The notes under the pieces are model-generated. The model was not told the origin of the DNA. It saw only the letters and a program-made list of their open reading frames with translations, and searched no databases. Shown here one piece after another: positions 1 through 64,000 of a stretch of 64,000 nucleotides of DNA. Both the position numbers and the translations under genes were made by a program. The stretch's first letter is position 1, and each line of letters opens with the position of its first letter. This DNA comes from Pelosinus propionicus DSM 13327 (lineage in GTDB: Bacteria > Bacillota > Negativicutes > DSM-13327), in NCBI RefSeq assembly GCF_900114615.1, contig NZ_FOTS01000002.1, forward strand, positions 62,001-126,000. The letters are read 5' to 3'.

Positions 1-4
1 CTTT

Positions 5-13
5 TCCTCCTCG
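5..13 (-). promoter_or_regulatory. Shine-Dalgarno site of a gene beyond the left edge
   Basis: Read on the minus strand this is CGAGGAGGA, a strong ribosome binding site. It lies about 55 bases downstream of the Tm-1-like gene and in the same direction, so another gene of that operon probably starts just outside the window. The start codon is not visible. Confidence 0.4.
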
Positions 14-67
14 TTATGTCCGGTTATTTTTATCCGATGACCCAGTCGCTCTAAGACTCCATCTGAA

Positions 68-1279
68 TCAAGCCTTCTTTATAAGCTCAATTAACTTCTT
101 TGCTGCTGCAATGGCAAATTTCTGATCATTAATATCAGAATCTATTTCGATTAGCTCCACTACATCCCTATCAATCTTTTCTCTTAATGTGGAAAAGAGC
201 ATTTGATCTTCTTCGGGACCGTAAAAAGGCTGATCCTTGGCGTCAATCATGGAAACACCTTTAAGGGGCAGCATGAGTGCAGTAGGCGATTTTGCTTGAT
301 TGAGCTTCTCTGCTAAGATTACCCCTAATTGCCGATTTTCCTCTATCGTCGTTCGCATTAATGTTACTGTCGGATTATGTTTGTACAAATTTCTTCCCTG
401 AAATTCTTTAGGAACAGTTTCGAATGGACCGAAATTAACCATGTCTAATGCTCCTGTTGAAACAACTTGAGGAATATTACAGCGTCCTGCAGCCTCCAGT
501 CGATGTGGACCTGCATTTAAAACGCCCCCAACTAATTCATCACACCATTCCGTCGTTGTAAGATCCAGTACTCCATCAAAAAAACCGGACTCTATAAGAT
601 TTTCCATGCTTTTTCCTCCAATACCAGTTGCATGGAAGATAATGACTTCAAATCCCTCTTTTTCTAAGTATTCCCTAGCATAATTTATACATGGTGTCGT
701 CACGCCAAACATCGTAGCAGCAATTAGCGGCTTTTTTTCAACCTCTTTACTTCCCTCAAAGGTAAGCATACCTGCTATAGCAAATGCTGCATTCGTAAAA
801 ATCTTCACTGAAATGGAGTTAATACCGGCTATATCTACAATAGAAGGATACATGATTACATCACTTGTTCCAACATATTGTGAAGTATTTCCAGAAGCTA
901 CAGTAGATACCATTATTTTTGGTATACCGACAGGTAATGCACGCATTGCCGGAGTGACAATTGCCGTACCGCTGCTTCCTCCAAAAGAAAGAATACCATC
1001 AAATTTGCCCTCAGCATACAATTGAGGGACTAGTTTTTCCATACCTTTAGCAAGTATTTCTGTTGCTAAAGACCGATCCTTCTTTGCTGCAATTTCATGA
1101 ATCTCTGCCCCAGCAGCTTTTGCTACTTCTTCATTGGATACATCTGGGGCAAATGTGGGTTCAAAAACCCCGCTATGAATGGTAAAAGTCTTTAATCCTA
1201 ATCCTTGGATAATGTCTCTCACATAAGCAAACTCCGTTCCTTTAGAATCAAAAGTACCTACGATGGCAACTGTTTTCAT
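68..1279 (-). CDS. Tm-1-like ATP-binding domain protein (UPF0261 family)
   Basis: The 403-residue product matches the Tm-1-like/UPF0261 family in full length. It opens with the family's N-terminal motif (VAIVGTFDSKG, residues 4-14) and carries the Gly-rich LSFGGSSGTA segment near residue 98 and GIGGKSMENL near residue 220. In tomato Tm-1 this fold forms the N-terminal, nucleotide-binding half and a TIM barrel forms the C-terminal half. Here the TIM-barrel half is the next gene upstream, about 105 bases away and in the same direction, so the two products probably act together. The substrate is unknown. The ATG at 1279 follows GGAGGTTATCAC, a good ribosome site. The function is inferred from family only. 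Confidence 0.88.
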   Translation of the reverse strand: MKTVAIVGTFDSKGTEFAYVRDIIQGLGLKTFTIHSGVFEPTFAPDVSNEEVAKAAGAEIHEIAAKKDRSLATEILAKGMEKLVPQLYAEGKFDGILSFGGSSGTAIVTPAMRALPVGIPKIMVSTVASGNTSQYVGTSDVIMYPSIVDIAGINSISVKIFTNAAFAIAGMLTFEGSKEVEKKPLIAATMFGVTTPCINYAREYLEKEGFEVIIFHATGIGGKSMENLIESGFFDGVLDLTTTEWCDELVGGVLNAGPHRLEAAGRCNIPQVVSTGALDMVNFGPFETVPKEFQGRNLYKHNPTVTLMRTTIEENRQLGVILAEKLNQAKSPTALMLPLKGVSMIDAKDQPFYGPEEDQMLFSTLREKIDRDVVELIEIDSDINDQKFAIAAAKKLIELIKKA

Positions 1280-1322
1280 GTGATAACCTCCATTCCAGCT
1301 TTAAAAAAGAAAAATATTCAAT

Positions 1323-1364
1323 ATAAACAGTATTTCTTTTTCTCACTAAGAGAATACTGTTTAT
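1323..1364 (-). other. Hairpin between the TIM-barrel/AraC gene and the Tm-1-like gene
   Basis: A perfect 12-bp inverted repeat (ATAAACAGTATT at 1323-1334 and its complement at 1353-1364) encloses an 18-base loop. Outer AT-rich arms extend the pairing to about 1313-1375. There is no clean U-run directly after it on the minus strand, so it could be a weak attenuator, a processing site or a site that limits expression of the downstream Tm-1-like gene. Confidence 0.45.
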
Positions 1365-1384
1365 TTCGAATATTGTAAATGTAT

Positions 1385-2590
1385 CTAAATATGGTGTTTA
1401 TGTCCTTTTGTATCATTTAGATATTCTCGGGGAGAATAGTTTGTTTCTTTTTTAAATGCTTTGCTGAAATGGGCGTAGTCACTATAACCACAAGCGAAGG
1501 CAACTTCTGATAAGGGGATTTTTTTATTTGTAATAATTTCTATTGCCTTGTTAATTCTGTATCGGGTTATATATTCAGAAAAGGTACAACCTACTTCTTT
1601 TTTAAATAAGGCACTTAAATAGGTTCGAGATAAATGAGCTTCGATTGCCAAATCACTAAAGGATATTTTGTTCATATAATTTTGAGAAATATATTCTTTA
1701 ACAAAGGCAATATAATCATGATGCTCTGTCATTCCCTCCAGTATTTTAGCAAGGGTATCATCTTGGATACCAGCTATTTTAAATTCACGCGTTATTTTTG
1801 TTATGGCGACTTCAGAAGGAATACGTTCGAAAGCAGATCCTCCCAGATACCCCATTACATTCGTATTGTCATACATATATTTTAGATCCAAAGGAGAATT
1901 AATTGGTCCGCCATAGATCATTTTGATAACTCCGGGCCGGATTTTATCACATACGTCAAAGATACTTTTTGCCACCTTGGCAGCTGCATCAAGAGAAAGG
2001 ACTTTTTTAGCACCAAGGATACCTCCTTTGGTGATCCCTAGATGAGCGCAAATAACATCCGCACCAGCAGCAAGCATATCCTTTGCCTGTATTTCATCAA
2101 ATACAAAAGCAATCGAAAATATATTTTTTTCATTCGCAATTTGAATGGCTTCTACTTCCTTACTATAGGATAGCCCATCTTCTTCTATTGCCTCTCTAAA
2201 TTGGCCATCAATCATTCCAACAGATGGATAATTATTAATCCCTGAAAAACCTTTTTCATGTATATCTCCAATATAGTTTTCTAGATTGATAGTAGGATCA
2301 GTAGCACAAAGACCAAAAAAAACCGGGATATTTTTTATTGCTGGAATAATCTCTCTGGAACCAAATTCCATAACAAGCTGATTGCAGTTCGCAAAGGGCA
2401 GCATGCCTGCGATAGAGCCCAGTCCCATCTGTCTGAATCTTCCAGAATTTAATGCCAGCAGAAGATCGGCTCCTCCTTTGGCAGCGTACTTGGCGGAAAG
2501 CCCTGCACCAGTCGCAACACCAATAACATGACCTTTCGTTTTGATCTGAGCTTTCAATCTATCTACTATTTGTTTTCGTTCAAAAGCCAT
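1385..2590 (-). CDS. TIM-barrel (phosphoenolpyruvate hydrolase-like) protein fused to an AraC-type DNA-binding domain
   Basis: Residues about 1-280 match the PEP-hydrolase-like TIM-barrel family, with VIGVATGAGLSAKYA near the start and ADVICAHLGITKGG in the middle. Residues about 295-395 form a complete AraC/XylS pair of helix-turn-helix motifs, with ISFSDLAIEAHLSRTYLSALFKK cut by family spacing from SEVAFACGYSDYAHFSKAFKKE. The TIM barrel may therefore be the ligand sensor of a regulator, or an enzyme that reports on its own product. It sits first in a unit with the Tm-1-like gene. I prefer the ATG at 2590, because the GTG at 2599 would be only two bases from AGAGG. The fusion is read directly from one open frame without a stop. 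Confidence 0.85.
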   Translation of the reverse strand: MAFERKQIVDRLKAQIKTKGHVIGVATGAGLSAKYAAKGGADLLLALNSGRFRQMGLGSIAGMLPFANCNQLVMEFGSREIIPAIKNIPVFFGLCATDPTINLENYIGDIHEKGFSGINNYPSVGMIDGQFREAIEEDGLSYSKEVEAIQIANEKNIFSIAFVFDEIQAKDMLAAGADVICAHLGITKGGILGAKKVLSLDAAAKVAKSIFDVCDKIRPGVIKMIYGGPINSPLDLKYMYDNTNVMGYLGGSAFERIPSEVAITKITREFKIAGIQDDTLAKILEGMTEHHDYIAFVKEYISQNYMNKISFSDLAIEAHLSRTYLSALFKKEVGCTFSEYITRYRINKAIEIITNKKIPLSEVAFACGYSDYAHFSKAFKKETNYSPREYLNDTKGHKHHI

Positions 2591-2758
2591 CTTAGGCACA
2601 TCCTCTTGACCAAAGTAGGATCTATTTTTATATTTTTCTTAAGATATGATTTACATACAGTTCATCATTTTTTCTATTTCATCATACTGTAAAGGCAATA
2701 AAAGAGCAATATGAAGCGAAAAAGAGTACACAAGCAGCATTACGCTGTTGTATACTCC

Positions 2759-2920
2759 AGTACCTCATCTGCATTAAAAAACTCTGCTACTTTAGCAGTC
2801 TTTTTCCGTCCTGCTTCGTTGTCGTCTCCTTACAGATTCCCGATCTGCGCGGCTCCTCCGCCTTGCTGGTCGAAAAAATCCTCACTAAATGATCTATAGT
2901 TTTAACGCAGACGAGGTACT
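2759..2920. repeat. Short inverted-repeat element, copy 1 (MITE-like)
   Basis: The element begins AGTACCTCATCTGCATTAAA and ends with a near-perfect complement of it (TTTTAACGCAGACGAGGTACT, read in two parts). A second copy lies at 45712-45819 with the same ends and the shared inner words TTTAGCAGTCT, TTCCGTCCTGC and AAAAATCCTCAC. This copy is longer by about 54 bases in its middle. It is non-coding and fits a miniature inverted-repeat element. The surrounding stretch from 2600 to 2930 holds nothing else that I recognise except the leader of the TIM-barrel gene. Confidence 0.8.
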
Positions 2921-2929
2921 AATTGATTT

Positions 2930-3625
2930 CTATTCCAGTTCAATCGTTACCTGTACAGTTGCTCCCACAGTTACTTTTCCGGCTGGGATATTTGGTGCTG
3001 CTCCATCGCTGGAGGCTTTTAACATCCTGCTTTCCATCATAATAGGGTGATAAAATACACCTGATTCATTGACTAGTGTTACATTCGCAACTCTTTTATT
3101 CAATGCAGCTGCAATTACGTCTGCCTTTTTCAAAGCATCTCCAATTGCATCTTTTAAAGCTTCATTTTTACTGTCTGCTTCGTTTGCTGTTTCAAATCGG
3201 ATGGAATTTATTTCGTTGGCACCTGCATTTGTAATTTCATTCACCAAAACTCCCACTTTATCAATTGAAGTACGAATTTCAAGAGTATTGGTTACACGAT
3301 ATCCTTCTAACTTGGGCAATTTTTCTTTTTCATAGTTATAAACGGGATCCACTTGGTATGTATTGGTTTTGATTTGCTCTTGGGTAACTCCCTGCTCTTT
3401 TAAATTAGCAAATACTTGACTTGCTATTTGAGTATTATCATTCTTTGCTTTCTCCAATTTAGCGTTTACGGAATTGATGGAAAAAGTAATCCGTGCAACG
3501 TCAGGAGTAACTTCTTTTTGGCTGTTTCCAGTTAGCTGTATCACTGTTTTGGGAGCTTCATTTGCGAAGACTGGGACGGCGATTAATACACTCATAGCAA
3601 TTAATAAAATAAGCTTTTTTAACAT
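2930..3625 (-). CDS. Secreted SIMPL-domain protein (DUF541)
   Basis: The product of about 231 residues has a signal peptide ending near VFANEA and then a SIMPL/DUF541 domain over nearly its whole length, with the family's early TGNSQKEVTPDVARITFSIN segment. The family is exported to the cell envelope; its biochemical role is poorly defined. I place the start at the second ATG (3625), because GGAGGT lies 8 bases before it but only 2 bases before the ATG at 3631. The gene has its own copy of the ECF-type promoter at 3667-3695, which ties it to the sigma factor gene two genes upstream and suggests an envelope-stress role. Confidence 0.88.
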   Translation of the reverse strand: MLKKLILLIAMSVLIAVPVFANEAPKTVIQLTGNSQKEVTPDVARITFSINSVNAKLEKAKNDNTQIASQVFANLKEQGVTQEQIKTNTYQVDPVYNYEKEKLPKLEGYRVTNTLEIRTSIDKVGVLVNEITNAGANEINSIRFETANEADSKNEALKDAIGDALKKADVIAAALNKRVANVTLVNESGVFYHPIMMESRMLKASSDGAAPNIPAGKVTVGATVQVTIELE

Positions 3626-3666
3626 TTTCATATACCTCCAATAAATTACTGTCTTTCTATAATGTA

Positions 3667-3695
3667 AAACGTCTAATTCTGAAATAAGTAACGGC
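3667..3695 (-). promoter_or_regulatory. Inferred ECF sigma promoter of the SIMPL gene
   Basis: On the minus strand GCCGTTAC is followed after 15 bases by ACGTTT. The same two boxes at the same spacing occur before the secreted-protein gene (4735-4763) and before the sigma gene (6431-6459). The arrangement fits an ECF promoter with its -35 and -10 boxes about 40 bases before the start codon. Confidence 0.7.
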
Positions 3696-3709
3696 TTTTT
3701 TCATTACTA

Positions 3710-4693
3710 TTATTCTTTTTTTATTTTTAGCTTATCTTTTCCTATAATCGTACCATTCTGATCAACAAAAGTGATCTTCATCGTACCCTGCCCTTCAATA
3801 AGGCTGCGATCAATCGCAACGTAATCATCTGGATAGATGATATTCATCGTAATAAACTGGTCAGGATGCGGGCTTTTTGTATGAACATATACAGTCATAT
3901 TCTTGCCGCTTATTGTTACTTTCTCAATGCCAATATCCGATTGTGCTGAAGACGCTCCCATATTTGCAAATAAAATAAGCTTGTTTGTAAACTTTGATCC
4001 TTTAAACTGGCTTATTAACTCCTTTGAAATATGATCGTTATAAGTCAACCGTCCATTATGATTGTCAATGGCAGTAACGAACATATCTTGCGGATACTCA
4101 GACCGATAGAATTTCCAATCCTTATACTTGCTCGTTTTAAACAATATCTTTGTTTTTACCGACTTATCAGAATAAACCAAGGTGCCGTCGACCTTATACG
4201 TTGTCCAAATTGTATCTCGCTGAGCAAATGGTTTTACCAAGGTCATGGTATGTATTTTGCCTTGGCGTATGATCTCTACTTCAATTTGCCCATAGCGGGA
4301 AATTGAGCTGCTGCGCAGGATCTTCACTATTGAAAATCCATCCTGCTCCGTAAATCCATATTTTTTACCTTCTACTCTTGCAACCTGCATAGGATCAATA
4401 CGCCAAAGCTCTCTGCCTTCATCCACATTTTGCTGCCACTTGATCATTTTGTCATAGTCAAGACCTTCCACTCCCGCTCCTATATACGCTTTCCGATTGG
4501 TATGAAATTCTGGAGAGCTAGCTAATTCTATCTTGCTGGAATTACGATTTATGGATTCTGCACTGATAGAAACAGTAGGTTCCAAATCAGCTGCTCTCAC
4601 AGCAGCATCAACATATCCGGGCATTAACACCTGAATTCCAATAGAAGTCGCGATAGCTGCCCCTGCAGCAAATTGCTTCAAGTTCCTATTCAT
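3710..4693 (-). CDS. Secreted protein of unknown function in the ECF sigma cluster
   Basis: I do not recognise the family with confidence. The 327-residue product starts with a signal peptide that probably ends near GYVDA (residue 30). The mature part is rich in Ser, Thr, Lys and beta-strand-like segments. Its last 130 residues (…ASSAQSDIGIEKVTISG… to the C-terminus) loosely resemble PrcB-type C-terminal beta domains, but this is weak. The ATG at 4693 follows AAGGAGGAAAGAAAG. It has its own ECF-type promoter at 4735-4763 although it lies directly behind the anti-sigma gene, so it is probably a main target of the sigma factor. Confidence 0.75.
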   Translation of the reverse strand: MNRNLKQFAAGAAIATSIGIQVLMPGYVDAAVRAADLEPTVSISAESINRNSSKIELASSPEFHTNRKAYIGAGVEGLDYDKMIKWQQNVDEGRELWRIDPMQVARVEGKKYGFTEQDGFSIVKILRSSSISRYGQIEVEIIRQGKIHTMTLVKPFAQRDTIWTTYKVDGTLVYSDKSVKTKILFKTSKYKDWKFYRSEYPQDMFVTAIDNHNGRLTYNDHISKELISQFKGSKFTNKLILFANMGASSAQSDIGIEKVTISGKNMTVYVHTKSPHPDQFITMNIIYPDDYVAIDRSLIEGQGTMKITFVDQNGTIIGKDKLKIKKE

Positions 4694-4734
4694 CTTTCTT
4701 TCCTCCTTATGACCAATTAGTCATTCATAGATAT

Positions 4735-4763
4735 AAACGCAATACAATCCAAAAGGTAACGGA
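4735..4763 (-). promoter_or_regulatory. Inferred ECF sigma promoter of the secreted-protein gene
   Basis: On the minus strand TCCGTTAC is followed after 15 bases by GCGTTT. It is the second of three copies with identical spacing in this cluster. It lies between the anti-sigma gene and the secreted-protein gene, 42 bases before the latter's start codon. Confidence 0.7.
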
Positions 4764-4783
4764 TCGTATTACGTTTATTTACA

Positions 4784-5815
4784 TTATGGTTTTATTTCTT
4801 TTACCGTTAAAGAATCGGCAATCTTTTGCAGTTCTTCTGCTGATTTTTTACCTTCAATTGTAATATCATATTTGTCAACTTTCACTGTGATACTGTTCGT
4901 ACTCTCGCTTGCCTTTTTCACAATAGGTTCCATTGCTGCACTTTGGGCAGTCTCCTGCGCTGCGGTTTGTTTCATCTTCGCTTTACTCTTTACCTGACTC
5001 TCATCTGGTATTTTTTGCGTAATGATAATTTCATCATTGCTACCCATATTATAAACTTGCTGCACGACTCTGTGGACATTATCTATTTTTATGGACTGCG
5101 CTTCCAGGTTCGGTATAACCACCATTGCGGCAATTTCAGACTGATTCTGATCTTCTGCTTTCGTAGAGCCAACTATCTTCTCATCCATGAATGTCCTTCT
5201 TTGCATGGCTATCTCTTTCGGTGCATCTTGCTGAAGAGCAGCAACTTGATTTGATTTGTTCTCTTTTGACGGCGATTCTGTCCCTTGGATAATTTCTGCA
5301 ATTACCATCGGTAAAGAATCAGCAGCCTTTTTGTCCGCTGTGTTAGAATTGGAGGATTCCTCCTGCTGATCCGGTTTCACCGGTTTGGAAGTACTTTCCT
5401 TGCTCGGTTCTGCAATGCCCAAATTCGCAGATTGATCAGTAATCGCTGCAAGTTGCTGCTTTTCTATGCCATCGTCGGTTGTCTGCGCAATATTAGAATT
5501 AGGTGTCTGCGGCAGCAAGAATGGTACAAATGCGGCTATGACTACTGCGGCTATGGTACCGATAAAACCACCATATAGCCAATTTTTGCGGCGTTTTACC
5601 TTTTCTTCTCCTAACTCTGCCGCCAGCGTATCAGCCATTTCACCAATTAATCCTCTTGGCAGCTCCTCTTGCTGATAAGACTGTTTAACAGCGGCGGCTA
5701 GCTTTATCAATTCCTTCACTTCCTCATCCTGTAGAGCAGGCTGTTTACCGTCATGTAACTGATCTAAACCTTGTGAAAGTTCCTCTGTCTGATCATATTC
5801 TTTATCTTTTAGCAT
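4784..5815 (-). CDS. Membrane-anchored anti-sigma factor
   Basis: The product of about 343 residues has a charged cytoplasmic N-terminus of about 78 residues, one membrane segment (about 79-102, WLYGGFIGTIAAVVIAAFV), and a long Ser/Gln/Lys-rich exported part ending in a small folded domain (ITVKVDKYDITIEGKKSAEE). It directly follows the ECF sigma gene, which is the usual position of its anti-sigma factor. No HxxxCxxC zinc motif is present, so it is not a ZAS-type protein. Start: the GTG at 5824 has GAGGAG directly against it, whereas the ATG at 5815 has GGAGGT 7 bases ahead, so I use 5815. The exported part presumably senses an envelope signal. Confidence 0.8.
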   Translation of the reverse strand: MLKDKEYDQTEELSQGLDQLHDGKQPALQDEEVKELIKLAAAVKQSYQQEELPRGLIGEMADTLAAELGEEKVKRRKNWLYGGFIGTIAAVVIAAFVPFLLPQTPNSNIAQTTDDGIEKQQLAAITDQSANLGIAEPSKESTSKPVKPDQQEESSNSNTADKKAADSLPMVIAEIIQGTESPSKENKSNQVAALQQDAPKEIAMQRRTFMDEKIVGSTKAEDQNQSEIAAMVVIPNLEAQSIKIDNVHRVVQQVYNMGSNDEIIITQKIPDESQVKSKAKMKQTAAQETAQSAAMEPIVKKASESTNSITVKVDKYDITIEGKKSAEELQKIADSLTVKEIKP

Positions 5816-5828
5816 CCGCTCCACCTCC

Positions 5829-6386
5829 TCATTGTAGTATGCCGATACCTAAACACATTTTACGTAAATTTTTCAAAGCTCGCTGTTGAAGCATCTTAAT
5901 TGCTGACTCTGTCTTATTCATTTGCATAGCAGCATCATGAATGGATAACCCTAAAATAATTCGTAATTTTATCGCCTGACGCTGCTCCTCTGGTAAACTT
6001 TCAACCAAATTGGCAATCTGCTCTTGTCCTTCCATACGCAAAATATATTCTTCGGGATTTTCTCTGGCATCTAAAATTGATTCCTGATATTCAGCAAGGT
6101 TGACAATCTGAGGTGTTCGCCCATTCTTACGCCAAAAATCAGTCACTGCATTTATGGCAATTCTCGCTAAATAGCTTTTAAACGATACATCAAGGATTTT
6201 ATATCCAGGTAATGAGCGAAATGCCTTCATAAACGTTTCCTGGGTCAATTCCTTTGCATCATCCTCATTACCGAGTTTACTATATATGAGCCTATAGATC
6301 GGCTGCCAATAATGTAAAATCAATGTATTTAATGCTTCCCGATCTCCATCTTTTGCTTTTGTAATCAACATGTTTTCATCAGTCAC
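5829..6386 (-). CDS. ECF RNA polymerase sigma factor
   Basis: The 185-residue protein has the two ECF sigma regions. Region 2 runs over about residues 25-90, with DDAKELTQETFMKAFRSLPGY, and binds the -10 box and core polymerase. Region 4 runs over about 120-178, with LPEEQRQAIKLRIILGLS and an HTH, and reads the -35 box. The start is GTG at 6386, preceded by AGGAGGTGGTGAT. The anti-sigma gene follows after 4-13 bases, so the two are translated together. A copy of the inferred promoter motif lies 45 bases before the start, which suggests the sigma factor drives its own gene. Confidence 0.93.
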   Translation of the reverse strand: MTDENMLITKAKDGDREALNTLILHYWQPIYRLIYSKLGNEDDAKELTQETFMKAFRSLPGYKILDVSFKSYLARIAINAVTDFWRKNGRTPQIVNLAEYQESILDARENPEEYILRMEGQEQIANLVESLPEEQRQAIKLRIILGLSIHDAAMQMNKTESAIKMLQQRALKNLRKMCLGIGILQ

Positions 6387-6430
6387 GTAACAATCACCAC
6401 CTCCTAGTAAAAAGCATTCCTTATCTCTTT

Positions 6431-6459
6431 TAACGTTATAAATGCTAAAAAGTAACGCC
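6431..6459 (-). promoter_or_regulatory. Inferred autoregulated ECF promoter of the sigma gene
   Basis: On the minus strand GGCGTTAC is followed after 15 bases by ACGTTA. It has the same boxes and the same spacing as the copies at 4735 and 3667, all of them followed by a T-rich spacer. Confidence 0.7.
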
Positions 6460-6614
6460 GTCTTATAAATACATTTCCCAAATCGTGTTTATCGTATAAA
6501 AAAACAGCTACATTTTAAGAAAGGACATTGCTCTACTACATATACTCCAATCTCTATCCAAATCCTGCACAACGGTTTTGCATTGCAAACGGAGTGAACA
6601 ATCTCTTAAAAGCA

Positions 6615-6640
6615 GGGGATTGCTTCGCTATGCTCGCAAT
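6615..6640. repeat. Dispersed short repeat (GCGAGCATAGC type), copy 1
   Basis: Read on the minus strand this is ATTGCGAGCATAGCGAAGC followed by AATCCCC. A related copy lies at 10961-10989. The stretch from 6460 to 6776 has no gene that I can support. It holds this repeat and a GC-richer tract (6660-6745) that looks like further intergenic repeat material. Confidence 0.6.
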
Positions 6641-6776
6641 AAGAGATAAGAAAGACGACTGATACGCGAAGGCGCAAAGACGCTTACGCGTACACGAAGG
6701 AACCAAAGGGAAGAAATAGACACTCCTCTGTCCCCTCTGCGTTTAACGTTCACCTAGAGAGATTTAAATCATTAAG

Positions 6777-6811
6777 AAAGGTGCCTCCAGTGTTGAACTG
6801 AAGGCACCTTT
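6777..6811 (-). terminator. Terminator of the glycyl-radical operon
   Basis: AAAGGTGCCTCCAG (6777-6790) pairs with CTGAAGGCACCTTT (6798-6811) with one mismatch. On the minus strand the stem is followed by TCTT, so the U-run is short. It lies 34 bases past the stop codon of the activase gene. Confidence 0.6.
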
Positions 6812-6844
6812 ACATACAATTCGGAAATGAGCTGCACAAAAGGC

Positions 6845-7765
6845 TCATTTAAAATCGATATTCTGAATTTTATATTTTGCTATGATTTTTTTTATGTGTT
6901 CAACCTGTTCTGCATCAGGTGTATTGAAGATTTCCAGTCCCTCACGGTCTAACGCATCCATTTTACTATGCCCAAGCGAATGATAAGGAAGAAGTTCCAC
7001 ACCAAGAATCCTGGTATTTTCTTGAAGAAATTGGCACATTTGTTCAATATTATTTCGATCATCGTTAACCCCACGAATTAAAGGTACACGAATAATAACA
7101 TCATGATGATTCTGGGAGATTCTAAGAACATTCTCTAGGATTTTTCGATTACTAACGCCAGTCAACCTTTTATGAATCCTCTCATCCATATGTTTAATGT
7201 CTATAAATACGGTATCTAGTTCTTTAATAATATCTTCTGCCTCTTCCCACTCAAAATATCCGCTGGTTTCAATCGCAGTATCAATGGCAAAATTTTTACA
7301 AGCTAGAACCAGTTCTCTTAAAAACTCAGTTTGAGCAAATGGCTCTCCCCCAGAAAAGGTAACGCCCCCATTTGATTCCCGATAGAAGATGCTGTCTCGC
7401 TTAAGGATCTTGATAACTTCTTCTACTCTCATTAACGATCCGATTTTCTTTTTTGCACCATTGGGACAGGCTTCACAGCAATCACCACAACAGCAGCATT
7501 TTTCTCTATCAAAATAATGAGGAACTCCCTCATCCTTTGAAATTGCCTGATGATTGCAAACCAAAGAACATTGCGCACAGTCTGTACATCGATCACGAAA
7601 GTAGAAGATTTCAGGATGAGGCTTCCATGACTCAGGATTAGCACACCATTTGCATCGTAAAGGACATCCTTTTAGAAAAACCGTACTCCGAACCCCATCA
7701 CCATCATGAACTGACCATCGCTGAATCTGAAATACATTGCCAACAATCCCATTACTGTCCTTCAT
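6845..7765 (-). CDS. Glycyl-radical enzyme activating protein (radical SAM)
   Basis: This 306-residue activase installs the radical on the neighbouring glycyl-radical enzyme by hydrogen abstraction with a 5'-deoxyadenosyl radical. The radical SAM cysteines are C34, C38 and C41 (GCPLRCKWCANPE). A ferredoxin-like insert follows, with two CxxCxxCxxxC sets at C60/63/66/70 and C90/93/96/100. The insert is typical of activases for glycyl-radical enzymes other than pyruvate formate-lyase itself. The gene starts 9 bases after the stop codon of the enzyme gene, so the two form one operon. The ribosome site is weak, which suggests translation coupled to the gene before it. Confidence 0.95.
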   Translation of the reverse strand: MKDSNGIVGNVFQIQRWSVHDGDGVRSTVFLKGCPLRCKWCANPESWKPHPEIFYFRDRCTDCAQCSLVCNHQAISKDEGVPHYFDREKCCCCGDCCEACPNGAKKKIGSLMRVEEVIKILKRDSIFYRESNGGVTFSGGEPFAQTEFLRELVLACKNFAIDTAIETSGYFEWEEAEDIIKELDTVFIDIKHMDERIHKRLTGVSNRKILENVLRISQNHHDVIIRVPLIRGVNDDRNNIEQMCQFLQENTRILGVELLPYHSLGHSKMDALDREGLEIFNTPDAEQVEHIKKIIAKYKIQNIDFK

Positions 7766-7774
7766 AAGACATCA

Positions 7775-10144
7775 CTATAAACTTTCATAGGTTGTTCTTT
7801 CGATAATAGCATCTTGTGCTTCCTTAGAAAGGTTAACAAATTGTGTGCTATAACCTGCCACCCTAACCAGCAAGTCTTTATAATCATTTGGCTGTTCTTG
7901 TGCTTTTCGCAGTATTTCCGTGGAAATAACGTTAAATTGGACATGAAATGCACCAAGTGAAAAGTAAGCGCGAATGATCGAAGCAAGGTTCTTTTTGTTC
8001 CTCTGTGTCTTTAAAAGATCTGGCGAAAATTTAACATTCAGCAAAGTGCCTCCGGAATGCACATCATGATTGATTTTAGCAGCAGACCGCATCGCAGCCG
8101 TTGGACTAGTGAGATCTGTGCCAGCATGAGGTGATACTCCTTCCGTTAAAGGAGTCATGGATTTCCTGCCGTCAGGAGTTGCACCAATAATGCTGCCTGC
8201 TGGAATATAATTGGAAATCCCCATGAATGCAGAATTAAATGACGAACCAAAATAATCTTTATAGGATTTAATTTCTTTATTATAAAAATCTGTAATTTCT
8301 ACGGCAATACGATCAACTTCATCTTCATCATTACCATACTTAGGGCAAGCCAGCGCGTCTTTTCTCATGCCTTCATATCCCTTCCAGTTAACAGCTAGTG
8401 CTTTGCCCAACTCTTCCAAGATATATTTCTTTTCTTCAAAAATCAACTTTTTGATAACTACTAGAGAATTAGCAACATCAGCCACTCCAATTCCAGTAAT
8501 GACAGGACCAACATTATATTTGGCTCCCCCTTTACTCAAATCAACGCCTTTATCCATACAACCATCTACGAGCATGGAGAGATAAGGACGAGGTACCATT
8601 TCCGCATGTATTTGCTGGGCAGTTACTGTTCCAATGACAGAATGCTTAATCAAATGAGAGAGCTGTCGCAAAAAAGCCTCTTTAACCTCATCATAACTCT
8701 TAAACGCAGTAATTTTTTTTTCCACAAGTCCCATCACTTTGCCGGAGATCCGGCTTTTTCCGCTGTTTAGGGCATATTCAAGAGCGGCAGCTAAATTCAG
8801 ATTGACTGCGGAAGTCCATTCACCAACTTTTCTAAAATGGGGTACTACGCATCCGCAATTACTCCAGTCTCGTGCATCCTCCGGTGATAAACCTGCCGCT
8901 AATAGCATCTGAGAACCGACCCGATCATTATGAACTGCCGGGAATCCGGTTCCAACACTAATAAGATCACATACCGCCAGCAAAAATTCATCAGGACTGT
9001 CCGGATGAATGCGCACGCTAAGTCCAGGCTGATGTGTTTTCACATTCTCCGTTGCTTTTAAGCACATATAGGAAAGCTCATTGGTTGCATCTTTACCATC
9101 TCTCGTTCTTCCGCCAATGGTTAGATTCTGAAAAGAGTTATAACCTGCAAAAAATTGAGCCGTATTGCTTGAAATCGCCCAGACCCATTCCGAAAGCTTT
9201 AACCAAAGGGATTCGATTAGTTCTTGCGCCTGCGCTTCATTAATAATCCCTGCTTTTACGTCATGGGTAAAAAAAGGATACATGTATTGATCAAATCTGC
9301 CTAAATTGAGAGCTAATGAATTTTCTGACAGTATGGAACCTAGCTGCGTAAACCAAACCATTTGAATTGCTTCATGAAAGGTCTCAGGAGGATATTGCGG
9401 AACTTTTCTACAGATCCGTGCCACTTCCAAAAGTTCATTTTTCCGTTTAGAATCTCTCTCCTCTTTTGCCAATTCTAATGCCTTATCGGAATAGCGGTGA
9501 GCAAAAGTAATAATACCGTCACAAACTAAAACAGCTGCCTTGTAAAAATCAATTTTTTCCAGCGCCTCTTTTGTAGTAGGTTCTAACTCTTGTATACGGA
9601 TCACTGCATGACTCTTTAGTTCTTCAAAACCTTTTTTGAAAATAATATCTTGATAGTCCGCAGTGATTTCACCGACTGCACTCCTCCATTTAGAGTCATT
9701 ATCAATAATACCTGTGTCAATTAAAAGTTTGGCAGTTTCATCATTAATTCGTAATAAAAATGTTTCTTCCAATGATTTGCCCCGCCAGTAAGGAAAAACT
9801 TCGCTTCGAAGGATCTCTTTGTCTTCTTCATCAATCTGATATTGATCTTGGCTCCGAGTACTAAAAGAATCCATTTCCTGCTCAACCCATTTCCAAGAAT
9901 ACTCCGGACAGACAATACCTGATCTTAGAAATTCCCCAATCGATCCAATAATGAGTTCATCCTCAAAAATAGTAATTGGAATACGATTACATACAGCATG
10001 AAATGCTTTTGCTCTGCGAATAATCACCGATTCACCCTCTGTTTCTTGGTGGGATTGAGTAAAAGCAACTGCTCTGTGAATGCTTATCGAGGGCTTAGAA
10101 TGAATATAGGATTCTTTAAACTTTTCAATTCTGTTACTAGACAT
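7775..10144 (-). CDS. Glycyl-radical enzyme of unassigned specificity (PFL-like)
   Basis: The 789-residue protein has the full PFL-like domain and the C-terminal glycyl-radical loop RVAGYST (Gly764). The thiyl-radical cysteine is Cys432 in NCGCVVPH. Dehydratases, C-N/C-S lyases and arylacetate decarboxylases of this family carry Glu two residues after that Cys (GCxE). Here the residue is Val, so none of those reactions is supported. It also differs from pyruvate formate-lyase, which has two adjacent cysteines. The start is ATG at 10144 behind TAGGAGGCAGTAAA; a longer TTG start at 10162 would lie inside that ribosome site. A GntR regulator precedes it and its activase follows it. The substrate is unknown. 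Confidence 0.92.
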   Translation of the reverse strand: MSSNRIEKFKESYIHSKPSISIHRAVAFTQSHQETEGESVIIRRAKAFHAVCNRIPITIFEDELIIGSIGEFLRSGIVCPEYSWKWVEQEMDSFSTRSQDQYQIDEEDKEILRSEVFPYWRGKSLEETFLLRINDETAKLLIDTGIIDNDSKWRSAVGEITADYQDIIFKKGFEELKSHAVIRIQELEPTTKEALEKIDFYKAAVLVCDGIITFAHRYSDKALELAKEERDSKRKNELLEVARICRKVPQYPPETFHEAIQMVWFTQLGSILSENSLALNLGRFDQYMYPFFTHDVKAGIINEAQAQELIESLWLKLSEWVWAISSNTAQFFAGYNSFQNLTIGGRTRDGKDATNELSYMCLKATENVKTHQPGLSVRIHPDSPDEFLLAVCDLISVGTGFPAVHNDRVGSQMLLAAGLSPEDARDWSNCGCVVPHFRKVGEWTSAVNLNLAAALEYALNSGKSRISGKVMGLVEKKITAFKSYDEVKEAFLRQLSHLIKHSVIGTVTAQQIHAEMVPRPYLSMLVDGCMDKGVDLSKGGAKYNVGPVITGIGVADVANSLVVIKKLIFEEKKYILEELGKALAVNWKGYEGMRKDALACPKYGNDEDEVDRIAVEITDFYNKEIKSYKDYFGSSFNSAFMGISNYIPAGSIIGATPDGRKSMTPLTEGVSPHAGTDLTSPTAAMRSAAKINHDVHSGGTLLNVKFSPDLLKTQRNKKNLASIIRAYFSLGAFHVQFNVISTEILRKAQEQPNDYKDLLVRVAGYSTQFVNLSKEAQDAIIERTTYESL

Positions 10145-10168
10145 TTTACTGCCTCCTATCAAAAGTAG

Positions 10169-10828
10169 TTAGGATAGAAACTCTGACAAACGATCACTGG
10201 CATCAGCCATGTGCTTCTTTAATATTTTCTTAGCTAATTTAGCATCCTTGTTCTTACAAGCATTGAGTAAATCCCAATGCTGTTTTTGAGATATAAGCTG
10301 ATAGTTCATTGACACAAGGTACAATCGCATATAGCGTTCAACATTGTTATGCATGACTTGGATTAGTTTCAGTAACCGTGGTCGTCTTGCCTGCCGATAT
10401 AAGATTTCATGAAACTGCTTATTCAACTCGCCCCATTGACTGCTATTGTTCTCACTCTCCAGCTGGTTTAAAACTGTCTCTGCTTCTTCTAAGTCACTTT
10501 TGGTCAATTGAGGAACCGACAACTCTAACGCACCAATTTCAAGGAATTGACGAATATCAAATATTTCTCTTGCTTCCTCTATACTCAGTTCACTCACAAT
10601 AGCCCCTTTGTTAGGATAAAATTTTACTAAATCCTCCGCTTCCAAATTTTTCAATGCTTCTCGCAAGGCACTCATGCTTACATTAAACTGCAACGCTAAT
10701 TCTTCTTGTTTTAACTGCATCCCTCCCTGAAGATCACCATTCAAAATCCTTTCACGAAGAGTATCTGTAATAGCAGTGGGTATAGTACGATGTGAAATTG
10801 TATTGGTTTTATAATTATTATTTTTCAT
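10169..10828 (-). CDS. GntR-family regulator (FadR/FCD type)
   Basis: The 219-residue protein has an N-terminal winged helix (about residues 14-80, with LKQEELALQFNVSMSALREALKNLEAEDLV) and an all-helical FCD effector domain (about 85-215). FCD regulators usually respond to small organic acids. It stands first in the operon with the glycyl-radical enzyme (24-base gap), so it probably controls that enzyme in response to its substrate. No good ribosome site precedes the ATG at 10828. A TATAAT lies 6 bases before it, so the message may be nearly leaderless. A 21-bp perfect palindrome 84 bases upstream is a candidate operator. Confidence 0.9.
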   Translation of the reverse strand: MKNNNYKTNTISHRTIPTAITDTLRERILNGDLQGGMQLKQEELALQFNVSMSALREALKNLEAEDLVKFYPNKGAIVSELSIEEAREIFDIRQFLEIGALELSVPQLTKSDLEEAETVLNQLESENNSSQWGELNKQFHEILYRQARRPRLLKLIQVMHNNVERYMRLYLVSMNYQLISQKQHWDLLNACKNKDAKLAKKILKKHMADASDRLSEFLS

Positions 10829-10834
10829 AGTATC

Positions 10835-10840
10835 ATTATA
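10835..10840 (-). promoter_or_regulatory. Possible -10 box of the GntR operon
   Basis: TATAAT on the minus strand, six bases before the start codon. The -35 region at the right distance (TCGAAA) is poor, so this may need an activator or be only a chance match. Confidence 0.35.
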
Positions 10841-10911
10841 TCATGCATCAAATTTAATTTCGATTTTCGAAAATCTTTTCTATATTATACGTTCCCTTAT
10901 CGCTAACGTAA

Positions 10912-10954
10912 ATAATATTATCGAATGTATACCGTATACATTCGATAATATTAT
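10912..10954. promoter_or_regulatory. 21-bp perfect palindrome upstream of the GntR gene
   Basis: The arms 10912-10932 and 10934-10954 are exact inverted repeats around one central base. The core reads TGTATACCGTATACA, close to the GTATAC-type sites bound by many FCD GntR proteins. It may be the operator of the neighbouring GntR regulator; it could also fold as a hairpin in RNA from the chemoreceptor gene. I see no U-run next to it. Confidence 0.55.
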
Positions 10955-10960
10955 GATTTA

Positions 10961-10989
10961 TCATTGCGAGCATAGCAAGCGCAATCCTT
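10961..10989. repeat. Dispersed short repeat (GCGAGCATAGC type), copy 2
   Basis: TCATTGCGAGCATAGCAAGC followed by GCAATCC on the plus strand matches the repeat at 6615-6640 in inverse orientation. The open frame that could be drawn across 10854-11066 consists of this repeat, the palindrome and a terminator, and I do not consider it a gene. Confidence 0.55.
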
Positions 10990-11021
10990 TCTCTGCTAAA
11001 AAATTCCCCCACTATGCTGAC

Positions 11022-11060
11022 AAAAAAGAGATATTCAGATTCTTTTCGATTCTGAATATC
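11022..11060 (-). terminator. Terminator of the chemoreceptor gene
   Basis: GATATTCAGA (11030-11039) pairs perfectly with TCTGAATATC (11051-11060). On the minus strand the stem is followed by a U-run at 11022-11027. It lies 35 bases past the stop codon of the chemoreceptor gene. Confidence 0.85.
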
Positions 11061-11094
11061 CCTCAATATTCTATTTTTTTATAAGTAATTTCTC

Positions 11095-13062
11095 TTATAT
11101 AGAGAACTTCCTGACTTCTTGCTGCAGCTCTGCTGCCATATCGGCTAATGCATGACTGGAGGAAGCGATTTCCTGCATAGATGCTGACTGCTCTTCAGTT
11201 GCTGCAGAAATAGTTTGTGTTTCGCCAGAAGTATTTTTCATAATACACTCAATATCCTGTACTGCAGTTACAATTTTCTGACTGCCAGTCTTCATTTGTC
11301 CAATAGAATTCGTTATCTGCTGCACTTGATTAACTACCTGACCAATCAGTAATTCGATCTGTTTAAAGGCTGCGCCTGCAGCGCTGACTACTTCATTGCC
11401 GATTTCAACTTCTCTTGTACCATCATTCATTGCTGCTACAGCTTCTTTTGTATCTGCTTGAATTTCATTAATCATATCTGCTATTTGTTTAGCCGCCTGC
11501 TGGGATTGTTCTGCTAACTTTCGTACTTCTTCTGCTACAACAGCAAACCCGCGCCCCTGCTCACCAGCACGTGCCGCTTCAATAGCCGCATTTAAGGCCA
11601 ATAAATTGGTCTGTCCTGCAATTCCTGAAATAGTATCTACAATTTGTCCAATTTCTTTTGATCGTTCACCTAATTTCGACACGACTCCCGCAGACCCTAA
11701 AATTGTCTTCTCAATAATATTCATTTGGCTTACAGCATTAAAAACAGCCTTATTTCCCTGTTCGGCAGCCACTGCTGCCTCTTGCGAGGTTACATTAACA
11801 GTTGCGGCATTTGTGACAACACACTGTATACTTTCTGACATATCCTCTACAGCTGCAGAAGTTTCATCGATTGCTTGCAGCTGCTGTTCTGCTCCTTGCG
11901 CTACCTCCGTAATCGAGGTAGCAACTTGAGTAGATACATGGGCAGATTGTTCTGCACTGGCTGTAAGTTCTTCTGAGGAAGCAGCTACATGTTCTGCCGT
12001 TTGAGCGATCGCCTTAATTAGATTACGTAGATTTCCTGTCATAGTAGAGAAGTCTTCAGCAAGTTTGCCAATCTCATCACTTGTATGAATCCTAAGGTCC
12101 CGTTCCATAAGATCTCCCTCTGCTAGGCGCTGTGCAGATTGCGATAAGATTGCAATATTCTTAGCTATTCCACTAGATAATTTCCAAGACGCAACAATTG
12201 ATAATAAGATGCCAAGTAAAGCAGTAATCCCAAATTGATACCCTAGAGATGTGACTTGACCATACACATCTTTTGCGTCAACGGTGATTGCCATTATCCA
12301 GCCAGTAGCGGGAATCTTAGTATAAATCATTAATTTTTCTATTCCATTTACCTCATAGCTTTGCATCCCTTTATCCTGTGCCAGCATTTCTTTTGTAAAT
12401 TTCTGCAATACAGGATCTTCATTAATGTTTTTTGAAACTTGCGCAGCATCCGGATGCGCTAAAACAATCCCCTGCTGATCGATAATGGTGCCGTAGCCTT
12501 TTCCATTTACTTTGACGTCTTTGATCTTTTCACTTAGTATATCTAAGGATATGTCAATGCCAACAACACCTCTAAAATTTCCTGCTTCGTTTTTTAGCGG
12601 TACTCCTGCAGACACAATATATTTCTTAGTAAATGCATCCACATACGCATCCGTAAAGCCTAGTTTGTTTTTTTCTTTTGTTTTCTGATACCATCCACGC
12701 TTACGTGGATCATACCCATCAGGCAAGGTAGCCCCTGACCCATCAATCATTCTACCATCTTCTAGACCAGCATATAAATCTAGTAAACTAGAGTCTGCTT
12801 TGTAGTTTTGTACAAATGAGACCGGGATTTCCTTATCACCTAGTACAGCTCTAATGTTCTCGCTTGTTGTCACTGCTGTTTGCGCCTTCGCTAATAACCA
12901 ACCATCTAATTGATTGGAATAGGTATTGGCAACTGAGAACATTTCATTCTTAATATTTGCCTCTACCTGACTCTTCGCATAAAAATATCCCATCGCCGAA
13001 ACTACTATTAAGACTAGACTCGTAATCGCCACCATCATTAAAAATTTCGCTTTTAATTTCAT
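11095..13062 (-). CDS. Methyl-accepting chemotaxis protein (dCache sensor)
   Basis: The 655-residue chemoreceptor has a first membrane segment at about residues 7-28 and an extracytoplasmic double-Cache sensor to about residue 275 (with [15 protein letters not shown] and [13 protein letters not shown], typical of dCache_1). A second membrane segment lies near 280-300, then a HAMP domain, then the cytoplasmic signalling hairpin with the conserved tip [19 protein letters not shown]. It binds CheA/CheW and controls the flagellar motor. The ligand is unknown; dCache_1 domains often bind amino acids or organic acids. A long leader with a c-di-GMP-I riboswitch and terminator precedes it, so its synthesis is tied to the motile/sessile switch. 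Confidence 0.96.
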
Positions 13063-13132
13063 ATCTCTGCGTTCTCTCCTCTCCTAATTTTTCAATGAAT
13101 AAAGTTCTTGAGTAACTGAATAAATATAATAA

Positions 13133-13175
13133 TTGCCAGATTACATCATAATTAATAAACGATGCAACCTGGCAA
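13133..13175 (-). terminator. Intrinsic terminator of the c-di-GMP riboswitch
   Basis: Arms of 15 bases (13133-13147 and 13161-13175) pair fully, with two G-U pairs. On the minus strand the stem is followed by TTATTATATTTATT. The 5' arm (TTGCCAGGTTGCATC) is also the 3' strand of the aptamer, so terminator and folded aptamer exclude each other. The ligand should therefore favour read-through (inference). Confidence 0.75.
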
Positions 13176-13245
13176 TCATAGATGTAACATCCTTAGACCC
13201 ATAGCTTTGCGTCCCTACCTTTAGGTTGGTTTGCCCATTATGGTA
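13160..13245 (-). ncRNA. Cyclic di-GMP-I (GEMM) riboswitch
   Basis: On the minus strand the leader contains the conserved GEMM-I elements in order: TGGGCAAACC, a short hairpin, GGGACGCAAAGC, TATGGGTCT, and ATTGCCAGGTTGC. It ends about 98 bases before the chemoreceptor start codon. The class is established and often precedes motility and chemotaxis genes in Firmicutes. Confidence 0.93.
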
Positions 13246-13389
13246 TTTTCTTCTATATTTTTCGACATTTTTTTCAATTCTCCTTTCGCTAAAAAAAATA
13301 ATATAAAAGATTGGCTTACTATGTACCATATTTTGAGCCCTTTCATACTATAAAGAACCTAGAATGCTTAAATATGAGGAAGTGTTATC

Positions 13390-13743
13390 TTGGTTTTAAA
13401 ATCTGATTTTCAAGATACGTTAGAGTTTTTCATATTCTCAAATCTTCCCATCCTTATGAACCCAGGTAATGCTATAAATGTAGTCGTTTCCAACGAAATC
13501 ATTTCTACAATTCCCACTACTCCTCTTACTCCCACCTCTGCAGTTCCAACAGTCTCTACAGCCCCTGTACTTGTTATCACACCAGAGACGTTACAGGCAT
13601 TGCAATCGTATACGATAAACAATTTTCCCGATATAGGGCTGCCACAGGATATTGCCGAGATTGCCAAAGATTTTATTGCGAATCTTCCTCCACTCATTCC
13701 AATAAATCAAAATACAGCTGTCACCGCAACTGTGACTATATAA
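13390..13743 (+). CDS. Small Pro/Thr-rich protein of unknown function
   Basis: I do not recognise it. The frame gives 117 residues from a TTG at 13390 with GAGGAAG 11 bases upstream. An ATG at 13456 would give 95 residues but has no ribosome site. The middle is rich in Thr, Pro, Ser and Val (TIPTTPLTPTSAVPTVSTAP) and the C-terminal half looks foldable (DIAEIAKDFIANLPPLIPIN). There are no Cys and no membrane segment. It stands alone between divergent leaders and convergent to crcB. The opposite-strand frames over it are weaker. Real but undescribed seems a little more likely than not. Confidence 0.45.
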   Translation: MVLKSDFQDTLEFFIFSNLPILMNPGNAINVVVSNEIISTIPTTPLTPTSAVPTVSTAPVLVITPETLQALQSYTINNFPDIGLPQDIAEIAKDFIANLPPLIPINQNTAVTATVTI

Positions 13744-13754
13744 TATATCATATA

Positions 13755-14129
13755 TTAAACAAGCCTTGCAGCTCCAATTCCAATCCACGTAGCTACAAAT
13801 CCAAGTACAAGATTAAGCCCTATATTATATAACGCCATTAACATACCAGAATCCTCCAGCACACGAAACGTTTCATAGCTAAACGATGAAAACGTAGTTA
13901 AACCACCAACGAAACCAGCAGTTATCAGCAGCCTCCAATAGGGACTTACAATGAAACGCTCTGTGGTCAATGTCATAAATATACCTATAATAAAGCACCC
14001 CACCACATTCACAATGAGTGTACCATAGGGAAAATCAGCTCCAAATCTTTCGGCAGCCCAGACAGAAACGATGTACCGAGCTGTCGATCCAATACTTCCT
14101 CCAATAGCTACTGCTAGTAATTTTAACAT
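13755..14129 (-). CDS. crcB: Fluoride channel CrcB/Fluc
   Basis: The 124-residue membrane protein has four hydrophobic segments and the Fluc motifs GGSIGSTARYIVS near the start and GFVGGLTTFSSFSYE in the third segment. Fluc proteins form dual-topology dimers that let fluoride leave the cell. I place the start at the ATG at 14129, behind GAGGTGGTGATAAGG; the GTG at 14141 lies inside that ribosome site. A fluoride riboswitch with its terminator and a good promoter precedes the gene, which confirms the assignment. Confidence 0.96.
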   Translation of the reverse strand: MLKLLAVAIGGSIGSTARYIVSVWAAERFGADFPYGTLIVNVVGCFIIGIFMTLTTERFIVSPYWRLLITAGFVGGLTTFSSFSYETFRVLEDSGMLMALYNIGLNLVLGFVATWIGIGAARLV

Positions 14130-14243
14130 CCTTATCACCACCTCATCCTTTACACATTATACTCTTATCTGCGACCTCCAGCAAAACTACAAAAATATTG
14201 ACTAGGTCTTTTTCACCACGAAGGTTCTTTCGCTTGTTATTTA

Positions 14244-14281
14244 CAAAAAAATAGACTCCTACCAATATATTGGTAGGAGTC
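14244..14281 (-). terminator. Terminator of the fluoride riboswitch
   Basis: A 28-base fully self-complementary stretch (14254-14281, starting GACTCCTACC) is followed on the minus strand by TATTTTTTT. It directly follows and partly overlaps the aptamer's 3' end, so fluoride binding probably prevents it from forming. Confidence 0.88.
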
Positions 14282-14322
14282 ATTACTGCATCTGCAGATT
14301 TAATGGCGAACCCCATCGCCCT
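14276..14322 (-). ncRNA. Fluoride (crcB) riboswitch
   Basis: On the minus strand GGGCGATGGGGTTCGCCAT is the signature P1/P2 start of the fluoride riboswitch. It is followed by TAAA, a short stem (CTGCAGATGCAG) and TAATGACTCC. It lies about 150 bases before crcB. A small frame that overlaps it (14143-14349) is not a gene. Confidence 0.93.
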
Positions 14323-14347
14323 TAGTTTTATAGATTTTGCTTTTTTC

Positions 14348-14377
14348 ATTATAGCAACACTTTTAAACCGACGTCAA
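14348..14377 (-). promoter_or_regulatory. Sigma-70 promoter of the fluoride riboswitch and crcB
   Basis: On the minus strand TTGACG and TATAAT are separated by 18 bases. Transcription would start about 15 bases before the aptamer. Confidence 0.75.
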
Positions 14378-14390
14378 TAGGACTCTTTCA

Positions 14391-17300
14391 TTATCCTTTG
14401 ACATTGTTTAAATTAATGTCTTGTTTTGCTGCTTTATCCAAAGCTGGAATGGCAACATCAACATCAACTTTTACTCTTCTTTTCATGAAGTCATCCAATA
14501 GTGTATATACAACTGGTACAACCACTAATGTCAAAATAGTGGAAGTAACCAGACCTCCAATAATCGCATGAGCCATAGGAGCGCGTGCTTCAGCTCCCGG
14601 TCCAATTCCTAGTGCTAGTGGAAGCATCCCAAAGATCATAGCTGCTGTTGTCATTAGAATCGGGCGCATCCGAACTACAGCTGCTTCTACTAACGCCTGA
14701 TTTCGTTCAATACCTTCACCCATTCGCTGCTTAGCAAAGTCAATGAGTAAAATCGCATTTTTAGTTACGAGCCCCATCAGCATAATAATCCCGATGAGAG
14801 ACATCATACTGAGCATACTGCGAGCAATTAGAAGTCCTAATATTGCACCGATAATCGCCAGCGGCAATGCCAGCATAATTGCAAAAGGCTCAATATAGCT
14901 TTCAAATTGGGCAGCCAGCACAAAGAAGATAAATAGCACCGCAGCAGCGAGCGCCATCAAAATACCACTAAAGGCATCTGCCATCTGCTGTGATTGTCCG
15001 GTAGTCACAAACTTGTAGCCTTCCGGCAATTTAACTTCTGCTAATTTTTTGTTTAATGCGGTATTAAAATCCCCAAGAGAAACCCCGCTTAAGTTTGAAG
15101 ATATAGTAATTTGTCCCTGACGGTCATATCTCTTAATTTGAGTTGGACTTGTGGCATATACCATCTTCGTTACTTGTGATAATGGAACCATAACAGTCTG
15201 CCCGCTTTTATCCCGATTCGAACTTGCTACATATAAATTATTTACATCGGCTAAGCTTCTACGGTCATCAGGTGATAAGATCAATCTCACGTCATAAGAA
15301 TCATCTTCATCTCGATACTGCGTTACTACAGTTCCGTTAAACATAGTTTGAAGTGTCGTGGCGATATTGGAAGTTGACACGCCAAGATCGGAAGCCTTAT
15401 CACGATCTATCACAATTTGAGCATCCGGTTTCCCCGCTTCATAACTTGACGAAACATCAATGGCACCAGGCGTACTTGCAACAATTTGCTCTACTTGTTC
15501 TGCAATCTCTGCAAGTGTATCCAAGGATGATCCTTGAATAACAAGAGAAACTGGTTTTCCGCTTGACATACCTGATTTTTTGGAAACACTTACTTGTACT
15601 CCAGCAATTCCACTTAATTTCTCACGAAGGTCTGTAACAATTTGATTGTCACTTACCTTACGTTCGCTTTTTGCCGTTAATTTTGTAAAAATATTAATAT
15701 TGTTAATATCTGCAGAGCTGTAAGTCAACGTTACCTCGGGTACAGTGCGAATAATTTGCGACATATGATCCGCGATCTCGCCTACAGCCTGTGGACTCTT
15801 ACCAGGGTCAACAGTTGCTGATACTGTAATTTCCCCAGCATCTGAGTCTGGCACAAATGTAGATCCAAGAAAAGGTAGCAGCATTAAACTTCCTAGAAAT
15901 AATGCACCAGCCATGATCATTATTTTTTTCCGATGTCCTAATGCGTATTTTAGGAATTCACCATAACGCCCCGTCCAATACTCAAACGTTTCATTCCATT
16001 TGCTCCACATTTTTCTCAATTTACTCGTAGATTCCTTATGCTCTCCTGATAAATGTTTAGCCGCTAACATTGGAGTTAGTGTAAAAGCAACAAACAATGA
16101 AACTAAAACACTCACTGCTACTGTAATGCCAAACTGTTTGAAGAACTGTCCTACGATACCAGTCATCATACCTACTGGCAAGAATACGGCAACTAAAGTA
16201 AGGGTTGTTGCAGTAACAGCCAAACCAATCTCTGCCGTTCCTTCTGCAGCAGCTTTAAACTTGTCTTTGCCCATTTCAAGATGACGAACGATATTTTCAA
16301 TAACAACAATCGCATCATCAATCAACAACCCGACTGCCAAAGATAAGGCTAACAAGGACATCGTATTTAACGTAAAGTTTAATATTTTCATCGCTAAAAA
16401 AGAGGTGATAATAGAAGTTGGAATGGCAATGGCTGCAATCATGGTACTGCGCCAATTACCTAAGAACAAGAATACAATGGCAACTGCCAGTAAGCTCCCC
16501 ACAACCAAATTAAATAATACGTCGTGTATAGATTCATTAATATTCTTGGAATTATCCCGTACTAATACCATTTCAACACCTGGCGGTAAATCTTTTTTGA
16601 TATTCTCCAGCTCTTTCTTAGCACTTTCAACAACTTGAACGGTATTGCTTCCAGACTGTTTCATAATATCTAAGCCAATAGAAGTTTTATCGTTCAGTTT
16701 TGTTACTGCAGTTGCATCTTTTGTTGAATCTTCTACTGTTGCTATATTTTTTACAAACAATTGTACCCCATTTCTCTGGGCAATCGGAAGATTTAATAAC
16801 TGATTGGGAGAAGTCAGATTTCCTACAGATCGCAGGCTGGTTTCCCGTTTTCCGTCAGTCACTTTCCCCCCTGGAGTGTCCATGTTTTCACTGCGTATAC
16901 TATTCATTATTTCGGAAACTGTCAAATTATAGGCAGCAATTTTATTACTGTCCATATTTATTTTTATTTCCCGTTCGATACCGCCCTGCACATTTACCGC
17001 TGCAACTCCATTGATAGCTTCTAATCGTTTTACAACAGTATCATCAGCAACAACCGTCAGCTCTCTTGGACTCAGGTTACCCGTAATTGCAATGGAAGCA
17101 ACCGCTGTGTCAGAGGGGTCAAATCTTGTTACAATCGGAGTCTCTGCTTCATCTGGCAGTACCCCCTGCATTCTGCCAACTTTATCACGAACATCTTGGG
17201 CAGCAGTTGCTGCCGAAGTTTCGATAGTAAATTGAATAACAGTAGTGGATACCCCTTCTTTTACTGTCGATGTTATATGTTCAATCCCAGGCACAACACT

Positions 17301-17513
17301 GACTGTTTCTTCAACCTTTTGGGTAATCTTTGATTCAACCTGTTCTGGCGATGCACCAGGATAAGTGACAGTAACAGCTACAACAGGAATTTCAACATTT
17401 GGATATTCATCCACATTTAAAGAAATGTAGCTGAATAATCCTAAAACGACAAGCGCCAGAATGGTAACCGTTGCAAAAACTGGCCGTTTTAAGCTTATAT
17501 CAGTCAGTATCAT
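14391..17513 (-). CDS. RND efflux pump permease (HAE-1/AcrB type)
   Basis: The 1040-residue protein has the full two-fold RND layout: a membrane helix at each half's start, large periplasmic porter/docking loops at about 40-330 and 560-850, and twelve membrane helices in total. The proton-relay motif LAVGLLIDDAIVVIENI lies near residue 400 in helix 4. The adaptor gene precedes it by 11 bases. No outer-membrane TolC-type gene is next to it, so the outer channel must be encoded elsewhere. It probably exports hydrophobic drugs or lipophilic metabolites; the TetR gene upstream suggests induction by such compounds. An RND pump of this kind presupposes an outer membrane. Confidence 0.96.
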   Translation of the reverse strand: MILTDISLKRPVFATVTILALVVLGLFSYISLNVDEYPNVEIPVVAVTVTYPGASPEQVESKITQKVEETVSVVPGIEHITSTVKEGVSTTVIQFTIETSAATAAQDVRDKVGRMQGVLPDEAETPIVTRFDPSDTAVASIAITGNLSPRELTVVADDTVVKRLEAINGVAAVNVQGGIEREIKINMDSNKIAAYNLTVSEIMNSIRSENMDTPGGKVTDGKRETSLRSVGNLTSPNQLLNLPIAQRNGVQLFVKNIATVEDSTKDATAVTKLNDKTSIGLDIMKQSGSNTVQVVESAKKELENIKKDLPPGVEMVLVRDNSKNINESIHDVLFNLVVGSLLAVAIVFLFLGNWRSTMIAAIAIPTSIITSFLAMKILNFTLNTMSLLALSLAVGLLIDDAIVVIENIVRHLEMGKDKFKAAAEGTAEIGLAVTATTLTLVAVFLPVGMMTGIVGQFFKQFGITVAVSVLVSLFVAFTLTPMLAAKHLSGEHKESTSKLRKMWSKWNETFEYWTGRYGEFLKYALGHRKKIMIMAGALFLGSLMLLPFLGSTFVPDSDAGEITVSATVDPGKSPQAVGEIADHMSQIIRTVPEVTLTYSSADINNINIFTKLTAKSERKVSDNQIVTDLREKLSGIAGVQVSVSKKSGMSSGKPVSLVIQGSSLDTLAEIAEQVEQIVASTPGAIDVSSSYEAGKPDAQIVIDRDKASDLGVSTSNIATTLQTMFNGTVVTQYRDEDDSYDVRLILSPDDRRSLADVNNLYVASSNRDKSGQTVMVPLSQVTKMVYATSPTQIKRYDRQGQITISSNLSGVSLGDFNTALNKKLAEVKLPEGYKFVTTGQSQQMADAFSGILMALAAAVLFIFFVLAAQFESYIEPFAIMLALPLAIIGAILGLLIARSMLSMMSLIGIIMLMGLVTKNAILLIDFAKQRMGEGIERNQALVEAAVVRMRPILMTTAAMIFGMLPLALGIGPGAEARAPMAHAIIGGLVTSTILTLVVVPVVYTLLDDFMKRRVKVDVDVAIPALDKAAKQDINLNNVKG

Positions 17514-17524
17514 GGCAATCTCCT

Positions 17525-18622
17525 CTATTCTACTATTTGAACTACATCGCCGTCTTTAAGTTGGCTTACATTGCTTACAGCTAACTTATCTCCAGCCTGC
17601 AATCCAGATTTAATCTCAATACGTTCACCAGTTACATTGCCAACTTCGACTTGATGGCGAGTAGCTTTATCATTTTCTATGGTAAATACATAGTAGATAC
17701 CTTGCTTTTGAATGATTGCGCCTTGGGGTACTGTTAAAATTTGTACAGCATCTCCGGTAGCAAGCTGCACTTTGCTAAACATACCGCCTTTTAAAGCGCC
17801 ATCTGTATTATCAATCCTTACTTTCGTGCGAAACATTCGATTGGTTGAACCAGCTTCAGGATTAATCATATCAACGGTACCAGCAAATACTTTATCACTG
17901 TAGGTATCAACAATTACTTCTGCCGGCTGTCCTTGTTTTACCACGCCTAAATCTTTTTGTTCTACATTGACAACTGCATATACTTGATCAATATCTTCAA
18001 CAACCATAAGCGCAGCACCAGGAGAAACAACCTGCCCTACAGTGGCGGTAACATTGGCAACCACCCCATCTACAGGTGCTGTAATCACACCATAAGCATG
18101 TTGCTGTTCAGCACTGCTTTGATTACTAATGGCGCTTGACAAGTCTGCTTGGGCAATTCTCTTTTTAGCCTCAGCAGCATCCAGCGTCTGTTGAGATACA
18201 GCTCCTTGTCCATGCAGTGTTTGATATCGATTGTAATCAGTCACTGCCAAATCATAGTTAATTTTTGCTTTGGTTACGGCGTCTTGTGCGGTACGCACAG
18301 AGTTTGCTAATTCAACAGTTTCTAATTTCGCTAAAGCATCTCCAGCATTAACATGCTGACCTTCTTGTACTATAACCTCTTCAATACGTCCTGCCAATTT
18401 AGCACTGATCGTCGCGGATGTTTTCCCTTCAATTGATCCATTTAACATTAATTTAGGTATCGATTCTATATATTGTGCTTCTGCAACTTTTACATTTACT
18501 CCAGCCGTATTGGTTTGCAATTGGGTCTTGCCGCTAGAAAGTGCGCCGCTGCGAAATACAGCAACTAATCCAATAAATATCACAATGGGTACTATCCAAT
18601 ATTTTAGTTTGAAGCCCTTCAT
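17525..18622 (-). CDS. RND efflux periplasmic adaptor (membrane fusion protein)
   Basis: The 365-residue adaptor has an N-terminal membrane anchor (residues about 9-27, no lipobox). A split lipoyl/barrel-sandwich domain follows (IEGKTSATISAKLAGRIEEV and VITAPVDGVVANVTATVGQV), flanking an alpha-helical hairpin at about 95-165, then beta-barrel and membrane-proximal domains. It bridges the RND permease to an outer-membrane channel. The ATG at 18622 has GGAGG 8 bases upstream; the TTG one codon earlier is less likely. The operator-like 40-bp palindrome lies 49 bases upstream, so this is the first pump gene under TetR control. Confidence 0.95.
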   Translation of the reverse strand: MKGFKLKYWIVPIVIFIGLVAVFRSGALSSGKTQLQTNTAGVNVKVAEAQYIESIPKLMLNGSIEGKTSATISAKLAGRIEEVIVQEGQHVNAGDALAKLETVELANSVRTAQDAVTKAKINYDLAVTDYNRYQTLHGQGAVSQQTLDAAEAKKRIAQADLSSAISNQSSAEQQHAYGVITAPVDGVVANVTATVGQVVSPGAALMVVEDIDQVYAVVNVEQKDLGVVKQGQPAEVIVDTYSDKVFAGTVDMINPEAGSTNRMFRTKVRIDNTDGALKGGMFSKVQLATGDAVQILTVPQGAIIQKQGIYYVFTIENDKATRHQVEVGNVTGERIEIKSGLQAGDKLAVSNVSQLKDGDVVQIVE

Positions 18623-18670
18623 CAAACAATCCTCCTAAGTCAATATCATTTTAAGTTTAAGTATCTGTTC

Positions 18671-18710
18671 TTACATTACACATACCGACTAGTCGGTATG
18701 TGTAATGTAA
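18671..18710. promoter_or_regulatory. 40-bp perfect palindrome: TetR operator before the RND pump
   Basis: The bases 18671-18690 and 18691-18710 are exact complements with no spacer. The centre ACATACCGACTAGTCGGTAT(GT) is a TetR/AcrR-type operator. A related site precedes the tetR gene at 19334-19357. It lies between the tetR stop and the adaptor start, so in the message it may also act as a strong hairpin. Confidence 0.85.
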
Positions 18711-18720
18711 AGGAATTTAT

Positions 18721-19317
18721 TCATTCCTTTACATTATTCGACCCAATAAGCTGCCAAAGACTGTCTATTATCTGCTGGTTCATATTTAGGCTAATTATGT
18801 TCTTGCCTAAAACATTCAGCCCGCTGGAAACAGAAAGCACAATGGTCGCTACAACCTTAGCATCTAAGTCCCTTCTGGTTTCGCCTGTTTCTTGAGACGC
18901 CTGCAATTTTTCTTTTATTATATTACGCAATCTCAGTTGCCCCTGATCGATTTGTTCTTGGATCTCAGGAAAATTGTGCATGATCTCTAATGCAAGACTT
19001 GCATTATTAGCACGATAATCTCCTGGTTTAATATTAAGCAATCCTTCCATGTAAGCTTCTTGTTTTCCGCTTAGCAAAATGCTCAAGATCCCTCGGAAAG
19101 TTGTTTCTTTGCTTAAAAATTCAGTATATCGTTCTCCGAAATATTCAAATAGATAGCCAATACTCGCGCGGAATAATTCTTCTTTACTTCCAAAGTAATG
19201 ATAGATTCCACCTTTGGTAATGCCAATTTCATTTGCTACATCGATGAGAGACACATTCCTGTAACCACGTAATAAAAATAATCGTAAAGCAGCTAATATT
19301 ATATTGTCCTTCGTCAA
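18721..19317 (-). CDS. TetR/AcrR-family repressor of the RND pump
   Basis: The 198-residue protein has an N-terminal TetR helix-turn-helix (about residues 6-52, with ANEIGITKGGIYHYFGSKEELF) and a helical ligand-binding domain. The start is TTG at 19317 behind GGGGGAG. It lies upstream of the pump genes and in the same direction. Operator-like sites flank it on both sides (18671-18710 and 19334-19357), so it probably represses itself and the pump until a pump substrate binds. Confidence 0.94.
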   Translation of the reverse strand: MTKDNIILAALRLFLLRGYRNVSLIDVANEIGITKGGIYHYFGSKEELFRASIGYLFEYFGERYTEFLSKETTFRGILSILLSGKQEAYMEGLLNIKPGDYRANNASLALEIMHNFPEIQEQIDQGQLRLRNIIKEKLQASQETGETRRDLDAKVVATIVLSVSSGLNVLGKNIISLNMNQQIIDSLWQLIGSNNVKE

Positions 19318-19333
19318 AATTTCTCCCCCTCAA

Positions 19334-19357
19334 AACGTACCTACCAGTCGGTATGTT
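19334..19357 (-). promoter_or_regulatory. TetR operator before tetR
   Basis: On the minus strand this reads AACATACCGACTGGTAGGTACG in its main part, one half exactly matching the palindrome at 18671-18710 and the other half degenerate. It lies just after the -10 box of the promoter at 19361-19389. Confidence 0.75.
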
Positions 19358-19360
19358 TTT

Positions 19361-19389
19361 ATTATCTATCAATCACGCCTTGCTGTCAA
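19361..19389 (-). promoter_or_regulatory. Sigma-70 promoter of the tetR/RND unit
   Basis: On the minus strand TTGACA and GATAAT are separated by 17 bases. The operator follows directly, so a bound repressor would cover the transcription start. Confidence 0.8.
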
Positions 19390-19398
19390 TATATTTTT

Positions 19399-19435
19399 AT
19401 CCCTGTGACTCACTTTGCAATATCTTCACAGGGAT
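19399..19435. other. Hairpin between the divergent tetR genes
   Basis: ATCCCTGTGA (19399-19408) pairs perfectly with TCACAGGGAT (19426-19435). No gene reads into it in an obvious way. It may separate the two regulatory regions or be a relic terminator. Confidence 0.35.
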
Positions 19436-19562
19436 TATAGAAATTTTTAAAAAGCTAATCAATTGCTATTGATCTACAATTATTTCGACTGCCCATCTAG
19501 AATCGCAGTTAATCAATACACCGATTCATTCCATAGCTGATATGAGAAACACCTATAGGAAA

Positions 19563-19591
19563 TTGACAATATCTGAGAAAAGAGTTATAAT
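19563..19591 (+). promoter_or_regulatory. Consensus sigma-70 promoter of the second tetR gene
   Basis: TTGACA and TATAAT are both exact and are separated by 17 bases. Its position inside the longest open frame shows that the upstream ATG at 19542 is not the true start. Confidence 0.9.
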
Positions 19592-19608
19592 GAATGACAG
19601 TCAGTCAT
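19590..19608 (+). promoter_or_regulatory. TetR operator overlapping the -10 box
   Basis: ATGAATGACAGTCAGTCAT here is the reverse of ATGACTGACTGTCATTCAT. The same word with one change (G for T in the middle) lies at 20221-20239 before the SMR genes. It covers the transcription start, as expected for self-repression. Confidence 0.82.
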
Positions 19609-19625
19609 ATAATGTAAGGAGAGTC

Positions 19626-20207
19626 GTGAAAGAATTGGATGATAAGAAAAGTCGTTTATTAGCTGCTGCTAAAGAAGTGCTTGCTGAAAAAGGTTTAGAG
19701 AAAGCCACTATATCTGATATTGTTAAACGGGCTGGCATGGCACAAGGAACATTTTATTTATATTTTTCCTCAAAGAATGCATTAATTCCAGCAATCGCCA
19801 ATGATCTGCTGCAAACTATGCTGCATAAAATAGAACAAGAACAAGTACCTTCAGATGATATTTGGAATCTTTTTCATAAGATAATTTCAGTAACATTTCA
19901 GGTAACGAAGTCATATAAGGAAGTATTGTCACTTTGTTACTCAGGCTTAGCAATTGAAAATACGCTTAGTGAGTGGGATCGCATCTATAGTCCTTACTAT
20001 TCCTGGTTGTCTGAGATGATTTCCAAGGGGATTCAACAAAAAGCACTTCGCCAGGATATTGATCCAACGGTCGCTGCTAGAATGGTTATTGGTTTAATTG
20101 AAAGTTCTGCTGAGCAGATCTATTTATTTAATAAGCTAGATAAGCCTCTCCAAGAACATCAGCAAGATTTATTTACTTTCATTCATCATGCTTTAGAGCA
20201 TAGGTGA
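19626..20207 (+). CDS. TetR-family repressor of the SMR pair
   Basis: The 193-residue protein has a TetR helix-turn-helix (about residues 12-58, with ISDIVKRAGMAQGTFYLYFSSKNAL) and a helical effector domain. I place the start at the GTG at 19626 behind AAGGAG, because a consensus promoter and operator at 19563-19608 lie inside any longer version. Two matching operators flank the gene, one on its own promoter and one before the SMR pair. The arrangement of a TetR gene followed by two SMR genes resembles the yvdT-yvdS-yvdR cluster of Bacillus. Confidence 0.92.
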   Translation: MKELDDKKSRLLAAAKEVLAEKGLEKATISDIVKRAGMAQGTFYLYFSSKNALIPAIANDLLQTMLHKIEQEQVPSDDIWNLFHKIISVTFQVTKSYKEVLSLCYSGLAIENTLSEWDRIYSPYYSWLSEMISKGIQQKALRQDIDPTVAARMVIGLIESSAEQIYLFNKLDKPLQEHQQDLFTFIHHALEHR

Positions 20208-20220
20208 TTTTTAGAGAAAA

Positions 20221-20239
20221 ATGACTGACGGTCATTCAT
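20221..20239 (+). promoter_or_regulatory. TetR operator before the SMR genes
   Basis: ATGACTGACGGTCATTCAT differs by one base from the operator at 19590-19608 in the opposite orientation. It lies 13 bases after the tetR stop codon and 78 bases before the natural start of the first SMR gene. Confidence 0.8.
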
Positions 20240-20316
20240 TCAATAAAGTTTGATTCAGTTGGTTGACCGCATTGATTGAATTACTTTTAGACTAAAACGA
20301 TTAAGGATGTGTTACT

Positions 20317-20637
20317 ATGGGCTGAATTCTTGTCTTCACGGCAGCAATATTGGAAATCCTCTGGGCATCAATGTTGAAAGATGCGAATTCTGTAATGATG
20401 TGGATACTGATTTTTATTTTAATCGTTGCAAGTTTTTTGCTGCTTATTAAAGCTTACAAATTGATTCCTGTTGGTATTGCTTATGCGGTTTTCGTTGGTA
20501 TTGGCACTGTAGGAACCTATATCGTTAGCATTACATTTCTTGGAGAGACGACTTCCAAACAGCAAGTTGTATTCTTAATTCTCTTACTTATTGGAATCAT
20601 TGGCTTAAAGTTGACCACTAAGGAGGAACGAGAATAA
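20317..20637 (+). pseudogene. First SMR efflux subunit, interrupted by TGA at codon 3
   Basis: The natural start is the ATG at 20317, behind AAGGA. The frame reads Met-Gly-TGA-Ile-Leu-Val-Phe and then continues as a complete SMR protein of four membrane helices to the TAA at 20635. SMR proteins, including its partner (Met-Ala-Trp), carry Trp at position 3, so TGG seems to have become TGA at 20323-20325. Restart at the TTG at 20350 would give 95 residues and cut off half of the first helix just before the Glu that binds substrate. The rest of the gene is intact and its stop overlaps the next start (TAATG). It is either a fresh nonsense mutation, a read-through codon or a sequencing error. Confidence 0.75.
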
Positions 20638-20951
20638 TGGCTTGGATCTTTATTTTATTAGCTGGATTGGAAGAAGTCATCAGTGTCATTGCCATGAAAT
20701 ATGTTGATGGATTTAAGCATAAAAAACCGATTGCCGTGATGGGTGTTGGATTTATGGCAAGTTTTTATTTCTTGTCGCAAGCGATGCAGGAAATTGCAAT
20801 TGGTATCGCATATGCCGCATGGGCTGGAATTGGCACTATCGGGATTGCAATTGTTGGTGTCATGCAATTTAAAGAAAAGATGACGATCCAACAGTTTCTA
20901 TTCTTAAGTTTGATTCTAGTTGGCGTAGTTGGATTACAGCTTGCCTCATAG
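20637..20951 (+). CDS. Second SMR efflux subunit
   Basis: The 104-residue protein has four membrane helices and the SMR signature, with Glu in helix 1 (MAWIFILLAGLEEV) and the GIAYAAWAGIGTIG segment of helix 3. SMR proteins exchange protons for small cations such as guanidinium or quaternary amines. Pairs like this usually form heterodimers, so loss of the first subunit would matter. Its ATG overlaps the stop of the first subunit. It is controlled together with that gene by the TetR upstream. Confidence 0.93.
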   Translation: MAWIFILLAGLEEVISVIAMKYVDGFKHKKPIAVMGVGFMASFYFLSQAMQEIAIGIAYAAWAGIGTIGIAIVGVMQFKEKMTIQQFLFLSLILVGVVGLQLAS

Positions 20952-21033
20952 TCCAAATGCAATATACAATTTATGAAGTTACAAGCGGTAAGTTTACATT
21001 CCAGTGTTTATTCCGTATCTTCACAAAAACCAT

Positions 21034-21062
21034 TTGTTTTTTCTTTCTTTTGGTACTATACT
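21034..21062 (+). promoter_or_regulatory. Promoter of the DUF3311/symporter operon
   Basis: TTGTTT and TATACT are separated by 17 bases. Transcription would start near 21069, about 32 bases before a terminator-like hairpin. Confidence 0.6.
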
Positions 21063-21100
21063 AGTTGTATTGAGACATAATAATATTATTACCTCAATGC

Positions 21101-21133
21101 AGAGGCTTCCCTGGGGGATGCCTCTATTTTTTT
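21101..21133 (+). terminator. Attenuator-like terminator before the DUF3311 gene
   Basis: AGAGGC TTCCC pairs with GGGGA T GCCTCT and a run of T follows (21127-21133). It lies only a few bases before the ribosome site AAGGAGG, between the promoter and the gene. A second small stem (TATTGAG/CTCAATG, about 21068-21099) precedes it. It could end transcripts from the SMR genes, but its position next to the ribosome site suggests attenuation. Confidence 0.65.
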
Positions 21134-21150
21134 ATAAGGAGGAATAAAAG

Positions 21151-21348
21151 ATGAAAACCTTAAAAATAATCCTAACGTTACTTCCCTTCGTTTGGTCAAT
21201 TGGTATGATCCCTTTTGCAAACAAGGTTCACCCTATCGTACTAGGATTACCTTTTTTAGCTTTTTGGTTTGTTGCTGGGATATTCCTTGCTTTTCTCTGC
21301 CTACAGGCAATTTACTTCATTGATTCAAAACATAGACAAAACTCTTAA
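21151..21348 (+). CDS. Small membrane protein DUF3311
   Basis: The 65-residue protein has two membrane helices (about 4-20 and 28-56) and matches the DUF3311 family. This family is regularly encoded directly before sodium:solute symporters and is thought to be a small subunit or helper. Here the symporter starts 24 bases downstream. The ATG at 21151 has AAGGAGGAATAAAAG upstream. Its exact role is unknown. Confidence 0.88.
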   Translation: MKTLKIILTLLPFVWSIGMIPFANKVHPIVLGLPFLAFWFVAGIFLAFLCLQAIYFIDSKHRQNS

Positions 21349-21372
21349 TTCTCACAAAAAGGATGGTGCATC

Positions 21373-22836
21373 ATGAGTAATGAGACAGTTTCACTTTTAA
21401 TTATATTTTTATTTATTATTGGCGCAACAATTGTAGGTCTAATTCCTGGCTTGAATAAGAAGATGAATCTTGAGGAATGGGCCGTTGGGGGCCGTAATTT
21501 TGGCAGATGGCTGAATTGGTTTATCTTAGCTGGTGAAATCTATACGGCTTTTGCTTTTCTAGGAGCCAGCGGATGGGCTTATTCTCGTGGAGGTCCAACC
21601 TTTTACATATTAGGCTATGGTGCTTTAGCATATGTAGTCGGTTACTATCTATTACCTACCATTTCCCCCATTGGACGCAAACACGGTCTAATGACTCAAC
21701 CTGACTTGATTGAGCATTTATATGACAGTAAAATTTTAAGCTTATTGACCGCAATCATTGGCGTTGCTTTTTTGCTCCCCTACTTACAATTACAACTGAC
21801 CGGTCTTGGACTCATCATCGAAGCTTGCTCATATGGGCAGCTCACTCGTGTTCCAGCTATGTTAATTGCTTTTATTTTAGTTGCCTCTTTTGTTTATTTA
21901 AGCGGTCTAAAAGGTGTTGCATCTACAGCTGTACTAAAAGATATACTGTTAATGATTGCTGTTGTCTTTTTTGGTCTTTATCTCCCTATCCATTACTTTG
22001 GTAGCCTAGGCGGCATGTTTGAAGCATTAGAAACGGCAAAGCCTGGATTTCTCGCTTTACCAGGAGGTACCAAAAACTTTGATGTGAGCTGGGTAATGTC
22101 CACTTTAGTAGTAACAAGTCTAGGATTTTATATGTGGCCGCATTTCACTACCAACAGCTTTAGCGCCCGTAATCCTGACGTACTTCGACATAACGCAGTT
22201 TACTTACCCTTATACCAGATTTGTTTACTCTTCCCAATGCTAGTGGGCTTTGCAGCACTTCTACTACTTGAAACACCTTTAAAAACACCTGATATGGCCT
22301 TTATGACCATAGTACAAAAACTTTTTCCAGGTTGGACTTTAGGGCTGGTTGGCGGCGCAGGTGCCTTGGCTTGTATGATTCCTGCTGCCGATTTACTTTT
22401 ATCTACCTCAATGCTCTTTACACGTAATATTTATAGTAAAACCATTGGAAAGCGGGTTGATCCAAATAGCTTGATCAATGTTGCAAGGATTGCTGTGCTA
22501 GGACTTACTACGATTGCGCTTTGTCTAGCTATTTTTCTCCCCAATATGCTCGTTAACTTATTGCTAACTGGCTACTCAGGTGTTACACAATTCTTTCCTA
22601 TGATCGTACTCGGACTTTATTGGAAAAAATCTACAAAATTAGGAGCATACGCAGGTTTGATCATTGGGGAGGTTCTAGTATTCACCTTAATTCTAGGAAA
22701 AATGGACCCTTTGCCCCTCGCTGGCATGAATTTAAACGCAGGTTTTGTGGCTTTGCTTACTAATTTAATTGTTTTTGTCCTTATAAGTTTATTTACCTAT
22801 ACTCCTGTAAAAGCAAAGAAAGAGGTATCTTTATAA
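21373..22836 (+). CDS. Sodium:solute symporter (SSS family)
   Basis: The 487-residue protein has about 13 membrane helices and the SSS layout, with WAVGGRNFGRWLNWFILAGEIYTAFAFLG in the first two helices and GAGALACMIPAADLLLSTSMLFTRNIY in the region that holds the sodium-site Ser/Thr residues. It imports a small solute with sodium. The substrate is not decided by sequence; the DUF3311 partner is often found with monocarboxylate or organic-acid carriers. A strong inverted repeat follows. Confidence 0.93.
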   Translation: MSNETVSLLIIFLFIIGATIVGLIPGLNKKMNLEEWAVGGRNFGRWLNWFILAGEIYTAFAFLGASGWAYSRGGPTFYILGYGALAYVVGYYLLPTISPIGRKHGLMTQPDLIEHLYDSKILSLLTAIIGVAFLLPYLQLQLTGLGLIIEACSYGQLTRVPAMLIAFILVASFVYLSGLKGVASTAVLKDILLMIAVVFFGLYLPIHYFGSLGGMFEALETAKPGFLALPGGTKNFDVSWVMSTLVVTSLGFYMWPHFTTNSFSARNPDVLRHNAVYLPLYQICLLFPMLVGFAALLLLETPLKTPDMAFMTIVQKLFPGWTLGLVGGAGALACMIPAADLLLSTSMLFTRNIYSKTIGKRVDPNSLINVARIAVLGLTTIALCLAIFLPNMLVNLLLTGYSGVTQFFPMIVLGLYWKKSTKLGAYAGLIIGEVLVFTLILGKMDPLPLAGMNLNAGFVALLTNLIVFVLISLFTYTPVKAKKEVSL

Positions 22837-22874
22837 TACTATTTATCCTTAAATAATTTTTCCACTTAACGAAA

Positions 22875-22912
22875 GTCAGGTATCCTTACTAAAATTAGTA
22901 AGGATACCTGAC
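22875..22912. terminator. Bidirectional terminator between the symporter and glpK
   Basis: Two perfect 18-base arms (22875-22892 and 22895-22912, starting GTCAGGTATCC) enclose two bases. It lies between the convergent symporter and glpK genes. Flanking T-runs are weak on both sides, so termination efficiency is uncertain. Confidence 0.65.
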
Positions 22913-22939
22913 TTGAGGTTTCTTAATTTCTTCTTGCCT

Positions 22940-24451
<1,512 letters not shown>

Positions 24452-24746
24452 TTAGGCATATTATCAGCCTCTAAAAGTACGCTTATTTCCTTTTCGACAT
24501 ACCGCTTTACATTATATGCTCTTTTGCCTAAAAACAAAAATAGCTACAAAGAGAGCCTAAAGGCTTATTTTAGAAGTATCCCGCTATTTTAGTTATATTG
24601 CTTCTATTCTTGCTCAAGTCCACTCTTCTTCTATAAGTACTTTCACCATGATTCCTTTTTCTTATTCTTGAATTGATATTTTCTCGTAAAAAATATATGA
24701 TGGCAATAGAAAATTAAACAGCGCAATTAAAGTATGGAGGGATTTT

Positions 24747-25313
24747 GTGGATATTAAACAAGCAATCTTAGATAGAAGAAGTATTCGCTCGTATCAGGAT
24801 CAATCAATTCCACGAGAAATCATCGAAGAATTACTAGAGCTAGCTGTAAAAGCTCCTTCAGGGAAAAATCGTCAACCGTGGAGGTTTGTTGTCTTAGAGA
24901 GCCAAAAGAAAGATAGGTTAGCCACGATTATGGCTGATAAAAGTCAGTCCCGAAAACAGCAAAACTTGGATATTGGCAGTTGTGAGACAAGTATAGCTGC
25001 GATTCAACAAGCGTCAATCGTGATTTTAGTCTTTAACGCTTTCTCTACTATTGAAAAGGATTACAATCATTATCGTTTATTAACAGATACCCAATCCATT
25101 GGAGCCGCCATTCAAACCATGATCTTAGCTGCACAGGATTTTGGGCTAGGAACGCTTTGGATCTGTGATATTTTTTATTCCGAACGTGAGATATGCTCAT
25201 GGCTCGAACGAAATGATGAACTTGTAGGAGCGGTAGCCATCGGGTATCCTAATCAATCTCCCTATGCGCGCCCTCGAAAATCATGGTCAGAAGTCACCGA
25301 ATGGCTGCGCTAA
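24747..25313 (+). CDS. Nitroreductase-family flavoprotein
   Basis: The 188-residue protein matches the FMN-binding nitroreductase family, with the N-terminal DRRSIRSYQDQSIPREIIEEL and APSGKNRQPWRFVVLE, which binds FMN phosphate. GLGTLWICDI occurs in the C-terminal half. Such enzymes reduce nitro groups, quinones or flavins with NAD(P)H; the physiological substrate is open. The start is GTG behind GGAGGGATTTT. A strong terminator follows immediately, so it is a single-gene unit. Confidence 0.93.
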   Translation: MDIKQAILDRRSIRSYQDQSIPREIIEELLELAVKAPSGKNRQPWRFVVLESQKKDRLATIMADKSQSRKQQNLDIGSCETSIAAIQQASIVILVFNAFSTIEKDYNHYRLLTDTQSIGAAIQTMILAAQDFGLGTLWICDIFYSEREICSWLERNDELVGAVAIGYPNQSPYARPRKSWSEVTEWLR

Positions 25314-25316
25314 GAC

Positions 25317-25376
25317 GAAGAACCGTGAAGAAACGCCAAGACTAGGTCTTGCATTCCTTCACGGTTCTTCTTTTTT
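25317..25376 (+). terminator. Terminator of the nitroreductase gene
   Basis: GAAGAACCGTGAAG (25317-25330) pairs perfectly with CTTCACGGTTCTTC (25357-25370) and TTTTTT follows. It begins 4 bases past the stop codon. Confidence 0.9.
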
Positions 25377-25421
25377 CATAACGCTATACTACTACAAACT
25401 TTCACAAGTTTCGATTAGTCC

Positions 25422-26060
25422 TTACTTAGCTACTCCAATTTTGATTTCATGACGCACTTGATCATTAGGTAATTCCCAGTTACTAAGAAGTTTATATTTT
25501 TTAGTATAAGGCTGAAATAGCTCTAAGACCTTTGCTTTTCCCTCATCATTATGATTATAAATGTCGGGTAAAATTGTAAGATAAATGGACTTATTGCGTT
25601 CTTTTAGAAGGAAGGTTTGATACGTAATCGTTACTGGTGCTCCCACACCTACCAATTCATATAATTCTTCAACGTCAGTATTGTGCATGCGAATACATCC
25701 ACCGGAAACAGGATACTGGATATCCCAATCTTTATTGGTACCATGAATTCCGTAACCAGGGCTAAATTCCATCCATCGGCTGCCTAGAGGATTATCTGGG
25801 CCTGGAGACACTGGGGTCTTATCGGAAAAACCAGAACCTGGAATCCATGTGGGGTTTTGTTCTTTGGAGGATATCTTATAATTACCCACAGGAGTCTTTT
25901 CATAAGAAGTCCCCAGGGCAACAGGATATTCTTTGACCAACTTACCATTATCGTATACCCTTAACACCAACTCAGGAATGTTAATGCGAATTTCAGGCGA
26001 AGCCCAAACAGCGGATTGGAAGTAACCAAGTAACAGCGCAACCATCATCAAGATTCTCAT
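25422..26060 (-). CDS. Exported L,D-transpeptidase (YkuD family)
   Basis: The 212-residue protein has a signal peptide (ending near VWASPE) and a YkuD catalytic domain over about residues 22-150. The catalytic motif is present: HGTNKDWDIQYPVSGGCIRMHN, read as HGT then SGGCIRMHN with the nucleophilic Cys. Such enzymes make 3-3 cross-links in peptidoglycan or attach proteins to it, in the envelope. About 60 residues follow the domain and are not recognisable. A second YkuD protein is encoded upstream. Confidence 0.92.
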   Translation of the reverse strand: MRILMMVALLLGYFQSAVWASPEIRINIPELVLRVYDNGKLVKEYPVALGTSYEKTPVGNYKISSKEQNPTWIPGSGFSDKTPVSPGPDNPLGSRWMEFSPGYGIHGTNKDWDIQYPVSGGCIRMHNTDVEELYELVGVGAPVTITYQTFLLKERNKSIYLTILPDIYNHNDEGKAKVLELFQPYTKKYKLLSNWELPNDQVRHEIKIGVAK

Positions 26061-26120
26061 TTAATGTCTCCTTTCGGGCAGCACCGATACTATGTAATAC
26101 CAACCAGATCTGATTTGGCA

Positions 26121-26198
26121 TTACATTCTTACTGCAAGTGATAACGTCCAGTGTAAAAGACTATATAATACACTAGACTTAACATATTTATTCGTCAT
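26121..26198 (-). CDS. Possible 25-residue peptide
   Basis: A small frame (MTNKYVKSSVLYSLLHWTL and 6 more residues) starts at the ATG at 26198 with AAAGGAA 8 bases ahead. It is hydrophobic at its C-terminal end. It lies between the two L,D-transpeptidase genes. Nothing else supports it, so it may be chance. Confidence 0.2.
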   Translation of the reverse strand: MTNKYVKSSVLYSLLHWTLSLAVRM

Positions 26199-26272
26199 AA
26201 ATAAATTCCTTTCCTTGTAGAAATGTTTAACAATTGCATTATTCCCATATATAACCAAACAATTAAAATTCT

Positions 26273-26316
26273 TTACTATACGATTCTTATTCTTAAAAAT
26301 AAGAATCGTATAGTAA
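26273..26316. other. Perfect 19-bp inverted repeat between the L,D-transpeptidase genes
   Basis: The arms 26273-26291 and 26298-26316 (TTACTATACGATTCTTATT and its complement) enclose six bases. It probably forms a hairpin that ends transcripts from the upstream transpeptidase gene, although the U-run is poor. The rest of 26061-26387 holds nothing clear. Confidence 0.6.
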
Positions 26317-26387
26317 TAACGACTCTTATTTTCTAACAAGATCATCTGAAATTAGTCATAAGACTTACTTTCTATCATCCTTGCCGC

Positions 26388-26993
26388 TTAAGCAACAATA
26401 ATCACAGTGGTTCCATACTGAACCATTTTATACAGTTCCGTTAAATCATCATCCTGCAAGGCTACGCAACCTTCAGTCCAATTGATCTTCCTTTCTGTTA
26501 AATCATCTCGTCCCCCATGAATTCCAATCCATCCTCCAAGCGCAGTATCTTGAGGTGGCTGTACCTTTTGCTCATTCGCCAAAATAATCTCCTGATACTG
26601 GCTTACGCTAATCAACTTCTGCTCTATTCCTTTTTGAGCATGGACTGGGTCGGGATAGCTTAAACCGATCCATTTACGCCCCAGGTAAGGATCATCATGC
26701 AACAGTTCTTTATCGATAATAAAAAAGATTCCTTCCGGTGTGCGATTATCTCCCTGCCTCTGTTTATCACCTTGCGAATTTACACCAGAAACACATAAAA
26801 ACCTTTTCACAGCCTTTCCTTGATAAAACACGGTCATTGTATTAATAGATTTCTCTACTACTACTACCATATCTTGCTGCTTTACAATTTCTTGCCATTG
26901 TGACATAGGAGCTGCCTCAGCAGCCGAATCCATCAGCAAGAAGCCACCAAATAGTATTATTGCACTAAAGACAAGTAATACTTGTTTATTCAC
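26388..26993 (-). CDS. Exported L,D-transpeptidase-like protein (YkuD family)
   Basis: The 201-residue protein has a signal peptide (LLVFSAIILFGGFLLMDSAAEA) and a YkuD domain with the motif IGIHGGRDDLTERK, then INWTEGCVALQDDD containing the catalytic Cys. It resembles the ErfK/YbiS/YnhG-type enzymes that act on peptidoglycan in the envelope. It lies 23 bases behind comB and in the same direction. It is only distantly similar to the other YkuD protein in this window, so this is not a recent duplication. Confidence 0.9.
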   Translation of the reverse strand: MNKQVLLVFSAIILFGGFLLMDSAAEAAPMSQWQEIVKQQDMVVVVEKSINTMTVFYQGKAVKRFLCVSGVNSQGDKQRQGDNRTPEGIFFIIDKELLHDDPYLGRKWIGLSYPDPVHAQKGIEQKLISVSQYQEIILANEQKVQPPQDTALGGWIGIHGGRDDLTERKINWTEGCVALQDDDLTELYKMVQYGTTVIIVA

Positions 26994-27016
26994 TGTTCAA
27001 TACACCAACTTTGCTA

Positions 27017-27733
27017 TTATCGATTTTCTATTACAATCTTTCCTTCTGTATACTGAGGTACAATAGTAAACAAATCGGCACTAAGGCAATATTCTACATC
27101 ATCCATACGACGCAAGTCGTATAATCGCCTGCCATTTCGACTTTGGACAGCAGTCTCAACTAACATATTCTTGGCTTGAGCATATAACAGAAAGGCTCCA
27201 AGAGCTGAATCAGTCAATGTAACTTCGCAGTCTGTTTTAAGCAATTGAACTAACAATCCTGCACAAAGGGTGTCTTCTAATGAAAAAAGCCCATCTGTTC
27301 CCGCACATACAATTACAAGATCTTTGCCATATTGTTTTGCCTGCATACAAACAGCCTTCGCATTAATAAATGATCCGATGAAAGTGCGATATGCTTTCTC
27401 TGCTGCTTTTATGGCAATCGTACCATTCGTCGTTGTCATGACAATTGCTTTACCTGCTACTTTTTCCTTGCTAAATTCAAAAGGCGAATTACCAAAATCG
27501 TAACCATCAATCTTTATTGATTGCCGCTCACCTGCAAATAATACAGATCCCATCTGACTAGCCAAAGTTTCTGCATCCTCAGTGGATAAGGCTGGAGTAA
27601 TCGTTTTGCATCCATTCGCAAGGGCAGTAACAATAGTACTCGTTGCACGAAATATATCTAAGACGATACAAACGCTATGGGAAAGATCCAGAGCAGCAGT
27701 TTCTTTTGGCAAAAGTATAACGTCAATTTTCAT
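27017..27733 (-). CDS. comB: 2-phosphosulfolactate phosphatase family protein (ComB)
   Basis: The 238-residue protein matches ComB along its length, including VCIVLDIFRATSTIVTAL near the start, LFAGERQSIKIDGYDFGNSP and TTTNGTIAI in the middle, and CAGTDGLFSLEDTLCAG. ComB removes phosphate from 2-phosphosulfolactate in coenzyme M synthesis of methanogens. In spore formers related enzymes make sulfolactate. No ComA, ComC or coenzyme M genes are near, so its natural substrate here is uncertain. The ATG at 27733 is behind a ribosome site (GGAGAGGAACAAATTA). Confidence 0.9.
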   Translation of the reverse strand: MKIDVILLPKETAALDLSHSVCIVLDIFRATSTIVTALANGCKTITPALSTEDAETLASQMGSVLFAGERQSIKIDGYDFGNSPFEFSKEKVAGKAIVMTTTNGTIAIKAAEKAYRTFIGSFINAKAVCMQAKQYGKDLVIVCAGTDGLFSLEDTLCAGLLVQLLKTDCEVTLTDSALGAFLLYAQAKNMLVETAVQSRNGRRLYDLRRMDDVEYCLSADLFTIVPQYTEGKIVIENR

Positions 27734-27921
27734 TAATTTGTTCCTCTCCTTTAGCTAAAATCCTACAGATGCATAGCAAAACATAATATCTGTAAATCCT
27801 ATTTTATCCTTTGTATCGTTATTTATCAACTTAACTTTGTATTCACATTATGTATCCAATGTATTCAGAATTAGAATAAAGGAATTACTGCAAAAATAAA
27901 AAATTCTTGCGAACGTTTTAA

Positions 27922-28809
27922 TTACTTAACCCCATAGTGCTTTTTAGCAAATAGTATAAACTCACGAGCAGCAAAGGATAGATATCTTCCCTTTTTCCAA
28001 ACTAAAGCCAATCGCAGCCACGGTTTAGGATCTAAAAATGGCCGACATGCAACCATTTTAGTATCAAGGCTTCTGCATATTTTACTCGGCAGTAATGCGA
28101 TACCAAGATTGTCCATTACCATTTGTATCATCCACTCACGTTGTGAAGTTTCCAAAATAATCTTAGGCTGAAATCCCGCATGGTTGCATGCATTGATGAT
28201 CATATCATGTAAATGATATTCGTTATTATACAAAATAAAGTGTTCATCAATTAATTTACGATAATCCATGACTTCATATTGGGTAAGCCGATTTGCCGGA
28301 TGCATTACGACTTCAAGAGGATCTTCCTCAAACCAGATCTTTTCATAGATTTTATTATCTTCGGCTGGCGTAAATATACCTATATCTAAAAGGCCGTCCT
28401 GAATCGACGCCTCCACCTTCTTAGGGCCAAACTCGTACAACTGAATATAAATATTAGGATACTCTTTTCTAAAGGAATTGATCATATTCGAAAATGTTGT
28501 TATAGCAGTAATTTGAGGTAATCCAACATAGATTTTCCCTGATTGCATGCTCTTTAATTCTCCGAGCTGAGAAGTGATATTTTGAAAAGAGGATACAATC
28601 TGCTGTGCTTGCTGCAAAATGATTTCTCCTGCATCCGTCAGCTCTACAGACTTGGTATCACGATAGAATAAAGTAACTCCCAACTGGCTTTCCAATTCTT
28701 TTATCGCCCTGCTAATGGATGGCTGAGAAATATACATTATCTCTGCCGCTTTACTAAAACTTTTATGTCGGGCAACTTCCATAAAACATTCTAAAATTTT
28801 TATATCCAA
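27922..28809 (-). CDS. LysR-family regulator
   Basis: The 295-residue protein has a LysR winged helix at residues 1-60 (FSKAAEIMYISQPSISRAIKELE) and a periplasmic-binding-like effector domain. I place the start at the TTG at 28809, because AGGAGG lies 7 bases ahead; the longer frame to 28839 starts before that ribosome site. It points away from the sensor kinase gene that follows and toward comB, 190 bases on, with no sign of a shared operon. Its target and ligand are unknown. Confidence 0.92.
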   Translation of the reverse strand: MDIKILECFMEVARHKSFSKAAEIMYISQPSISRAIKELESQLGVTLFYRDTKSVELTDAGEIILQQAQQIVSSFQNITSQLGELKSMQSGKIYVGLPQITAITTFSNMINSFRKEYPNIYIQLYEFGPKKVEASIQDGLLDIGIFTPAEDNKIYEKIWFEEDPLEVVMHPANRLTQYEVMDYRKLIDEHFILYNNEYHLHDMIINACNHAGFQPKIILETSQREWMIQMVMDNLGIALLPSKICRSLDTKMVACRPFLDPKPWLRLALVWKKGRYLSFAAREFILFAKKHYGVK

Positions 28810-29048
28810 AAGACTTCCTCCTATATACTTTTCAGCCACCTACTAAAAAAACTTTTTGATCAAACTATTTATATTTTTTATGTTTCGTTATCTGTAAAAT
28901 AATACCTTCTATGTAGCATTATATTGCGCCCCAAATATGAAAAAGCTCTAATTATAAAACCTAAAAAATGTCAAGAAAGAAGGAAGTTTTATCTTTTTGT
29001 AGAAGACATCTTGTGTATGTCTTAAATAATATGATCATAGGAGTTATT

Positions 29049-30716
29049 ATGGATTTTGCTCATTTATCGGCAATTGGTTCCTTAATTGGAACAATTTCCA
29101 TTGTTTTTGTATACTTCTACTTATATGCATTGTATCGAGAACGTTATATAGGAGTTTGGGCAACTAGCTGGATTATCCTTCTCTCCCGATATGTATTATT
29201 TGATTCAGGTATACTCTTGTGGAAACAAACGTTCTTTGGTTTACTCATATACCAAATGCTAATTATAATCAGTACATTACTGTATGTTTCAGGCATTTAC
29301 AATTTTATGAACAAGCCTATGAATAAATGGTGGTTATATGGAACTGCAGGCATTTCAATTTTAATTATCTTTTTTAATCTTCTATTTTCTTCCTTAGCTT
29401 ATAAATTGCTCCTTCCTCTTTTTTATGGCAGTTTTACAGGAATTTGGATCGGTGTGATTTTTATACGTTATTTCAAGCATCAGGGCCTTGGTGGATTAAT
29501 TACAGGCTATGCTTTCATATTATGGAGTTTACTTTCTCTAACTATGCCTTTTACTATTACCATTCCTTGGTTCGCTCCTTGGGGTTATGTTTTTGGTGGG
29601 ATTTTGCGTTTAGCCATTGCAATTGGCACCTTAATGGTTTACTTCGTAAAAACCCGAACGGATTTAATCACTAAAGAAACTCAATATCGCTTATTAGCAG
29701 AAAATGCAATTGATATTATTTATTCTTATCAACTCTTTCCCGAAAGAAAAGTCGAATACATAAGTCCTTCTGTTTTAAGAGTCACTGGCTATAGCGCGGA
29801 AGATTATTATGAAAATGATGCATTAATACTAAAGTTGATACACCCTGATGACTTAACTTTACTTACCGATTTTGTCAAGAACCTTCCTTTCTCTATTGAG
29901 GTACCATTGACGTTACGCTTAATTCTAAAGAATAAAACAATTTTATGGGTCGAACAAAAATGTGTTCCTATCTATGAAGAGAATGGACGCCTCACTGCAT
30001 TACAAGGTATTGTTCGAGATATCACTGTACGGAAAAAATTAGAACATATGTCTTCATTATTTGATCGTATGAATCTGGTCGGCAGCATGGCTGCAGCTGT
30101 AGCGCACGAGATTCGAAATCCTATGACTACGGTACGCGGTTATTTACAGGTAATGGCAAGAAAACACGAATATCAAGAAGATAACGATAAATTCAAATTA
30201 ATGATTGAAGAAATTGATAGGGCTAATTCTATTATAAGAGAATATCTTTCTCTATCCCGCGAAAAACTGGTTGTTTTAAAACAATGTTCTTTAAACGGTA
30301 TTATTGAAGCATTATTCCCTTTACTTCAAGCCGATGCTAATTCATCAAAGGTATCCATAAAGCTTAACCTTAATACAATTACAGAGTTGATGCTGGATGA
30401 AAATGAAATTCGTCAACTACTATTAAACCTGGTACGTAATAGCATTGAAGCTATGCCGTTAGGCGGCGCTCTAACAATTTCCACATCCCTAGAAAACAGT
30501 AAAGTTATTTTAGCAATTAGTGATCAGGGAGAAGGTATTCCTTCTCATGTACTCGATAAATTAGGCACTCCTTTTATTACGACGAAAGATACAGGTACAG
30601 GTCTGGGTCTTCCTATTTGTTATCAAATAGCTCATCGCCACAAAGCCACTATCAGAATCAGTACAAGCCAAGAAGGAACTACTTTTTTTATATATTTCAC
30701 TCCTCAAATATCATAA
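29049..30716 (+). CDS. Orphan membrane sensor histidine kinase with PAS domain (sporulation-kinase-like)
   Basis: The 555-residue protein has about seven N-terminal membrane helices (residues 5-195) and a PAS domain (about 212-330, YRLLAENAIDIIYSYQL and HPDDL). The HisKA motif AHEIRNPMTTVRGYLQVM has phospho-accepting His353. The GHKL ATPase domain shows LLLNLVRNSIEAM, DQGEGIP and GTGLGLPI. No response regulator is nearby. The HisKA sequence and the layout resemble the orphan kinases that feed phosphate to Spo0F/Spo0A in spore formers. I choose the ATG at 29049 with AGGAG 5 bases ahead over the ATG at 28968, which lacks a ribosome site. Confidence 0.93.
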   Translation: MDFAHLSAIGSLIGTISIVFVYFYLYALYRERYIGVWATSWIILLSRYVLFDSGILLWKQTFFGLLIYQMLIIISTLLYVSGIYNFMNKPMNKWWLYGTAGISILIIFFNLLFSSLAYKLLLPLFYGSFTGIWIGVIFIRYFKHQGLGGLITGYAFILWSLLSLTMPFTITIPWFAPWGYVFGGILRLAIAIGTLMVYFVKTRTDLITKETQYRLLAENAIDIIYSYQLFPERKVEYISPSVLRVTGYSAEDYYENDALILKLIHPDDLTLLTDFVKNLPFSIEVPLTLRLILKNKTILWVEQKCVPIYEENGRLTALQGIVRDITVRKKLEHMSSLFDRMNLVGSMAAAVAHEIRNPMTTVRGYLQVMARKHEYQEDNDKFKLMIEEIDRANSIIREYLSLSREKLVVLKQCSLNGIIEALFPLLQADANSSKVSIKLNLNTITELMLDENEIRQLLLNLVRNSIEAMPLGGALTISTSLENSKVILAISDQGEGIPSHVLDKLGTPFITTKDTGTGLGLPICYQIAHRHKATIRISTSQEGTTFFIYFTPQIS

Positions 30717-30736
30717 GGCTAAAATTTATTATATAT

Positions 30737-30780
30737 GTCCTTTTTTAGTGAGTAAATTTTACTCCTGAAAAAGGACTTTT
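30737..30780 (+). terminator. Terminator of the sensor kinase gene
   Basis: GTCCTTTTTTAG pairs with CTGAAAAAGGAC, with an inner stem GAGTAAA/TTTACTC, and TTTTTA follows. Confidence 0.85.
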
Positions 30781-30888
30781 TATTTCAAAAAGATATATAA
30801 ATCTTTTTTTTACTTTCTATTTCTACATATATCTACAAGGATTAAAATCATTTCTCTCCGTATCCCCTAGTAAAAGGGGGTGATAGTT

Positions 30889-30900
30889 ATGAGCCTATAA
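30889..30900 (+). other. Possible three-codon mini-ORF in the acyltransferase leader
   Basis: ATG AGC CTA TAA lies behind GGGGGTGATAGTT, a strong ribosome site, 48 bases before the acyltransferase gene. A small stem (CCCCTAGTAAAAGGGG) precedes it. It could act in translational control or be chance. Confidence 0.25.
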
Positions 30901-30947
30901 TTTTTTATAGTCAAAATACTTACTAACTATTATGGAGGAGAGAAAAA

Positions 30948-32096
30948 ATGACAACTACAATTTTAAAATCAATGACAACTACACCTGAAACTTCTGAAAG
31001 CACAATCAAACTTGGTATCGCCGTTACCCCAGAAGAAAAAAGGCAGATCTATCATTTTCGTTACCAAACCTACATAGAGGAAATGTCCAAAAATATAACT
31101 GGAGCCGACCATGTCAATGAACTATTGCATGATGAGCTAGATGAATGGGCCCTTCTATTATATGTAAAAAAAAATGAGGAAGTAATTGCCACGGCACGAG
31201 TTAACATCGGAGCTCTTACAGATTTTCCGGCAAAGCTAGTTGATATTCTATCTCTTAATTTATTTCAAAGATGCTATATTCAAAATGACAATCCTAAATT
31301 CTCTTATTGTGCAAAATTAATGGTCGCTCCCCCTCATAGAAGTTCTCCAGCACTGTATCTACTGATCGCAAAATGTTATGAACTTTCAGTAGATCATCAA
31401 GTTGAATTTGGTTATACTGCATGCAATTTTCATTTGTTGCGCTTATATGAACAAATGGGCTTCCACCGATATAAAGAGAACTTCTATGATTCTGGATATG
31501 GTTTGTTATCTCCAATTGTTTTAGCTGTAAATGACATTCAACATTTACGAACAGTGCATTCTCCACTTTTTCGTGCAGCGCGTAAAAGAAAAGAAGTTAA
31601 TACGCAAGTTGTAGAAGCTTTTCATGAAAAGATTACGAAAGACTCTCCAATTGTAAATAGTCAGATTGTCACTGAAGAGGAACTATGGTTTATTGTCTGC
31701 AACTTTCTGCAGCATCCGCCAACGGAAGTAATTACCATACTTCATGGTTTATCAGAAACAGAAGCAAAAAAATTCATTCATTCATGCGGCAGTATAGTGC
31801 AGTGCAATACAGGGGATATCATCACCAATCAAGGCGAAATTAGCTATTCCTATGATATATTACTGACTGGAAAGTTAAAATCACTTACTTTTCATCACCC
31901 TATTAAAGAATATACTATATCTGGACAACACTTCGGCGCAAACGGTTTAACGGAACATAATAAACATACCGAAGATATTAAGGCAGTTGACGCTGTTGAA
32001 ATATTAGTATTATCAGGTATGGCTTTTCCTCGCTTCTTTCACTCTCACCCTGATATCGCCCATAAAATCGTCCGAACCCTCTCTAACCTACGTTAG
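30948..32096 (+). CDS. N-acyl amino acid synthase-like (FeeM/autoinducer-type GNAT) domain fused to a cyclic-nucleotide-binding-like domain
   Basis: Residues about 20-215 resemble the FeeM-type N-acyltransferase fold related to acyl-homoserine lactone synthases, with the early FRYQTYIEEM motif, an acidic DELDEWALLLYV strand, ATARVN and FSYCAKLMVAPPHRSS before the acyl-donor pocket, and YEQMGFHRY. Residues about 255-382 form a CAP/cNMP-binding-like beta-roll (GSIVQCNTGDIITNQGEISYSYDILLTGKL). Such acyltransferases join a fatty acyl group from ACP to an amino acid or similar amine. The C-terminal domain suggests that activity is gated by a nucleotide or another ligand. It is a single gene with TGGAGGAGAG before its ATG. 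Product and ligand are unknown. Confidence 0.78.
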   Translation: MTTTILKSMTTTPETSESTIKLGIAVTPEEKRQIYHFRYQTYIEEMSKNITGADHVNELLHDELDEWALLLYVKKNEEVIATARVNIGALTDFPAKLVDILSLNLFQRCYIQNDNPKFSYCAKLMVAPPHRSSPALYLLIAKCYELSVDHQVEFGYTACNFHLLRLYEQMGFHRYKENFYDSGYGLLSPIVLAVNDIQHLRTVHSPLFRAARKRKEVNTQVVEAFHEKITKDSPIVNSQIVTEEELWFIVCNFLQHPPTEVITILHGLSETEAKKFIHSCGSIVQCNTGDIITNQGEISYSYDILLTGKLKSLTFHHPIKEYTISGQHFGANGLTEHNKHTEDIKAVDAVEILVLSGMAFPRFFHSHPDIAHKIVRTLSNLR

Positions 32097-32134
32097 ACGG
32101 AAGAGTAAAGCGACCTATATTTAAACATTGAAGA

Positions 32135-32171
32135 CAATGGCTGTTAGTATTTTTCATACTAACAGCCATTG
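32135..32171 (+). terminator. Hairpin after the acyltransferase gene
   Basis: CAATGGCTGTTAGTAT (32135-32150) pairs perfectly with ATACTAACAGCCATTG (32156-32171). The U-run after it is poor. Confidence 0.65.
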
Positions 32172-32281
32172 TTCCGCTAAAACAATATTTATCAAATCGA
32201 AAAATAATATAAAATCTATAGTAAAATCAACATAAATGGTAAAAAGATGCTATTATTGCTAAATTTAGTGAAAAAAAGTAT

Positions 32282-32310
32282 TTGATTTCAAATACCAATC
32301 AAGGTATTAT
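32282..32310 (+). promoter_or_regulatory. Sigma-70 promoter of htpG
   Basis: TTGATT and TATTAT are separated by 17 bases. The CIRCE element begins 12 bases after the -10 box, at the transcription start. Confidence 0.78.
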
Positions 32311-32322
32311 AGAGAAAGAGAG

Positions 32323-32349
32323 TTAGCACTCACTTAAAGAGAGTGCTAA
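32323..32349 (+). promoter_or_regulatory. CIRCE element (HrcA operator) before htpG
   Basis: TTAGCACTC, nine bases, GAGTGCTAA: an exact match to the CIRCE consensus. HrcA bound here represses transcription until heat shock. It lies 45 bases before the htpG start codon. Confidence 0.97.
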
Positions 32350-32394
32350 TAAAAGAAAATGTACATATAATTTTTCTAAAAGGAGACTTTTTAT

Positions 32395-34353
32395 ATGAGC
32401 CAAGAACCAACAAATAAGCAAACCAGGGAATTTCAAGCAGAAACCAAGCAATTATTAGACTTAATGATTCACTCTATTTATACAAATAAAGAAATATTTC
32501 TACGAGAACTGGTCTCTAACGCTTCCGATGCCATTGACAAGGTTCGTTTTGAATCCTTAACCAATCATGATCTATTGGAAGGACAATCCGACTTTGAAAT
32601 TTTCATTGTCCCTGATGAATCAACTCATACCCTGACAATCTCAGATAACGGTATTGGTATGACTTATGACGAAGTAGTCGAAAACATTGGAACCATTGCT
32701 AAATCAGGTACTAAGTCTTTTCTTGAAAAATTAAAAGAAAAGGAAACAGCTACTGATAATGAATTAATTGGTCAGTTCGGTGTTGGCTTTTATTCTGCTT
32801 TCATGGTATCTGATAAAGTTACTCTGATCACACGTGCACCTGGACAAGCTAAAGGTGTTAAATGGCAGTCCAGCGGCGACGGAACCTACACCATTGAAGA
32901 AGTTGAAAAAGAAACACGCGGCACTACTATTATTATTACTCTCAATGATGAATTTACTGCTGCTGACGGCTCCAAAGAAAATTTCTTAGACCGCTACACT
33001 ATTGAAAATCTGATCAAAAAATACTCTGACTATATCCGCTACCCTATTAAAATGAACTTCGTCAAGGAAGAAAAACCCAAAGATGAAGAAGGTAAAGTAA
33101 TTGAAGATGCTCCTGCAACGCAGACCATAGAAGTTCGGACCTTAAACTCTATGACTCCATTATGGACTCGCAATAAAAATGAAATTTCAGAAGAAGAATA
33201 TCATACTTTCTATAAGAACCTTTTCCACGACTGGGAAGATCCTTTAAAATTAATTCATTCTAAGGCAGAAGGTACCGTAGAATACACAAGCCTATTGTTC
33301 ATTCCTTCCCGTGCTCCTTTTGATTTATATACTCAAAAATCTTCCTCTGGAATCCGACTTTACTCAAAACAGATTTTCATTATGGACAACTGCCAAGATC
33401 TTCTTCCTGAATATCTGCGATTTGTAAAGGGCTTAGTGGATTCTCCTGATTTTTCCCTCAATATATCCCGCGAGCTGTTGCAGCATAGCAAGCAATTAAA
33501 GTTGATTGGAAAAAACCTTGAAAAAAGTGTATTGAAAACATTAGAAACACTTCTTACTAATGAGCGATCTACCTATGAAAAATTTTGGAAGGAATTCGGC
33601 AAAGCACTTAAAGTGGGAGCCTACACAGATTTCCAAAGTCGTGATAAGTTAAAAGATTTATTATTGTTCTCTTCCTCCCACTCAACAGAAGAATTGACAA
33701 CCTTGCATGACTACATTGAACGTATGTCAGAAAATCAAAAAGTCATCTATTATGCAACGGGTAAAGATCGTGCTTCCGTAGAGCGGTTACCGCAAATGGA
33801 GCTGCTGAAAGAGAAAGGTATTGAAGTTCTTTATCTGTATGATCAGGTTGATGAGTTTACCATTGATGCATTACAAGAATACAAAGAAAAGAAATTCCAA
33901 TCCATCAGTCGCGGTGAACTCAATTTAGACGATATCGACTCTCCCGAGGCGAAAAAAGACACCGAAGCCATTTTAAAAGAAAATGAGTCCTTAATCAAAG
34001 CAATCAAAGAGCATTTGAAAGGAAAAATAGCTGATGTCAAGATTAGCAATCGTCTAAAATCCAGTGCCGTATGTCTTGTTAGTGATGATAATGGCATCAG
34101 TCTTTCTATGGAGCAGATTTTATCTGAAATGAACAACACCATGTACAAGGCTAGTCGAATTCTAGAATTAAATCCAAATCACGATGTCTTTACTGTTTTG
34201 AAGGATCTGCACGAAACAACGCCTGATTCTGAGGCCTTCAAAGATTATTGTGACTTATTATACGTACAAGCAATGCTTATTGAAGGTCTGCTCCCAGAAG
34301 ATCCAATCAGCTTTGCTAATAAGGTATCCAACTTAATGGCACGTAAGAGCTAA
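32395..34353 (+). CDS. htpG: Hsp90-family chaperone HtpG
   Basis: The 652-residue cytoplasmic chaperone has the N-terminal GHKL ATPase (FLRELVSNASDAIDKVRFESL, DNGIGMT, GQFGVGFYSAFMV), the middle domain with the catalytic Arg loop (SLNISRELLQ) and the C-terminal dimer domain. It lacks the MEEVD tail of eukaryotic Hsp90, as expected in bacteria. A perfect CIRCE element and promoter precede it, so it is part of the HrcA heat-shock regulon. A terminator follows. Confidence 0.98.
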   Translation: MSQEPTNKQTREFQAETKQLLDLMIHSIYTNKEIFLRELVSNASDAIDKVRFESLTNHDLLEGQSDFEIFIVPDESTHTLTISDNGIGMTYDEVVENIGTIAKSGTKSFLEKLKEKETATDNELIGQFGVGFYSAFMVSDKVTLITRAPGQAKGVKWQSSGDGTYTIEEVEKETRGTTIIITLNDEFTAADGSKENFLDRYTIENLIKKYSDYIRYPIKMNFVKEEKPKDEEGKVIEDAPATQTIEVRTLNSMTPLWTRNKNEISEEEYHTFYKNLFHDWEDPLKLIHSKAEGTVEYTSLLFIPSRAPFDLYTQKSSSGIRLYSKQIFIMDNCQDLLPEYLRFVKGLVDSPDFSLNISRELLQHSKQLKLIGKNLEKSVLKTLETLLTNERSTYEKFWKEFGKALKVGAYTDFQSRDKLKDLLLFSSSHSTEELTTLHDYIERMSENQKVIYYATGKDRASVERLPQMELLKEKGIEVLYLYDQVDEFTIDALQEYKEKKFQSISRGELNLDDIDSPEAKKDTEAILKENESLIKAIKEHLKGKIADVKISNRLKSSAVCLVSDDNGISLSMEQILSEMNNTMYKASRILELNPNHDVFTVLKDLHETTPDSEAFKDYCDLLYVQAMLIEGLLPEDPISFANKVSNLMARKS

Positions 34354-34373
34354 GTGCAGCACTGCTGATAAAA

Positions 34374-34414
34374 AAGCTTGAACCACATGTAAAACGGTTC
34401 AAGCTTTTTTTCTT
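34374..34414 (+). terminator. Terminator of htpG
   Basis: AAGCTTGAACC (34374-34384) pairs with GGTTCAAGCTT (34396-34406) and a run of T follows. Confidence 0.92.
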
Positions 34415-34476
34415 TCGTAGAAACGCGAAATATAGCCAGTACAATATCCAAATTCCTCTTTTTACTACCCAAATCT

Positions 34477-35049
34477 TCAAATAAGGGATTGCAATGCTGC
34501 GCTGGAAATAACCGTGCAATATTCCTTATCTAAATTTGCCAATGACATCGCATGTACTTCCTCAGCTGTTCGAACCTGTCCATTATAATCAGGTCTTGCA
34601 AAAGTAAAGGTTGCATCTTCTACTAAAAAAACAGTAAACCCTAGATTCCCTGCCATTCTTACAGTCGCTTCCACTGAGTTATTTGTTATCACACCGAAAA
34701 TGACCAAATACGAAGTATTGGTTTGTCTAAGTATCTTCTCCAAATTGGTGCCAATAAAAGCACTATTTACATGTTTTGTGATGATTAACTCACCTTCGGT
34801 AGGCATAGCACACACTTTGAAATCAAAACCAGGCGCTCCAGAACGATAAGTAGAATTGGCTTCTCTTGACTCATGCCTAACATGGATCACTCTTCGGATT
34901 GACTGCCGCCATGCTGTGAGTAGGACTGACATATTTTCTTCGGCTGCGGCATTATTGCGTCTACCGTATTTGCACCACTGTGGGTCATCAATAGCATTTT
35001 GTACATCAATGATGAGCAGCACTGCTTCTTTAGGCAGTTTTTCATTCAT
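34477..35049 (-). CDS. Isochorismatase-family protein with Ser in place of the catalytic Cys
   Basis: The 190-residue protein has the isochorismatase/cysteine hydrolase fold. Two of the three usual catalytic residues are present: Asp15 in LLIIDVQNAI and Lys92 in TKHVNSAF. The third, normally Cys in a TxxCV motif, is Ser125 (GVITNNSVEAT). The protein may therefore work by another mechanism, as isochorismatases without this Cys do, or be a binding protein. It lies convergent to htpG and 35 bases after the AEC transporter gene in the same direction. The substrate is unknown. Confidence 0.88.
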   Translation of the reverse strand: MNEKLPKEAVLLIIDVQNAIDDPQWCKYGRRNNAAAEENMSVLLTAWRQSIRRVIHVRHESREANSTYRSGAPGFDFKVCAMPTEGELIITKHVNSAFIGTNLEKILRQTNTSYLVIFGVITNNSVEATVRMAGNLGFTVFLVEDATFTFARPDYNGQVRTAEEVHAMSLANLDKEYCTVISSAALQSLI

Positions 35050-35085
35050 AGTATCTATCTCCTTCTAGCTAGAATAGGCATGAGT

Positions 35086-36048
35086 TCAATGAACCAAACT
35101 ATTCGTTGTAATCCAAAAAAATAATATTGGATACACCACCACTAAAAAGACTACCGTAGTTAATACAAAGGCCGCACCAGAGACATGTAAATTCAAACCA
35201 TACAACCTAGCAGTCACAATTGCATTAATTCCTGTAGGTACGCTCGCTAAAATTAGAATCGTACCAAGCAAGGCTTGATCATTAAAGATCTCTCGGGCTA
35301 ATAAGTATCCAATGATCGGCGTAATAACAAGCTTTATCGGTACTAAATCAAAGGTTGATCCATAATATTCTTTCATTCCTGAAAAATTAATACTGTACCC
35401 TGCTGGAATCAAAGCTGTCCACGCAGCGATGTGTACCAATGGATCAAAAACTGCACCAAAAAAAGCAGGACGAGGCACACCAATGGCGCAGAGGATTATC
35501 CCAATGATAAGTCCTACAACTGGTAACTGATTGCGATTCAAAAACATTGAGGCAAAGGTAAGCTTTGGTTTTTCCATTTCACAGCAACTTTGTTGTTGAT
35601 AATACTGTGCCATAGGAAAACAAAATAAAAACAACACCAAATTTTGAGCTAAGCCAACGATTTGCGTGTAGGCAAATGCCGCTTCGCCAAATATAATATA
35701 GGCACAAAGTCCGCCTAATGTTCCGGAATTGGATAGTATCGCTGATGCTAAGTAGCTACCTTTCTCCAGACAATTCGTATACTTGTGTTTTGATGCAAAA
35801 TAGGCCGCAGCTCCAGGAATGATACTTAGCAGGATTCCAAAAAAAGGAAGCCAAATTAACTCCCATTTCAACGGTAAAGCCCAAAAACTAAGAATGGATA
35901 AAGCCGTTGAGATTACCAGGATATTAACTACAATTAATTTATCACAATTTGTTTCGCTCAAGTATTTCCTGCGTCGAAAAAAGTACCCCAACATGAGAGG
36001 AAGCAAAAGATCCATAAAAACATATATCAATTTTAACTTTATATCCAC
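35086..36048 (-). CDS. AEC-family (auxin efflux carrier-like) transporter
   Basis: The product of about 320 residues has about ten membrane helices in the two-fold arrangement of AEC carriers, with LLLPLMLGYFFRRRKYLSE in helix 1 and the crossed region SNSGTLGGLCAYIIFGEAAF. Bacterial members carry organic acids such as malate, and the substrate here is open. I choose the GTG at 36048 with AGAGG 6 bases ahead; the frame can be extended to 36069. It is followed by the isochorismatase-like gene and may share its transcript. Confidence 0.9.
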   Translation of the reverse strand: MDIKLKLIYVFMDLLLPLMLGYFFRRRKYLSETNCDKLIVVNILVISTALSILSFWALPLKWELIWLPFFGILLSIIPGAAAYFASKHKYTNCLEKGSYLASAILSNSGTLGGLCAYIIFGEAAFAYTQIVGLAQNLVLFLFCFPMAQYYQQQSCCEMEKPKLTFASMFLNRNQLPVVGLIIGIILCAIGVPRPAFFGAVFDPLVHIAAWTALIPAGYSINFSGMKEYYGSTFDLVPIKLVITPIIGYLLAREIFNDQALLGTILILASVPTGINAIVTARLYGLNLHVSGAAFVLTTVVFLVVVYPILFFWITTNSLVH

Positions 36049-36154
36049 AATAAACCTCTTCTTTATCACTTATTAGCCATTATTAATCATTTATGTTCTA
36101 TTCTGCTATAAATTGTATATTCCTTCCACTCATTTTTCTGAATCTTTTATTCTC

Positions 36155-36214
36155 AAAAAAGCACCAGCTATTTGTCACTGCAGACACTGCGGAACAATGA
36201 CAAATAGCTGGTGC
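36155..36214 (-). terminator. Terminator of the AraC gene
   Basis: Arms of 17 bases (36161-36177 and 36198-36214, GCACCAGCTATTTGTCA and complement) pair perfectly, and TTTTTT follows on the minus strand. Confidence 0.9.
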
Positions 36215-36274
36215 GTTAAGCTTTGATACTACAAGGATCTGAATAGTTCTCTTCTGGGTTTACCCTCTGATTCA

Positions 36275-37174
36275 TTATGACACCCCATTTCTGGCATTCT
36301 CCATAATAGGCTGATATATATCAAGTTCACAATAATTGTCTTTTGATATAGCGGTATCAATATATTCAAAGCGAAAGGTATCGGCGAATTTAAAACCAGA
36401 TTTAAAAATCCATTTCGAATACATATGAACTAGTAATCGACCAACTTGCCTGCCATTAATATCATTGGGATGAAAAAAGCCAACAAAACGAAAGGCTACA
36501 TATTTATGAGCCGGAATTGTAATCCCCTTCATACCTTCCGGTATATGAGATAAATCTTGTACTTGAAGAGAGGGGATATAATAAATATATCCCTCGTCAT
36601 TCCTGCTCCAATCTGTATATCCAAAGTATACTTGAGGATTAACTGGATTTACAATTTTATGTTTATAATTATAATAAAAATCATTCCCATAGCTATTGGC
36701 AGTCTTATCTCCCGATTTGCTTACAATCTTATGTTGATTGCCAACCAAATAAATCTTTGGCTTATAAACGAAAAATGGTTTATAGATAATCGAATTATTA
36801 ACGGACAAAATATCATGTATATTCAGTTTCTCCTTAATGATAAGTGATAAATTATCCGAACGCACTTTCAAGGGGGTATGCCCAAACTTTTTACGGAAAG
36901 CCCTGATATAGGACTGCTCATAATCAAAACCATATTCTAAAGCAATGTCAATCATTCTCATATTGGTATGAAGCAGTTCGTTAACACTTGCTGATAGCTT
37001 CCGCGACTGAACATATTCCATTAAGGATTCACCTGTTAAGGATTTAAACATTCGATGCAAGTGATATTTTGAAATCCCTGCATGTTGGACAATATCATCT
37101 AAGGTAATCTTCTCATTTAGATTGTTATCAATATAATTTACACATGCAGCTACAGTCTCTTTCATATCAATCAT
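36275..37174 (-). CDS. AraC-family regulator with GyrI-like effector domain
   Basis: The 299-residue protein has the AraC double helix-turn-helix at its N-terminus (residues 8-105: LDDIVQHAGISKYHLHRMFKS and DIALEYGFDYEQSYIRAFRKKFG). A C-terminal effector-binding domain of the GyrI-like/SOUL type follows (about 135-290). This layout occurs in Rob- and BltR-like regulators that bind hydrophobic compounds. It lies 23 bases after fabF and in the same direction, so it may be co-transcribed with fabF. The target is unknown. Confidence 0.92.
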   Translation of the reverse strand: MIDMKETVAACVNYIDNNLNEKITLDDIVQHAGISKYHLHRMFKSLTGESLMEYVQSRKLSASVNELLHTNMRMIDIALEYGFDYEQSYIRAFRKKFGHTPLKVRSDNLSLIIKEKLNIHDILSVNNSIIYKPFFVYKPKIYLVGNQHKIVSKSGDKTANSYGNDFYYNYKHKIVNPVNPQVYFGYTDWSRNDEGYIYYIPSLQVQDLSHIPEGMKGITIPAHKYVAFRFVGFFHPNDINGRQVGRLLVHMYSKWIFKSGFKFADTFRFEYIDTAISKDNYCELDIYQPIMENARNGVS

Positions 37175-37196
37175 CTGTTTGACCAGCCCCCAAACA

Positions 37197-38429
37197 TTAA
37201 AAAGCTTTTAGAACCAGTGTTGCATTGTGCCCGCCAAAACCAAAAGAATTTGTCAAAGCATAGGATAGCACTGCTTTTCTTCCTTCATTTGGAACATAAT
37301 CAAGATCACATCCCTGATCAGGCGTTTTGTAATTAATCGTTGGCGGTAAAAATCCCTCTTTCAGAGCAGATGCCGTAATAATGGCTTCAATGCCTCCCGC
37401 CGCTCCTAATAAGTGACCCGTCATGGATTTTGTTGAACTAACTGCAAGCTCATATGCATGCTTCCCAAAAACGGTTTTTATAGCACTGGTTTCATTTTTA
37501 TCCCCTAATGGCGTTGATGTGCCATGGGCATTGATATAGCCAATATCCTGAGGCTGCACATTTGCATCTTCGATTGCCAGCTTCATACATTCAGCAGCTC
37601 CTTCGCCACCTTCAGCAGGAGCAGTAATATGGTATGCATCATTGGTGCAGCTATAGCCTACAATCTCTGCAATAATTGCTGCACCTCGCTCTAAAGCATG
37701 ATTTAATTCTTCAACTATTAAGATGCCTGCACCTTCACCCAGTACAAATCCGTCGCGATCTAAATCAAAAGGTCTAGAAGCAGAGGCAGCATCCTGATTT
37801 GTAGTCATTGCTTTCATGGCACAAAAGCCAGCCATTGCTAGTCTTGTAATGGATGCTTCCGTACCACCGGCAATCATCACATCAGCAGCGTTTCTTTGAA
37901 TGATTTTATAAGCGTCACCAATAGCATTGGTAGAAGAGGCACAGGCTGAAACGGTACATTCAGCAAATCCCTTAAGACCGTAGCGAATCGCAACCAGTCC
38001 AGCAGCCATATTAGGCAGCATCATCGGCACCAAAAAAGGACTAATTCTGCTAGTTCCTTTTTCTAGAAGCAAATTGTGCTGGCTTTCAATGGTTTCGATA
38101 CCACCAATCCCCGTTCCAATCATGACACCAATACGCTTTTTGTTTTCATTAGCAAAATCAATCTTTGCGTCTTCAACTGCCATTTGCGTAGCAGCTATAG
38201 CATATTGGGTAAACCGGTCCATCCGTTTCAATTCTTTCTTTTCCAGAAACGGAGTGGGGTCAAAATCTCTTATCTCAGCTCCTACCTGGGTAGGCAAATC
38301 AGATACATCAATTCTCTCAATTCTGCTAATACCGGATTTCCCTTCTTTAATGGACTGCCAGAAAGCATCTGCACCGCATCCTAAAGAAGTTACCGCTCCC
38401 ATCCCTGTAATTACTACACGTCTATTCAT
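37197..38429 (-). CDS. fabF: Beta-ketoacyl-ACP synthase II
   Basis: The 410-residue condensing enzyme elongates acyl-ACP with malonyl-ACP in fatty-acid synthesis. The active site is complete: Cys in [11 protein letters not shown], His in [11 protein letters not shown] and His in [13 protein letters not shown], with the C-terminal [12 protein letters not shown] loop. I choose the ATG at 38429 behind GGAGGATATACA; the frame could extend to 38450. It is not inside a fab cluster, so it may be a second copy or serve a special product. The AraC gene follows closely. Confidence 0.96.
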
Positions 38430-38647
38430 TGTATATCCTCCTATACTCACTTTATACGTTTTTCACGTCACAAAATAACATCAGATATTCTTGTATTATA
38501 CCTTACTAACTGTAGCATACTCATTTTAAAATAATGAACAATTCTTGCTACTATCCATAGACATGATCATGCAGGATTCTAAGTATAAATTCGAGAAGAT
38601 AGGGAATCGATTCACTAATAACAAAGCTAAAATAGGAGAATATATAC

Positions 38648-38881
38648 ATGGCTACAATTAATGATTTTATGGAATTGGATATTCGCGTGGGGGAAATTAT
38701 ACAAGTAAAGACATTTATAAAAGGCAAGGATCGTGCTTCCCCTTCCGATACGAAAATCTCCTTTATCATAAATGATCTGAAATATTTGGACTATATAGTC
38801 CAAATATTTTTCTTTGTCATACTTTTGTCACACTTCCATGTTATTCTAAGTACATCAACTGATCGGCACAGCATCGGTTGA
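38648..38881 (+). pseudogene. Truncated csaA remnant
   Basis: The first 23 codons (MATINDFMELDIRVGEIIQV) match the start of the CsaA/tRNA-binding-domain family, including ATG and ribosome site (AGGAGA, 9 bases ahead). After that the frame no longer resembles CsaA and runs through a terminator-like palindrome at 38780. Intact CsaA has about 110 residues, so most of the gene has been lost or replaced. I treat it as a remnant. Confidence 0.6.
38780..38809 (+). terminator. Palindromic terminator inside the csaA remnant
   Basis: A 30-base fully self-complementary stretch (AAATATTTGGACTAT and its complement) is followed by TTCTTTG. It is probably the old terminator of csaA brought close to its start by deletion. 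The rest, 38810-39000, has nothing clear. Confidence 0.7.
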
Positions 38882-39009
38882 TTTTAGAAATCATAATACC
38901 TCCCTTGCCCAATAATCCGATGCAAAGCCGATCATTTACATATATCAAATTAATTTTAGTCTTCTTAGTTAAGAAAGACATTACTTACGAATTTTTAGGG
39001 GGATTACTC

Positions 39010-39549
39010 ATGAAAAAGAAAATATTTGCTCTTATGGCAGGTACTATGCTGGCTAGCAGCATTGGGTATGCTGCACCACTTACGGAGCTTGCTCCAGGAG
39101 AAACTGCAGTTGGATACAATCATTATAATCTGGATCAAAACGGACGCAGCATAGACGATGATAGTTTCTATATAGAAAATGCTCTTTCAGATAAATTTAC
39201 TGCTGGCATTGAAAGAAATGGTTATTCATCCTACTATGGCGGCTCCCATACTACCGATATTTATGTCCATTACAAATTAGACAATAATGTACGCTTAATT
39301 GCCGGTGACAGAAATTATAGTGGAGAATCAGATAAATTCTTCTACGGTGTCGGCGTGAGTGCCGATTTAGCTCCTAGATTAGATGGATATGCCTCTGTAA
39401 CAACAAACAATGTAGAAACTGAATGGCAAACAGGTTTGAACTATAAAATGGATGGTAAAACTTCTCTTAATCTTGGTTATAAATCTGACAAGCACGATAA
39501 TTCTTCAACACGAGATGGTGTAGGCTTTGGTATTAACCACAAATTTTAA
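39010..39549 (+). CDS. Small outer-membrane beta-barrel protein
   Basis: The 179-residue protein starts with a signal peptide (MKKKIFALMAGTMLASSIGY, cleavage after AA). The mature part consists of alternating, Tyr/Asn/Asp-rich beta-strands and ends in NHKF, with the C-terminal Phe that BAM-type machines recognise in barrel proteins. It therefore looks like an 8- to 10-strand outer-membrane barrel. The ATG at 39010 has AGGGGG 7 bases ahead. It stands alone, with a terminator after it. The role is unknown. Confidence 0.78.
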   Translation: MKKKIFALMAGTMLASSIGYAAPLTELAPGETAVGYNHYNLDQNGRSIDDDSFYIENALSDKFTAGIERNGYSSYYGGSHTTDIYVHYKLDNNVRLIAGDRNYSGESDKFFYGVGVSADLAPRLDGYASVTTNNVETEWQTGLNYKMDGKTSLNLGYKSDKHDNSSTRDGVGFGINHKF

Positions 39550-39563
39550 AACAGTATCCGATC

Positions 39564-39600
39564 AGACTGACAACACTCCTGTTGCCAGTCTAATCTTTTT
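39564..39600 (+). terminator. Terminator of the barrel-protein gene
   Basis: AGACTGACAACA pairs with TGTTGCCAGTCT with one mismatch and TCTTTTT follows. It ends at the stop codon of the convergent DJ-1-like gene. Confidence 0.85.
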
Positions 39601-40123
39601 ATTTCGCCAAAACTACTTCTAAAAAAGCTTTCATATACTGCGGTAAATCAGGAGGGCGACGACTGGAAACCAAATTACCATCTACCACCGCAGCTTCATC
39701 CAGCCAAATTCCGCCTGCGTTCTCCATATCATCCCGAATACCAGGAGTACTTGTAACCTTTTTCCCTTTTAGAATGTTCGCCGAAATGAGTACCCATCCC
39801 GCGTGGCAAATTTGTCCGATTGGCTTTTGACTCTTGTCAAAAGCTTTTACTAATTGCAGTACTTCGCCAAATCGCCGTAATTTATCAGGAGCCCAACCTC
39901 CCGGCACCAATAAGGCATCATAATCATCTGCATGCACTTGTGTAAAACTATAATCCGATTCGATGGGAACGCCATATTTTCCTATATATTTTTCTTTTGC
40001 TTTTTCACCAACAATATCCACTTGTATTCCCGCTTCCCGTAAACGCAAGACGGGATACCACAATTCTAAATCTTCAAAATCATGATCTACGAGTTGAAGG
40101 GCTTTTAAAACTTTTTTCGTCAT
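39599..40123 (-). CDS. DJ-1/PfpI-family protein
   Basis: The 174-residue protein matches the PfpI type of the DJ-1 superfamily. The nucleophile elbow is GQICHAGWVLIS with the reactive Cys, and the YDALLVPGGWAPDKLRR segment precedes it. Members act as proteases, glyoxalase/deglycase-type enzymes or stress proteins, and sequence does not decide between them. I choose the ATG at 40123 behind GGGGGACTAGCT; a longer frame to 40171 starts before that ribosome site. Confidence 0.92.
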   Translation of the reverse strand: MTKKVLKALQLVDHDFEDLELWYPVLRLREAGIQVDIVGEKAKEKYIGKYGVPIESDYSFTQVHADDYDALLVPGGWAPDKLRRFGEVLQLVKAFDKSQKPIGQICHAGWVLISANILKGKKVTSTPGIRDDMENAGGIWLDEAAVVDGNLVSSRRPPDLPQYMKAFLEVVLAK

Positions 40124-40241
40124 AGCTAGTCCCCCTTTTTTTCTTTTACACCATAGTTTCTGGAATTTCATGATAATTCCTGCTTTCTTTCTGTGTTTTG
40201 TTGAATAACAATTCTTCTACTCTGCATAGCTCTGCTCAATC

Positions 40242-40270
40242 TTGACGATAATAAGAAAAAGCATTATACT
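40242..40270 (+). promoter_or_regulatory. Sigma-70 promoter of the manganese riboswitch and antiporter
   Basis: TTGACG and TATACT are separated by 17 bases. Transcription would start a few bases before the aptamer. Confidence 0.82.
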
Positions 40271-40279
40271 TAGTTTATC

Positions 40280-40360
40280 AAAGGGGAGTAATTAATATAG
40301 GTGCTGTCAACATAATGGTGTAACAACCTGGTAGTACCCGCTATTTGCGTAATGAGACTT
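40280..40360 (+). ncRNA. yybP-ykoY (manganese) riboswitch
   Basis: The leader has the class's conserved parts: AAAGGGGAGTAA at the 5' end, GTGCTGTCAACATAATGGTG in the paired arm, the ACCTGGTAGTACCCGC part, and TTTGCGTAATGAGACTTTTGG at the 3' end. This class binds Mn2+ and usually turns on genes for metal export. The antiporter gene starts 70 bases downstream, past a terminator. Confidence 0.9.
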
Positions 40361-40397
40361 TTGGTGCTTTTTAAGAGCACCAGGAGTCTTTTTTTAT
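40356..40397 (+). terminator. Terminator of the manganese riboswitch
   Basis: GACT TTT GGTGCT pairs with AGCACC AGG AGTC and TTTTTTT follows. Its 5' arm is the 3' end of the aptamer, so metal binding should prevent termination (inference). Confidence 0.87.
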
Positions 40398-40429
40398 TTT
40401 CCCTTATACATAAAATTGGAGGTAGTAAT

Positions 40430-41419
40430 ATGCTTAGTCTTTATGTAACATTATTAGTAGCTATTATCGTAATCTATTACAGCTGTGAATTGTTTGTCAA
40501 CGCCATCGAATGGGTTGGCAGAAAGTTTAACGTTGCACAATGTGCCGTTGGAACAATTTTGGCAGCCTTTGGAACGGCATTGCCGGAAAGTGTGGTCACC
40601 TTGATGGCAGTAGCCTTCAATTCCAGTGCTGAGCAAAAAGATATCGGGATTGGAGCTGCTTTGGGCGGTCCTCTTGTACTTGGAACCATCTCTTATGCTG
40701 TGGTGGGACTCTGTATTATCTTTTTCCGCAAAAAACGGGATTTAGGAGTCGAGATTGATATCGACAGCAAAAAATTGAGCCGCGATCAGCTATGGTTTGT
40801 ATCCATTTTTATTTTTAAAGTATTAATGGGTTTGTTCATCTTTAGTCTCAAACCCTTGGCAGGCATTTTATTTTTAGCCGCCTACGCATTGTATTTCTAT
40901 AAGGAGATGGGAGCAGAATGTGTAATCTCAGAAGAGGTTATGGAGCCTTTAACCTTCCAGCCCCAAAAGAAAAATCCAACTGTATTTTGGGTATTATCCC
41001 AGACATTCATTTCATTAATGCTTATTTTTATTAGCTCTCATCTTTTTGTTAAGAATTTAGAAGCTCTTAGTATCTCTTGGAACATGTCCCCATTGATTGT
41101 TTCGCTATTGATCAGTCCTATTGCTACGGAATTGCCTGAAATATTAAATGCGGTAATATGGGTAAGGCAAGGGAAGGAGACTCTTGCTTTAGGTAACATT
41201 AGTGGTGCAATGATGATACAGGCGACCATTCCAACTGCCTTAGGCTTATTTTTTACTCCTTGGTTATTCGATTTTCACCTTATCTGGGCGGGCTGTATGA
41301 CGCTGCTCTCTATTTTTTACTTATTACTAACATTAAAACAGGACAAACTATCCCCCCGGCGGCTAGTTTATGCAGGCGGTTTTTATCTCCTATTTTCCTG
41401 TATTTTCTTTATAAAATAA
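40430..41419 (+). CDS. Cation antiporter of the CaCA family (YrbG-like)
   Basis: The 329-residue protein has about ten membrane helices and the two inverted CaCA repeats with their signature alpha-motifs: CAVGTILAAFGTALPESVVTL in the first half and SLLISPIATELPEILNA in the second. The Glu in each motif binds the cation. CaCA proteins exchange Ca2+ or other divalent ions for Na+ or H+. The Mn2+ riboswitch upstream suggests that Mn2+ is the ion exported here. I choose the ATG at 40430 behind GGAGGTAGTAAT; the longer frame to 40352 overlaps the riboswitch. Confidence 0.93.
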   Translation: MLSLYVTLLVAIIVIYYSCELFVNAIEWVGRKFNVAQCAVGTILAAFGTALPESVVTLMAVAFNSSAEQKDIGIGAALGGPLVLGTISYAVVGLCIIFFRKKRDLGVEIDIDSKKLSRDQLWFVSIFIFKVLMGLFIFSLKPLAGILFLAAYALYFYKEMGAECVISEEVMEPLTFQPQKKNPTVFWVLSQTFISLMLIFISSHLFVKNLEALSISWNMSPLIVSLLISPIATELPEILNAVIWVRQGKETLALGNISGAMMIQATIPTALGLFFTPWLFDFHLIWAGCMTLLSIFYLLLTLKQDKLSPRRLVYAGGFYLLFSCIFFIK

Positions 41420-41560
41420 GGTATGATATTTATAATTCATCAACGCTTATCAAGATTACATAGAATTTTAAGTAAATAGCTTTATATTCTAAGTAGAATT
41501 AAGACTTTTGATACAACTTCTTCCTATCCTATTAAAATAAATAAAAAGGGGTAATGGCAA

Positions 41561-42052
41561 TTGCAAACTAAAACAATTCATGATTCCGCAGTGGATATAT
41601 CCATGGTTATGCTTCCGCATCAAGCAAATGTTGCTGGAAATGTCCATGGGGGAGAAATAATGAAATTGATGGATAACGCAGCTTATGTAGTTGCTCACAG
41701 GCATGCCCGTTCCAATGTTGTAACAGCACGAGTCGATGAACTAACCTTCCATCAACCCATATACGTAGGAAACTTAGTAAATTGCCATGCATATTTAACT
41801 TTTGTCGGAAAATCTTCCATGGAAGTTTCCGTAATCGTTGAGGTGGAGGATCTCTTTAAAGATTCTCCGCGCAAATGTGCATTAACGGCACTTTTTACCA
41901 TGGTAGCTTTAAATGCCGGAGGTCATACCTGTGCAGTTCCTCCTCTTGAACTTACCACAGATGCACAGCGAGCCAGATTCGAAGAAGGCGAGCAGCGCTA
42001 TAAAGTAAATCGCGCCAAAGCAAAGACATGTCCTATACCAGAAAGATTATAA
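41561..42052 (+). CDS. Acyl-CoA thioesterase (hotdog fold, YciA/YkhA type)
   Basis: The 163-residue protein has a hotdog domain with the family core GNVHGGEIMKLMDNAAYVVA and ARVDELTFHQPIYVGNLV. It hydrolyses acyl-CoA thioesters; the chain length is unknown. The frame starts at TTG 41561 behind AAAAAGGGG, 11 bases away, which is longer than usual, so translation may be weak. It ends in an Arg/Lys-rich tail. A terminator follows. Confidence 0.93.
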   Translation: MQTKTIHDSAVDISMVMLPHQANVAGNVHGGEIMKLMDNAAYVVAHRHARSNVVTARVDELTFHQPIYVGNLVNCHAYLTFVGKSSMEVSVIVEVEDLFKDSPRKCALTALFTMVALNAGGHTCAVPPLELTTDAQRARFEEGEQRYKVNRAKAKTCPIPERL

Positions 42053-42108
42053 CTGAAAGAGTACATAACAATCCGATTAAACTAACGTTTTAAATCTAGT
42101 ATATAACG

Positions 42109-42148
42109 AAGAGGATAGCCGATTTTAATTAAAATCGCCTATCCTCTT
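42109..42148. terminator. Terminator between the thioesterase gene and the Omp85 gene
   Basis: AAGAGGATAGCC and CGCCTATCCTCTT pair around the palindrome GATTTTAATTAAAATC with one C-C mismatch. It can serve the thioesterase gene (plus) and the convergent Omp85 gene (minus). Confidence 0.8.
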
Positions 42149-42181
42149 TAACATCTAACCACTATATAAACTGTACTACTT

Positions 42182-43936
42182 TTAGAATTGAGTACCAAAG
42201 CTGAAATGGCACTTTCCGCCTTCTTTCCCATACCCATAATCAACACGAATTGGTCCTATAGGCGTGTTTACGCGTATCCCTGCTCCGATACTATACTTCA
42301 AATCATTTAAGTTATAACTGCCACTCCAGGCATTACCAGCATCGGCAAAAACAACACCTTGCAGCTTGTTTGCTATTGGATAGCGATATTCGGCCGTAGC
42401 AGTAAACATTTTATCGCCCTTGAATTCATTATCTTCATAACCACGCAGCGTATCGATACCACCTACAGAAAATTTGCTGGCATCTGGCAGATCTCCCGAA
42501 CTAGTACCAGCTGTTACCTGTAATGCTAAAACTTGCTGACCACCAACTTTAAAATACTTACGTGCATCAAGGATATATTTGTTGAAATCAAATTCACCGC
42601 CAAGAGCTTTTCCCGCAAACTCACTGGTTAAGGAAATACGATGTCCTTCTGTTGGGCTAAAAACATTATCACGAGTATCATATACCCTTGCCAAGGTTAC
42701 GCTATGTACCTCACCAAAATTCTTTTGGATATAGTCCGCGTAATTAGAATCGTAGCCATCCTCTCCGTACGCAGCTGAATAGTCTACAGTTCCCGACTCA
42801 TGCTCAAGATAAATATCTTTTCGTTTGGTAAGAGTAATGTAATTTTTTACATACTCACCCTCAGGCCGTCCTAATGTAATGTTAAAGCCTCGGGATCTGC
42901 GATAATAGGTAGAGCGAAGTTTTGTATTGTCGCCATTCAGACCATAGTCACTCACTTCATTGACTGAATTAAATAAATCTACACTTAATGACGTTTCTTT
43001 CTTATCGATATAAGGATTCGTAAAATTGAGATTCCAGCCTGTACCGGCAATACTGGAGTAGCCATGTTGAAAGTTTACATTTACTTTATTGCCAGATCCG
43101 TTAAAATTACTATCACCCACTCCAATCGCCGCTGTCACACCATCGCTTTCACTATAGCCTCCGCCAATCGTAAAGGTTCCGGTTTTCTGTTCCTTAACAT
43201 CTACCTGCGCGACTACTGCATTAGGCTCTCGGCCAGGATTTAATTTCATATTTACATCTTCAAAGAATCCAAGATTGTTCAGTCGTTGTAAGCTCCGCTT
43301 TGCATCTTTTGCATTAAAAGGCTCTTGTTCTTTCAATTTTATTTCACGAGTAATGACGTGTGTTTTGGTTTTCTCATTGCCTTTCACAACAATGCCTTCC
43401 ACTATACCTTCATTGATGAAAATGGTAAATATTCCTTCTTGATCCATCGTAATATTACTTACCTTAGCTAATATATACCCTTGATCATGATAATACTGTT
43501 CAATGGCTTGCACTTTTTCATCGATAATTTTATTGTCGCTAAGATTGCCGATCATTCCCTTGGAAAGATTTTGCAAGGTTTCACTTGAAACTGCTTTATT
43601 TCCTACAAAATTAATATTTTTTACCATCATCTTCTCAGTAACAACATATACCACTTTAATGCCTTCTGGTACTTCAACAAAATTAGCTTGTACATCATAA
43701 AAGCTGCCAAGATCATAAATGGTTTTTAGATCCTGTTGAATAACTTCGGCATTGAATGTATCCCCTGGTTTTAGTTTTACTATAGAAAGATCGTGCAAGG
43801 TTTTGTTATCACTAATACTTACATCAACAATTTGCTTACCAGTAAAATCCGCAGCATAAGCCAAAGCACCAGGCAAACCTGTCATAATGGATATTGCTGC
43901 TATTACTACATACCGACTATACCATCTTTTTTTCAT
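42182..43936 (-). CDS. Outer-membrane assembly protein of the Omp85 family (BamA/TamA-like)
   Basis: The 584-residue protein has a signal peptide ending near AYAADF and three POTRA domains over about residues 28-260 (FTGKQIVDVSISDNKTL; MVKNINFVGNKAVSSETL; VEGIVVKGNEKTKTHVITREI). A 16-strand barrel follows and contains the Omp85 VRGYE-like motif as IDTLRGYEDNEF. It ends FSFGTQF. The three POTRAs are fewer than the five of proteobacterial BamA. The family inserts beta-barrel proteins into the outer membrane, which is strong evidence for a diderm envelope. The true start is the ATG at 43936 behind GAGGAGAAAGAA. A secreted protein gene lies 40 bases upstream in the same operon. Confidence 0.95.
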   Translation of the reverse strand: MKKRWYSRYVVIAAISIMTGLPGALAYAADFTGKQIVDVSISDNKTLHDLSIVKLKPGDTFNAEVIQQDLKTIYDLGSFYDVQANFVEVPEGIKVVYVVTEKMMVKNINFVGNKAVSSETLQNLSKGMIGNLSDNKIIDEKVQAIEQYYHDQGYILAKVSNITMDQEGIFTIFINEGIVEGIVVKGNEKTKTHVITREIKLKEQEPFNAKDAKRSLQRLNNLGFFEDVNMKLNPGREPNAVVAQVDVKEQKTGTFTIGGGYSESDGVTAAIGVGDSNFNGSGNKVNVNFQHGYSSIAGTGWNLNFTNPYIDKKETSLSVDLFNSVNEVSDYGLNGDNTKLRSTYYRRSRGFNITLGRPEGEYVKNYITLTKRKDIYLEHESGTVDYSAAYGEDGYDSNYADYIQKNFGEVHSVTLARVYDTRDNVFSPTEGHRISLTSEFAGKALGGEFDFNKYILDARKYFKVGGQQVLALQVTAGTSSGDLPDASKFSVGGIDTLRGYEDNEFKGDKMFTATAEYRYPIANKLQGVVFADAGNAWSGSYNLNDLKYSIGAGIRVNTPIGPIRVDYGYGKEGGKCHFSFGTQF

Positions 43937-43976
43937 TTCTTTCTCCTCAATTACATTTAGACAAGCCGTCAACACT

Positions 43977-44567
43977 TTACCACCGTCTATCCCTTGGCCC
44001 CGGTCCATGCCGCCAAGGACTATAAGGAGGCTCCCATCCCCACCAAAACCCTCCATCAACAATTATAATTTGATTATCTTTATTTTCTTTTTTTCCATCC
44101 TGCTGAAGAGTAAATTTAGATTTGCCAGGATGCCATCCCTCGCTTCCAATATATATATTCTCAGGGTCAACCGTTTCTCCATCCATGAATAATTCAAATG
44201 TAATATCCGTTCCACCCTTAACATATAAATCAATTCCTGCTTCTCCTGACAAATTGGTGAGGTTAAAATCTATTTTGTCCCGATCGTTATTCATATCCGA
44301 AGAATCATCAGTTCCTGACATTTTTGCAAAGATATCACCAAATTTACCATTTGTACGAATGCTTCCAGAAAATTTGTGTTTTGTTCCTGCTGCACTAGTT
44401 CGCAAGTGAAAGCCATCTCTATCTTGCCATAAAAAATACCCGACGCTGTTACTTGGTTGAAACTCGCTCGGTTTACCTTCAATCTTTGGTGAATACGATG
44501 CAAAAGCATAACTATTGATACTGAATAGAACGATCAATATAAGGATGAATCCACCTTTTTTATTCAT
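43977..44567 (-). CDS. Secreted protein encoded with Omp85
   Basis: I do not recognise the family. The 196-residue protein has a signal peptide (ending near SYAFASYS). A beta-rich middle contains GYFLWQDRDGFHLRTSAAGTKHKFSG in consecutive parts, many Asp/Asn/Gly, and no Cys. A Trp/Pro/Arg-rich tail (GGFWWGWEPPYSPW) ends it. The ATG at 44567 has AAGGTGGG 7 bases ahead. It is the first gene of a unit with the Omp85 gene and shares its promoter at 44606-44635. It may be an envelope-assembly helper or a substrate; that is inference from position. Confidence 0.8.
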   Translation of the reverse strand: MNKKGGFILILIVLFSINSYAFASYSPKIEGKPSEFQPSNSVGYFLWQDRDGFHLRTSAAGTKHKFSGSIRTNGKFGDIFAKMSGTDDSSDMNNDRDKIDFNLTNLSGEAGIDLYVKGGTDITFELFMDGETVDPENIYIGSEGWHPGKSKFTLQQDGKKENKDNQIIIVDGGFWWGWEPPYSPWRHGPGPRDRRW

Positions 44568-44605
44568 ATCAGATCCCACCTTCTGTTTTTCACAAAAACA
44601 TGTTC

Positions 44606-44635
44606 ACTATACTAGTTCTTACTGCCGTACTGCAA
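44606..44635 (-). promoter_or_regulatory. Probable promoter of the secreted-protein/Omp85 operon
   Basis: On the minus strand TTGCAG and TATAGT are separated by 18 bases, about 40 bases before the first start codon. The stretch from 44636 to 44808 upstream holds nothing else that I recognise. Confidence 0.55.
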
Positions 44636-44808
44636 CGAATTGTCTACATTTTCTTCCTCCTATTCTTTTCCTACAGTAAAAGCTTACCAAGTAATAACTT
44701 TCCTTATTTTTCATATTATAAAAGAAATTTGTTACTGTTTTGTTACAATCTATCGACAATTATATATTGATTCTATTGGAATATTCTTTTTTATTTCGAT
44801 TGTCACGT

Positions 44809-44842
44809 CAAAAAGGATGTACTAAATCGTACATCCTTTTTG
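44809..44842 (-). terminator. Terminator of the alpha/beta hydrolase gene
   Basis: CAAAAAGGATGTAC (44809-44822) pairs with GTACATCCTTTTTG (44829-44842). It begins 46 bases past the stop codon of the hydrolase gene; U-rich parts lie inside the stem. Confidence 0.7.
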
Positions 44843-44887
44843 TGTCTTTATTCTATTCAATATTTGTAATCTGTTCTTTCTTCACAA

Positions 44888-45673
44888 TTAAGATTGATTC
44901 TTAAGCCAATCTAAAATAAACTCACTCAATTCTTTTTTCCATATCGCCGAACAGTAGCAATGATCTGCCCCTTTTATAATCTTCAACTCACTATGACCTT
45001 CGGTTCTCTGCTCTAATCTTTTTTGATATTGATATGCATTTTCTAAGGGTGTCTCCATATCTTCACTTCCATGGATCACTAATACATTTCCATGAAATTT
45101 ATTAATTTCGGCTAGAGGTCTTTGTTCGGCTAATGACATAAATAACGTTTTTCCCAATTCAAAACCTTCAAAATTAACACTGCCTTTTTCTAAGCTTTCC
45201 AGGTAACGATGTTGTCCTATAATCTTCACAATATCGTCAAACGGATTTGCCACAGGTGATAATAAAATAAGTTGATGAACTTTTCTACTTGATGCTGCTA
45301 CACTAGTAGCAATTGCTCCGCCTAAACTATGGCCGATTAATGTAATGCTGCTAAACTCAATCTCAGAGTGCTTTTCCAATGAGTCAATGGCTCTAGCAGC
45401 TTCCTCGATTTGTTGGGTAGTCGTAATATCCTGATACTCTCCTGAACTTTCTCCACAGCCACTAAAATCAAATCGCAAAACTGCATAACCAGCTTGGCAA
45501 AGGTTACGGGCCAGTGTTACGAAGAGTCTATGCTGTCCAACTTTACTGCTGACAAAGCCATGGCAAATGACTATGGCAGGTATTTTTTCATTTTTATTAC
45601 AATCAGGTATATGCAGCACACCGCTTAATTGCTGAGAATCTGTATGAATACTAATTTGTTTTTCCATAGACAA
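44888..45673 (-). CDS. Alpha/beta hydrolase (serine hydrolase family)
   Basis: The 261-residue protein has the alpha/beta hydrolase fold with the oxyanion HGF motif (IVICHGFVSSK), the nucleophile Ser in LIGHSLGGAI, and the acid and His in HGSEDMETP and KGADHCY. It is probably an esterase or acyl-transferring enzyme, with the substrate unknown. The start is TTG at 45673 with AAGGAG 6 bases ahead; the ATG two codons later is an alternative. The repeat element and the box-hairpin element lie upstream, between it and cysN. Confidence 0.9.
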   Translation of the reverse strand: MSMEKQISIHTDSQQLSGVLHIPDCNKNEKIPAIVICHGFVSSKVGQHRLFVTLARNLCQAGYAVLRFDFSGCGESSGEYQDITTTQQIEEAARAIDSLEKHSEIEFSSITLIGHSLGGAIATSVAASSRKVHQLILLSPVANPFDDIVKIIGQHRYLESLEKGSVNFEGFELGKTLFMSLAEQRPLAEINKFHGNVLVIHGSEDMETPLENAYQYQKRLEQRTEGHSELKIIKGADHCYCSAIWKKELSEFILDWLKNQS

Positions 45674-45711
45674 TCTCTTCTCCTTACAAAATCATCCCCT
45701 CTAAATTATCT

Positions 45712-45819
45712 AGTGCCTCATCTGCATTAAAAACGCTGCACTTTAGCAGTCTGCTTCCGTCCTGCAGTTCGGAAAAATCCTCACAAAATTATCTATAGTT
45801 TTAACACAGATGAGGTACT
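45712..45819. repeat. Short inverted-repeat element, copy 2 (MITE-like)
   Basis: It has the same terminal inverted repeats as the element at 2759-2920 (AGTGCCTCATCTGCATTAAA at the left, TTTTAACACAGATGAGGTACT at the right in two parts). It lacks the 54-base middle segment of copy 1. The flanks can be read as a TA duplication, but the ends of the repeat contain TA as well, so this is not certain. Confidence 0.8.
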
Positions 45820-45889
45820 AGCGGGTCTTTTTTATAATAATTAATTTTGTACAATAAATAGTATACCTTGTTTTTCCCATTAAGGAAAA

Positions 45890-45942
45890 GGGCTAAGATC
45901 ATATTTTTGCAATATGTCTTAGCCTTTGGTATTCCAATCAGC
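45890..45942 (-). other. Conserved box plus hairpin at the 3' end of the sulfur operon
   Basis: On the minus strand the box GCTGATTGGAATACCAAAGG followed by CTAAG matches, at 23 of 25 positions, a box at 53260-53284 upstream of the operon. The box runs straight into a hairpin with GGCTAAGA and TCTTAGCC as outer arms (45891-45898 and 45917-45924). The hairpin also serves as a terminator for cysN. The stretch 45820-45889 holds nothing else. Confidence 0.7.
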
Positions 45943-45954
45943 AATTCGTCATCT

Positions 45955-47682
45955 CTATATTTGGTATTCAATTTCTAGCGATTTGGTCGCAGTCAAATAT
46001 CGAATTTGTCTAAATTTCATAAAATCAAGCCATTGATTGGCAAAAGCTGCCGTCCTGCTGCTCTCCGCCTGTTGCAGTTTTTCAAGATCTGCCGCAAACT
46101 TGTTAAAATCCTCTTCTGAATGAATTTTTACAAAGGCACCTTGTGAATCAATAAAAGGACTCTGTTCATAGGTTAAATGCTTCAGTAAGATGATATCCTG
46201 CAATTTCGATTTTCTTATGATCGCCGTAAGACCTGTTTTTATATCTACTACATTGAACTCTGCTGGATATTCATAGGTTACACCCGTGGAAGGGATAACA
46301 TCCCCTATGTTAAAAGAATGAGGTACTCCTTCAATCTTTTTAATCCCGCCCTCCGTAACTACATAGTAATATTCATCAAAGCACTTAACTATAATTTCAT
46401 CATCCTGCTTTACGAATTTGCTGACCGATTGTCTTTCTTGTGCTAAACCAGTAACAATTCCGCCGCCACAGACATCGTAACCATCCACAATGACAAATCT
46501 TCCTGTATTTTGATTATTTCTAAATTCATCAAAGCAGACTTCCCTTTTGGTCTTGATCGTTACCTCCGCAACATCATTGGTCTTTGCCTGGCTGGCATTT
46601 TCCAAATTTTCTAACGTAGTCGCATCAATTACTTTATTTATTGCATAAATTTCACACTCTACTTCTTGTGTGGCTAATTTGAGCTTGTATTCCTTATTTT
46701 TTACTAAATCATTTTTTCCCATCCAGAAAAGAGAAACTTTAAAGGTATCAGAAGTAATTGGGGCATCATAGGTATGAGAGATAAATTCACCCCGCTGGTT
46801 AAAAAACTCATCCTCTACGGTAATCCCCACAGACATTCCCGCAGAGATCTGATCTACTTTATCTTTTTCCACCCAATACTCTATACTTTTCACTTTCGTT
46901 ACCTTATTACTCGGAGAGATTAAAATTTCATCTCCTGTTCGTAAGGTACCCGCTTCAATTCTTCCTGCAATAATTCTCCGGCTATCAAACTTATATACAT
47001 CTTGTATGGGGAAACGCAAAGGTTTACCTTCCAGTCCCTTATCCTTTTCAAATAAATCAATGGCTTCTAAAACTGGCTCTCCCTTATACCATGGCATTTT
47101 ATCCGATGAAGCGGTTATATTTTCTCCATGAAAAGCAGAAACGGGTATATATTTTAATGGATAGACATGGAGACTCGTTAAAAACTCATTCATTTCCTGC
47201 TTAATCGCATTAAACTTTTCTTCGGAATACTGTATTAAATCCATCTTATTCACTAATACATAGGCTTTTTGAATCCCTAACAGTGATAAGATATAACCAT
47301 GCCGTTTGGATTGTTCCTGAATGCCTTCGTTCGCATCAATAATTAAGAGTGCAGCTTCGGCACTGGCAGCTCCAGATATCATATTTTTCAAGAATTCTTT
47401 ATGACCAGGCGCATCAATGATCACATAGTCTCGTTTATCCGTACGAAATTGAAGCTGTGTCGTATCAATTGTAATCCCCTGTTTTTGTTCCTCTTCAAAA
47501 GCGTCCAATAAATATGCATACTCAAAAGGCTTTCCTTTTTCTTTTGCAATTCTCTTGACCCGATCAATAGCACCTTCTGGAAGGGATTTTGTATCATATA
47601 GTAAACGACCAATTACTGTGGATTTCCCATGGTCTACATGTCCGACAACAACAATATTTAACACTTCTCTAGCAATATCCAT
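45955..47682 (-). CDS. cysN: Sulfate adenylyltransferase large subunit (GTPase) with a C-terminal extension
   Basis: The GTPase half of ATP sulfurylase uses GTP to drive formation of APS from sulfate and ATP by CysD. The G motifs are GHVDHGKST (residues 14-22), DAPGHKEF and NKMD, followed by EF-Tu-like beta domains 2 and 3. The protein has 575 residues, about 100 more than plain CysN. The extra C-terminal part ([16 protein letters not shown] to the end) does not look like an APS kinase, so it is not a CysNC fusion. The ATG at 47682 has GGAGGAAAGTCA ahead. It is the last gene of the operon and follows cysD. Confidence 0.95.
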
Positions 47683-47728
47683 TGACTTTCCTCCTACACA
47701 ATTCTTTCATTACTCCACAGGCTGCGTC

Positions 47729-48529
47729 TTACATGTATCCATCTTTACGGAGTTTTTGCATGGCATATGAATCTTCTTGATCTTGGGCCCTGCCTGCTCT
47801 TTCACCCACTTTCGTATTTTTCAATTCTTCAATAATCTGAGCAACGGTAACTGCATTGGAATCAATTTGCCCTGTACATGGAGCACATCCCAAGCTTCTG
47901 TATCGTTTGCCATTTTTAGCGAAATATAAATCTACTAATTCGATTTTTTCCCTTTCAATGTAAGCCCAAATGTCCATTTCATTCCAATGAAGAATGGGAT
48001 GTACCCTAATATGGTTTCCTTTAGGAAAATCGGTCTTAAATTGATCCCATAATTCGGGTGCCTGATTTGTATAGTCCCATTCCGAATCTTTGTTTCGTTC
48101 ACTAAAGACTCGCTCTTTGGAGCGTGATCCTTCTTCGTCCCGGCGAATCCCTAAAATTAGACCTTCAAATTCATACTTGGTAACAACCTGCTGCAGACCA
48201 TCTGTTTTCAGTGCCTTACAACAGACTAATCGGCCTTTGTCCGGCCCCATGCCTGCATCTAAAGCCTCTTGATTGGTATGAACAATCAATTCAATATTAT
48301 ATTCTTTCGCCATTCGATCACGAAAGGCGATCATTTCAGGTATCTTATGAGTCGTATCCACATGAATAAAAGGAAACGGACAATGACCAAAGAACGCCTT
48401 TTTCGCCAGCCACAGCATTACCGTTGAATCCTTGCCGATTGACCATAACATTCCCAGCTTACCAAATTTCTTATAGGCTTCCCGCAATATAAAAATACTC
48501 TGCGCCTCGAGTCTATCTAAATGATCCAT
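47729..48529 (-). CDS. cysD: Sulfate adenylyltransferase small subunit
   Basis: The 266-residue catalytic subunit of ATP sulfurylase has the PP-loop as WSIGKDSTVM near residue 28, IHVDTTHKIPEM, and the C-terminal RYRSLGCAPCTG and ERAGRAQDQED. With CysN it makes APS, the substrate of AprAB encoded directly upstream. The ATG at 48529 has GGAGGAAAAGT ahead; the frame runs on to 48694 through aprB but that part is not coding. The gap to aprB is 10 bases. Confidence 0.97.
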   Translation of the reverse strand: MDHLDRLEAQSIFILREAYKKFGKLGMLWSIGKDSTVMLWLAKKAFFGHCPFPFIHVDTTHKIPEMIAFRDRMAKEYNIELIVHTNQEALDAGMGPDKGRLVCCKALKTDGLQQVVTKYEFEGLILGIRRDEEGSRSKERVFSERNKDSEWDYTNQAPELWDQFKTDFPKGNHIRVHPILHWNEMDIWAYIEREKIELVDLYFAKNGKRYRSLGCAPCTGQIDSNAVTVAQIIEELKNTKVGERAGRAQDQEDSYAMQKLRKDGYM

Positions 48530-48539
48530 ACTTTTCCTC

Positions 48540-48854
48540 CTAATAGGCATTAGCCTGTCTCTTATCGATGGTGAGTATTTGCCTACTGCCATCTGGTGCA
48601 ACGATGATCCAATGTAAAAGTTGACCTTCTTGCTTTGTGTACAGAAAACTCCCCTTACCGCCCATATCCGCTCCCAGATAATACTGGATTGCATTAAAGT
48701 TGCATTCCTTTACACAGGAAGTACAGCCCCAACATTCTTTAGGATATTTGATCTGGGTCTTTCCTGCAGAATCTTCTGCTAGCAAACTGCCAGGGCAAAC
48801 CTCCCGACATTTTCCACAGCCGGTGCATTTATGAATATCAATCTTTATGCTCAT
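48540..48854 (-). CDS. aprB: Adenylylsulfate reductase, beta subunit
   Basis: The 104-residue iron-sulfur protein carries two [4Fe-4S] sets: CTGCGKCREVCPG and CWGCTSCVKECNF. It hands electrons to the flavin in AprA for reduction of APS to sulfite and AMP. It is shorter than the beta subunit of dissimilatory sulfate reducers, in line with an assimilatory type. The ATG at 48854 with AAGGATGACATCT ahead overlaps the aprA stop by 17 bases, so the two subunits are translated together. Confidence 0.95.
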   Translation of the reverse strand: MSIKIDIHKCTGCGKCREVCPGSLLAEDSAGKTQIKYPKECWGCTSCVKECNFNAIQYYLGADMGGKGSFLYTKQEGQLLHWIIVAPDGSRQILTIDKRQANAY

Positions 48855-50526
48855 AGATGTCATCCTTCTTTACTAAGTCTCGCAGTATGATTTTGACTTC
48901 GCCCTCAGAAAAACGTGAATTTACATATTTCAGCCAATTGGCATCATCTCGTTCAGGATAATCAGCATTTTCTTGAAAGGTATGCCATCGCGTCTCTTTT
49001 CTTGCGCTTAAATGCTGAATTAATGTATCACAAACATACAATCGGTCAATCACTTCGTAAATCAGCATTAGTTCGTGTAAATCATGGGCTTTAAGTTTAT
49101 AACTAAGTTCTAATAAGTCTTTAATCTGTCTTTTTGCCACTTGCAGTTTACTAAGGTTAAACACATAGCTGGACGAAATGCCACCTGCATATTCATCCAT
49201 TACTTTCTGCATAGCCTCTTCGATTTCTTCTACAGTATAAAGACCTTGTTTATTCCTAAAAAAATCATTAACAGTTCTTGCCTTTATTTCAACAGCCTGT
49301 GGATCGGGCGATGTGATTACTTTACCTTGTATATACGCTACAGCAGCAACCGCTGCAATTTCACCTTCTGCAAAGCATCCTGTTACATATTTTTGAGGAC
49401 TGCCTCCAGCCACATCACCAGCAGCATAAAGTCCCTGAATCGTTGTAGCTCTATTCGTATCTATCCAATAGCCACTTGCCGTATGACCACCAACAATATA
49501 AGGTTCCGTTCCTTCAATTTCAACATTTTCATTAGCAGGTCCATTGCCATTTTCCAGCCAAGACAAGGTTTGGGCTGGAGCCATGTTTAAATAGGCTTTA
49601 TATAGGTCCAGCTCTTGTTCTTGGCTGATCCCTATGGTTTTTAAATAACAAGGACCATTGCCTTTTTGATTTTCCATTACGGTAGAGTACATCCGAATCG
49701 AAGTCTTTGGAATACCATATTTCTTCTCGTATTCTTCTCCCTTACTATTCGTCTGCTGCGCTCCAATACCTTGAGCAATGGTTCCAGTAGGGGCAATGGT
49801 ATCTTTACAACGAAGCGCAATAAACCGCATTTCAAACGTTGTCATTTCAGCGCCTGCCCGAATACCCATGGCATATCCAGCCCCTGTATTAAAGGGAGAG
49901 TACCACATCTTGTGCTTTGAAAAACCAGGATTGTTGGGTTTATAAAGCCCTGCAGCCCCTCCCGTAGTACAGACAACAGCTTTTGCCGAAATTACGTATA
50001 AAACAGCGGTATCAAGAGAAAATCCATATGCCCCTATGATTTTTCCATCTTGCAGGATATAATCAATGATATTCATACGATTGATCACTGTAACATTAGA
50101 AAGCTTACTCACTGCATCCGCCAAAATGGGTTTTATATTTTCACCATTTATTTTGATATTGCGATTGCCGCGAGAAACATACTCCCCAGCATCATCTTTC
50201 AAAATAACAAGACCTAAATCTTCAACTTTTTGGGTCACTTGATTCAGCTTCTGAGCAATCGTATAAACAAGATCTTCTCTTACCACGCCTTCTGCATCGT
50301 TTTTGGCATAAGCAAGATAGTTCTCAGGAGTCTGCCCCTTTACAATGTAGGCATTTAATGCATTAACCCCTGCTGCTAAGCAGCCGCTGCGTTTTATATT
50401 TGCTTTTTCTGCGATCATTACTTTCGCATCTGAATTCTCAGCTATGGTGATTGCAGCAAAACAGCCTGCTGTTCCGCCCCCAACGATTAGAATATCAGTC
50501 TCAAGATTCTTGGTTTTCAAATTCAT
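48838..50526 (-). CDS. aprA: Adenylylsulfate reductase, alpha subunit (FAD)
   Basis: The 562-residue flavoprotein reduces APS. The FAD-binding start ILIVGGGTAGCFAAI lies near residue 12, and the succinate dehydrogenase/fumarate reductase fold continues with GGAAGLYKPNNPG and GLYAAGDVAGGSPQKYVTGC. Dissimilatory AprA is about 100 residues longer. The assimilatory context is supported by the importer genes upstream, cysDN downstream, and no dsrAB, qmo or sat genes. No sulfite reductase is in the window and it must lie elsewhere. The ATG at 50526 is 57 bases after the permease gene. Confidence 0.95.
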   Translation of the reverse strand: MNLKTKNLETDILIVGGGTAGCFAAITIAENSDAKVMIAEKANIKRSGCLAAGVNALNAYIVKGQTPENYLAYAKNDAEGVVREDLVYTIAQKLNQVTQKVEDLGLVILKDDAGEYVSRGNRNIKINGENIKPILADAVSKLSNVTVINRMNIIDYILQDGKIIGAYGFSLDTAVLYVISAKAVVCTTGGAAGLYKPNNPGFSKHKMWYSPFNTGAGYAMGIRAGAEMTTFEMRFIALRCKDTIAPTGTIAQGIGAQQTNSKGEEYEKKYGIPKTSIRMYSTVMENQKGNGPCYLKTIGISQEQELDLYKAYLNMAPAQTLSWLENGNGPANENVEIEGTEPYIVGGHTASGYWIDTNRATTIQGLYAAGDVAGGSPQKYVTGCFAEGEIAAVAAVAYIQGKVITSPDPQAVEIKARTVNDFFRNKQGLYTVEEIEEAMQKVMDEYAGGISSSYVFNLSKLQVAKRQIKDLLELSYKLKAHDLHELMLIYEVIDRLYVCDTLIQHLSARKETRWHTFQENADYPERDDANWLKYVNSRFSEGEVKIILRDLVKKDDIYEHKD

Positions 50527-50583
50527 AGCTATGCCACCTACTTTCTCTTGACAGTACTTGCTTTTACACAGTTCTTCTTATTC

Positions 50584-51378
50584 CTAGACTTTATCTAAGC
50601 CCCATTTTTGTCTAATATTAATTTCCATTTTGCCAAAGATCAGCTTATCTACCGCTACTCCCAGAATAACAATCACAATCATAATCGCCATAACCTGACT
50701 AATATCAGCTAAATCCCGCCCGACCATAAGAACCTGCCCTAGACCTTTTGTCGCAGAAATCATTTCTCCTGCCATTAAAGCTCTCCAGGCAAAAGACCAG
50801 CCTTGCTTTAGACCTGAAATAATACTAGGAAGACTCGCTGGAATAATTACATTCCAATAAAGACTAAAACCCTTGGCTCCCATGGTTCTTGCAGCCCTCA
50901 CAAACAAAGGATTTATATTCTTCATACCTGATTCAATGGCGATGGATACCGCAAAGGTTGACCCAATAGTGATAACAAAGATAATAGCGCTTTCATTTAA
51001 CCCATACCAAAGGATCGAAAAAGGCAGCCAGCAAATACTCGGCAAAGTTTGTAATCCTAGTATTAAGGGACTTACATTTTCATCTAAATATTTAAACCGA
51101 ACAATCGCCAGACCAACAAAAATCCCTATGATAATGGATAACATATAGCCTAGAAAAATTCGTTTTGCACTTGCCAATACGGCAATACTCATCGTTCCAT
51201 CTATGATTAAGCTCCATAAGGTGGTAAAGACAGCGATGGGAGAAGGAAATATATACGGCTTCCATAGCCTGAGCCAATCTACTCCAATCTTATATGCCAG
51301 TTCCCATATCGCTATCAGAATCAGGTAAAACAAGATCTTTTTTACTAGTCCAATTAGTGTCGAATTCAGCTTTGGCAA
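50584..51378 (-). CDS. ABC importer permease for sulfonate/sulfate (SsuC type)
   Basis: The 264-residue protein has six membrane helices and the EAA loop of ABC importers (ARTMGAKGFSLYWNVIIPASLPSIISGL). It belongs to the SsuC/TauC/NrtB group for sulfonates, nitrate and similar oxyanions. The neighbours point to sulfate or sulfonate. The TTG at 51378 overlaps the ATPase gene by 89 bases, with GGAGAAGG just ahead; a later start is possible. Confidence 0.92.
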   Translation of the reverse strand: MPKLNSTLIGLVKKILFYLILIAIWELAYKIGVDWLRLWKPYIFPSPIAVFTTLWSLIIDGTMSIAVLASAKRIFLGYMLSIIIGIFVGLAIVRFKYLDENVSPLILGLQTLPSICWLPFSILWYGLNESAIIFVITIGSTFAVSIAIESGMKNINPLFVRAARTMGAKGFSLYWNVIIPASLPSIISGLKQGWSFAWRALMAGEMISATKGLGQVLMVGRDLADISQVMAIMIVIVILGVAVDKLIFGKMEINIRQKWGLDKV

Positions 51379-52129
51379 CCTTCTCCACCTCCTCTTTTAA
51401 TTCTTTCATAATATCTGCTGCAAGATAAGCTAAATCAATATTGTCTGGCTGCCTTGGACGAGCAAGCTGAATATGGAACTCTTTTTTTATCGCTCCTGGA
51501 TTGGCTGACATGACAATCACCCGATCGGCTAAGAGAACCGCCTCTTCCACATTATGAGTAACAAAGATAATGTTTTTTTTGGTTTCTAGCCAAATCTGCT
51601 GCAGTTCTAGCTGTAGGATATTCTTCGTCTGACTATCCAGTGCTGCAAAGGGTTCATCCATCAGCAGAATTTCTGAATCAAGGGTTAGTGCTCTAGCCAA
51701 GGCTACCCGCTGTCTCATACCGCCTGATAATTCGTGTATATAACAGTTTTGAAAGCGAGTAAGATGCACCATCTTTAAGTACTTCATAGCTTTTTCTCTT
51801 CTTTCATCCTTGGGAATGCCAGCTAGTTTCATGCCAAATTCAACATTATCAATTACTTTTAACCAAGGAAATAGGGCCGGTTCCTGAAACATAACGACTC
51901 GATCAGGGCCGGCTCCTTTGACTTCTTTCCCATTGCAAACCACTCTGCCTGAAGTCTCCTTTTCTAATCCAGCGATAATATTGAGCAAAGTTGACTTTCC
52001 ACATCCGGAGGGACCGAGAATACAAACAAATTCTCCTTTATGAAACTCAACATTAATGTTACTAAGAGTATTTATTGTATCATTTTTAGTAATAAAGCTT
52101 TTACTGATATTTTCTACTACTACACTCAT
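51290..52129 (-). CDS. ABC importer ATPase for sulfonate/sulfate (SsuB type)
   Basis: The 279-residue ATPase has Walker A GPSGCGKST, the Q-loop VMFQEPALFPW, the ABC signature LSGGMRQR, Walker B ILLMDEPFAALD and the switch His in VTHNVEEAVLLADRV. It powers the importer made of the permease and the lipoprotein encoded next to it. The ATG at 52129 has GAGGTG 6 bases ahead, 10 bases after the stop of the binding-protein gene. The C-terminal part is longer than in SsuB and overlaps the permease gene. Confidence 0.94.
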   Translation of the reverse strand: MSVVVENISKSFITKNDTINTLSNINVEFHKGEFVCILGPSGCGKSTLLNIIAGLEKETSGRVVCNGKEVKGAGPDRVVMFQEPALFPWLKVIDNVEFGMKLAGIPKDERREKAMKYLKMVHLTRFQNCYIHELSGGMRQRVALARALTLDSEILLMDEPFAALDSQTKNILQLELQQIWLETKKNIIFVTHNVEEAVLLADRVIVMSANPGAIKKEFHIQLARPRQPDNIDLAYLAADIMKELKEEVEKVAKAEFDTNWTSKKDLVLPDSDSDMGTGI

Positions 52130-52139
52130 CAATAACACC

Positions 52140-53183
52140 TCAGTCCCCTATTTCTTGTAGTCCTTTTTCTTTTAAAACTTTATTTAAAAGTTTAAGATTA
52201 AACAAATCTTTTAAATCCGGTGCCGTCTTGATAAAACCTGCGTCTACCGACAATTTTACAAAATCAATCACGGACTCTTTTTCTGGATCATTTGTAACGG
52301 TCAATCTTGTAAAGGAAGCATCTAAAATCTCTTTCGCCAGCGGTTTACCAGTTAATTCTTTGATTTGGTTATTGATTGTGTCCTTAGCCTTATCGGGATT
52401 TTTATTAATGTAATCAGTCAATTCCACGTGAGTCCTCAGAAATTTTTCTACTAGATCCGGATGTTCTTTGATGAATTTTGAACTTGCTACTACAACGGCT
52501 GTAGTATAATTTCCATCTCTCCAAACTTGTTTATGATCTAGCAGGATATTCGCCTTTACTTCACTTACAAGGCGAGCACCCCATGGTTCCGGAACAAGAG
52601 CAGCATCAATTTCGCCTTTATCTAACAACGTTTTAATATCAGGATTATCAGCTTGTCGTACTTCTACAGTACCGCCTTTTGTAGTATCTTTTAGACCATT
52701 TTCTTGTAAAATATGCCGTAAAGATAAGTCCTGGGTATTGCCAAACTGAGGAATTGCAACCCTTTTACCGCTAAGTTCTCCTACGTTCTTTAACACTAAA
52801 TCTTTTCTTGTTACTAAAATAGCTCCTGCATCAGTTGCTCCAGCAATAATTTGCAGATCACCTTTTGATTTTGTATAACCATTAATAGCAGGGCCTGGTC
52901 CAATATAGCCGATATCAACTTCTCCTGCAAATAAGGCCTCAATTTCAGCTGGACCTGCATTGAAAGTTTTCCATTCGATAGGATTTGCATCCCCCAACGC
53001 TTTTTGAAACTGACCATCAGCCTTACCAACAAGAGCCTGAGAATGAGTAATATTGGGGAAATGAGCAATTCTAACTTTTGTACCTTTGTTTTCTGCAGTA
53101 TTCGTAGTACTAGAACATCCACTCAAACCCCCTGCAACTGCAAGAACTAACGCCATAACCACACCAAACTTTACTAACTTCAT
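52140..53183 (-). CDS. Substrate-binding lipoprotein of the sulfonate/sulfate importer (SsuA type)
   Basis: The 347-residue protein begins with a lipoprotein signal (MKLVKFGVVMALVLAVAGG then LSGC, Cys at the lipobox). The SsuA/NrtT-like periplasmic-binding fold follows (VRIAHFPNITHSQALVGKADG and GYIGPGPAINGYTKSKG). It captures the oxyanion or sulfonate for the ABC importer. The ATG at 53183 has AAGGAGGGTCACT ahead. The frame runs up to 53291 through the leader hairpin but that part lies upstream of the ribosome site. It is the first gene of the sulfur operon. Confidence 0.93.
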   Translation of the reverse strand: MKLVKFGVVMALVLAVAGGLSGCSSTTNTAENKGTKVRIAHFPNITHSQALVGKADGQFQKALGDANPIEWKTFNAGPAEIEALFAGEVDIGYIGPGPAINGYTKSKGDLQIIAGATDAGAILVTRKDLVLKNVGELSGKRVAIPQFGNTQDLSLRHILQENGLKDTTKGGTVEVRQADNPDIKTLLDKGEIDAALVPEPWGARLVSEVKANILLDHKQVWRDGNYTTAVVVASSKFIKEHPDLVEKFLRTHVELTDYINKNPDKAKDTINNQIKELTGKPLAKEILDASFTRLTVTNDPEKESVIDFVKLSVDAGFIKTAPDLKDLFNLKLLNKVLKEKGLQEIGD

Positions 53184-53221
53184 AGTGACCCTCCTTAAAT
53201 TCTTATGCTGTATTATAAAAT

Positions 53222-53290
53222 AAAAAAGACTAAGAATGCCTCTGCTAGAGAGGGACATTCTTAGCCTTTGGTTTTCCAATCGGCTGTTCA
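53222..53290 (-). other. Conserved box plus terminator hairpin in the sulfur operon leader
   Basis: On the minus strand the box GCCGATTGGAAAACCAAAGG followed by CTAAG (53260-53284) leads into a hairpin CTAAGAATG/CATTCTTAG (53256-53264 with 53230-53238) with an inner CCTCT/AGAGG stem and a TTTTTT tail (53222-53227). It lies between the promoter and the ribosome site, so it is an attenuator. An ATG at 53291 would open a short frame reading MNSRLENQRLR into the hairpin, which may be a leader peptide. The same box occurs at 45918-45942. Confidence 0.75.
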
Positions 53291-53304
53291 TTTAATTTTT
53301 TCTA

Positions 53305-53333
53305 AGTATATCATTGGGATTTCTTCGTGTCAA
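53305..53333 (-). promoter_or_regulatory. Sigma-70 promoter of the sulfur operon
   Basis: On the minus strand TTGACA and TATACT are separated by 17 bases. The -35 box lies just past the glyA stop codon, so the sulfur operon has its own promoter even though it follows glyA in the same direction. Confidence 0.85.
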
Positions 53334-53338
53334 TAAGA

Positions 53339-54598
53339 TTATTTTATTTTCTTTGGAGCTGCTTCTTCATAAAGAGGAAATTCCTGACAAAGCAAATGTA
53401 CTTCAGCTTTTGCACGTTCATGTACTTCTTTGCTTTCAGGATTTTCAAGTACCGCTGCTATGGTATTTCCTATTTTGTTCATAGCTGTTTCTTCCATGCC
53501 CCGTGTGGTTACCGCTGCCGTACCAATCCGAATTCCGCTCGTTATAAAGGGACTTGTTGTCTCAAAAGGAATGGTGTTTTTATTCACCGTAATACCGACT
53601 TCATCCAGTAATCTTTCGGCTGCCTTTCCCGTAAGCTTCTGCTTCCTAACATCGACAAGCATCAAATGATTGTCCGTTCCGCCAGATACCAGATCAAACC
53701 CTGTATTCTTTAGAGTCATCGCTAATGCCTTTGCATTACTGACCACTTGCTTTTGGTAGTCACAAAATTCCGGAAGCATTGCCTCTTTCAATGCAACTGC
53801 TTTTGCGGCAATGACATGCATGAGCGGACCACCTTGAATCCCAGGGAACACTGCTTTGTCTATTGCTTTTGCATATTCTTCTTTGCAGAGAATAATACCG
53901 CCCCGAGGTCCTCTCAAGGTTTTGTGAGTCGTGGTAGTCACAATATCAGCATGAGGAATCGGACTGGGATGAATTCCGGCTGCTACCAGCCCTGCAATAT
54001 GTGCCATATCTACAAACAGCATTGCGCCAGCTTCTCTTGCGATTTCACCAAACCGTTTAAAATCAATCACTCGGGAATATGCACTTGCTCCAGCCACAAG
54101 CATTTTCGGCCTGTGAGTCAGAGCCAACTCCCGTACTTCATCATAATCAATCAGATGACTGTCAGGATTAACTCCGTAGGAAACCACATGAAAGTACTTA
54201 CCGGAAATACTGACAGGACTCCCGTGAGTCAAATGTCCTCCATGGGATAAGTTCATTCCCATAATGGTATCGCCAGGTTTCAAAAAAGCAAAATATACTG
54301 CGGTATTTGCTGTCGCCCCGGAATGAGGCTGGACATTGGCATGCTGCGCCCCAAATATTTTCTTTGCCCTTTCAATCGCCAGTCTTTCAACAATGTCTAC
54401 ATATTCACACCCACCGTAGTAGCGATGATCTGGATATCCTTCCGCATACTTATTGGTTAACACCGTTCCCATCGCTTCCATGACCATTGGGGTTACAAAA
54501 TTTTCAGAAGCAATTAGCTCCAATTTATTCTGCTGCCTGTTTTTCTCAAGCTCGATCGCTTCAGCAAGTTCAGGGTCAAATTCTTTCAATTTGATCAT
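53339..54598 (-). CDS. glyA: Serine hydroxymethyltransferase
   Basis: The 419-residue PLP enzyme interconverts serine and glycine with tetrahydrofolate. The PLP-lysine motif is [15 protein letters not shown], and [18 protein letters not shown] and [18 protein letters not shown] lie near the N-terminus. It is the last gene of the glycine-cleavage operon and links it to serine: the 5,10-methylene-THF made by GcvT is its co-substrate. The ATG at 54598 is preceded by GGTGGAGGGAAAGAA. Confidence 0.97.
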
Positions 54599-54652
54599 TT
54601 CTTTCCCTCCACCTTCTATATGTACTGGCTTTTCTTTAGTAGAATCATCCAG

Positions 54653-56050
54653 TTATGCTTTTCTTTTCACTTGGTGCACAATCGCGCCGTTAATTCCATG
54701 GGCACATTCCATAATGGTTTCAGACAAACTGGGATGCGGATGGATAGTGTGTGCAATAGCCTTCACTGGCAGTTTGTTTTGAATTGCCAGTACCCCTTCC
54801 ATAATTAAGTCACTGGCATGGGCACCTAGAATATGCATTCCCAAAACCTCATCCGTTATCGTATCGGCAATGATTTTTACCATGCCGTCGGTTTCCCCCA
54901 TTGATACTGCTTTACTATTCGCAGCGAAATTAAACTTGCTGACTTTGAACTCTTTCTCCTGGGCTAGTGCTTCCTGTTCAGTCAGTCCCACCATAGCGAC
55001 TTCAGGTGTCGTATATATACACCCTGGAACTGCTTTGTAATCTACCTCTACATTTTGTCCGCAGGCGTTTTCTGCAGCAATCATCCCCGCAGCCGAGGCA
55101 GCATGTGCCCACATGAATTCGCCTGTGACATCCCCAATTGCATAAACGCCCTCAACGTTTGTCTCCATTTTTGCGTTGACCTTAATACCTTTTGAAGTGT
55201 ACTCAATTCCGACCTCATCTAAGCCTAATCCAGAAACCATCGGTATTCTTCCGATTGACGCCAGCACCTTTTCTGTTTCGATTTGCTGCGTAGTGGTTCC
55301 ATTAGAAATCTCTACAATGGCTCCCCTATTTCCGGGTTTAATTCCAGTGACACGGGTATTGGTCAACATGTTAATTCCCTGCTTGCGCAAAAGCAGCGCC
55401 ATACGTTTTACGATTTCATTATCGATATTCGGCAATATGTTCGGCAGCATTTCAATCACCGTAACGTTGCAGCCAAATGACTGAAAAATTGCTGCAAATT
55501 CAATCCCAACTGCTCCGGCACCAATAACAACCATATTTCCAGGCACCTGGTTCATTGCCAATAATTGATCACTATTGATAACCGCTGGCAATTCGCTTCC
55601 CGGTACTGGCAAACCCATTGGCACAGAACCAGTTGCCAATATGATTTTCCGAGCAGCATACTGCTCAGTCCCTGAATTCGTGTTCAAGCTTATTTGATTA
55701 CGGGCTGTAAGACTTGCCCTTCCGATTTTATAATCAATGCCATTACTTTTTATTAATTGTCCAATACCTTTTTGCATCTGCTCTACTACCTGACTCTTGC
55801 GCTTGTTCACCAAATTAAAATCGAAGCCAATATTGTCAGCCATAAGACCAAATTCATTGCATTGTTGTAGATCATGCCATTTTTCGGCGCTTTTCAATAG
55901 CGTCTTGGTAGGAATACAGCCCTGGTTTAAGCAGACACCGCCTAGTTGATCTTTCTCTATCAAAAGAACCTTAGCGCCTAACTGGGCAGCCCGAATGGCC
56001 GCTACATATCCGCCGGGGCCTCCGCCAATAACGGCTACATCGTAACTCAT
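54653..56050 (-). CDS. lpdA: Dihydrolipoyl dehydrogenase (L protein)
   Basis: The 465-residue flavoprotein reoxidises the dihydrolipoyl arm of GcvH with NAD+. It has the FAD motif IGGGPGGYVAAIRAAQLG, the redox pair in GGVCLNQGCIPTKTLLKS, the NAD motif VIGAGAVGIEFA, YAIGDV, and the C-terminal HIHPHPSLSE-like active-site His/Glu (HTIHPHPSLSE). It serves as the L protein of glycine cleavage because it lies inside the operon. The ATG is at 56050, 19 bases after the lipoate ligase gene. Confidence 0.97.
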   Translation of the reverse strand: MSYDVAVIGGGPGGYVAAIRAAQLGAKVLLIEKDQLGGVCLNQGCIPTKTLLKSAEKWHDLQQCNEFGLMADNIGFDFNLVNKRKSQVVEQMQKGIGQLIKSNGIDYKIGRASLTARNQISLNTNSGTEQYAARKIILATGSVPMGLPVPGSELPAVINSDQLLAMNQVPGNMVVIGAGAVGIEFAAIFQSFGCNVTVIEMLPNILPNIDNEIVKRMALLLRKQGINMLTNTRVTGIKPGNRGAIVEISNGTTTQQIETEKVLASIGRIPMVSGLGLDEVGIEYTSKGIKVNAKMETNVEGVYAIGDVTGEFMWAHAASAAGMIAAENACGQNVEVDYKAVPGCIYTTPEVAMVGLTEQEALAQEKEFKVSKFNFAANSKAVSMGETDGMVKIIADTITDEVLGMHILGAHASDLIMEGVLAIQNKLPVKAIAHTIHPHPSLSETIMECAHGINGAIVHQVKRKA

Positions 56051-56068
56051 GCCTTTCCTCCTCTCTCC

Positions 56069-56899
56069 TTAACGCAGTAAATTCCATTGCGATTGACTAT
56101 ATTTGGATTCTATGAGCATATTGCTGGTTTCTACTTCTTTTTGGGTCAGGCATCCTCTTTGGGTATCAACACCGATCTTCGGACCAAATTCAGCCATTAC
56201 AGCATCACGTGTCTCCTCCCATGTTGTATGGCACCCTCGAATTTGATCAATCGATGTCACGCCGCTAGACAGCATGCCAATCATGAATTGTCGTCTCTGG
56301 GAGGAAGAAACCTTCAGTACAGCGGCAAGTTTTTCAGCAGAGAACTGTAACAAAATGGATCCATGCTGAAGTATAACGCCATCTTTACGAACCTGGGCAC
56401 TGCCAACCAGCTTGCGCCCCTCAACAGTAATTTCATAATGAGATGGAGCATCAAAACATGCGGCAGATGAGTGCTGATCTTTTTCTCTTACCTTACCATC
56501 TGCCTTACGCGGCATACTCATCTGCGCTTTGATGCCCATCTTTTCCAAACCGGCAAGAATTCCATTACTAAAATACCGATATGATGCCGATATGGTTTGA
56601 GGTATGAGAGGATCATCCTCTTTGACGACAATACTGTAGGTCAATTCCGTTTCGTGCAGTACTGCCCGGCCTCCCGTCAATCTTCTCACTACATCGATGC
56701 CCAATGTAGCGCATTGTTCCAGATCAATCTCGGATTTTGCTTTTTGAAAATATCCCAAACTTACTGCGGCTGGCTTCCAGCCGTAAAACCGGAGAGTAGG
56801 AGGAACATCTCCCGCGCTATGAGCCAACAGAATTGCTTCATCGATTGCCATATTCAAGGCAGCATCATTTATGCCAGTGTCAAGAACACGCCAGATCAT
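56069..56899 (-). CDS. Lipoate-protein ligase/transferase (LplA/LipM-like)
   Basis: The 276-residue protein has the BPL/LplA/LipB fold, with LRFYGWKPAAVSLGYFQ, the motif RRLTGGRAVLHETELTYSIV, and a conserved HGSILLQF. It attaches lipoate or octanoate to the H protein. Lack of a classical LipB and presence of two LipS-type enzymes next door suggest that it supplies octanoyl-GcvH, the substrate of those enzymes, or salvages lipoate. I take the ATG at 56899 behind GGCGGTGTATCTT; it overlaps the preceding gene by 20 bases. Confidence 0.9.
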   Translation of the reverse strand: MIWRVLDTGINDAALNMAIDEAILLAHSAGDVPPTLRFYGWKPAAVSLGYFQKAKSEIDLEQCATLGIDVVRRLTGGRAVLHETELTYSIVVKEDDPLIPQTISASYRYFSNGILAGLEKMGIKAQMSMPRKADGKVREKDQHSSAACFDAPSHYEITVEGRKLVGSAQVRKDGVILQHGSILLQFSAEKLAAVLKVSSSQRRQFMIGMLSSGVTSIDQIRGCHTTWEETRDAVMAEFGPKIGVDTQRGCLTQKEVETSNMLIESKYSQSQWNLLR

Positions 56900-57854
56900 A
56901 AGATACACCGCCTATACCGCTCTCCGTTATCGCTTGCTCAACTTCCTTTCTAGTGAGCGGCCGGGGATAATTATACATAATTCCGCCAGGCCGTTCATTA
57001 TAGTAAGGTCGATTGCAGTCAGCGCAGCCCGTGGTTTCAAAAGCCTTTCCATCGGCCAGCATCTTAGCTAAATCTGAAACGTTGCAGCTGCTAATTTTTC
57101 CGTTGGCAAAGCGGATTGCACTGCGGCAATAGCCCTTACGCATAAGATAATGAGCAATTTGCACCCGCCGGTAGTGAGAGATGGAAGGGGGTCTCTTGTC
57201 AGCCATAGCCGTACCTGGTATCGGCGTAAAAGCAAATAACCCTACAGTGATTCCGAGTTCAATACAATCAGCGATAAAATTCACCGCTTCTTCTTCCGTC
57301 TCACCAAGTCCGATGATCAGGTGCGTCGTTAGAGCTCCCGGAAAAGTACTGGCACACTCTTGTAACAGATGGAGTTTTTCTTCCCAGTCCTGCCCTTTAA
57401 CAAGTTGATAGATCTCCGAAGTGGCAGCATCCATTGCAATACAAATTCTTTCAGCTCCTGCTGCAATCATTTCGGCGGCCTGCCCGGTATCCGCAATATG
57501 ATTTGACACGCAGATAGGCTTAGGACCATCCTCACTTAATTTTCGCACTGCTTCTAACGTAGCATCCCAGCTATTTTCGCTGTTAACAACCTGGAGGCAG
57601 ACTCTTTTTAGATCTCCTTTCGAATAGGCTGAGGAAATACCTGATGTAATTTCATTCGCATCAAAGGCAGGCCATGTTACTCTGGATAAAAGATCTCCTC
57701 TTGCACTGCTGCTCTGAGACTGGGAACAAAAGCTGCAGTTGTTGCGACATTTTCCCCCCAGCATAATATAGGCGGTATTGGGAAGCGCTTCACTTTTGAT
57801 TCGCTTTTTACCAATTACACTGGCTGTTCCCGCAGATAACTTCCATAAGGTCAT
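56880..57854 (-). CDS. Radical SAM protein, LipS-type lipoyl synthase subunit (second of pair)
   Basis: The 324-residue protein has the radical SAM cysteines in GGKCRNNCSFCSQ, then an ELP-like AIDAATSE segment and further Cys near the C-terminus (SSCNVSD, TTGCADCNRPYYNERPGG), which may hold a second cluster. It is similar in layout to BioB/LipA-like enzymes. Its ATG overlaps the stop of the preceding radical SAM gene (ATGA), so both are made in step. Such adjacent pairs in lipoyl contexts are the split lipoyl synthase LipS1/LipS2. I cannot say with certainty which of the two this is. The frame upstream of 57854 is not coding. Confidence 0.82.
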   Translation of the reverse strand: MTLWKLSAGTASVIGKKRIKSEALPNTAYIMLGGKCRNNCSFCSQSQSSSARGDLLSRVTWPAFDANEITSGISSAYSKGDLKRVCLQVVNSENSWDATLEAVRKLSEDGPKPICVSNHIADTGQAAEMIAAGAERICIAMDAATSEIYQLVKGQDWEEKLHLLQECASTFPGALTTHLIIGLGETEEEAVNFIADCIELGITVGLFAFTPIPGTAMADKRPPSISHYRRVQIAHYLMRKGYCRSAIRFANGKISSCNVSDLAKMLADGKAFETTGCADCNRPYYNERPGGIMYNYPRPLTRKEVEQAITESGIGGVSYDLACS

Positions 57855-58714
57855 AATACACAGCACTCCTCTCGCCGCTCTATCGTCAATCCGAGATTTT
57901 GAGCCAACCGTACCGCTCCTGAAACCGGATTTACAATACCGTTGATCCCTAAGCGAACTGCCCATAAGTCTAATTCCTGACGATAAGCACCTCCTGGCCG
58001 CATGCATCCAAGATGAATCGGCAGCGCGGGAAGCTCTCTTCTCGCGCTGGTCAGTATGTTTACTACATTTTCGATAGAAGGGGGCTTGCAATCGGCAAAA
58101 CGTGTACCTTTCGTTGGAGTAAATACAATAAAAGTAATCCCGTCTACGCCAAGTGCTTTCAGGTGCCTGATCGCTTCGTATTCACCTCTAATCTCGCCGC
58201 CATGAAGTCCAATGCATATATGAGGGATCACAGAACAACTTTCACTAAGCTTCTGATAGCATGCGACATAATCGGAAACGGTACGATCCATTCCTAATAC
58301 TTCTTTTATCGTCGCATCATCCCCGATAAAATCAAAAGAAACTTTGTCCGCTACCTTAGCTATTTCTTGGATATCTTCCTCGTCAACCAGACCAACATGT
58401 ACGTTATACTTCATCCTTTGTTTCATTGCCGCAATTCGGGCAATATGCTCAGCGATGGGAACCTTGCCTTCGGCTGTACACCCGCCGCTGATTAAAAGGC
58501 TGCGTGCTGAAAGTCCATTCCCCTCCGGGATATCTTTAAGTGCCTTCATCCCCTTTAAATAGTGACCTCCGCAATGCGCGCAGTTTAGCTCGCATTTGCC
58601 TCCTGTAACACTTACAGCTTTGGTTTCATTGGGATATGAAAATTTGATATTTGACTGAAAATTTTTCTGCCTGATCCGCCACCCCTCTTGGGCCAGCAAA
58701 TCTAAGGTTTCCAT
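57851..58714 (-). CDS. Radical SAM protein, LipS-type lipoyl synthase subunit (first of pair)
   Basis: The 287-residue protein has the radical SAM motif [19 protein letters not shown]. Later come [15 protein letters not shown], a conserved [16 protein letters not shown] loop and LGCMRPGG; its extra Cys may bind an auxiliary cluster. It ends EECCVL. It overlaps gcvPB by 13 bases and the next radical SAM gene by 4 bases. The pair inserts, by family knowledge, the two sulfur atoms into the octanoyl group on GcvH. No standard LipA is visible in the window. Confidence 0.82.
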
Positions 58715-60153
58715 CTTACTACCGGTTTCCGTGCCGCCGCAGTTTCATCAAGCCTTCCCACAACGGTATCGTGAGGAGCATCAAGAATTTGCGTTACGTC
58801 CGTTCTCGCTTCTTTCGCTATTTCCCGCATAGCCTTAATAAAACCATCCAGCGTTTCTTTGCTTTCTGTCTCGGTAGGTTCAATCATGATCGCTTCCTCT
58901 ACGATAAGCGGAAAGTAAATGGTTGGCGGGTGATACCCATAATCCAACAGCCGTTTTGCAATATCCAGCGTCTTTACGCCAAACTGCTTTTGGTTTTTAG
59001 AGGTGATTATGCATTCATGCATGCTATACCGTTCAAAGGGTGCATCGTAATCTTCTCTTAATTGACTCAAACAATAATTTGCATTTAGAACGGCGTCTTC
59101 ACTTGCCTGCCGAAGTCCATCTGGTCCCATTGTCCGGATATAAGCATAGGCCCGAACAATCACTCCGAAATTGCCGTAAAAAGAATGCATTCTTCCAATG
59201 GAGAGCGGCCTATTATATTCCAAATCGTATTTCTTCCCATCGTAGGTTATGATGGGAACAGGTAAAAATGGAATTAACTCTTGTTTTACACCGACAGGTC
59301 CGGAGCCAGGTCCGCCGCCGCCGTGAGGCGTGGAAAACGTCTTATGGAGGTTAATATGCACTACATCAAATCCCATATCCCCTGGACGCACAATCCCCAT
59401 TACCGCATTCGTATTAGCACCGTCGTAATATAACAGTCCTCCGGCAGCATGAACGATTTGGGCAATTTCTTTGATATTTTTTTCGAACAATCCTAATGTA
59501 CTCGGGTTCGTAAGCATAAAAGCTGCAGTATCTAAACCCACAGCAGCCTTTAGCGCATCCAGGTTAATTGAGCCGTCATCATTGGACTTAATTTCAACGA
59601 TTTCCAGTCCGCAAACCGTTGCGGTGGCCGGATTTGTACCATGAGCAGAGTCAGGAACAATCACCTTAGTTCTTACTTCCCCCCGGGAGCGATGATACTG
59701 CCTGATGAGTTTTAATCCTGTCAACTCACCATGGGCACCCGCCACAGGCTGCATTGTAACCGCATCCATTCCGGCAATTTCTGCTAAATACTGTTCCATT
59801 TGATATAGAAGTTCTAACGCGCCTTGGGTTGACTCAACATCCTGCAAAGGATGAATATCTGCAAAGCCCGGATACCGGCAAACATCTTCATTCACTTTAG
59901 GATTATACTTCATCGTACATGAACCAAGGGGATAAAATCCTGAGTCAACGCCAAAGTTTCGCTTCGAGAGAGCGGTATAATGCCTTATTAAATCAGGTTG
60001 GCTTACTTCCGGAAGTTCCGCGTATTTGGATCTCAAAAGATTAGCTGGTACAAGTGTTTCCATCTCATAGGCGGGAACGTCACTTTTGGGCAGGTCTAAG
60101 GCAAAGCGACCAGGTTTGCTGATTTCAAATAGAGTCGATTGTTTTGTTTTCAT
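58702..60153 (-). CDS. gcvPB: Glycine dehydrogenase (decarboxylating) subunit 2
   Basis: The 483-residue subunit of the split P protein carries the PLP-lysine in [22 protein letters not shown]. Other landmarks are [16 protein letters not shown] and [16 protein letters not shown]. Together with GcvPA it decarboxylates glycine and passes the aminomethyl group to lipoyl-GcvH. Its start overlaps the gcvPA stop by 4 bases, as expected for equal amounts of both subunits. Confidence 0.98.
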
Positions 60154-61496
60154 AACACTTCCCCCATTTCACGAACCAACCCGTCTATCTCTTCTTTGGT
60201 ACGTTTTTCAGTCACACAGACGAGCATGCAGTTTTCAAGTTCAGGATAGTATTTACTAAGATCCAGTCCTCCTAAGATTCCTTTAGCCAGCAATTTTCTA
60301 TTAATTTGGGAAACTGGTTTATTCAGCCTAACAGCGAATTCTTTAAAAAAAGCTCCCGAGAATACTGGTTCACAGCCTTTTAAACTTGTCAGTAAACGAT
60401 ATGCATAATGCGATTTTTGAATGCACTGTTCCGCAGTCTCCTGTAAGCCCACTTTGCCCAGCGTGCTCATGTAAACGGCAGACGTCAAAGCACAAAGGGC
60501 TTCGTTAGAGCAAATATTAGAGGTAGCTTTTTCACGCCGAATATGTTGTTCACGAGCTTGAAGCGTCAATACAAATCCACGATTCCCTTTGTTGTCTACT
60601 GTCTGACCGACAATTCTGCCAGGCATTTTTCTCATAAGCTTTTCCGTTGTTGCAAAGAAACCGAGATATGGACCGCCAAAAGATATTGGAATGCCCAAGC
60701 CTTGACCTTCCCCAACTACGATATCTGCACCTAGCGCACCGGGAGATTCCAGAAGCCCCATAGAAATAGGGTCAACAACAGCAATCAGATATGCTCCCTT
60801 AGCGTGGGCCATTTCTGCGATGCTTTTCAAATCCTCAATGCAGCCAAAAAAATTAGAAAATTGCACGACAACAGCCGCTGTCGAATCATCTATCAGCTGG
60901 GGTATCTTGTTTAAATCAGTCAAACCATCGCTATATGGCGCCAGTTTAAGCTCGATCTTTTTATCCTTGGCATAGGTCAGAAATGTCTCCCGATAATGGG
61001 GATGGACAGTTTCGGCCATTACAATTGCCGTTTTCTTAGAACTGGCACACGCCATCATAGCGGCTTCAGCAACGGCGGTACCTCCGTCATACATGGAGGC
61101 ATTAGCCACTTCCATGCCTGTAATCTCGCAGATCATTGACTGGTATTCCCATAACGCCTGCAAGTAGCCCTGGGAAATCTCTGGCTGATATTGCGTGTAG
61201 GCAGTGTAAAATTCAGAGCGTCCAATGATATGATGAACTACACTGGGAATATAATGGTCATAAGCTCCTGCACCTAGGAAGCAGGTTAACTCTTGAAGAT
61301 TGGTATTCGCTTTTGCCAGTGCTTTGAGATGTTTAACTAAGCCCTGTTCAGGCAGTGCTGGCGGCAAATTTAATGTCCTGGTCATTCGCAAATCAGCTGG
61401 TACATCTTCAAATAATTTTTCCGCTGAATCGACACCAATGGCATCCAGCATCTCACGTCTATCAGCTTTTGTATGAGGAAGATAACTCCAAGCCAT
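60150..61496 (-). CDS. gcvPA: Glycine dehydrogenase (decarboxylating) subunit 1
   Basis: The 448-residue N-terminal half of the split P protein includes [15 protein letters not shown]-like family start ([17 protein letters not shown]), [20 protein letters not shown] and [18 protein letters not shown]. It forms the alpha2beta2 enzyme with GcvPB. It starts 2 bases after gcvH. Split P proteins are usual in Firmicutes. Confidence 0.98.
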
Positions 61497-61498
61497 TT

Positions 61499-61888
61499 CT
61501 AATGTCCTCCCTCCGCCGCCAACTGAGCATATGCGTCGCTATCTAAAAGATCATCCAATTCACTGCTGTCGGACATTTCAATAACAACGATCCAACCTTC
61601 ACCATAAGGTTCCTGATTGATCAGGTCGGGCGAGTCTGTAAGAGCTTGATTCACTTTCACGATTTTTCCGGAGATCGGTGCATAAATATCCGATACTGCC
61701 TTTACTGACTCAATAACAGAAAAACCATCTCCCACTTTCACTGTACCTGACTCATCTGGCAATTCTACAAAAACCACATCACCTAACTGCGATTGAGCAA
61801 AATCAGTTACCCCAATGATAGCAACTTTCCCTTCTACCTTGACCCATTCGTGATCCTTGGAGTACTTTAATTCTTTTGGAATATTCAT
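61499..61888 (-). CDS. gcvH: Glycine cleavage system H protein
   Basis: The 129-residue lipoyl carrier has the attachment segment VIESVKAVSDIYAPISG with the lipoylated Lys at about residue 63, and the C-terminal EPYGEGWIVVIEM. It shuttles the aminomethyl group among P, T and L proteins. It lies 2-3 bases from its neighbours gcvT and gcvPA. The lipoyl-making genes in the same operon act on this protein. Confidence 0.98.
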   Translation of the reverse strand: MNIPKELKYSKDHEWVKVEGKVAIIGVTDFAQSQLGDVVFVELPDESGTVKVGDGFSVIESVKAVSDIYAPISGKIVKVNQALTDSPDLINQEPYGEGWIVVIEMSDSSELDDLLDSDAYAQLAAEGGH

Positions 61889-61890
61889 GA

Positions 61891-62991
61891 TTACTTCCCC
61901 TCTCTTTTATAAAATGGTTTGGAAATGACTTGGGCGGATACCTTTTTCCCGCGAATTTCAATATCTATTTTTTGTCCAACCTTTGCGTATTCAGCTTGAA
62001 TTATGCCCAATCCAAGGTTCTTATCAAGGGATGGAGCATAAGTTCCTGTCGTTACCACTCCAACATAGCTGCCCTCTACCAAAATCGGATATTCAGCCCG
62101 TGCTACTCCACGATCAACCATTTCAAAACCAACTATTCTGCGTTTTGGTCCATTGGTTTTCTGTTCCTGCAGCGTTCCTTGTCCGTTAAATTCCTCTTTA
62201 TCAAGCTTTACAAACATTCCGAGTCCAGCCTCAATGGGCGAAATATCTGCCGAAAGTTCGTGCCCATATAAAGGAAAACAAACTTCAAATCTCAATGTGT
62301 CACGACAACCTAAACCAGCAGGAAGCAATCCAAGGGGGCTCCCGACTTCCATGATTGTATCCCATAAATATGTAACATCTTCTGGACTGCAGTAAATTTC
62401 AAATCCATCTTCTCCCGTATATCCAGTTCGAGATAATAGTACTTTTTTGCCAGCAACATCGATTTCAGGCATAAACCAGTAGTATTTTAGTTTTGAAAGT
62501 GGTGCATCAGTCAAATTCGATAAAATCACTTCTGCTAAAGGTCCTTGCAGTGCAATCTGAGCCGTTTCATTTGAGATATTGGTAAGCTTAACGTCAAATT
62601 CCTCAGCATTCTCCTGCATCCAATTCCAATCTTTTTCAATGTTTGCTGCATTGATAACCAAAAGATAATGATCCGCATCCTTTTTGTAAACTAATAGATC
62701 GTCTACCGTTCCTCCGTGCTTATAGCACATTGGCGTATAGAGTATTTGATTTCTTTCAAGCTTGGAGACATCATTGGTAACTAACGTTTGGAGAAAGATA
62801 AGTGCATCTGGCCCATTGACTACTACTTCCCCCATATGGGATACGTCAAATAATCCTGCTTTCGTTCTGACGGCATTATGTTCATCCTTGATTCCTGTAT
62901 ACTGAACTGGGAGAGACCAACCGCCAAACTCTACAATTCTGCCACCATACCGTAAATGAGTCTCATAAAGCGGTGTCTGTTTTACTGTCAT
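61891..62991 (-). CDS. gcvT: Aminomethyltransferase (T protein)
   Basis: The 366-residue enzyme transfers the one-carbon unit from GcvH to tetrahydrofolate and releases ammonia. It shows [20 protein letters not shown] at the start, [15 protein letters not shown], and [15 protein letters not shown], which contains the catalytic Asp further on in the family. It is first in the glycine operon, behind four glycine aptamers. I take the ATG at 62991 with GGAG 8 bases ahead; a GTG at 63000 is possible. Confidence 0.97.
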
Positions 62992-63020
62992 GAAAATCAC
63001 TCCAATCTTTCGTTAATACA

Positions 63021-63069
63021 TAAAAAAGGACAGAGAACAAGAGTGAAAACTCACTCTTGTTCTCTGTCC
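63021..63069 (-). terminator. Terminator of the proximal glycine riboswitch
   Basis: Arms of 19 bases (63028-63046 and 63051-63069, starting GGACAGAGAACAAG) pair perfectly, with TTTTTT after them on the minus strand. The 5' arm begins with the GGACAGAG that ends the second aptamer, so glycine binding should hinder it. Confidence 0.92.
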
Positions 63070-63230
63070 TTTTACCTGAGAGATTCGCCCGCAGCGGGGC
63101 TCCCCATCGGCGACACTTTCAATTACGAAGTGTACTCTCCAGAGTTCGGTCCAGTTACGGTTTTTTTACCTGAGAGTTTGAACAAAGCTTTGCTCCTTCG
63201 GTGACGCTAGTTAAGCGTTCTCTCCCGCAA
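63066..63230 (-). ncRNA. Tandem glycine riboswitch, proximal unit
   Basis: Two complete glycine aptamers lie in series on the minus strand. The first runs from GCGGGAGAGAACGC through ACCGAAGGAGCAAAGC to ACTCTCAGGTAAAAAAACCG. The second runs from GAACTCTGGAGAGTAC through CGCCGATGGGGAG to ATCTCTCAGGTAAAAGGAC. Both have the conserved GGAGAG and CTCAGGTAAAA words. The terminator and gcvT follow. Confidence 0.95.
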
Positions 63231-63260
63231 CCATCATTCCGTATGTAGTTAATTCCAGGC

Positions 63261-63306
63261 TAAAAAAATAAGACGGAAACCAACGTAGTTGGCCTCTGTC
63301 TTATTT
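63261..63306 (-). terminator. Terminator of the distal glycine riboswitch
   Basis: On the minus strand AAATAAGACAGAGGCCAAC pairs with GTTGGTTTCCGTCTTATTT with two mismatches, and a run of T follows. It stands between the two tandem riboswitches. Confidence 0.85.
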
Positions 63307-63452
63307 ACCTCCAGAGAATCCCGAATATCCCGGTTACTCTTTGGGTGCCGCATAGCGATCTTTCCAGAGTTCCATTAGAATACGGTCCTTTTGCCTGAGA
63401 GTTTATTGCCTTTGCTCCTTCGGCGCCTGAAAACAGATCTCTCCCGCATCCC
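63300..63452 (-). ncRNA. Tandem glycine riboswitch, distal unit (second aptamer degenerate)
   Basis: The first aptamer is intact on the minus strand: GCGGGAGAGATCTG, GCGCCGAAGGAGCAAAGGC, ACTCTCAGGCAAAAGGACCG. The second keeps the frame (GGAACTCTGGAAAGATC … ACAGAG). It has lost conserved bases: CACCCAAAGAGTAAC in place of a CGCCGAAGGGGTAA-like core, and TTCTCTGGAGGTAAATAAG in place of CTCTCAGGTAAAAGGAC. It has its own terminator. Confidence 0.88.
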
Positions 63453-63509
63453 TCACATGGAATATTATTAAGTTTACGAATAATTCGAATATTCCTTACT
63501 ATGTTTTTC

Positions 63510-63538
63510 AGTATATCGGATTGCTTTTAATCTGTCAA
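63510..63538 (-). promoter_or_regulatory. Sigma-70 promoter of the glycine-cleavage operon
   Basis: On the minus strand TTGACA and TATACT are separated by 17 bases. Transcription would start about 50 bases before the distal riboswitch and run through both riboswitches into gcvT. Confidence 0.87.
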
Positions 63539-63597
63539 TATTGTATTTAACTTATGAGAATATCACTATGAGTATAAGGTGCATTTGAATAAAATTA

Positions 63598-63690
63598 TTA
63601 ATGAGCATCGCAAGCATTCTCAGGTGCTATTAAACGTGATGCTGCCATGTCCGCGGAATTTGGCACTTCATATTTTATAGATTGATCCAT
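63598..63690 (-). CDS. Possible 30-residue protein behind the CoA-transferase gene
   Basis: A frame of 30 codons (MDQSIKYEVPNSADMAASRL and 10 more residues, ending NACDAH) starts at the ATG at 63690 with GGGAGG ten bases ahead. It lies 26 bases after the CoA-transferase stop codon and in the same direction. It may be a small protein or the front piece of a gene lost downstream. I recognise no family. Confidence 0.4.
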   Translation of the reverse strand: MDQSIKYEVPNSADMAASRLIAPENACDAH

Positions 63691-63716
63691 ATTTTTTAGT
63701 CCTCCCAAGTAAATCT

Positions 63717-64000
63717 TCATATAATTTTACAGGCTTTTAACTCCTCAATTTGCTGTTCGGACAGCCCCAGCATTTCGGTGTAAATCTCTTGATTATGCTG
63801 CCCTTTTACTGGTCCCACGCTCCTTACTTCTCCCGGAGTCCTGGAAAATTTCGCAAGTACGTTAGGAACCCTTATTTCACCAAAATCTTCATCTTGCAAA
63901 GTCACAAAAGACTCGCGATGCTTATAATGGGGATCATCAAACAATTGACTCATATCGTACATCGGTCCAACCACTGCACCGCTTGTAGTCAATATTTTAA
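63717..64000 (-). CDS. Class III CoA-transferase (CaiB/BaiF family), C-terminal part
   Basis: The gene enters from the right edge and only its last 94 codons are visible. They match the C-terminus of CaiB/BaiF CoA-transferases: GAVVGPMYDMSQLFDDPHYKHRESF, VPNVLAKFSRTPGEVRSVGP, and a final helix LGLSEQQIEEL. Such enzymes move CoA between organic acids. The catalytic Asp lies in the missing part. The apparent start at 63992 is not the true one, because the frame stays open to the edge. Confidence 0.88.
   Translation of the reverse strand, partial: KILTTSGAVVGPMYDMSQLFDDPHYKHRESFVTLQDEDFGEIRVPNVLAKFSRTPGEVRSVGPVKGQHNQEIYTEMLGLSEQQIEELKACKII

Follow-up and report, generated by a model that had tools for sequence, protein, structure and literature searches.

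Are three closely spaced two-box sequences in the genome of Pelosinus propionicus DSM 13327 the promoters of a small regulon governed by the ECF sigma factor encoded beside them, and what would such a regulon respond to? The question is of interest since Negativicutes carry an LPS outer membrane within the Firmicutes, and no paper on how they sense damage to that membrane was found in a limited literature search; searches for ECF sigma factors of Pelosinus returned nothing either. The locus lies in a stretch of 64,000 nt, hereafter the window, for which the original prediction, made from the letters alone, had proposed three identical bipartite promoters and a local envelope-stress regulon consisting of a sigma factor, a membrane anti-sigma factor and two exported proteins. 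The features concerned are the following:

5829–6386, minus strand: ECF sigma factor, 185 aa, regions 2 and 4 only, with DFWR as the DXXR motif in region 2.4
4784–5824, minus strand: putative membrane anti-sigma factor, 346 aa; its gene starts 4 nt after that of the sigma factor and has no copy of the motif of its own
3710–4693, minus strand: exported protein, 327 aa, weak PrcB_C match
2930–3631, minus strand: exported SIMPL (DUF541) protein, 233 aa, E = 6.9e-47
6431–6457, minus strand: predicted ECF promoter of the sigma/anti-sigma operon; –35 CGTTAC at 6457–6452, –10 CGTT at 6435–6432, predicted +1 = A at 6422
4735–4761, minus strand: predicted ECF promoter of the secreted-protein gene; –35 at 4761–4756, –10 CGTT at 4739–4736, predicted +1 = G at 4726
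3667–3693, minus strand: predicted ECF promoter of the SIMPL gene; –35 at 3693–3688, –10 CGTT at 3671–3668, predicted +1 = A at 3658

Three two-box sites upstream of three genes

Direct reading and exact search gave, on the minus strand, CGTTAC-TTTTTAGCATTTATA-ACGTTA (6457–6431) for the sigma gene, CGTTAC-CTTTTGGATTGTATT-GCGTTT (4761–4735) for the secreted-protein gene and CGTTAC-TTATTTCAGAATTAG-ACGTTT (3693–3667) for the SIMPL gene, one site shortly 5' of each of the ORFs 5829–6386, 3710–4693 and 2930–3631. The sites are exactly where they had been reported, and an exact search of the window returned these three only, in agreement with the claim that a fourth copy is absent from it. The promoters had been called identical, which applies to the –35 box, CGTTAC in all three, but not to the –10 boxes (ACGTTA, GCGTTT and ACGTTT) or to the spacers. 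The distance between CGTTAC and CGTT is 16 nt, equivalent to N15 before RCGTTW; the spacing of exactly 15 bases described earlier is found in all the window sites, but the sigma promoter of four close relatives has a spacer one base longer.

When up to two mismatches are allowed, the window holds 16 matches, the three sites included, vs. 9.1 ± 3.0 expected. In the whole 5.41 Mb genome CGTTAC-N15-RCGTTW is present in 5 copies and its reversed-pattern control also in 5, so that the bare hexamers are not rare genome-wide. The other two exact copies, one inside a GntR-type gene and one antisense in a DEAD-helicase gene, were discarded as chance matches. The original prediction had also pointed to a shared T-rich spacer and had proposed a genome-wide scan, and both proved informative: the three sites have a T-rich spacer start in common, and the pattern that includes it (CGTTACYTNTTN10-12CGTTW) recovers exactly these three sites from the genome, with a control of 0. 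Three sites in 2.8 kb, each shortly 5' of a gene and with a common T-rich spacer start, constitute a non-random cluster. A relaxed pattern, CGTTACN15-17CGTT, gave 10 genome matches, of which the extra ones that were read fall within genes or in a weak context; its reversed control is far commoner and hence an unfair yardstick.

Conservation in the Pelosinus group and in other Negativicutes

The comparison with related Negativicutes that had been suggested turned out in favor of the prediction, with boxes that are conserved and that track the sigma orthologue across the class. In all 8 of the 8 Pelosinus-group genomes the three sites precede the same three genes, and in the upstream alignments the two boxes and the T-run are conserved while the flanks diverge, most clearly for SIMPL; the sigma factor itself is 92% identical in P. 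fermentans JBW45. The genes beside the regulon (a glycyl radical enzyme, its activase and a Tm-1-like pair) vary between Pelosinus species and are therefore outside the regulon unit. The glycyl-radical-type enzyme and activase are upstream, at 6845–10162 of the window, and are neighbors in some Pelosinus genomes only. The gene at 1385–2599, named by eye, apparently encodes a Tm-1-like (phosphoenolpyruvate-mutase-like) domain fused to a C-terminal AraC-type helix-turn-helix domain, and is adjoined by a second Tm-1-like gene, also named by eye, at 68–1279.

Sigma orthologues with 47–80% identity are encoded in Propionispora, Anaerospora, Sporomusa ovata and several uncultured Negativicutes. Nearly all of them, including those at 47–60% identity, have a site shortly 5' of the sigma gene, and in several of these genomes a site is present also before SIMPL, secreted-protein or VWA genes. 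Of 250 Negativicutes genomes, 47 are sigma-positive and 203 sigma-negative; the strict motif is present in 42 (89%) of the former and 15 (7%) of the latter, a co-occurrence (odds ratio 105, Fisher p 2e-29, uncorrected for phylogeny) that is confounded by phylogeny and genome size. In the other 5 sigma-positive genomes the sigma gene is preceded by a slightly relaxed copy, in which the first box is AGTTAC or the spacer is less T-rich. Most matches in sigma-negative genomes lack a convincing gene downstream. One single-contig genome without a clear sigma orthologue (G062, best ECF match E 4e-28) has a SIMPL gene with the full site (L224, G062:C1:1090300-1092030), which would be either read by a diverged sigma factor or a relic. 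Recurrent near-perfect matches in G013, G062 and G102 (L206, L223, L246) were discarded: they run antisense to a conserved coding sequence of MazF/EndoA-like type, and such false positives, due to coding constraint, would be misleading for automated regulon scans.

Predicted transcription starts and target genes

Across a non-redundant set of 38 sites, 36 have a purine 10 nt past CGTT and 32 a pyrimidine immediately before that position, although these two positions played no part in the site search. A pyrimidine at –1 and a purine at +1, exactly 10 nt after CGTT, form an initiator signature, from which starts at 6422, 4726 and 3658 are predicted in the window; this distance falls within the 7–10 bases that the original prediction had allowed. 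The distance from motif to start codon is never under 22 nt.

The targets were surveyed on 61 sites, fetched from the sigma-positive genomes plus G062. Besides the sigma gene itself, they precede SIMPL genes in 18 genomes, VWA/YfbK genes in 7, the secreted-protein gene in 3, a lipoprotein gene in 2 and in two Pelosinus genomes, and others, mostly with a signal-peptide-like start. SIMPL, which is single copy in the source genome, is the most widely shared target. In G001 and G002, two members of the family, it lies outside the cluster, on another contig, with a site directly 5' of it. Such unlinked targets provide the strongest evidence for the regulon, because the motif was predicted from the cluster and then tested away from it. 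The regulon is accordingly local, as had been supposed, in Pelosinus only, and in most relatives its targets are scattered. A limited literature search turned up no account of a SIMPL gene under ECF control.

Two forms of the secreted target protein occur, a short one (the 327 aa of the window) and, in relatives, one of ~459–476 aa with a duplicated N-terminal domain (L022:5445-6824, L044:8573-9991, L046:8578-10008); with a model pLDDT of 53.5 and structure matches both weak and short, no fold is claimed for it. In one relative an exported protein of tandem "PDPNIGKAP" repeats (CTSoil_075, L021:8252-8926) is encoded divergently from the sigma gene.

The sigma factor and its putative anti-sigma factor

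The sigma protein has the ECF (group IV) architecture, with Sigma70_r2 (22–91) and Sigma70_r4_2 (122–174) joined by a short linker, and D83 and R86 of the DXXR motif (residues 83–86) are invariant across 17 orthologues. Among NCBIfam models it matches the BldN family TIGR02952 best, at 119.6 bits, below the curated cutoff of 206.45. At the level of the sequence its predicted promoters are of ECF type as well, with two boxes, a CGT-type –10, a spacing of ~16 nt and a site before the own gene in nearly all orthologues read. The canonical AAC of ECF –35 elements is absent from the CGTTAC box, and AAC is no longer regarded as defining for ECF promoters. A GTTAC-type –35 is functional, since GTTAC is used by Tt-RpoE1 of Thermoanaerobacter tengcongensis, whose mapped promoter is tGTTAC-N16-CGTC and whose DXXR motif reads the –10 G (PMC3397946). 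In that promoter CGTC occupies –13 to –10 (PMC3397946), which places +1 at the same position as predicted here.

The sigma gene and the putative anti-sigma gene are neighbors in the clusters of the Pelosinus group and in nearly all relatives read, and gene order and architecture suggest that the two products act on each other. The zinc motif of class I anti-sigma factors (HX3CX2C) is absent from the 346-aa translation, which contains no cysteine, and one transmembrane helix is predicted, both as in the earlier description of a membrane anti-sigma factor devoid of zinc motif. The structural model, of low overall confidence (mean pLDDT 57), comprises three N-terminal helices, the transmembrane helix at about 86–103, a long linker that is disordered and, at the C-terminus, a beta domain (231–343), for which confidence is 82–91 over most of its length and 42–55 around 281–310. 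The three N-terminal helices are of low confidence, and a PDB sequence search gave no match.

For the C-terminal domain the model points to a fold like that of the RseB/MucB small domain. RseB provides the best Foldseek matches of the anti-sigma model, and in VIA-align, with a comparison list not including RsbN or RseA, the six best rows are all RseB/MucB (Z 8.3–9.2, rmsd 2.6–3.4, 81–91 residues) and the next family has Z 5.5. The likeness is of structure only, at 10–15% sequence identity: the Pfam models MucB_RseB_C and MucB_RseB do not match the anti-sigma factor, and the sole sequence hint is DUF4367, matched weakly (at E 0.15 by the window protein, at 0.004 by one orthologue). No full-length RseB (PF03888) was found in the genome.

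Alternative explanations

Boxes of this kind could also be a direct-repeat operator, its two CGTT copies two helical turns (22 bp) apart and bound by a regulator at an ordinary sigma-A promoter, given that CGTT is present in both boxes at a spacing near two DNA turns and that some SIMPL sites (G001, G002) are partly palindromic. The palindrome is however not conserved; the second box, unlike the first, allows A, G or T before CGTT and A or T after it; and sigma-70-like sites occur in the region at chance level, none of them coinciding with the three sites. The fixed distance to the +1 signature, the separation from the start codons and the association of the motif with the sigma gene likewise speak for a promoter, and an operator is considered extremely improbable. 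That association also bears on a second possibility, in which a different ECF sigma factor encoded in this genome recognizes the promoters, with the neighboring one merely among its targets. Candidates would be many (15 ECF-like on first look), promoter overlap is common among ECF sigma factors, and G062 has a SIMPL site without a sigma orthologue; yet the distribution of the strict motif in genomes with and without the orthologue, and its very frequent position before the sigma gene itself, make this explanation very unlikely.

More weight is given to a real ECF regulon, with the same promoter mechanism, whose signal is not envelope stress but, for example, a sporulation or growth-phase program as for BldN. 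The closest curated family is that of this developmental sigma factor, and the BldN promoter is nearly identical. Against this stand the targets (SIMPL, VWA and other exported proteins) and the RseB/MucB-like domain of the anti-sigma factor, all of which would nevertheless be compatible with a developmental trigger; we regard a signal of this kind as rather unlikely. The best explanation is an autoregulated ECF sigma switch with a co-transcribed anti-sigma factor, an envelope signal and a small exported-protein regulon, to which we assign a probability of about 0.92. The central proposal, an ECF sigma regulon that includes the sigma gene itself, is supported by the conserved boxes, the co-occurrence with the sigma factor and the unlinked SIMPL sites, and the exported targets together with the RseB-like domain indicate that the signal is probably envelope stress.

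Proposed mechanism and relation to known systems

In the proposed switch the co-transcribed, single-pass anti-sigma factor would hold the sigma factor at the inner membrane until its periplasmic RseB-like domain senses an envelope signal; the anti-sigma factor would then be inactivated, by analogy through regulated proteolysis. The free sigma factor would bring RNA polymerase to CGTTAC(T-rich)-N16-CGTT promoters, and expression of its own operon and of exported proteins, with presumed roles in the response, would rise (SIMPL and the PrcB_C-like protein here, VWA/YfbK proteins and lipoproteins in relatives).

Three known systems offer a comparison. Tt-RpoE1/Tt-TolB is likewise an autoregulated Firmicute ECF system with a GTTAC-type –35, N16 and DXXR, in which the gene for an anti-sigma factor with one transmembrane helix is directly 3' of the sigma gene, but its –10 is CGTC instead of CGTT and the extracytoplasmic part of its anti-sigma factor is TolB-like instead of RseB-like. 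BldN/RsbN shares the nearest curated sigma family and a membrane-anchored anti-sigma factor (RsbN = ASDIII), and the Streptomyces BldN promoter, CGTAAC-N16-CGTTGA (PMC2375139), is one base apart from CGTTAC-N16-CGTT in the –35 core; BldN is, however, developmental, the match to its family is below the cutoff, and the host here is a diderm Firmicute. A membrane anti-sigma factor, an RseB/MucB-type periplasmic domain, exported targets and autoregulation are shared with sigma-E/RseA/RseB of E. coli, where RseB shields RseA from proteolysis until displaced by LPS (PMC7593790), and with AlgU/MucA/MucB of Pseudomonas. In contrast to these systems, the RseB-small-domain-like fold is predicted inside the anti-sigma chain itself, in a genome where full-length RseB was not found, and the –35 is CGTTAC instead of GGAACTT. 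Among the outputs, the SIMPL protein is exported and belongs to the same Pfam family as YggE and BP26.

The regulon is a known type of stress switch, apparently undescribed and wider than the original prediction supposed. Some diderm Firmicutes make LPS (PMC7769602), and by analogy an RseA/RseB-type fusion may be a natural way for diderm Firmicutes to sense the outer membrane. It is possible, if doubtful, that this is their outer-membrane stress response, sigma-E-like, with RseA and the signal-sensing part of RseB in one chain and SIMPL as core output. It would then be shared by many Negativicutes families, with an origin either independent of the gammaproteobacterial system or ancestral to it. 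With a sigma factor, a probable anti-sigma factor bearing an RseB-like domain and recurring exported outputs, the regulon is a concrete candidate for sensing outer-membrane damage; its promoter is precise enough for start-site prediction, and it places SIMPL and YfbK-type VWA proteins, about whose roles little is known, in a regulatory context.
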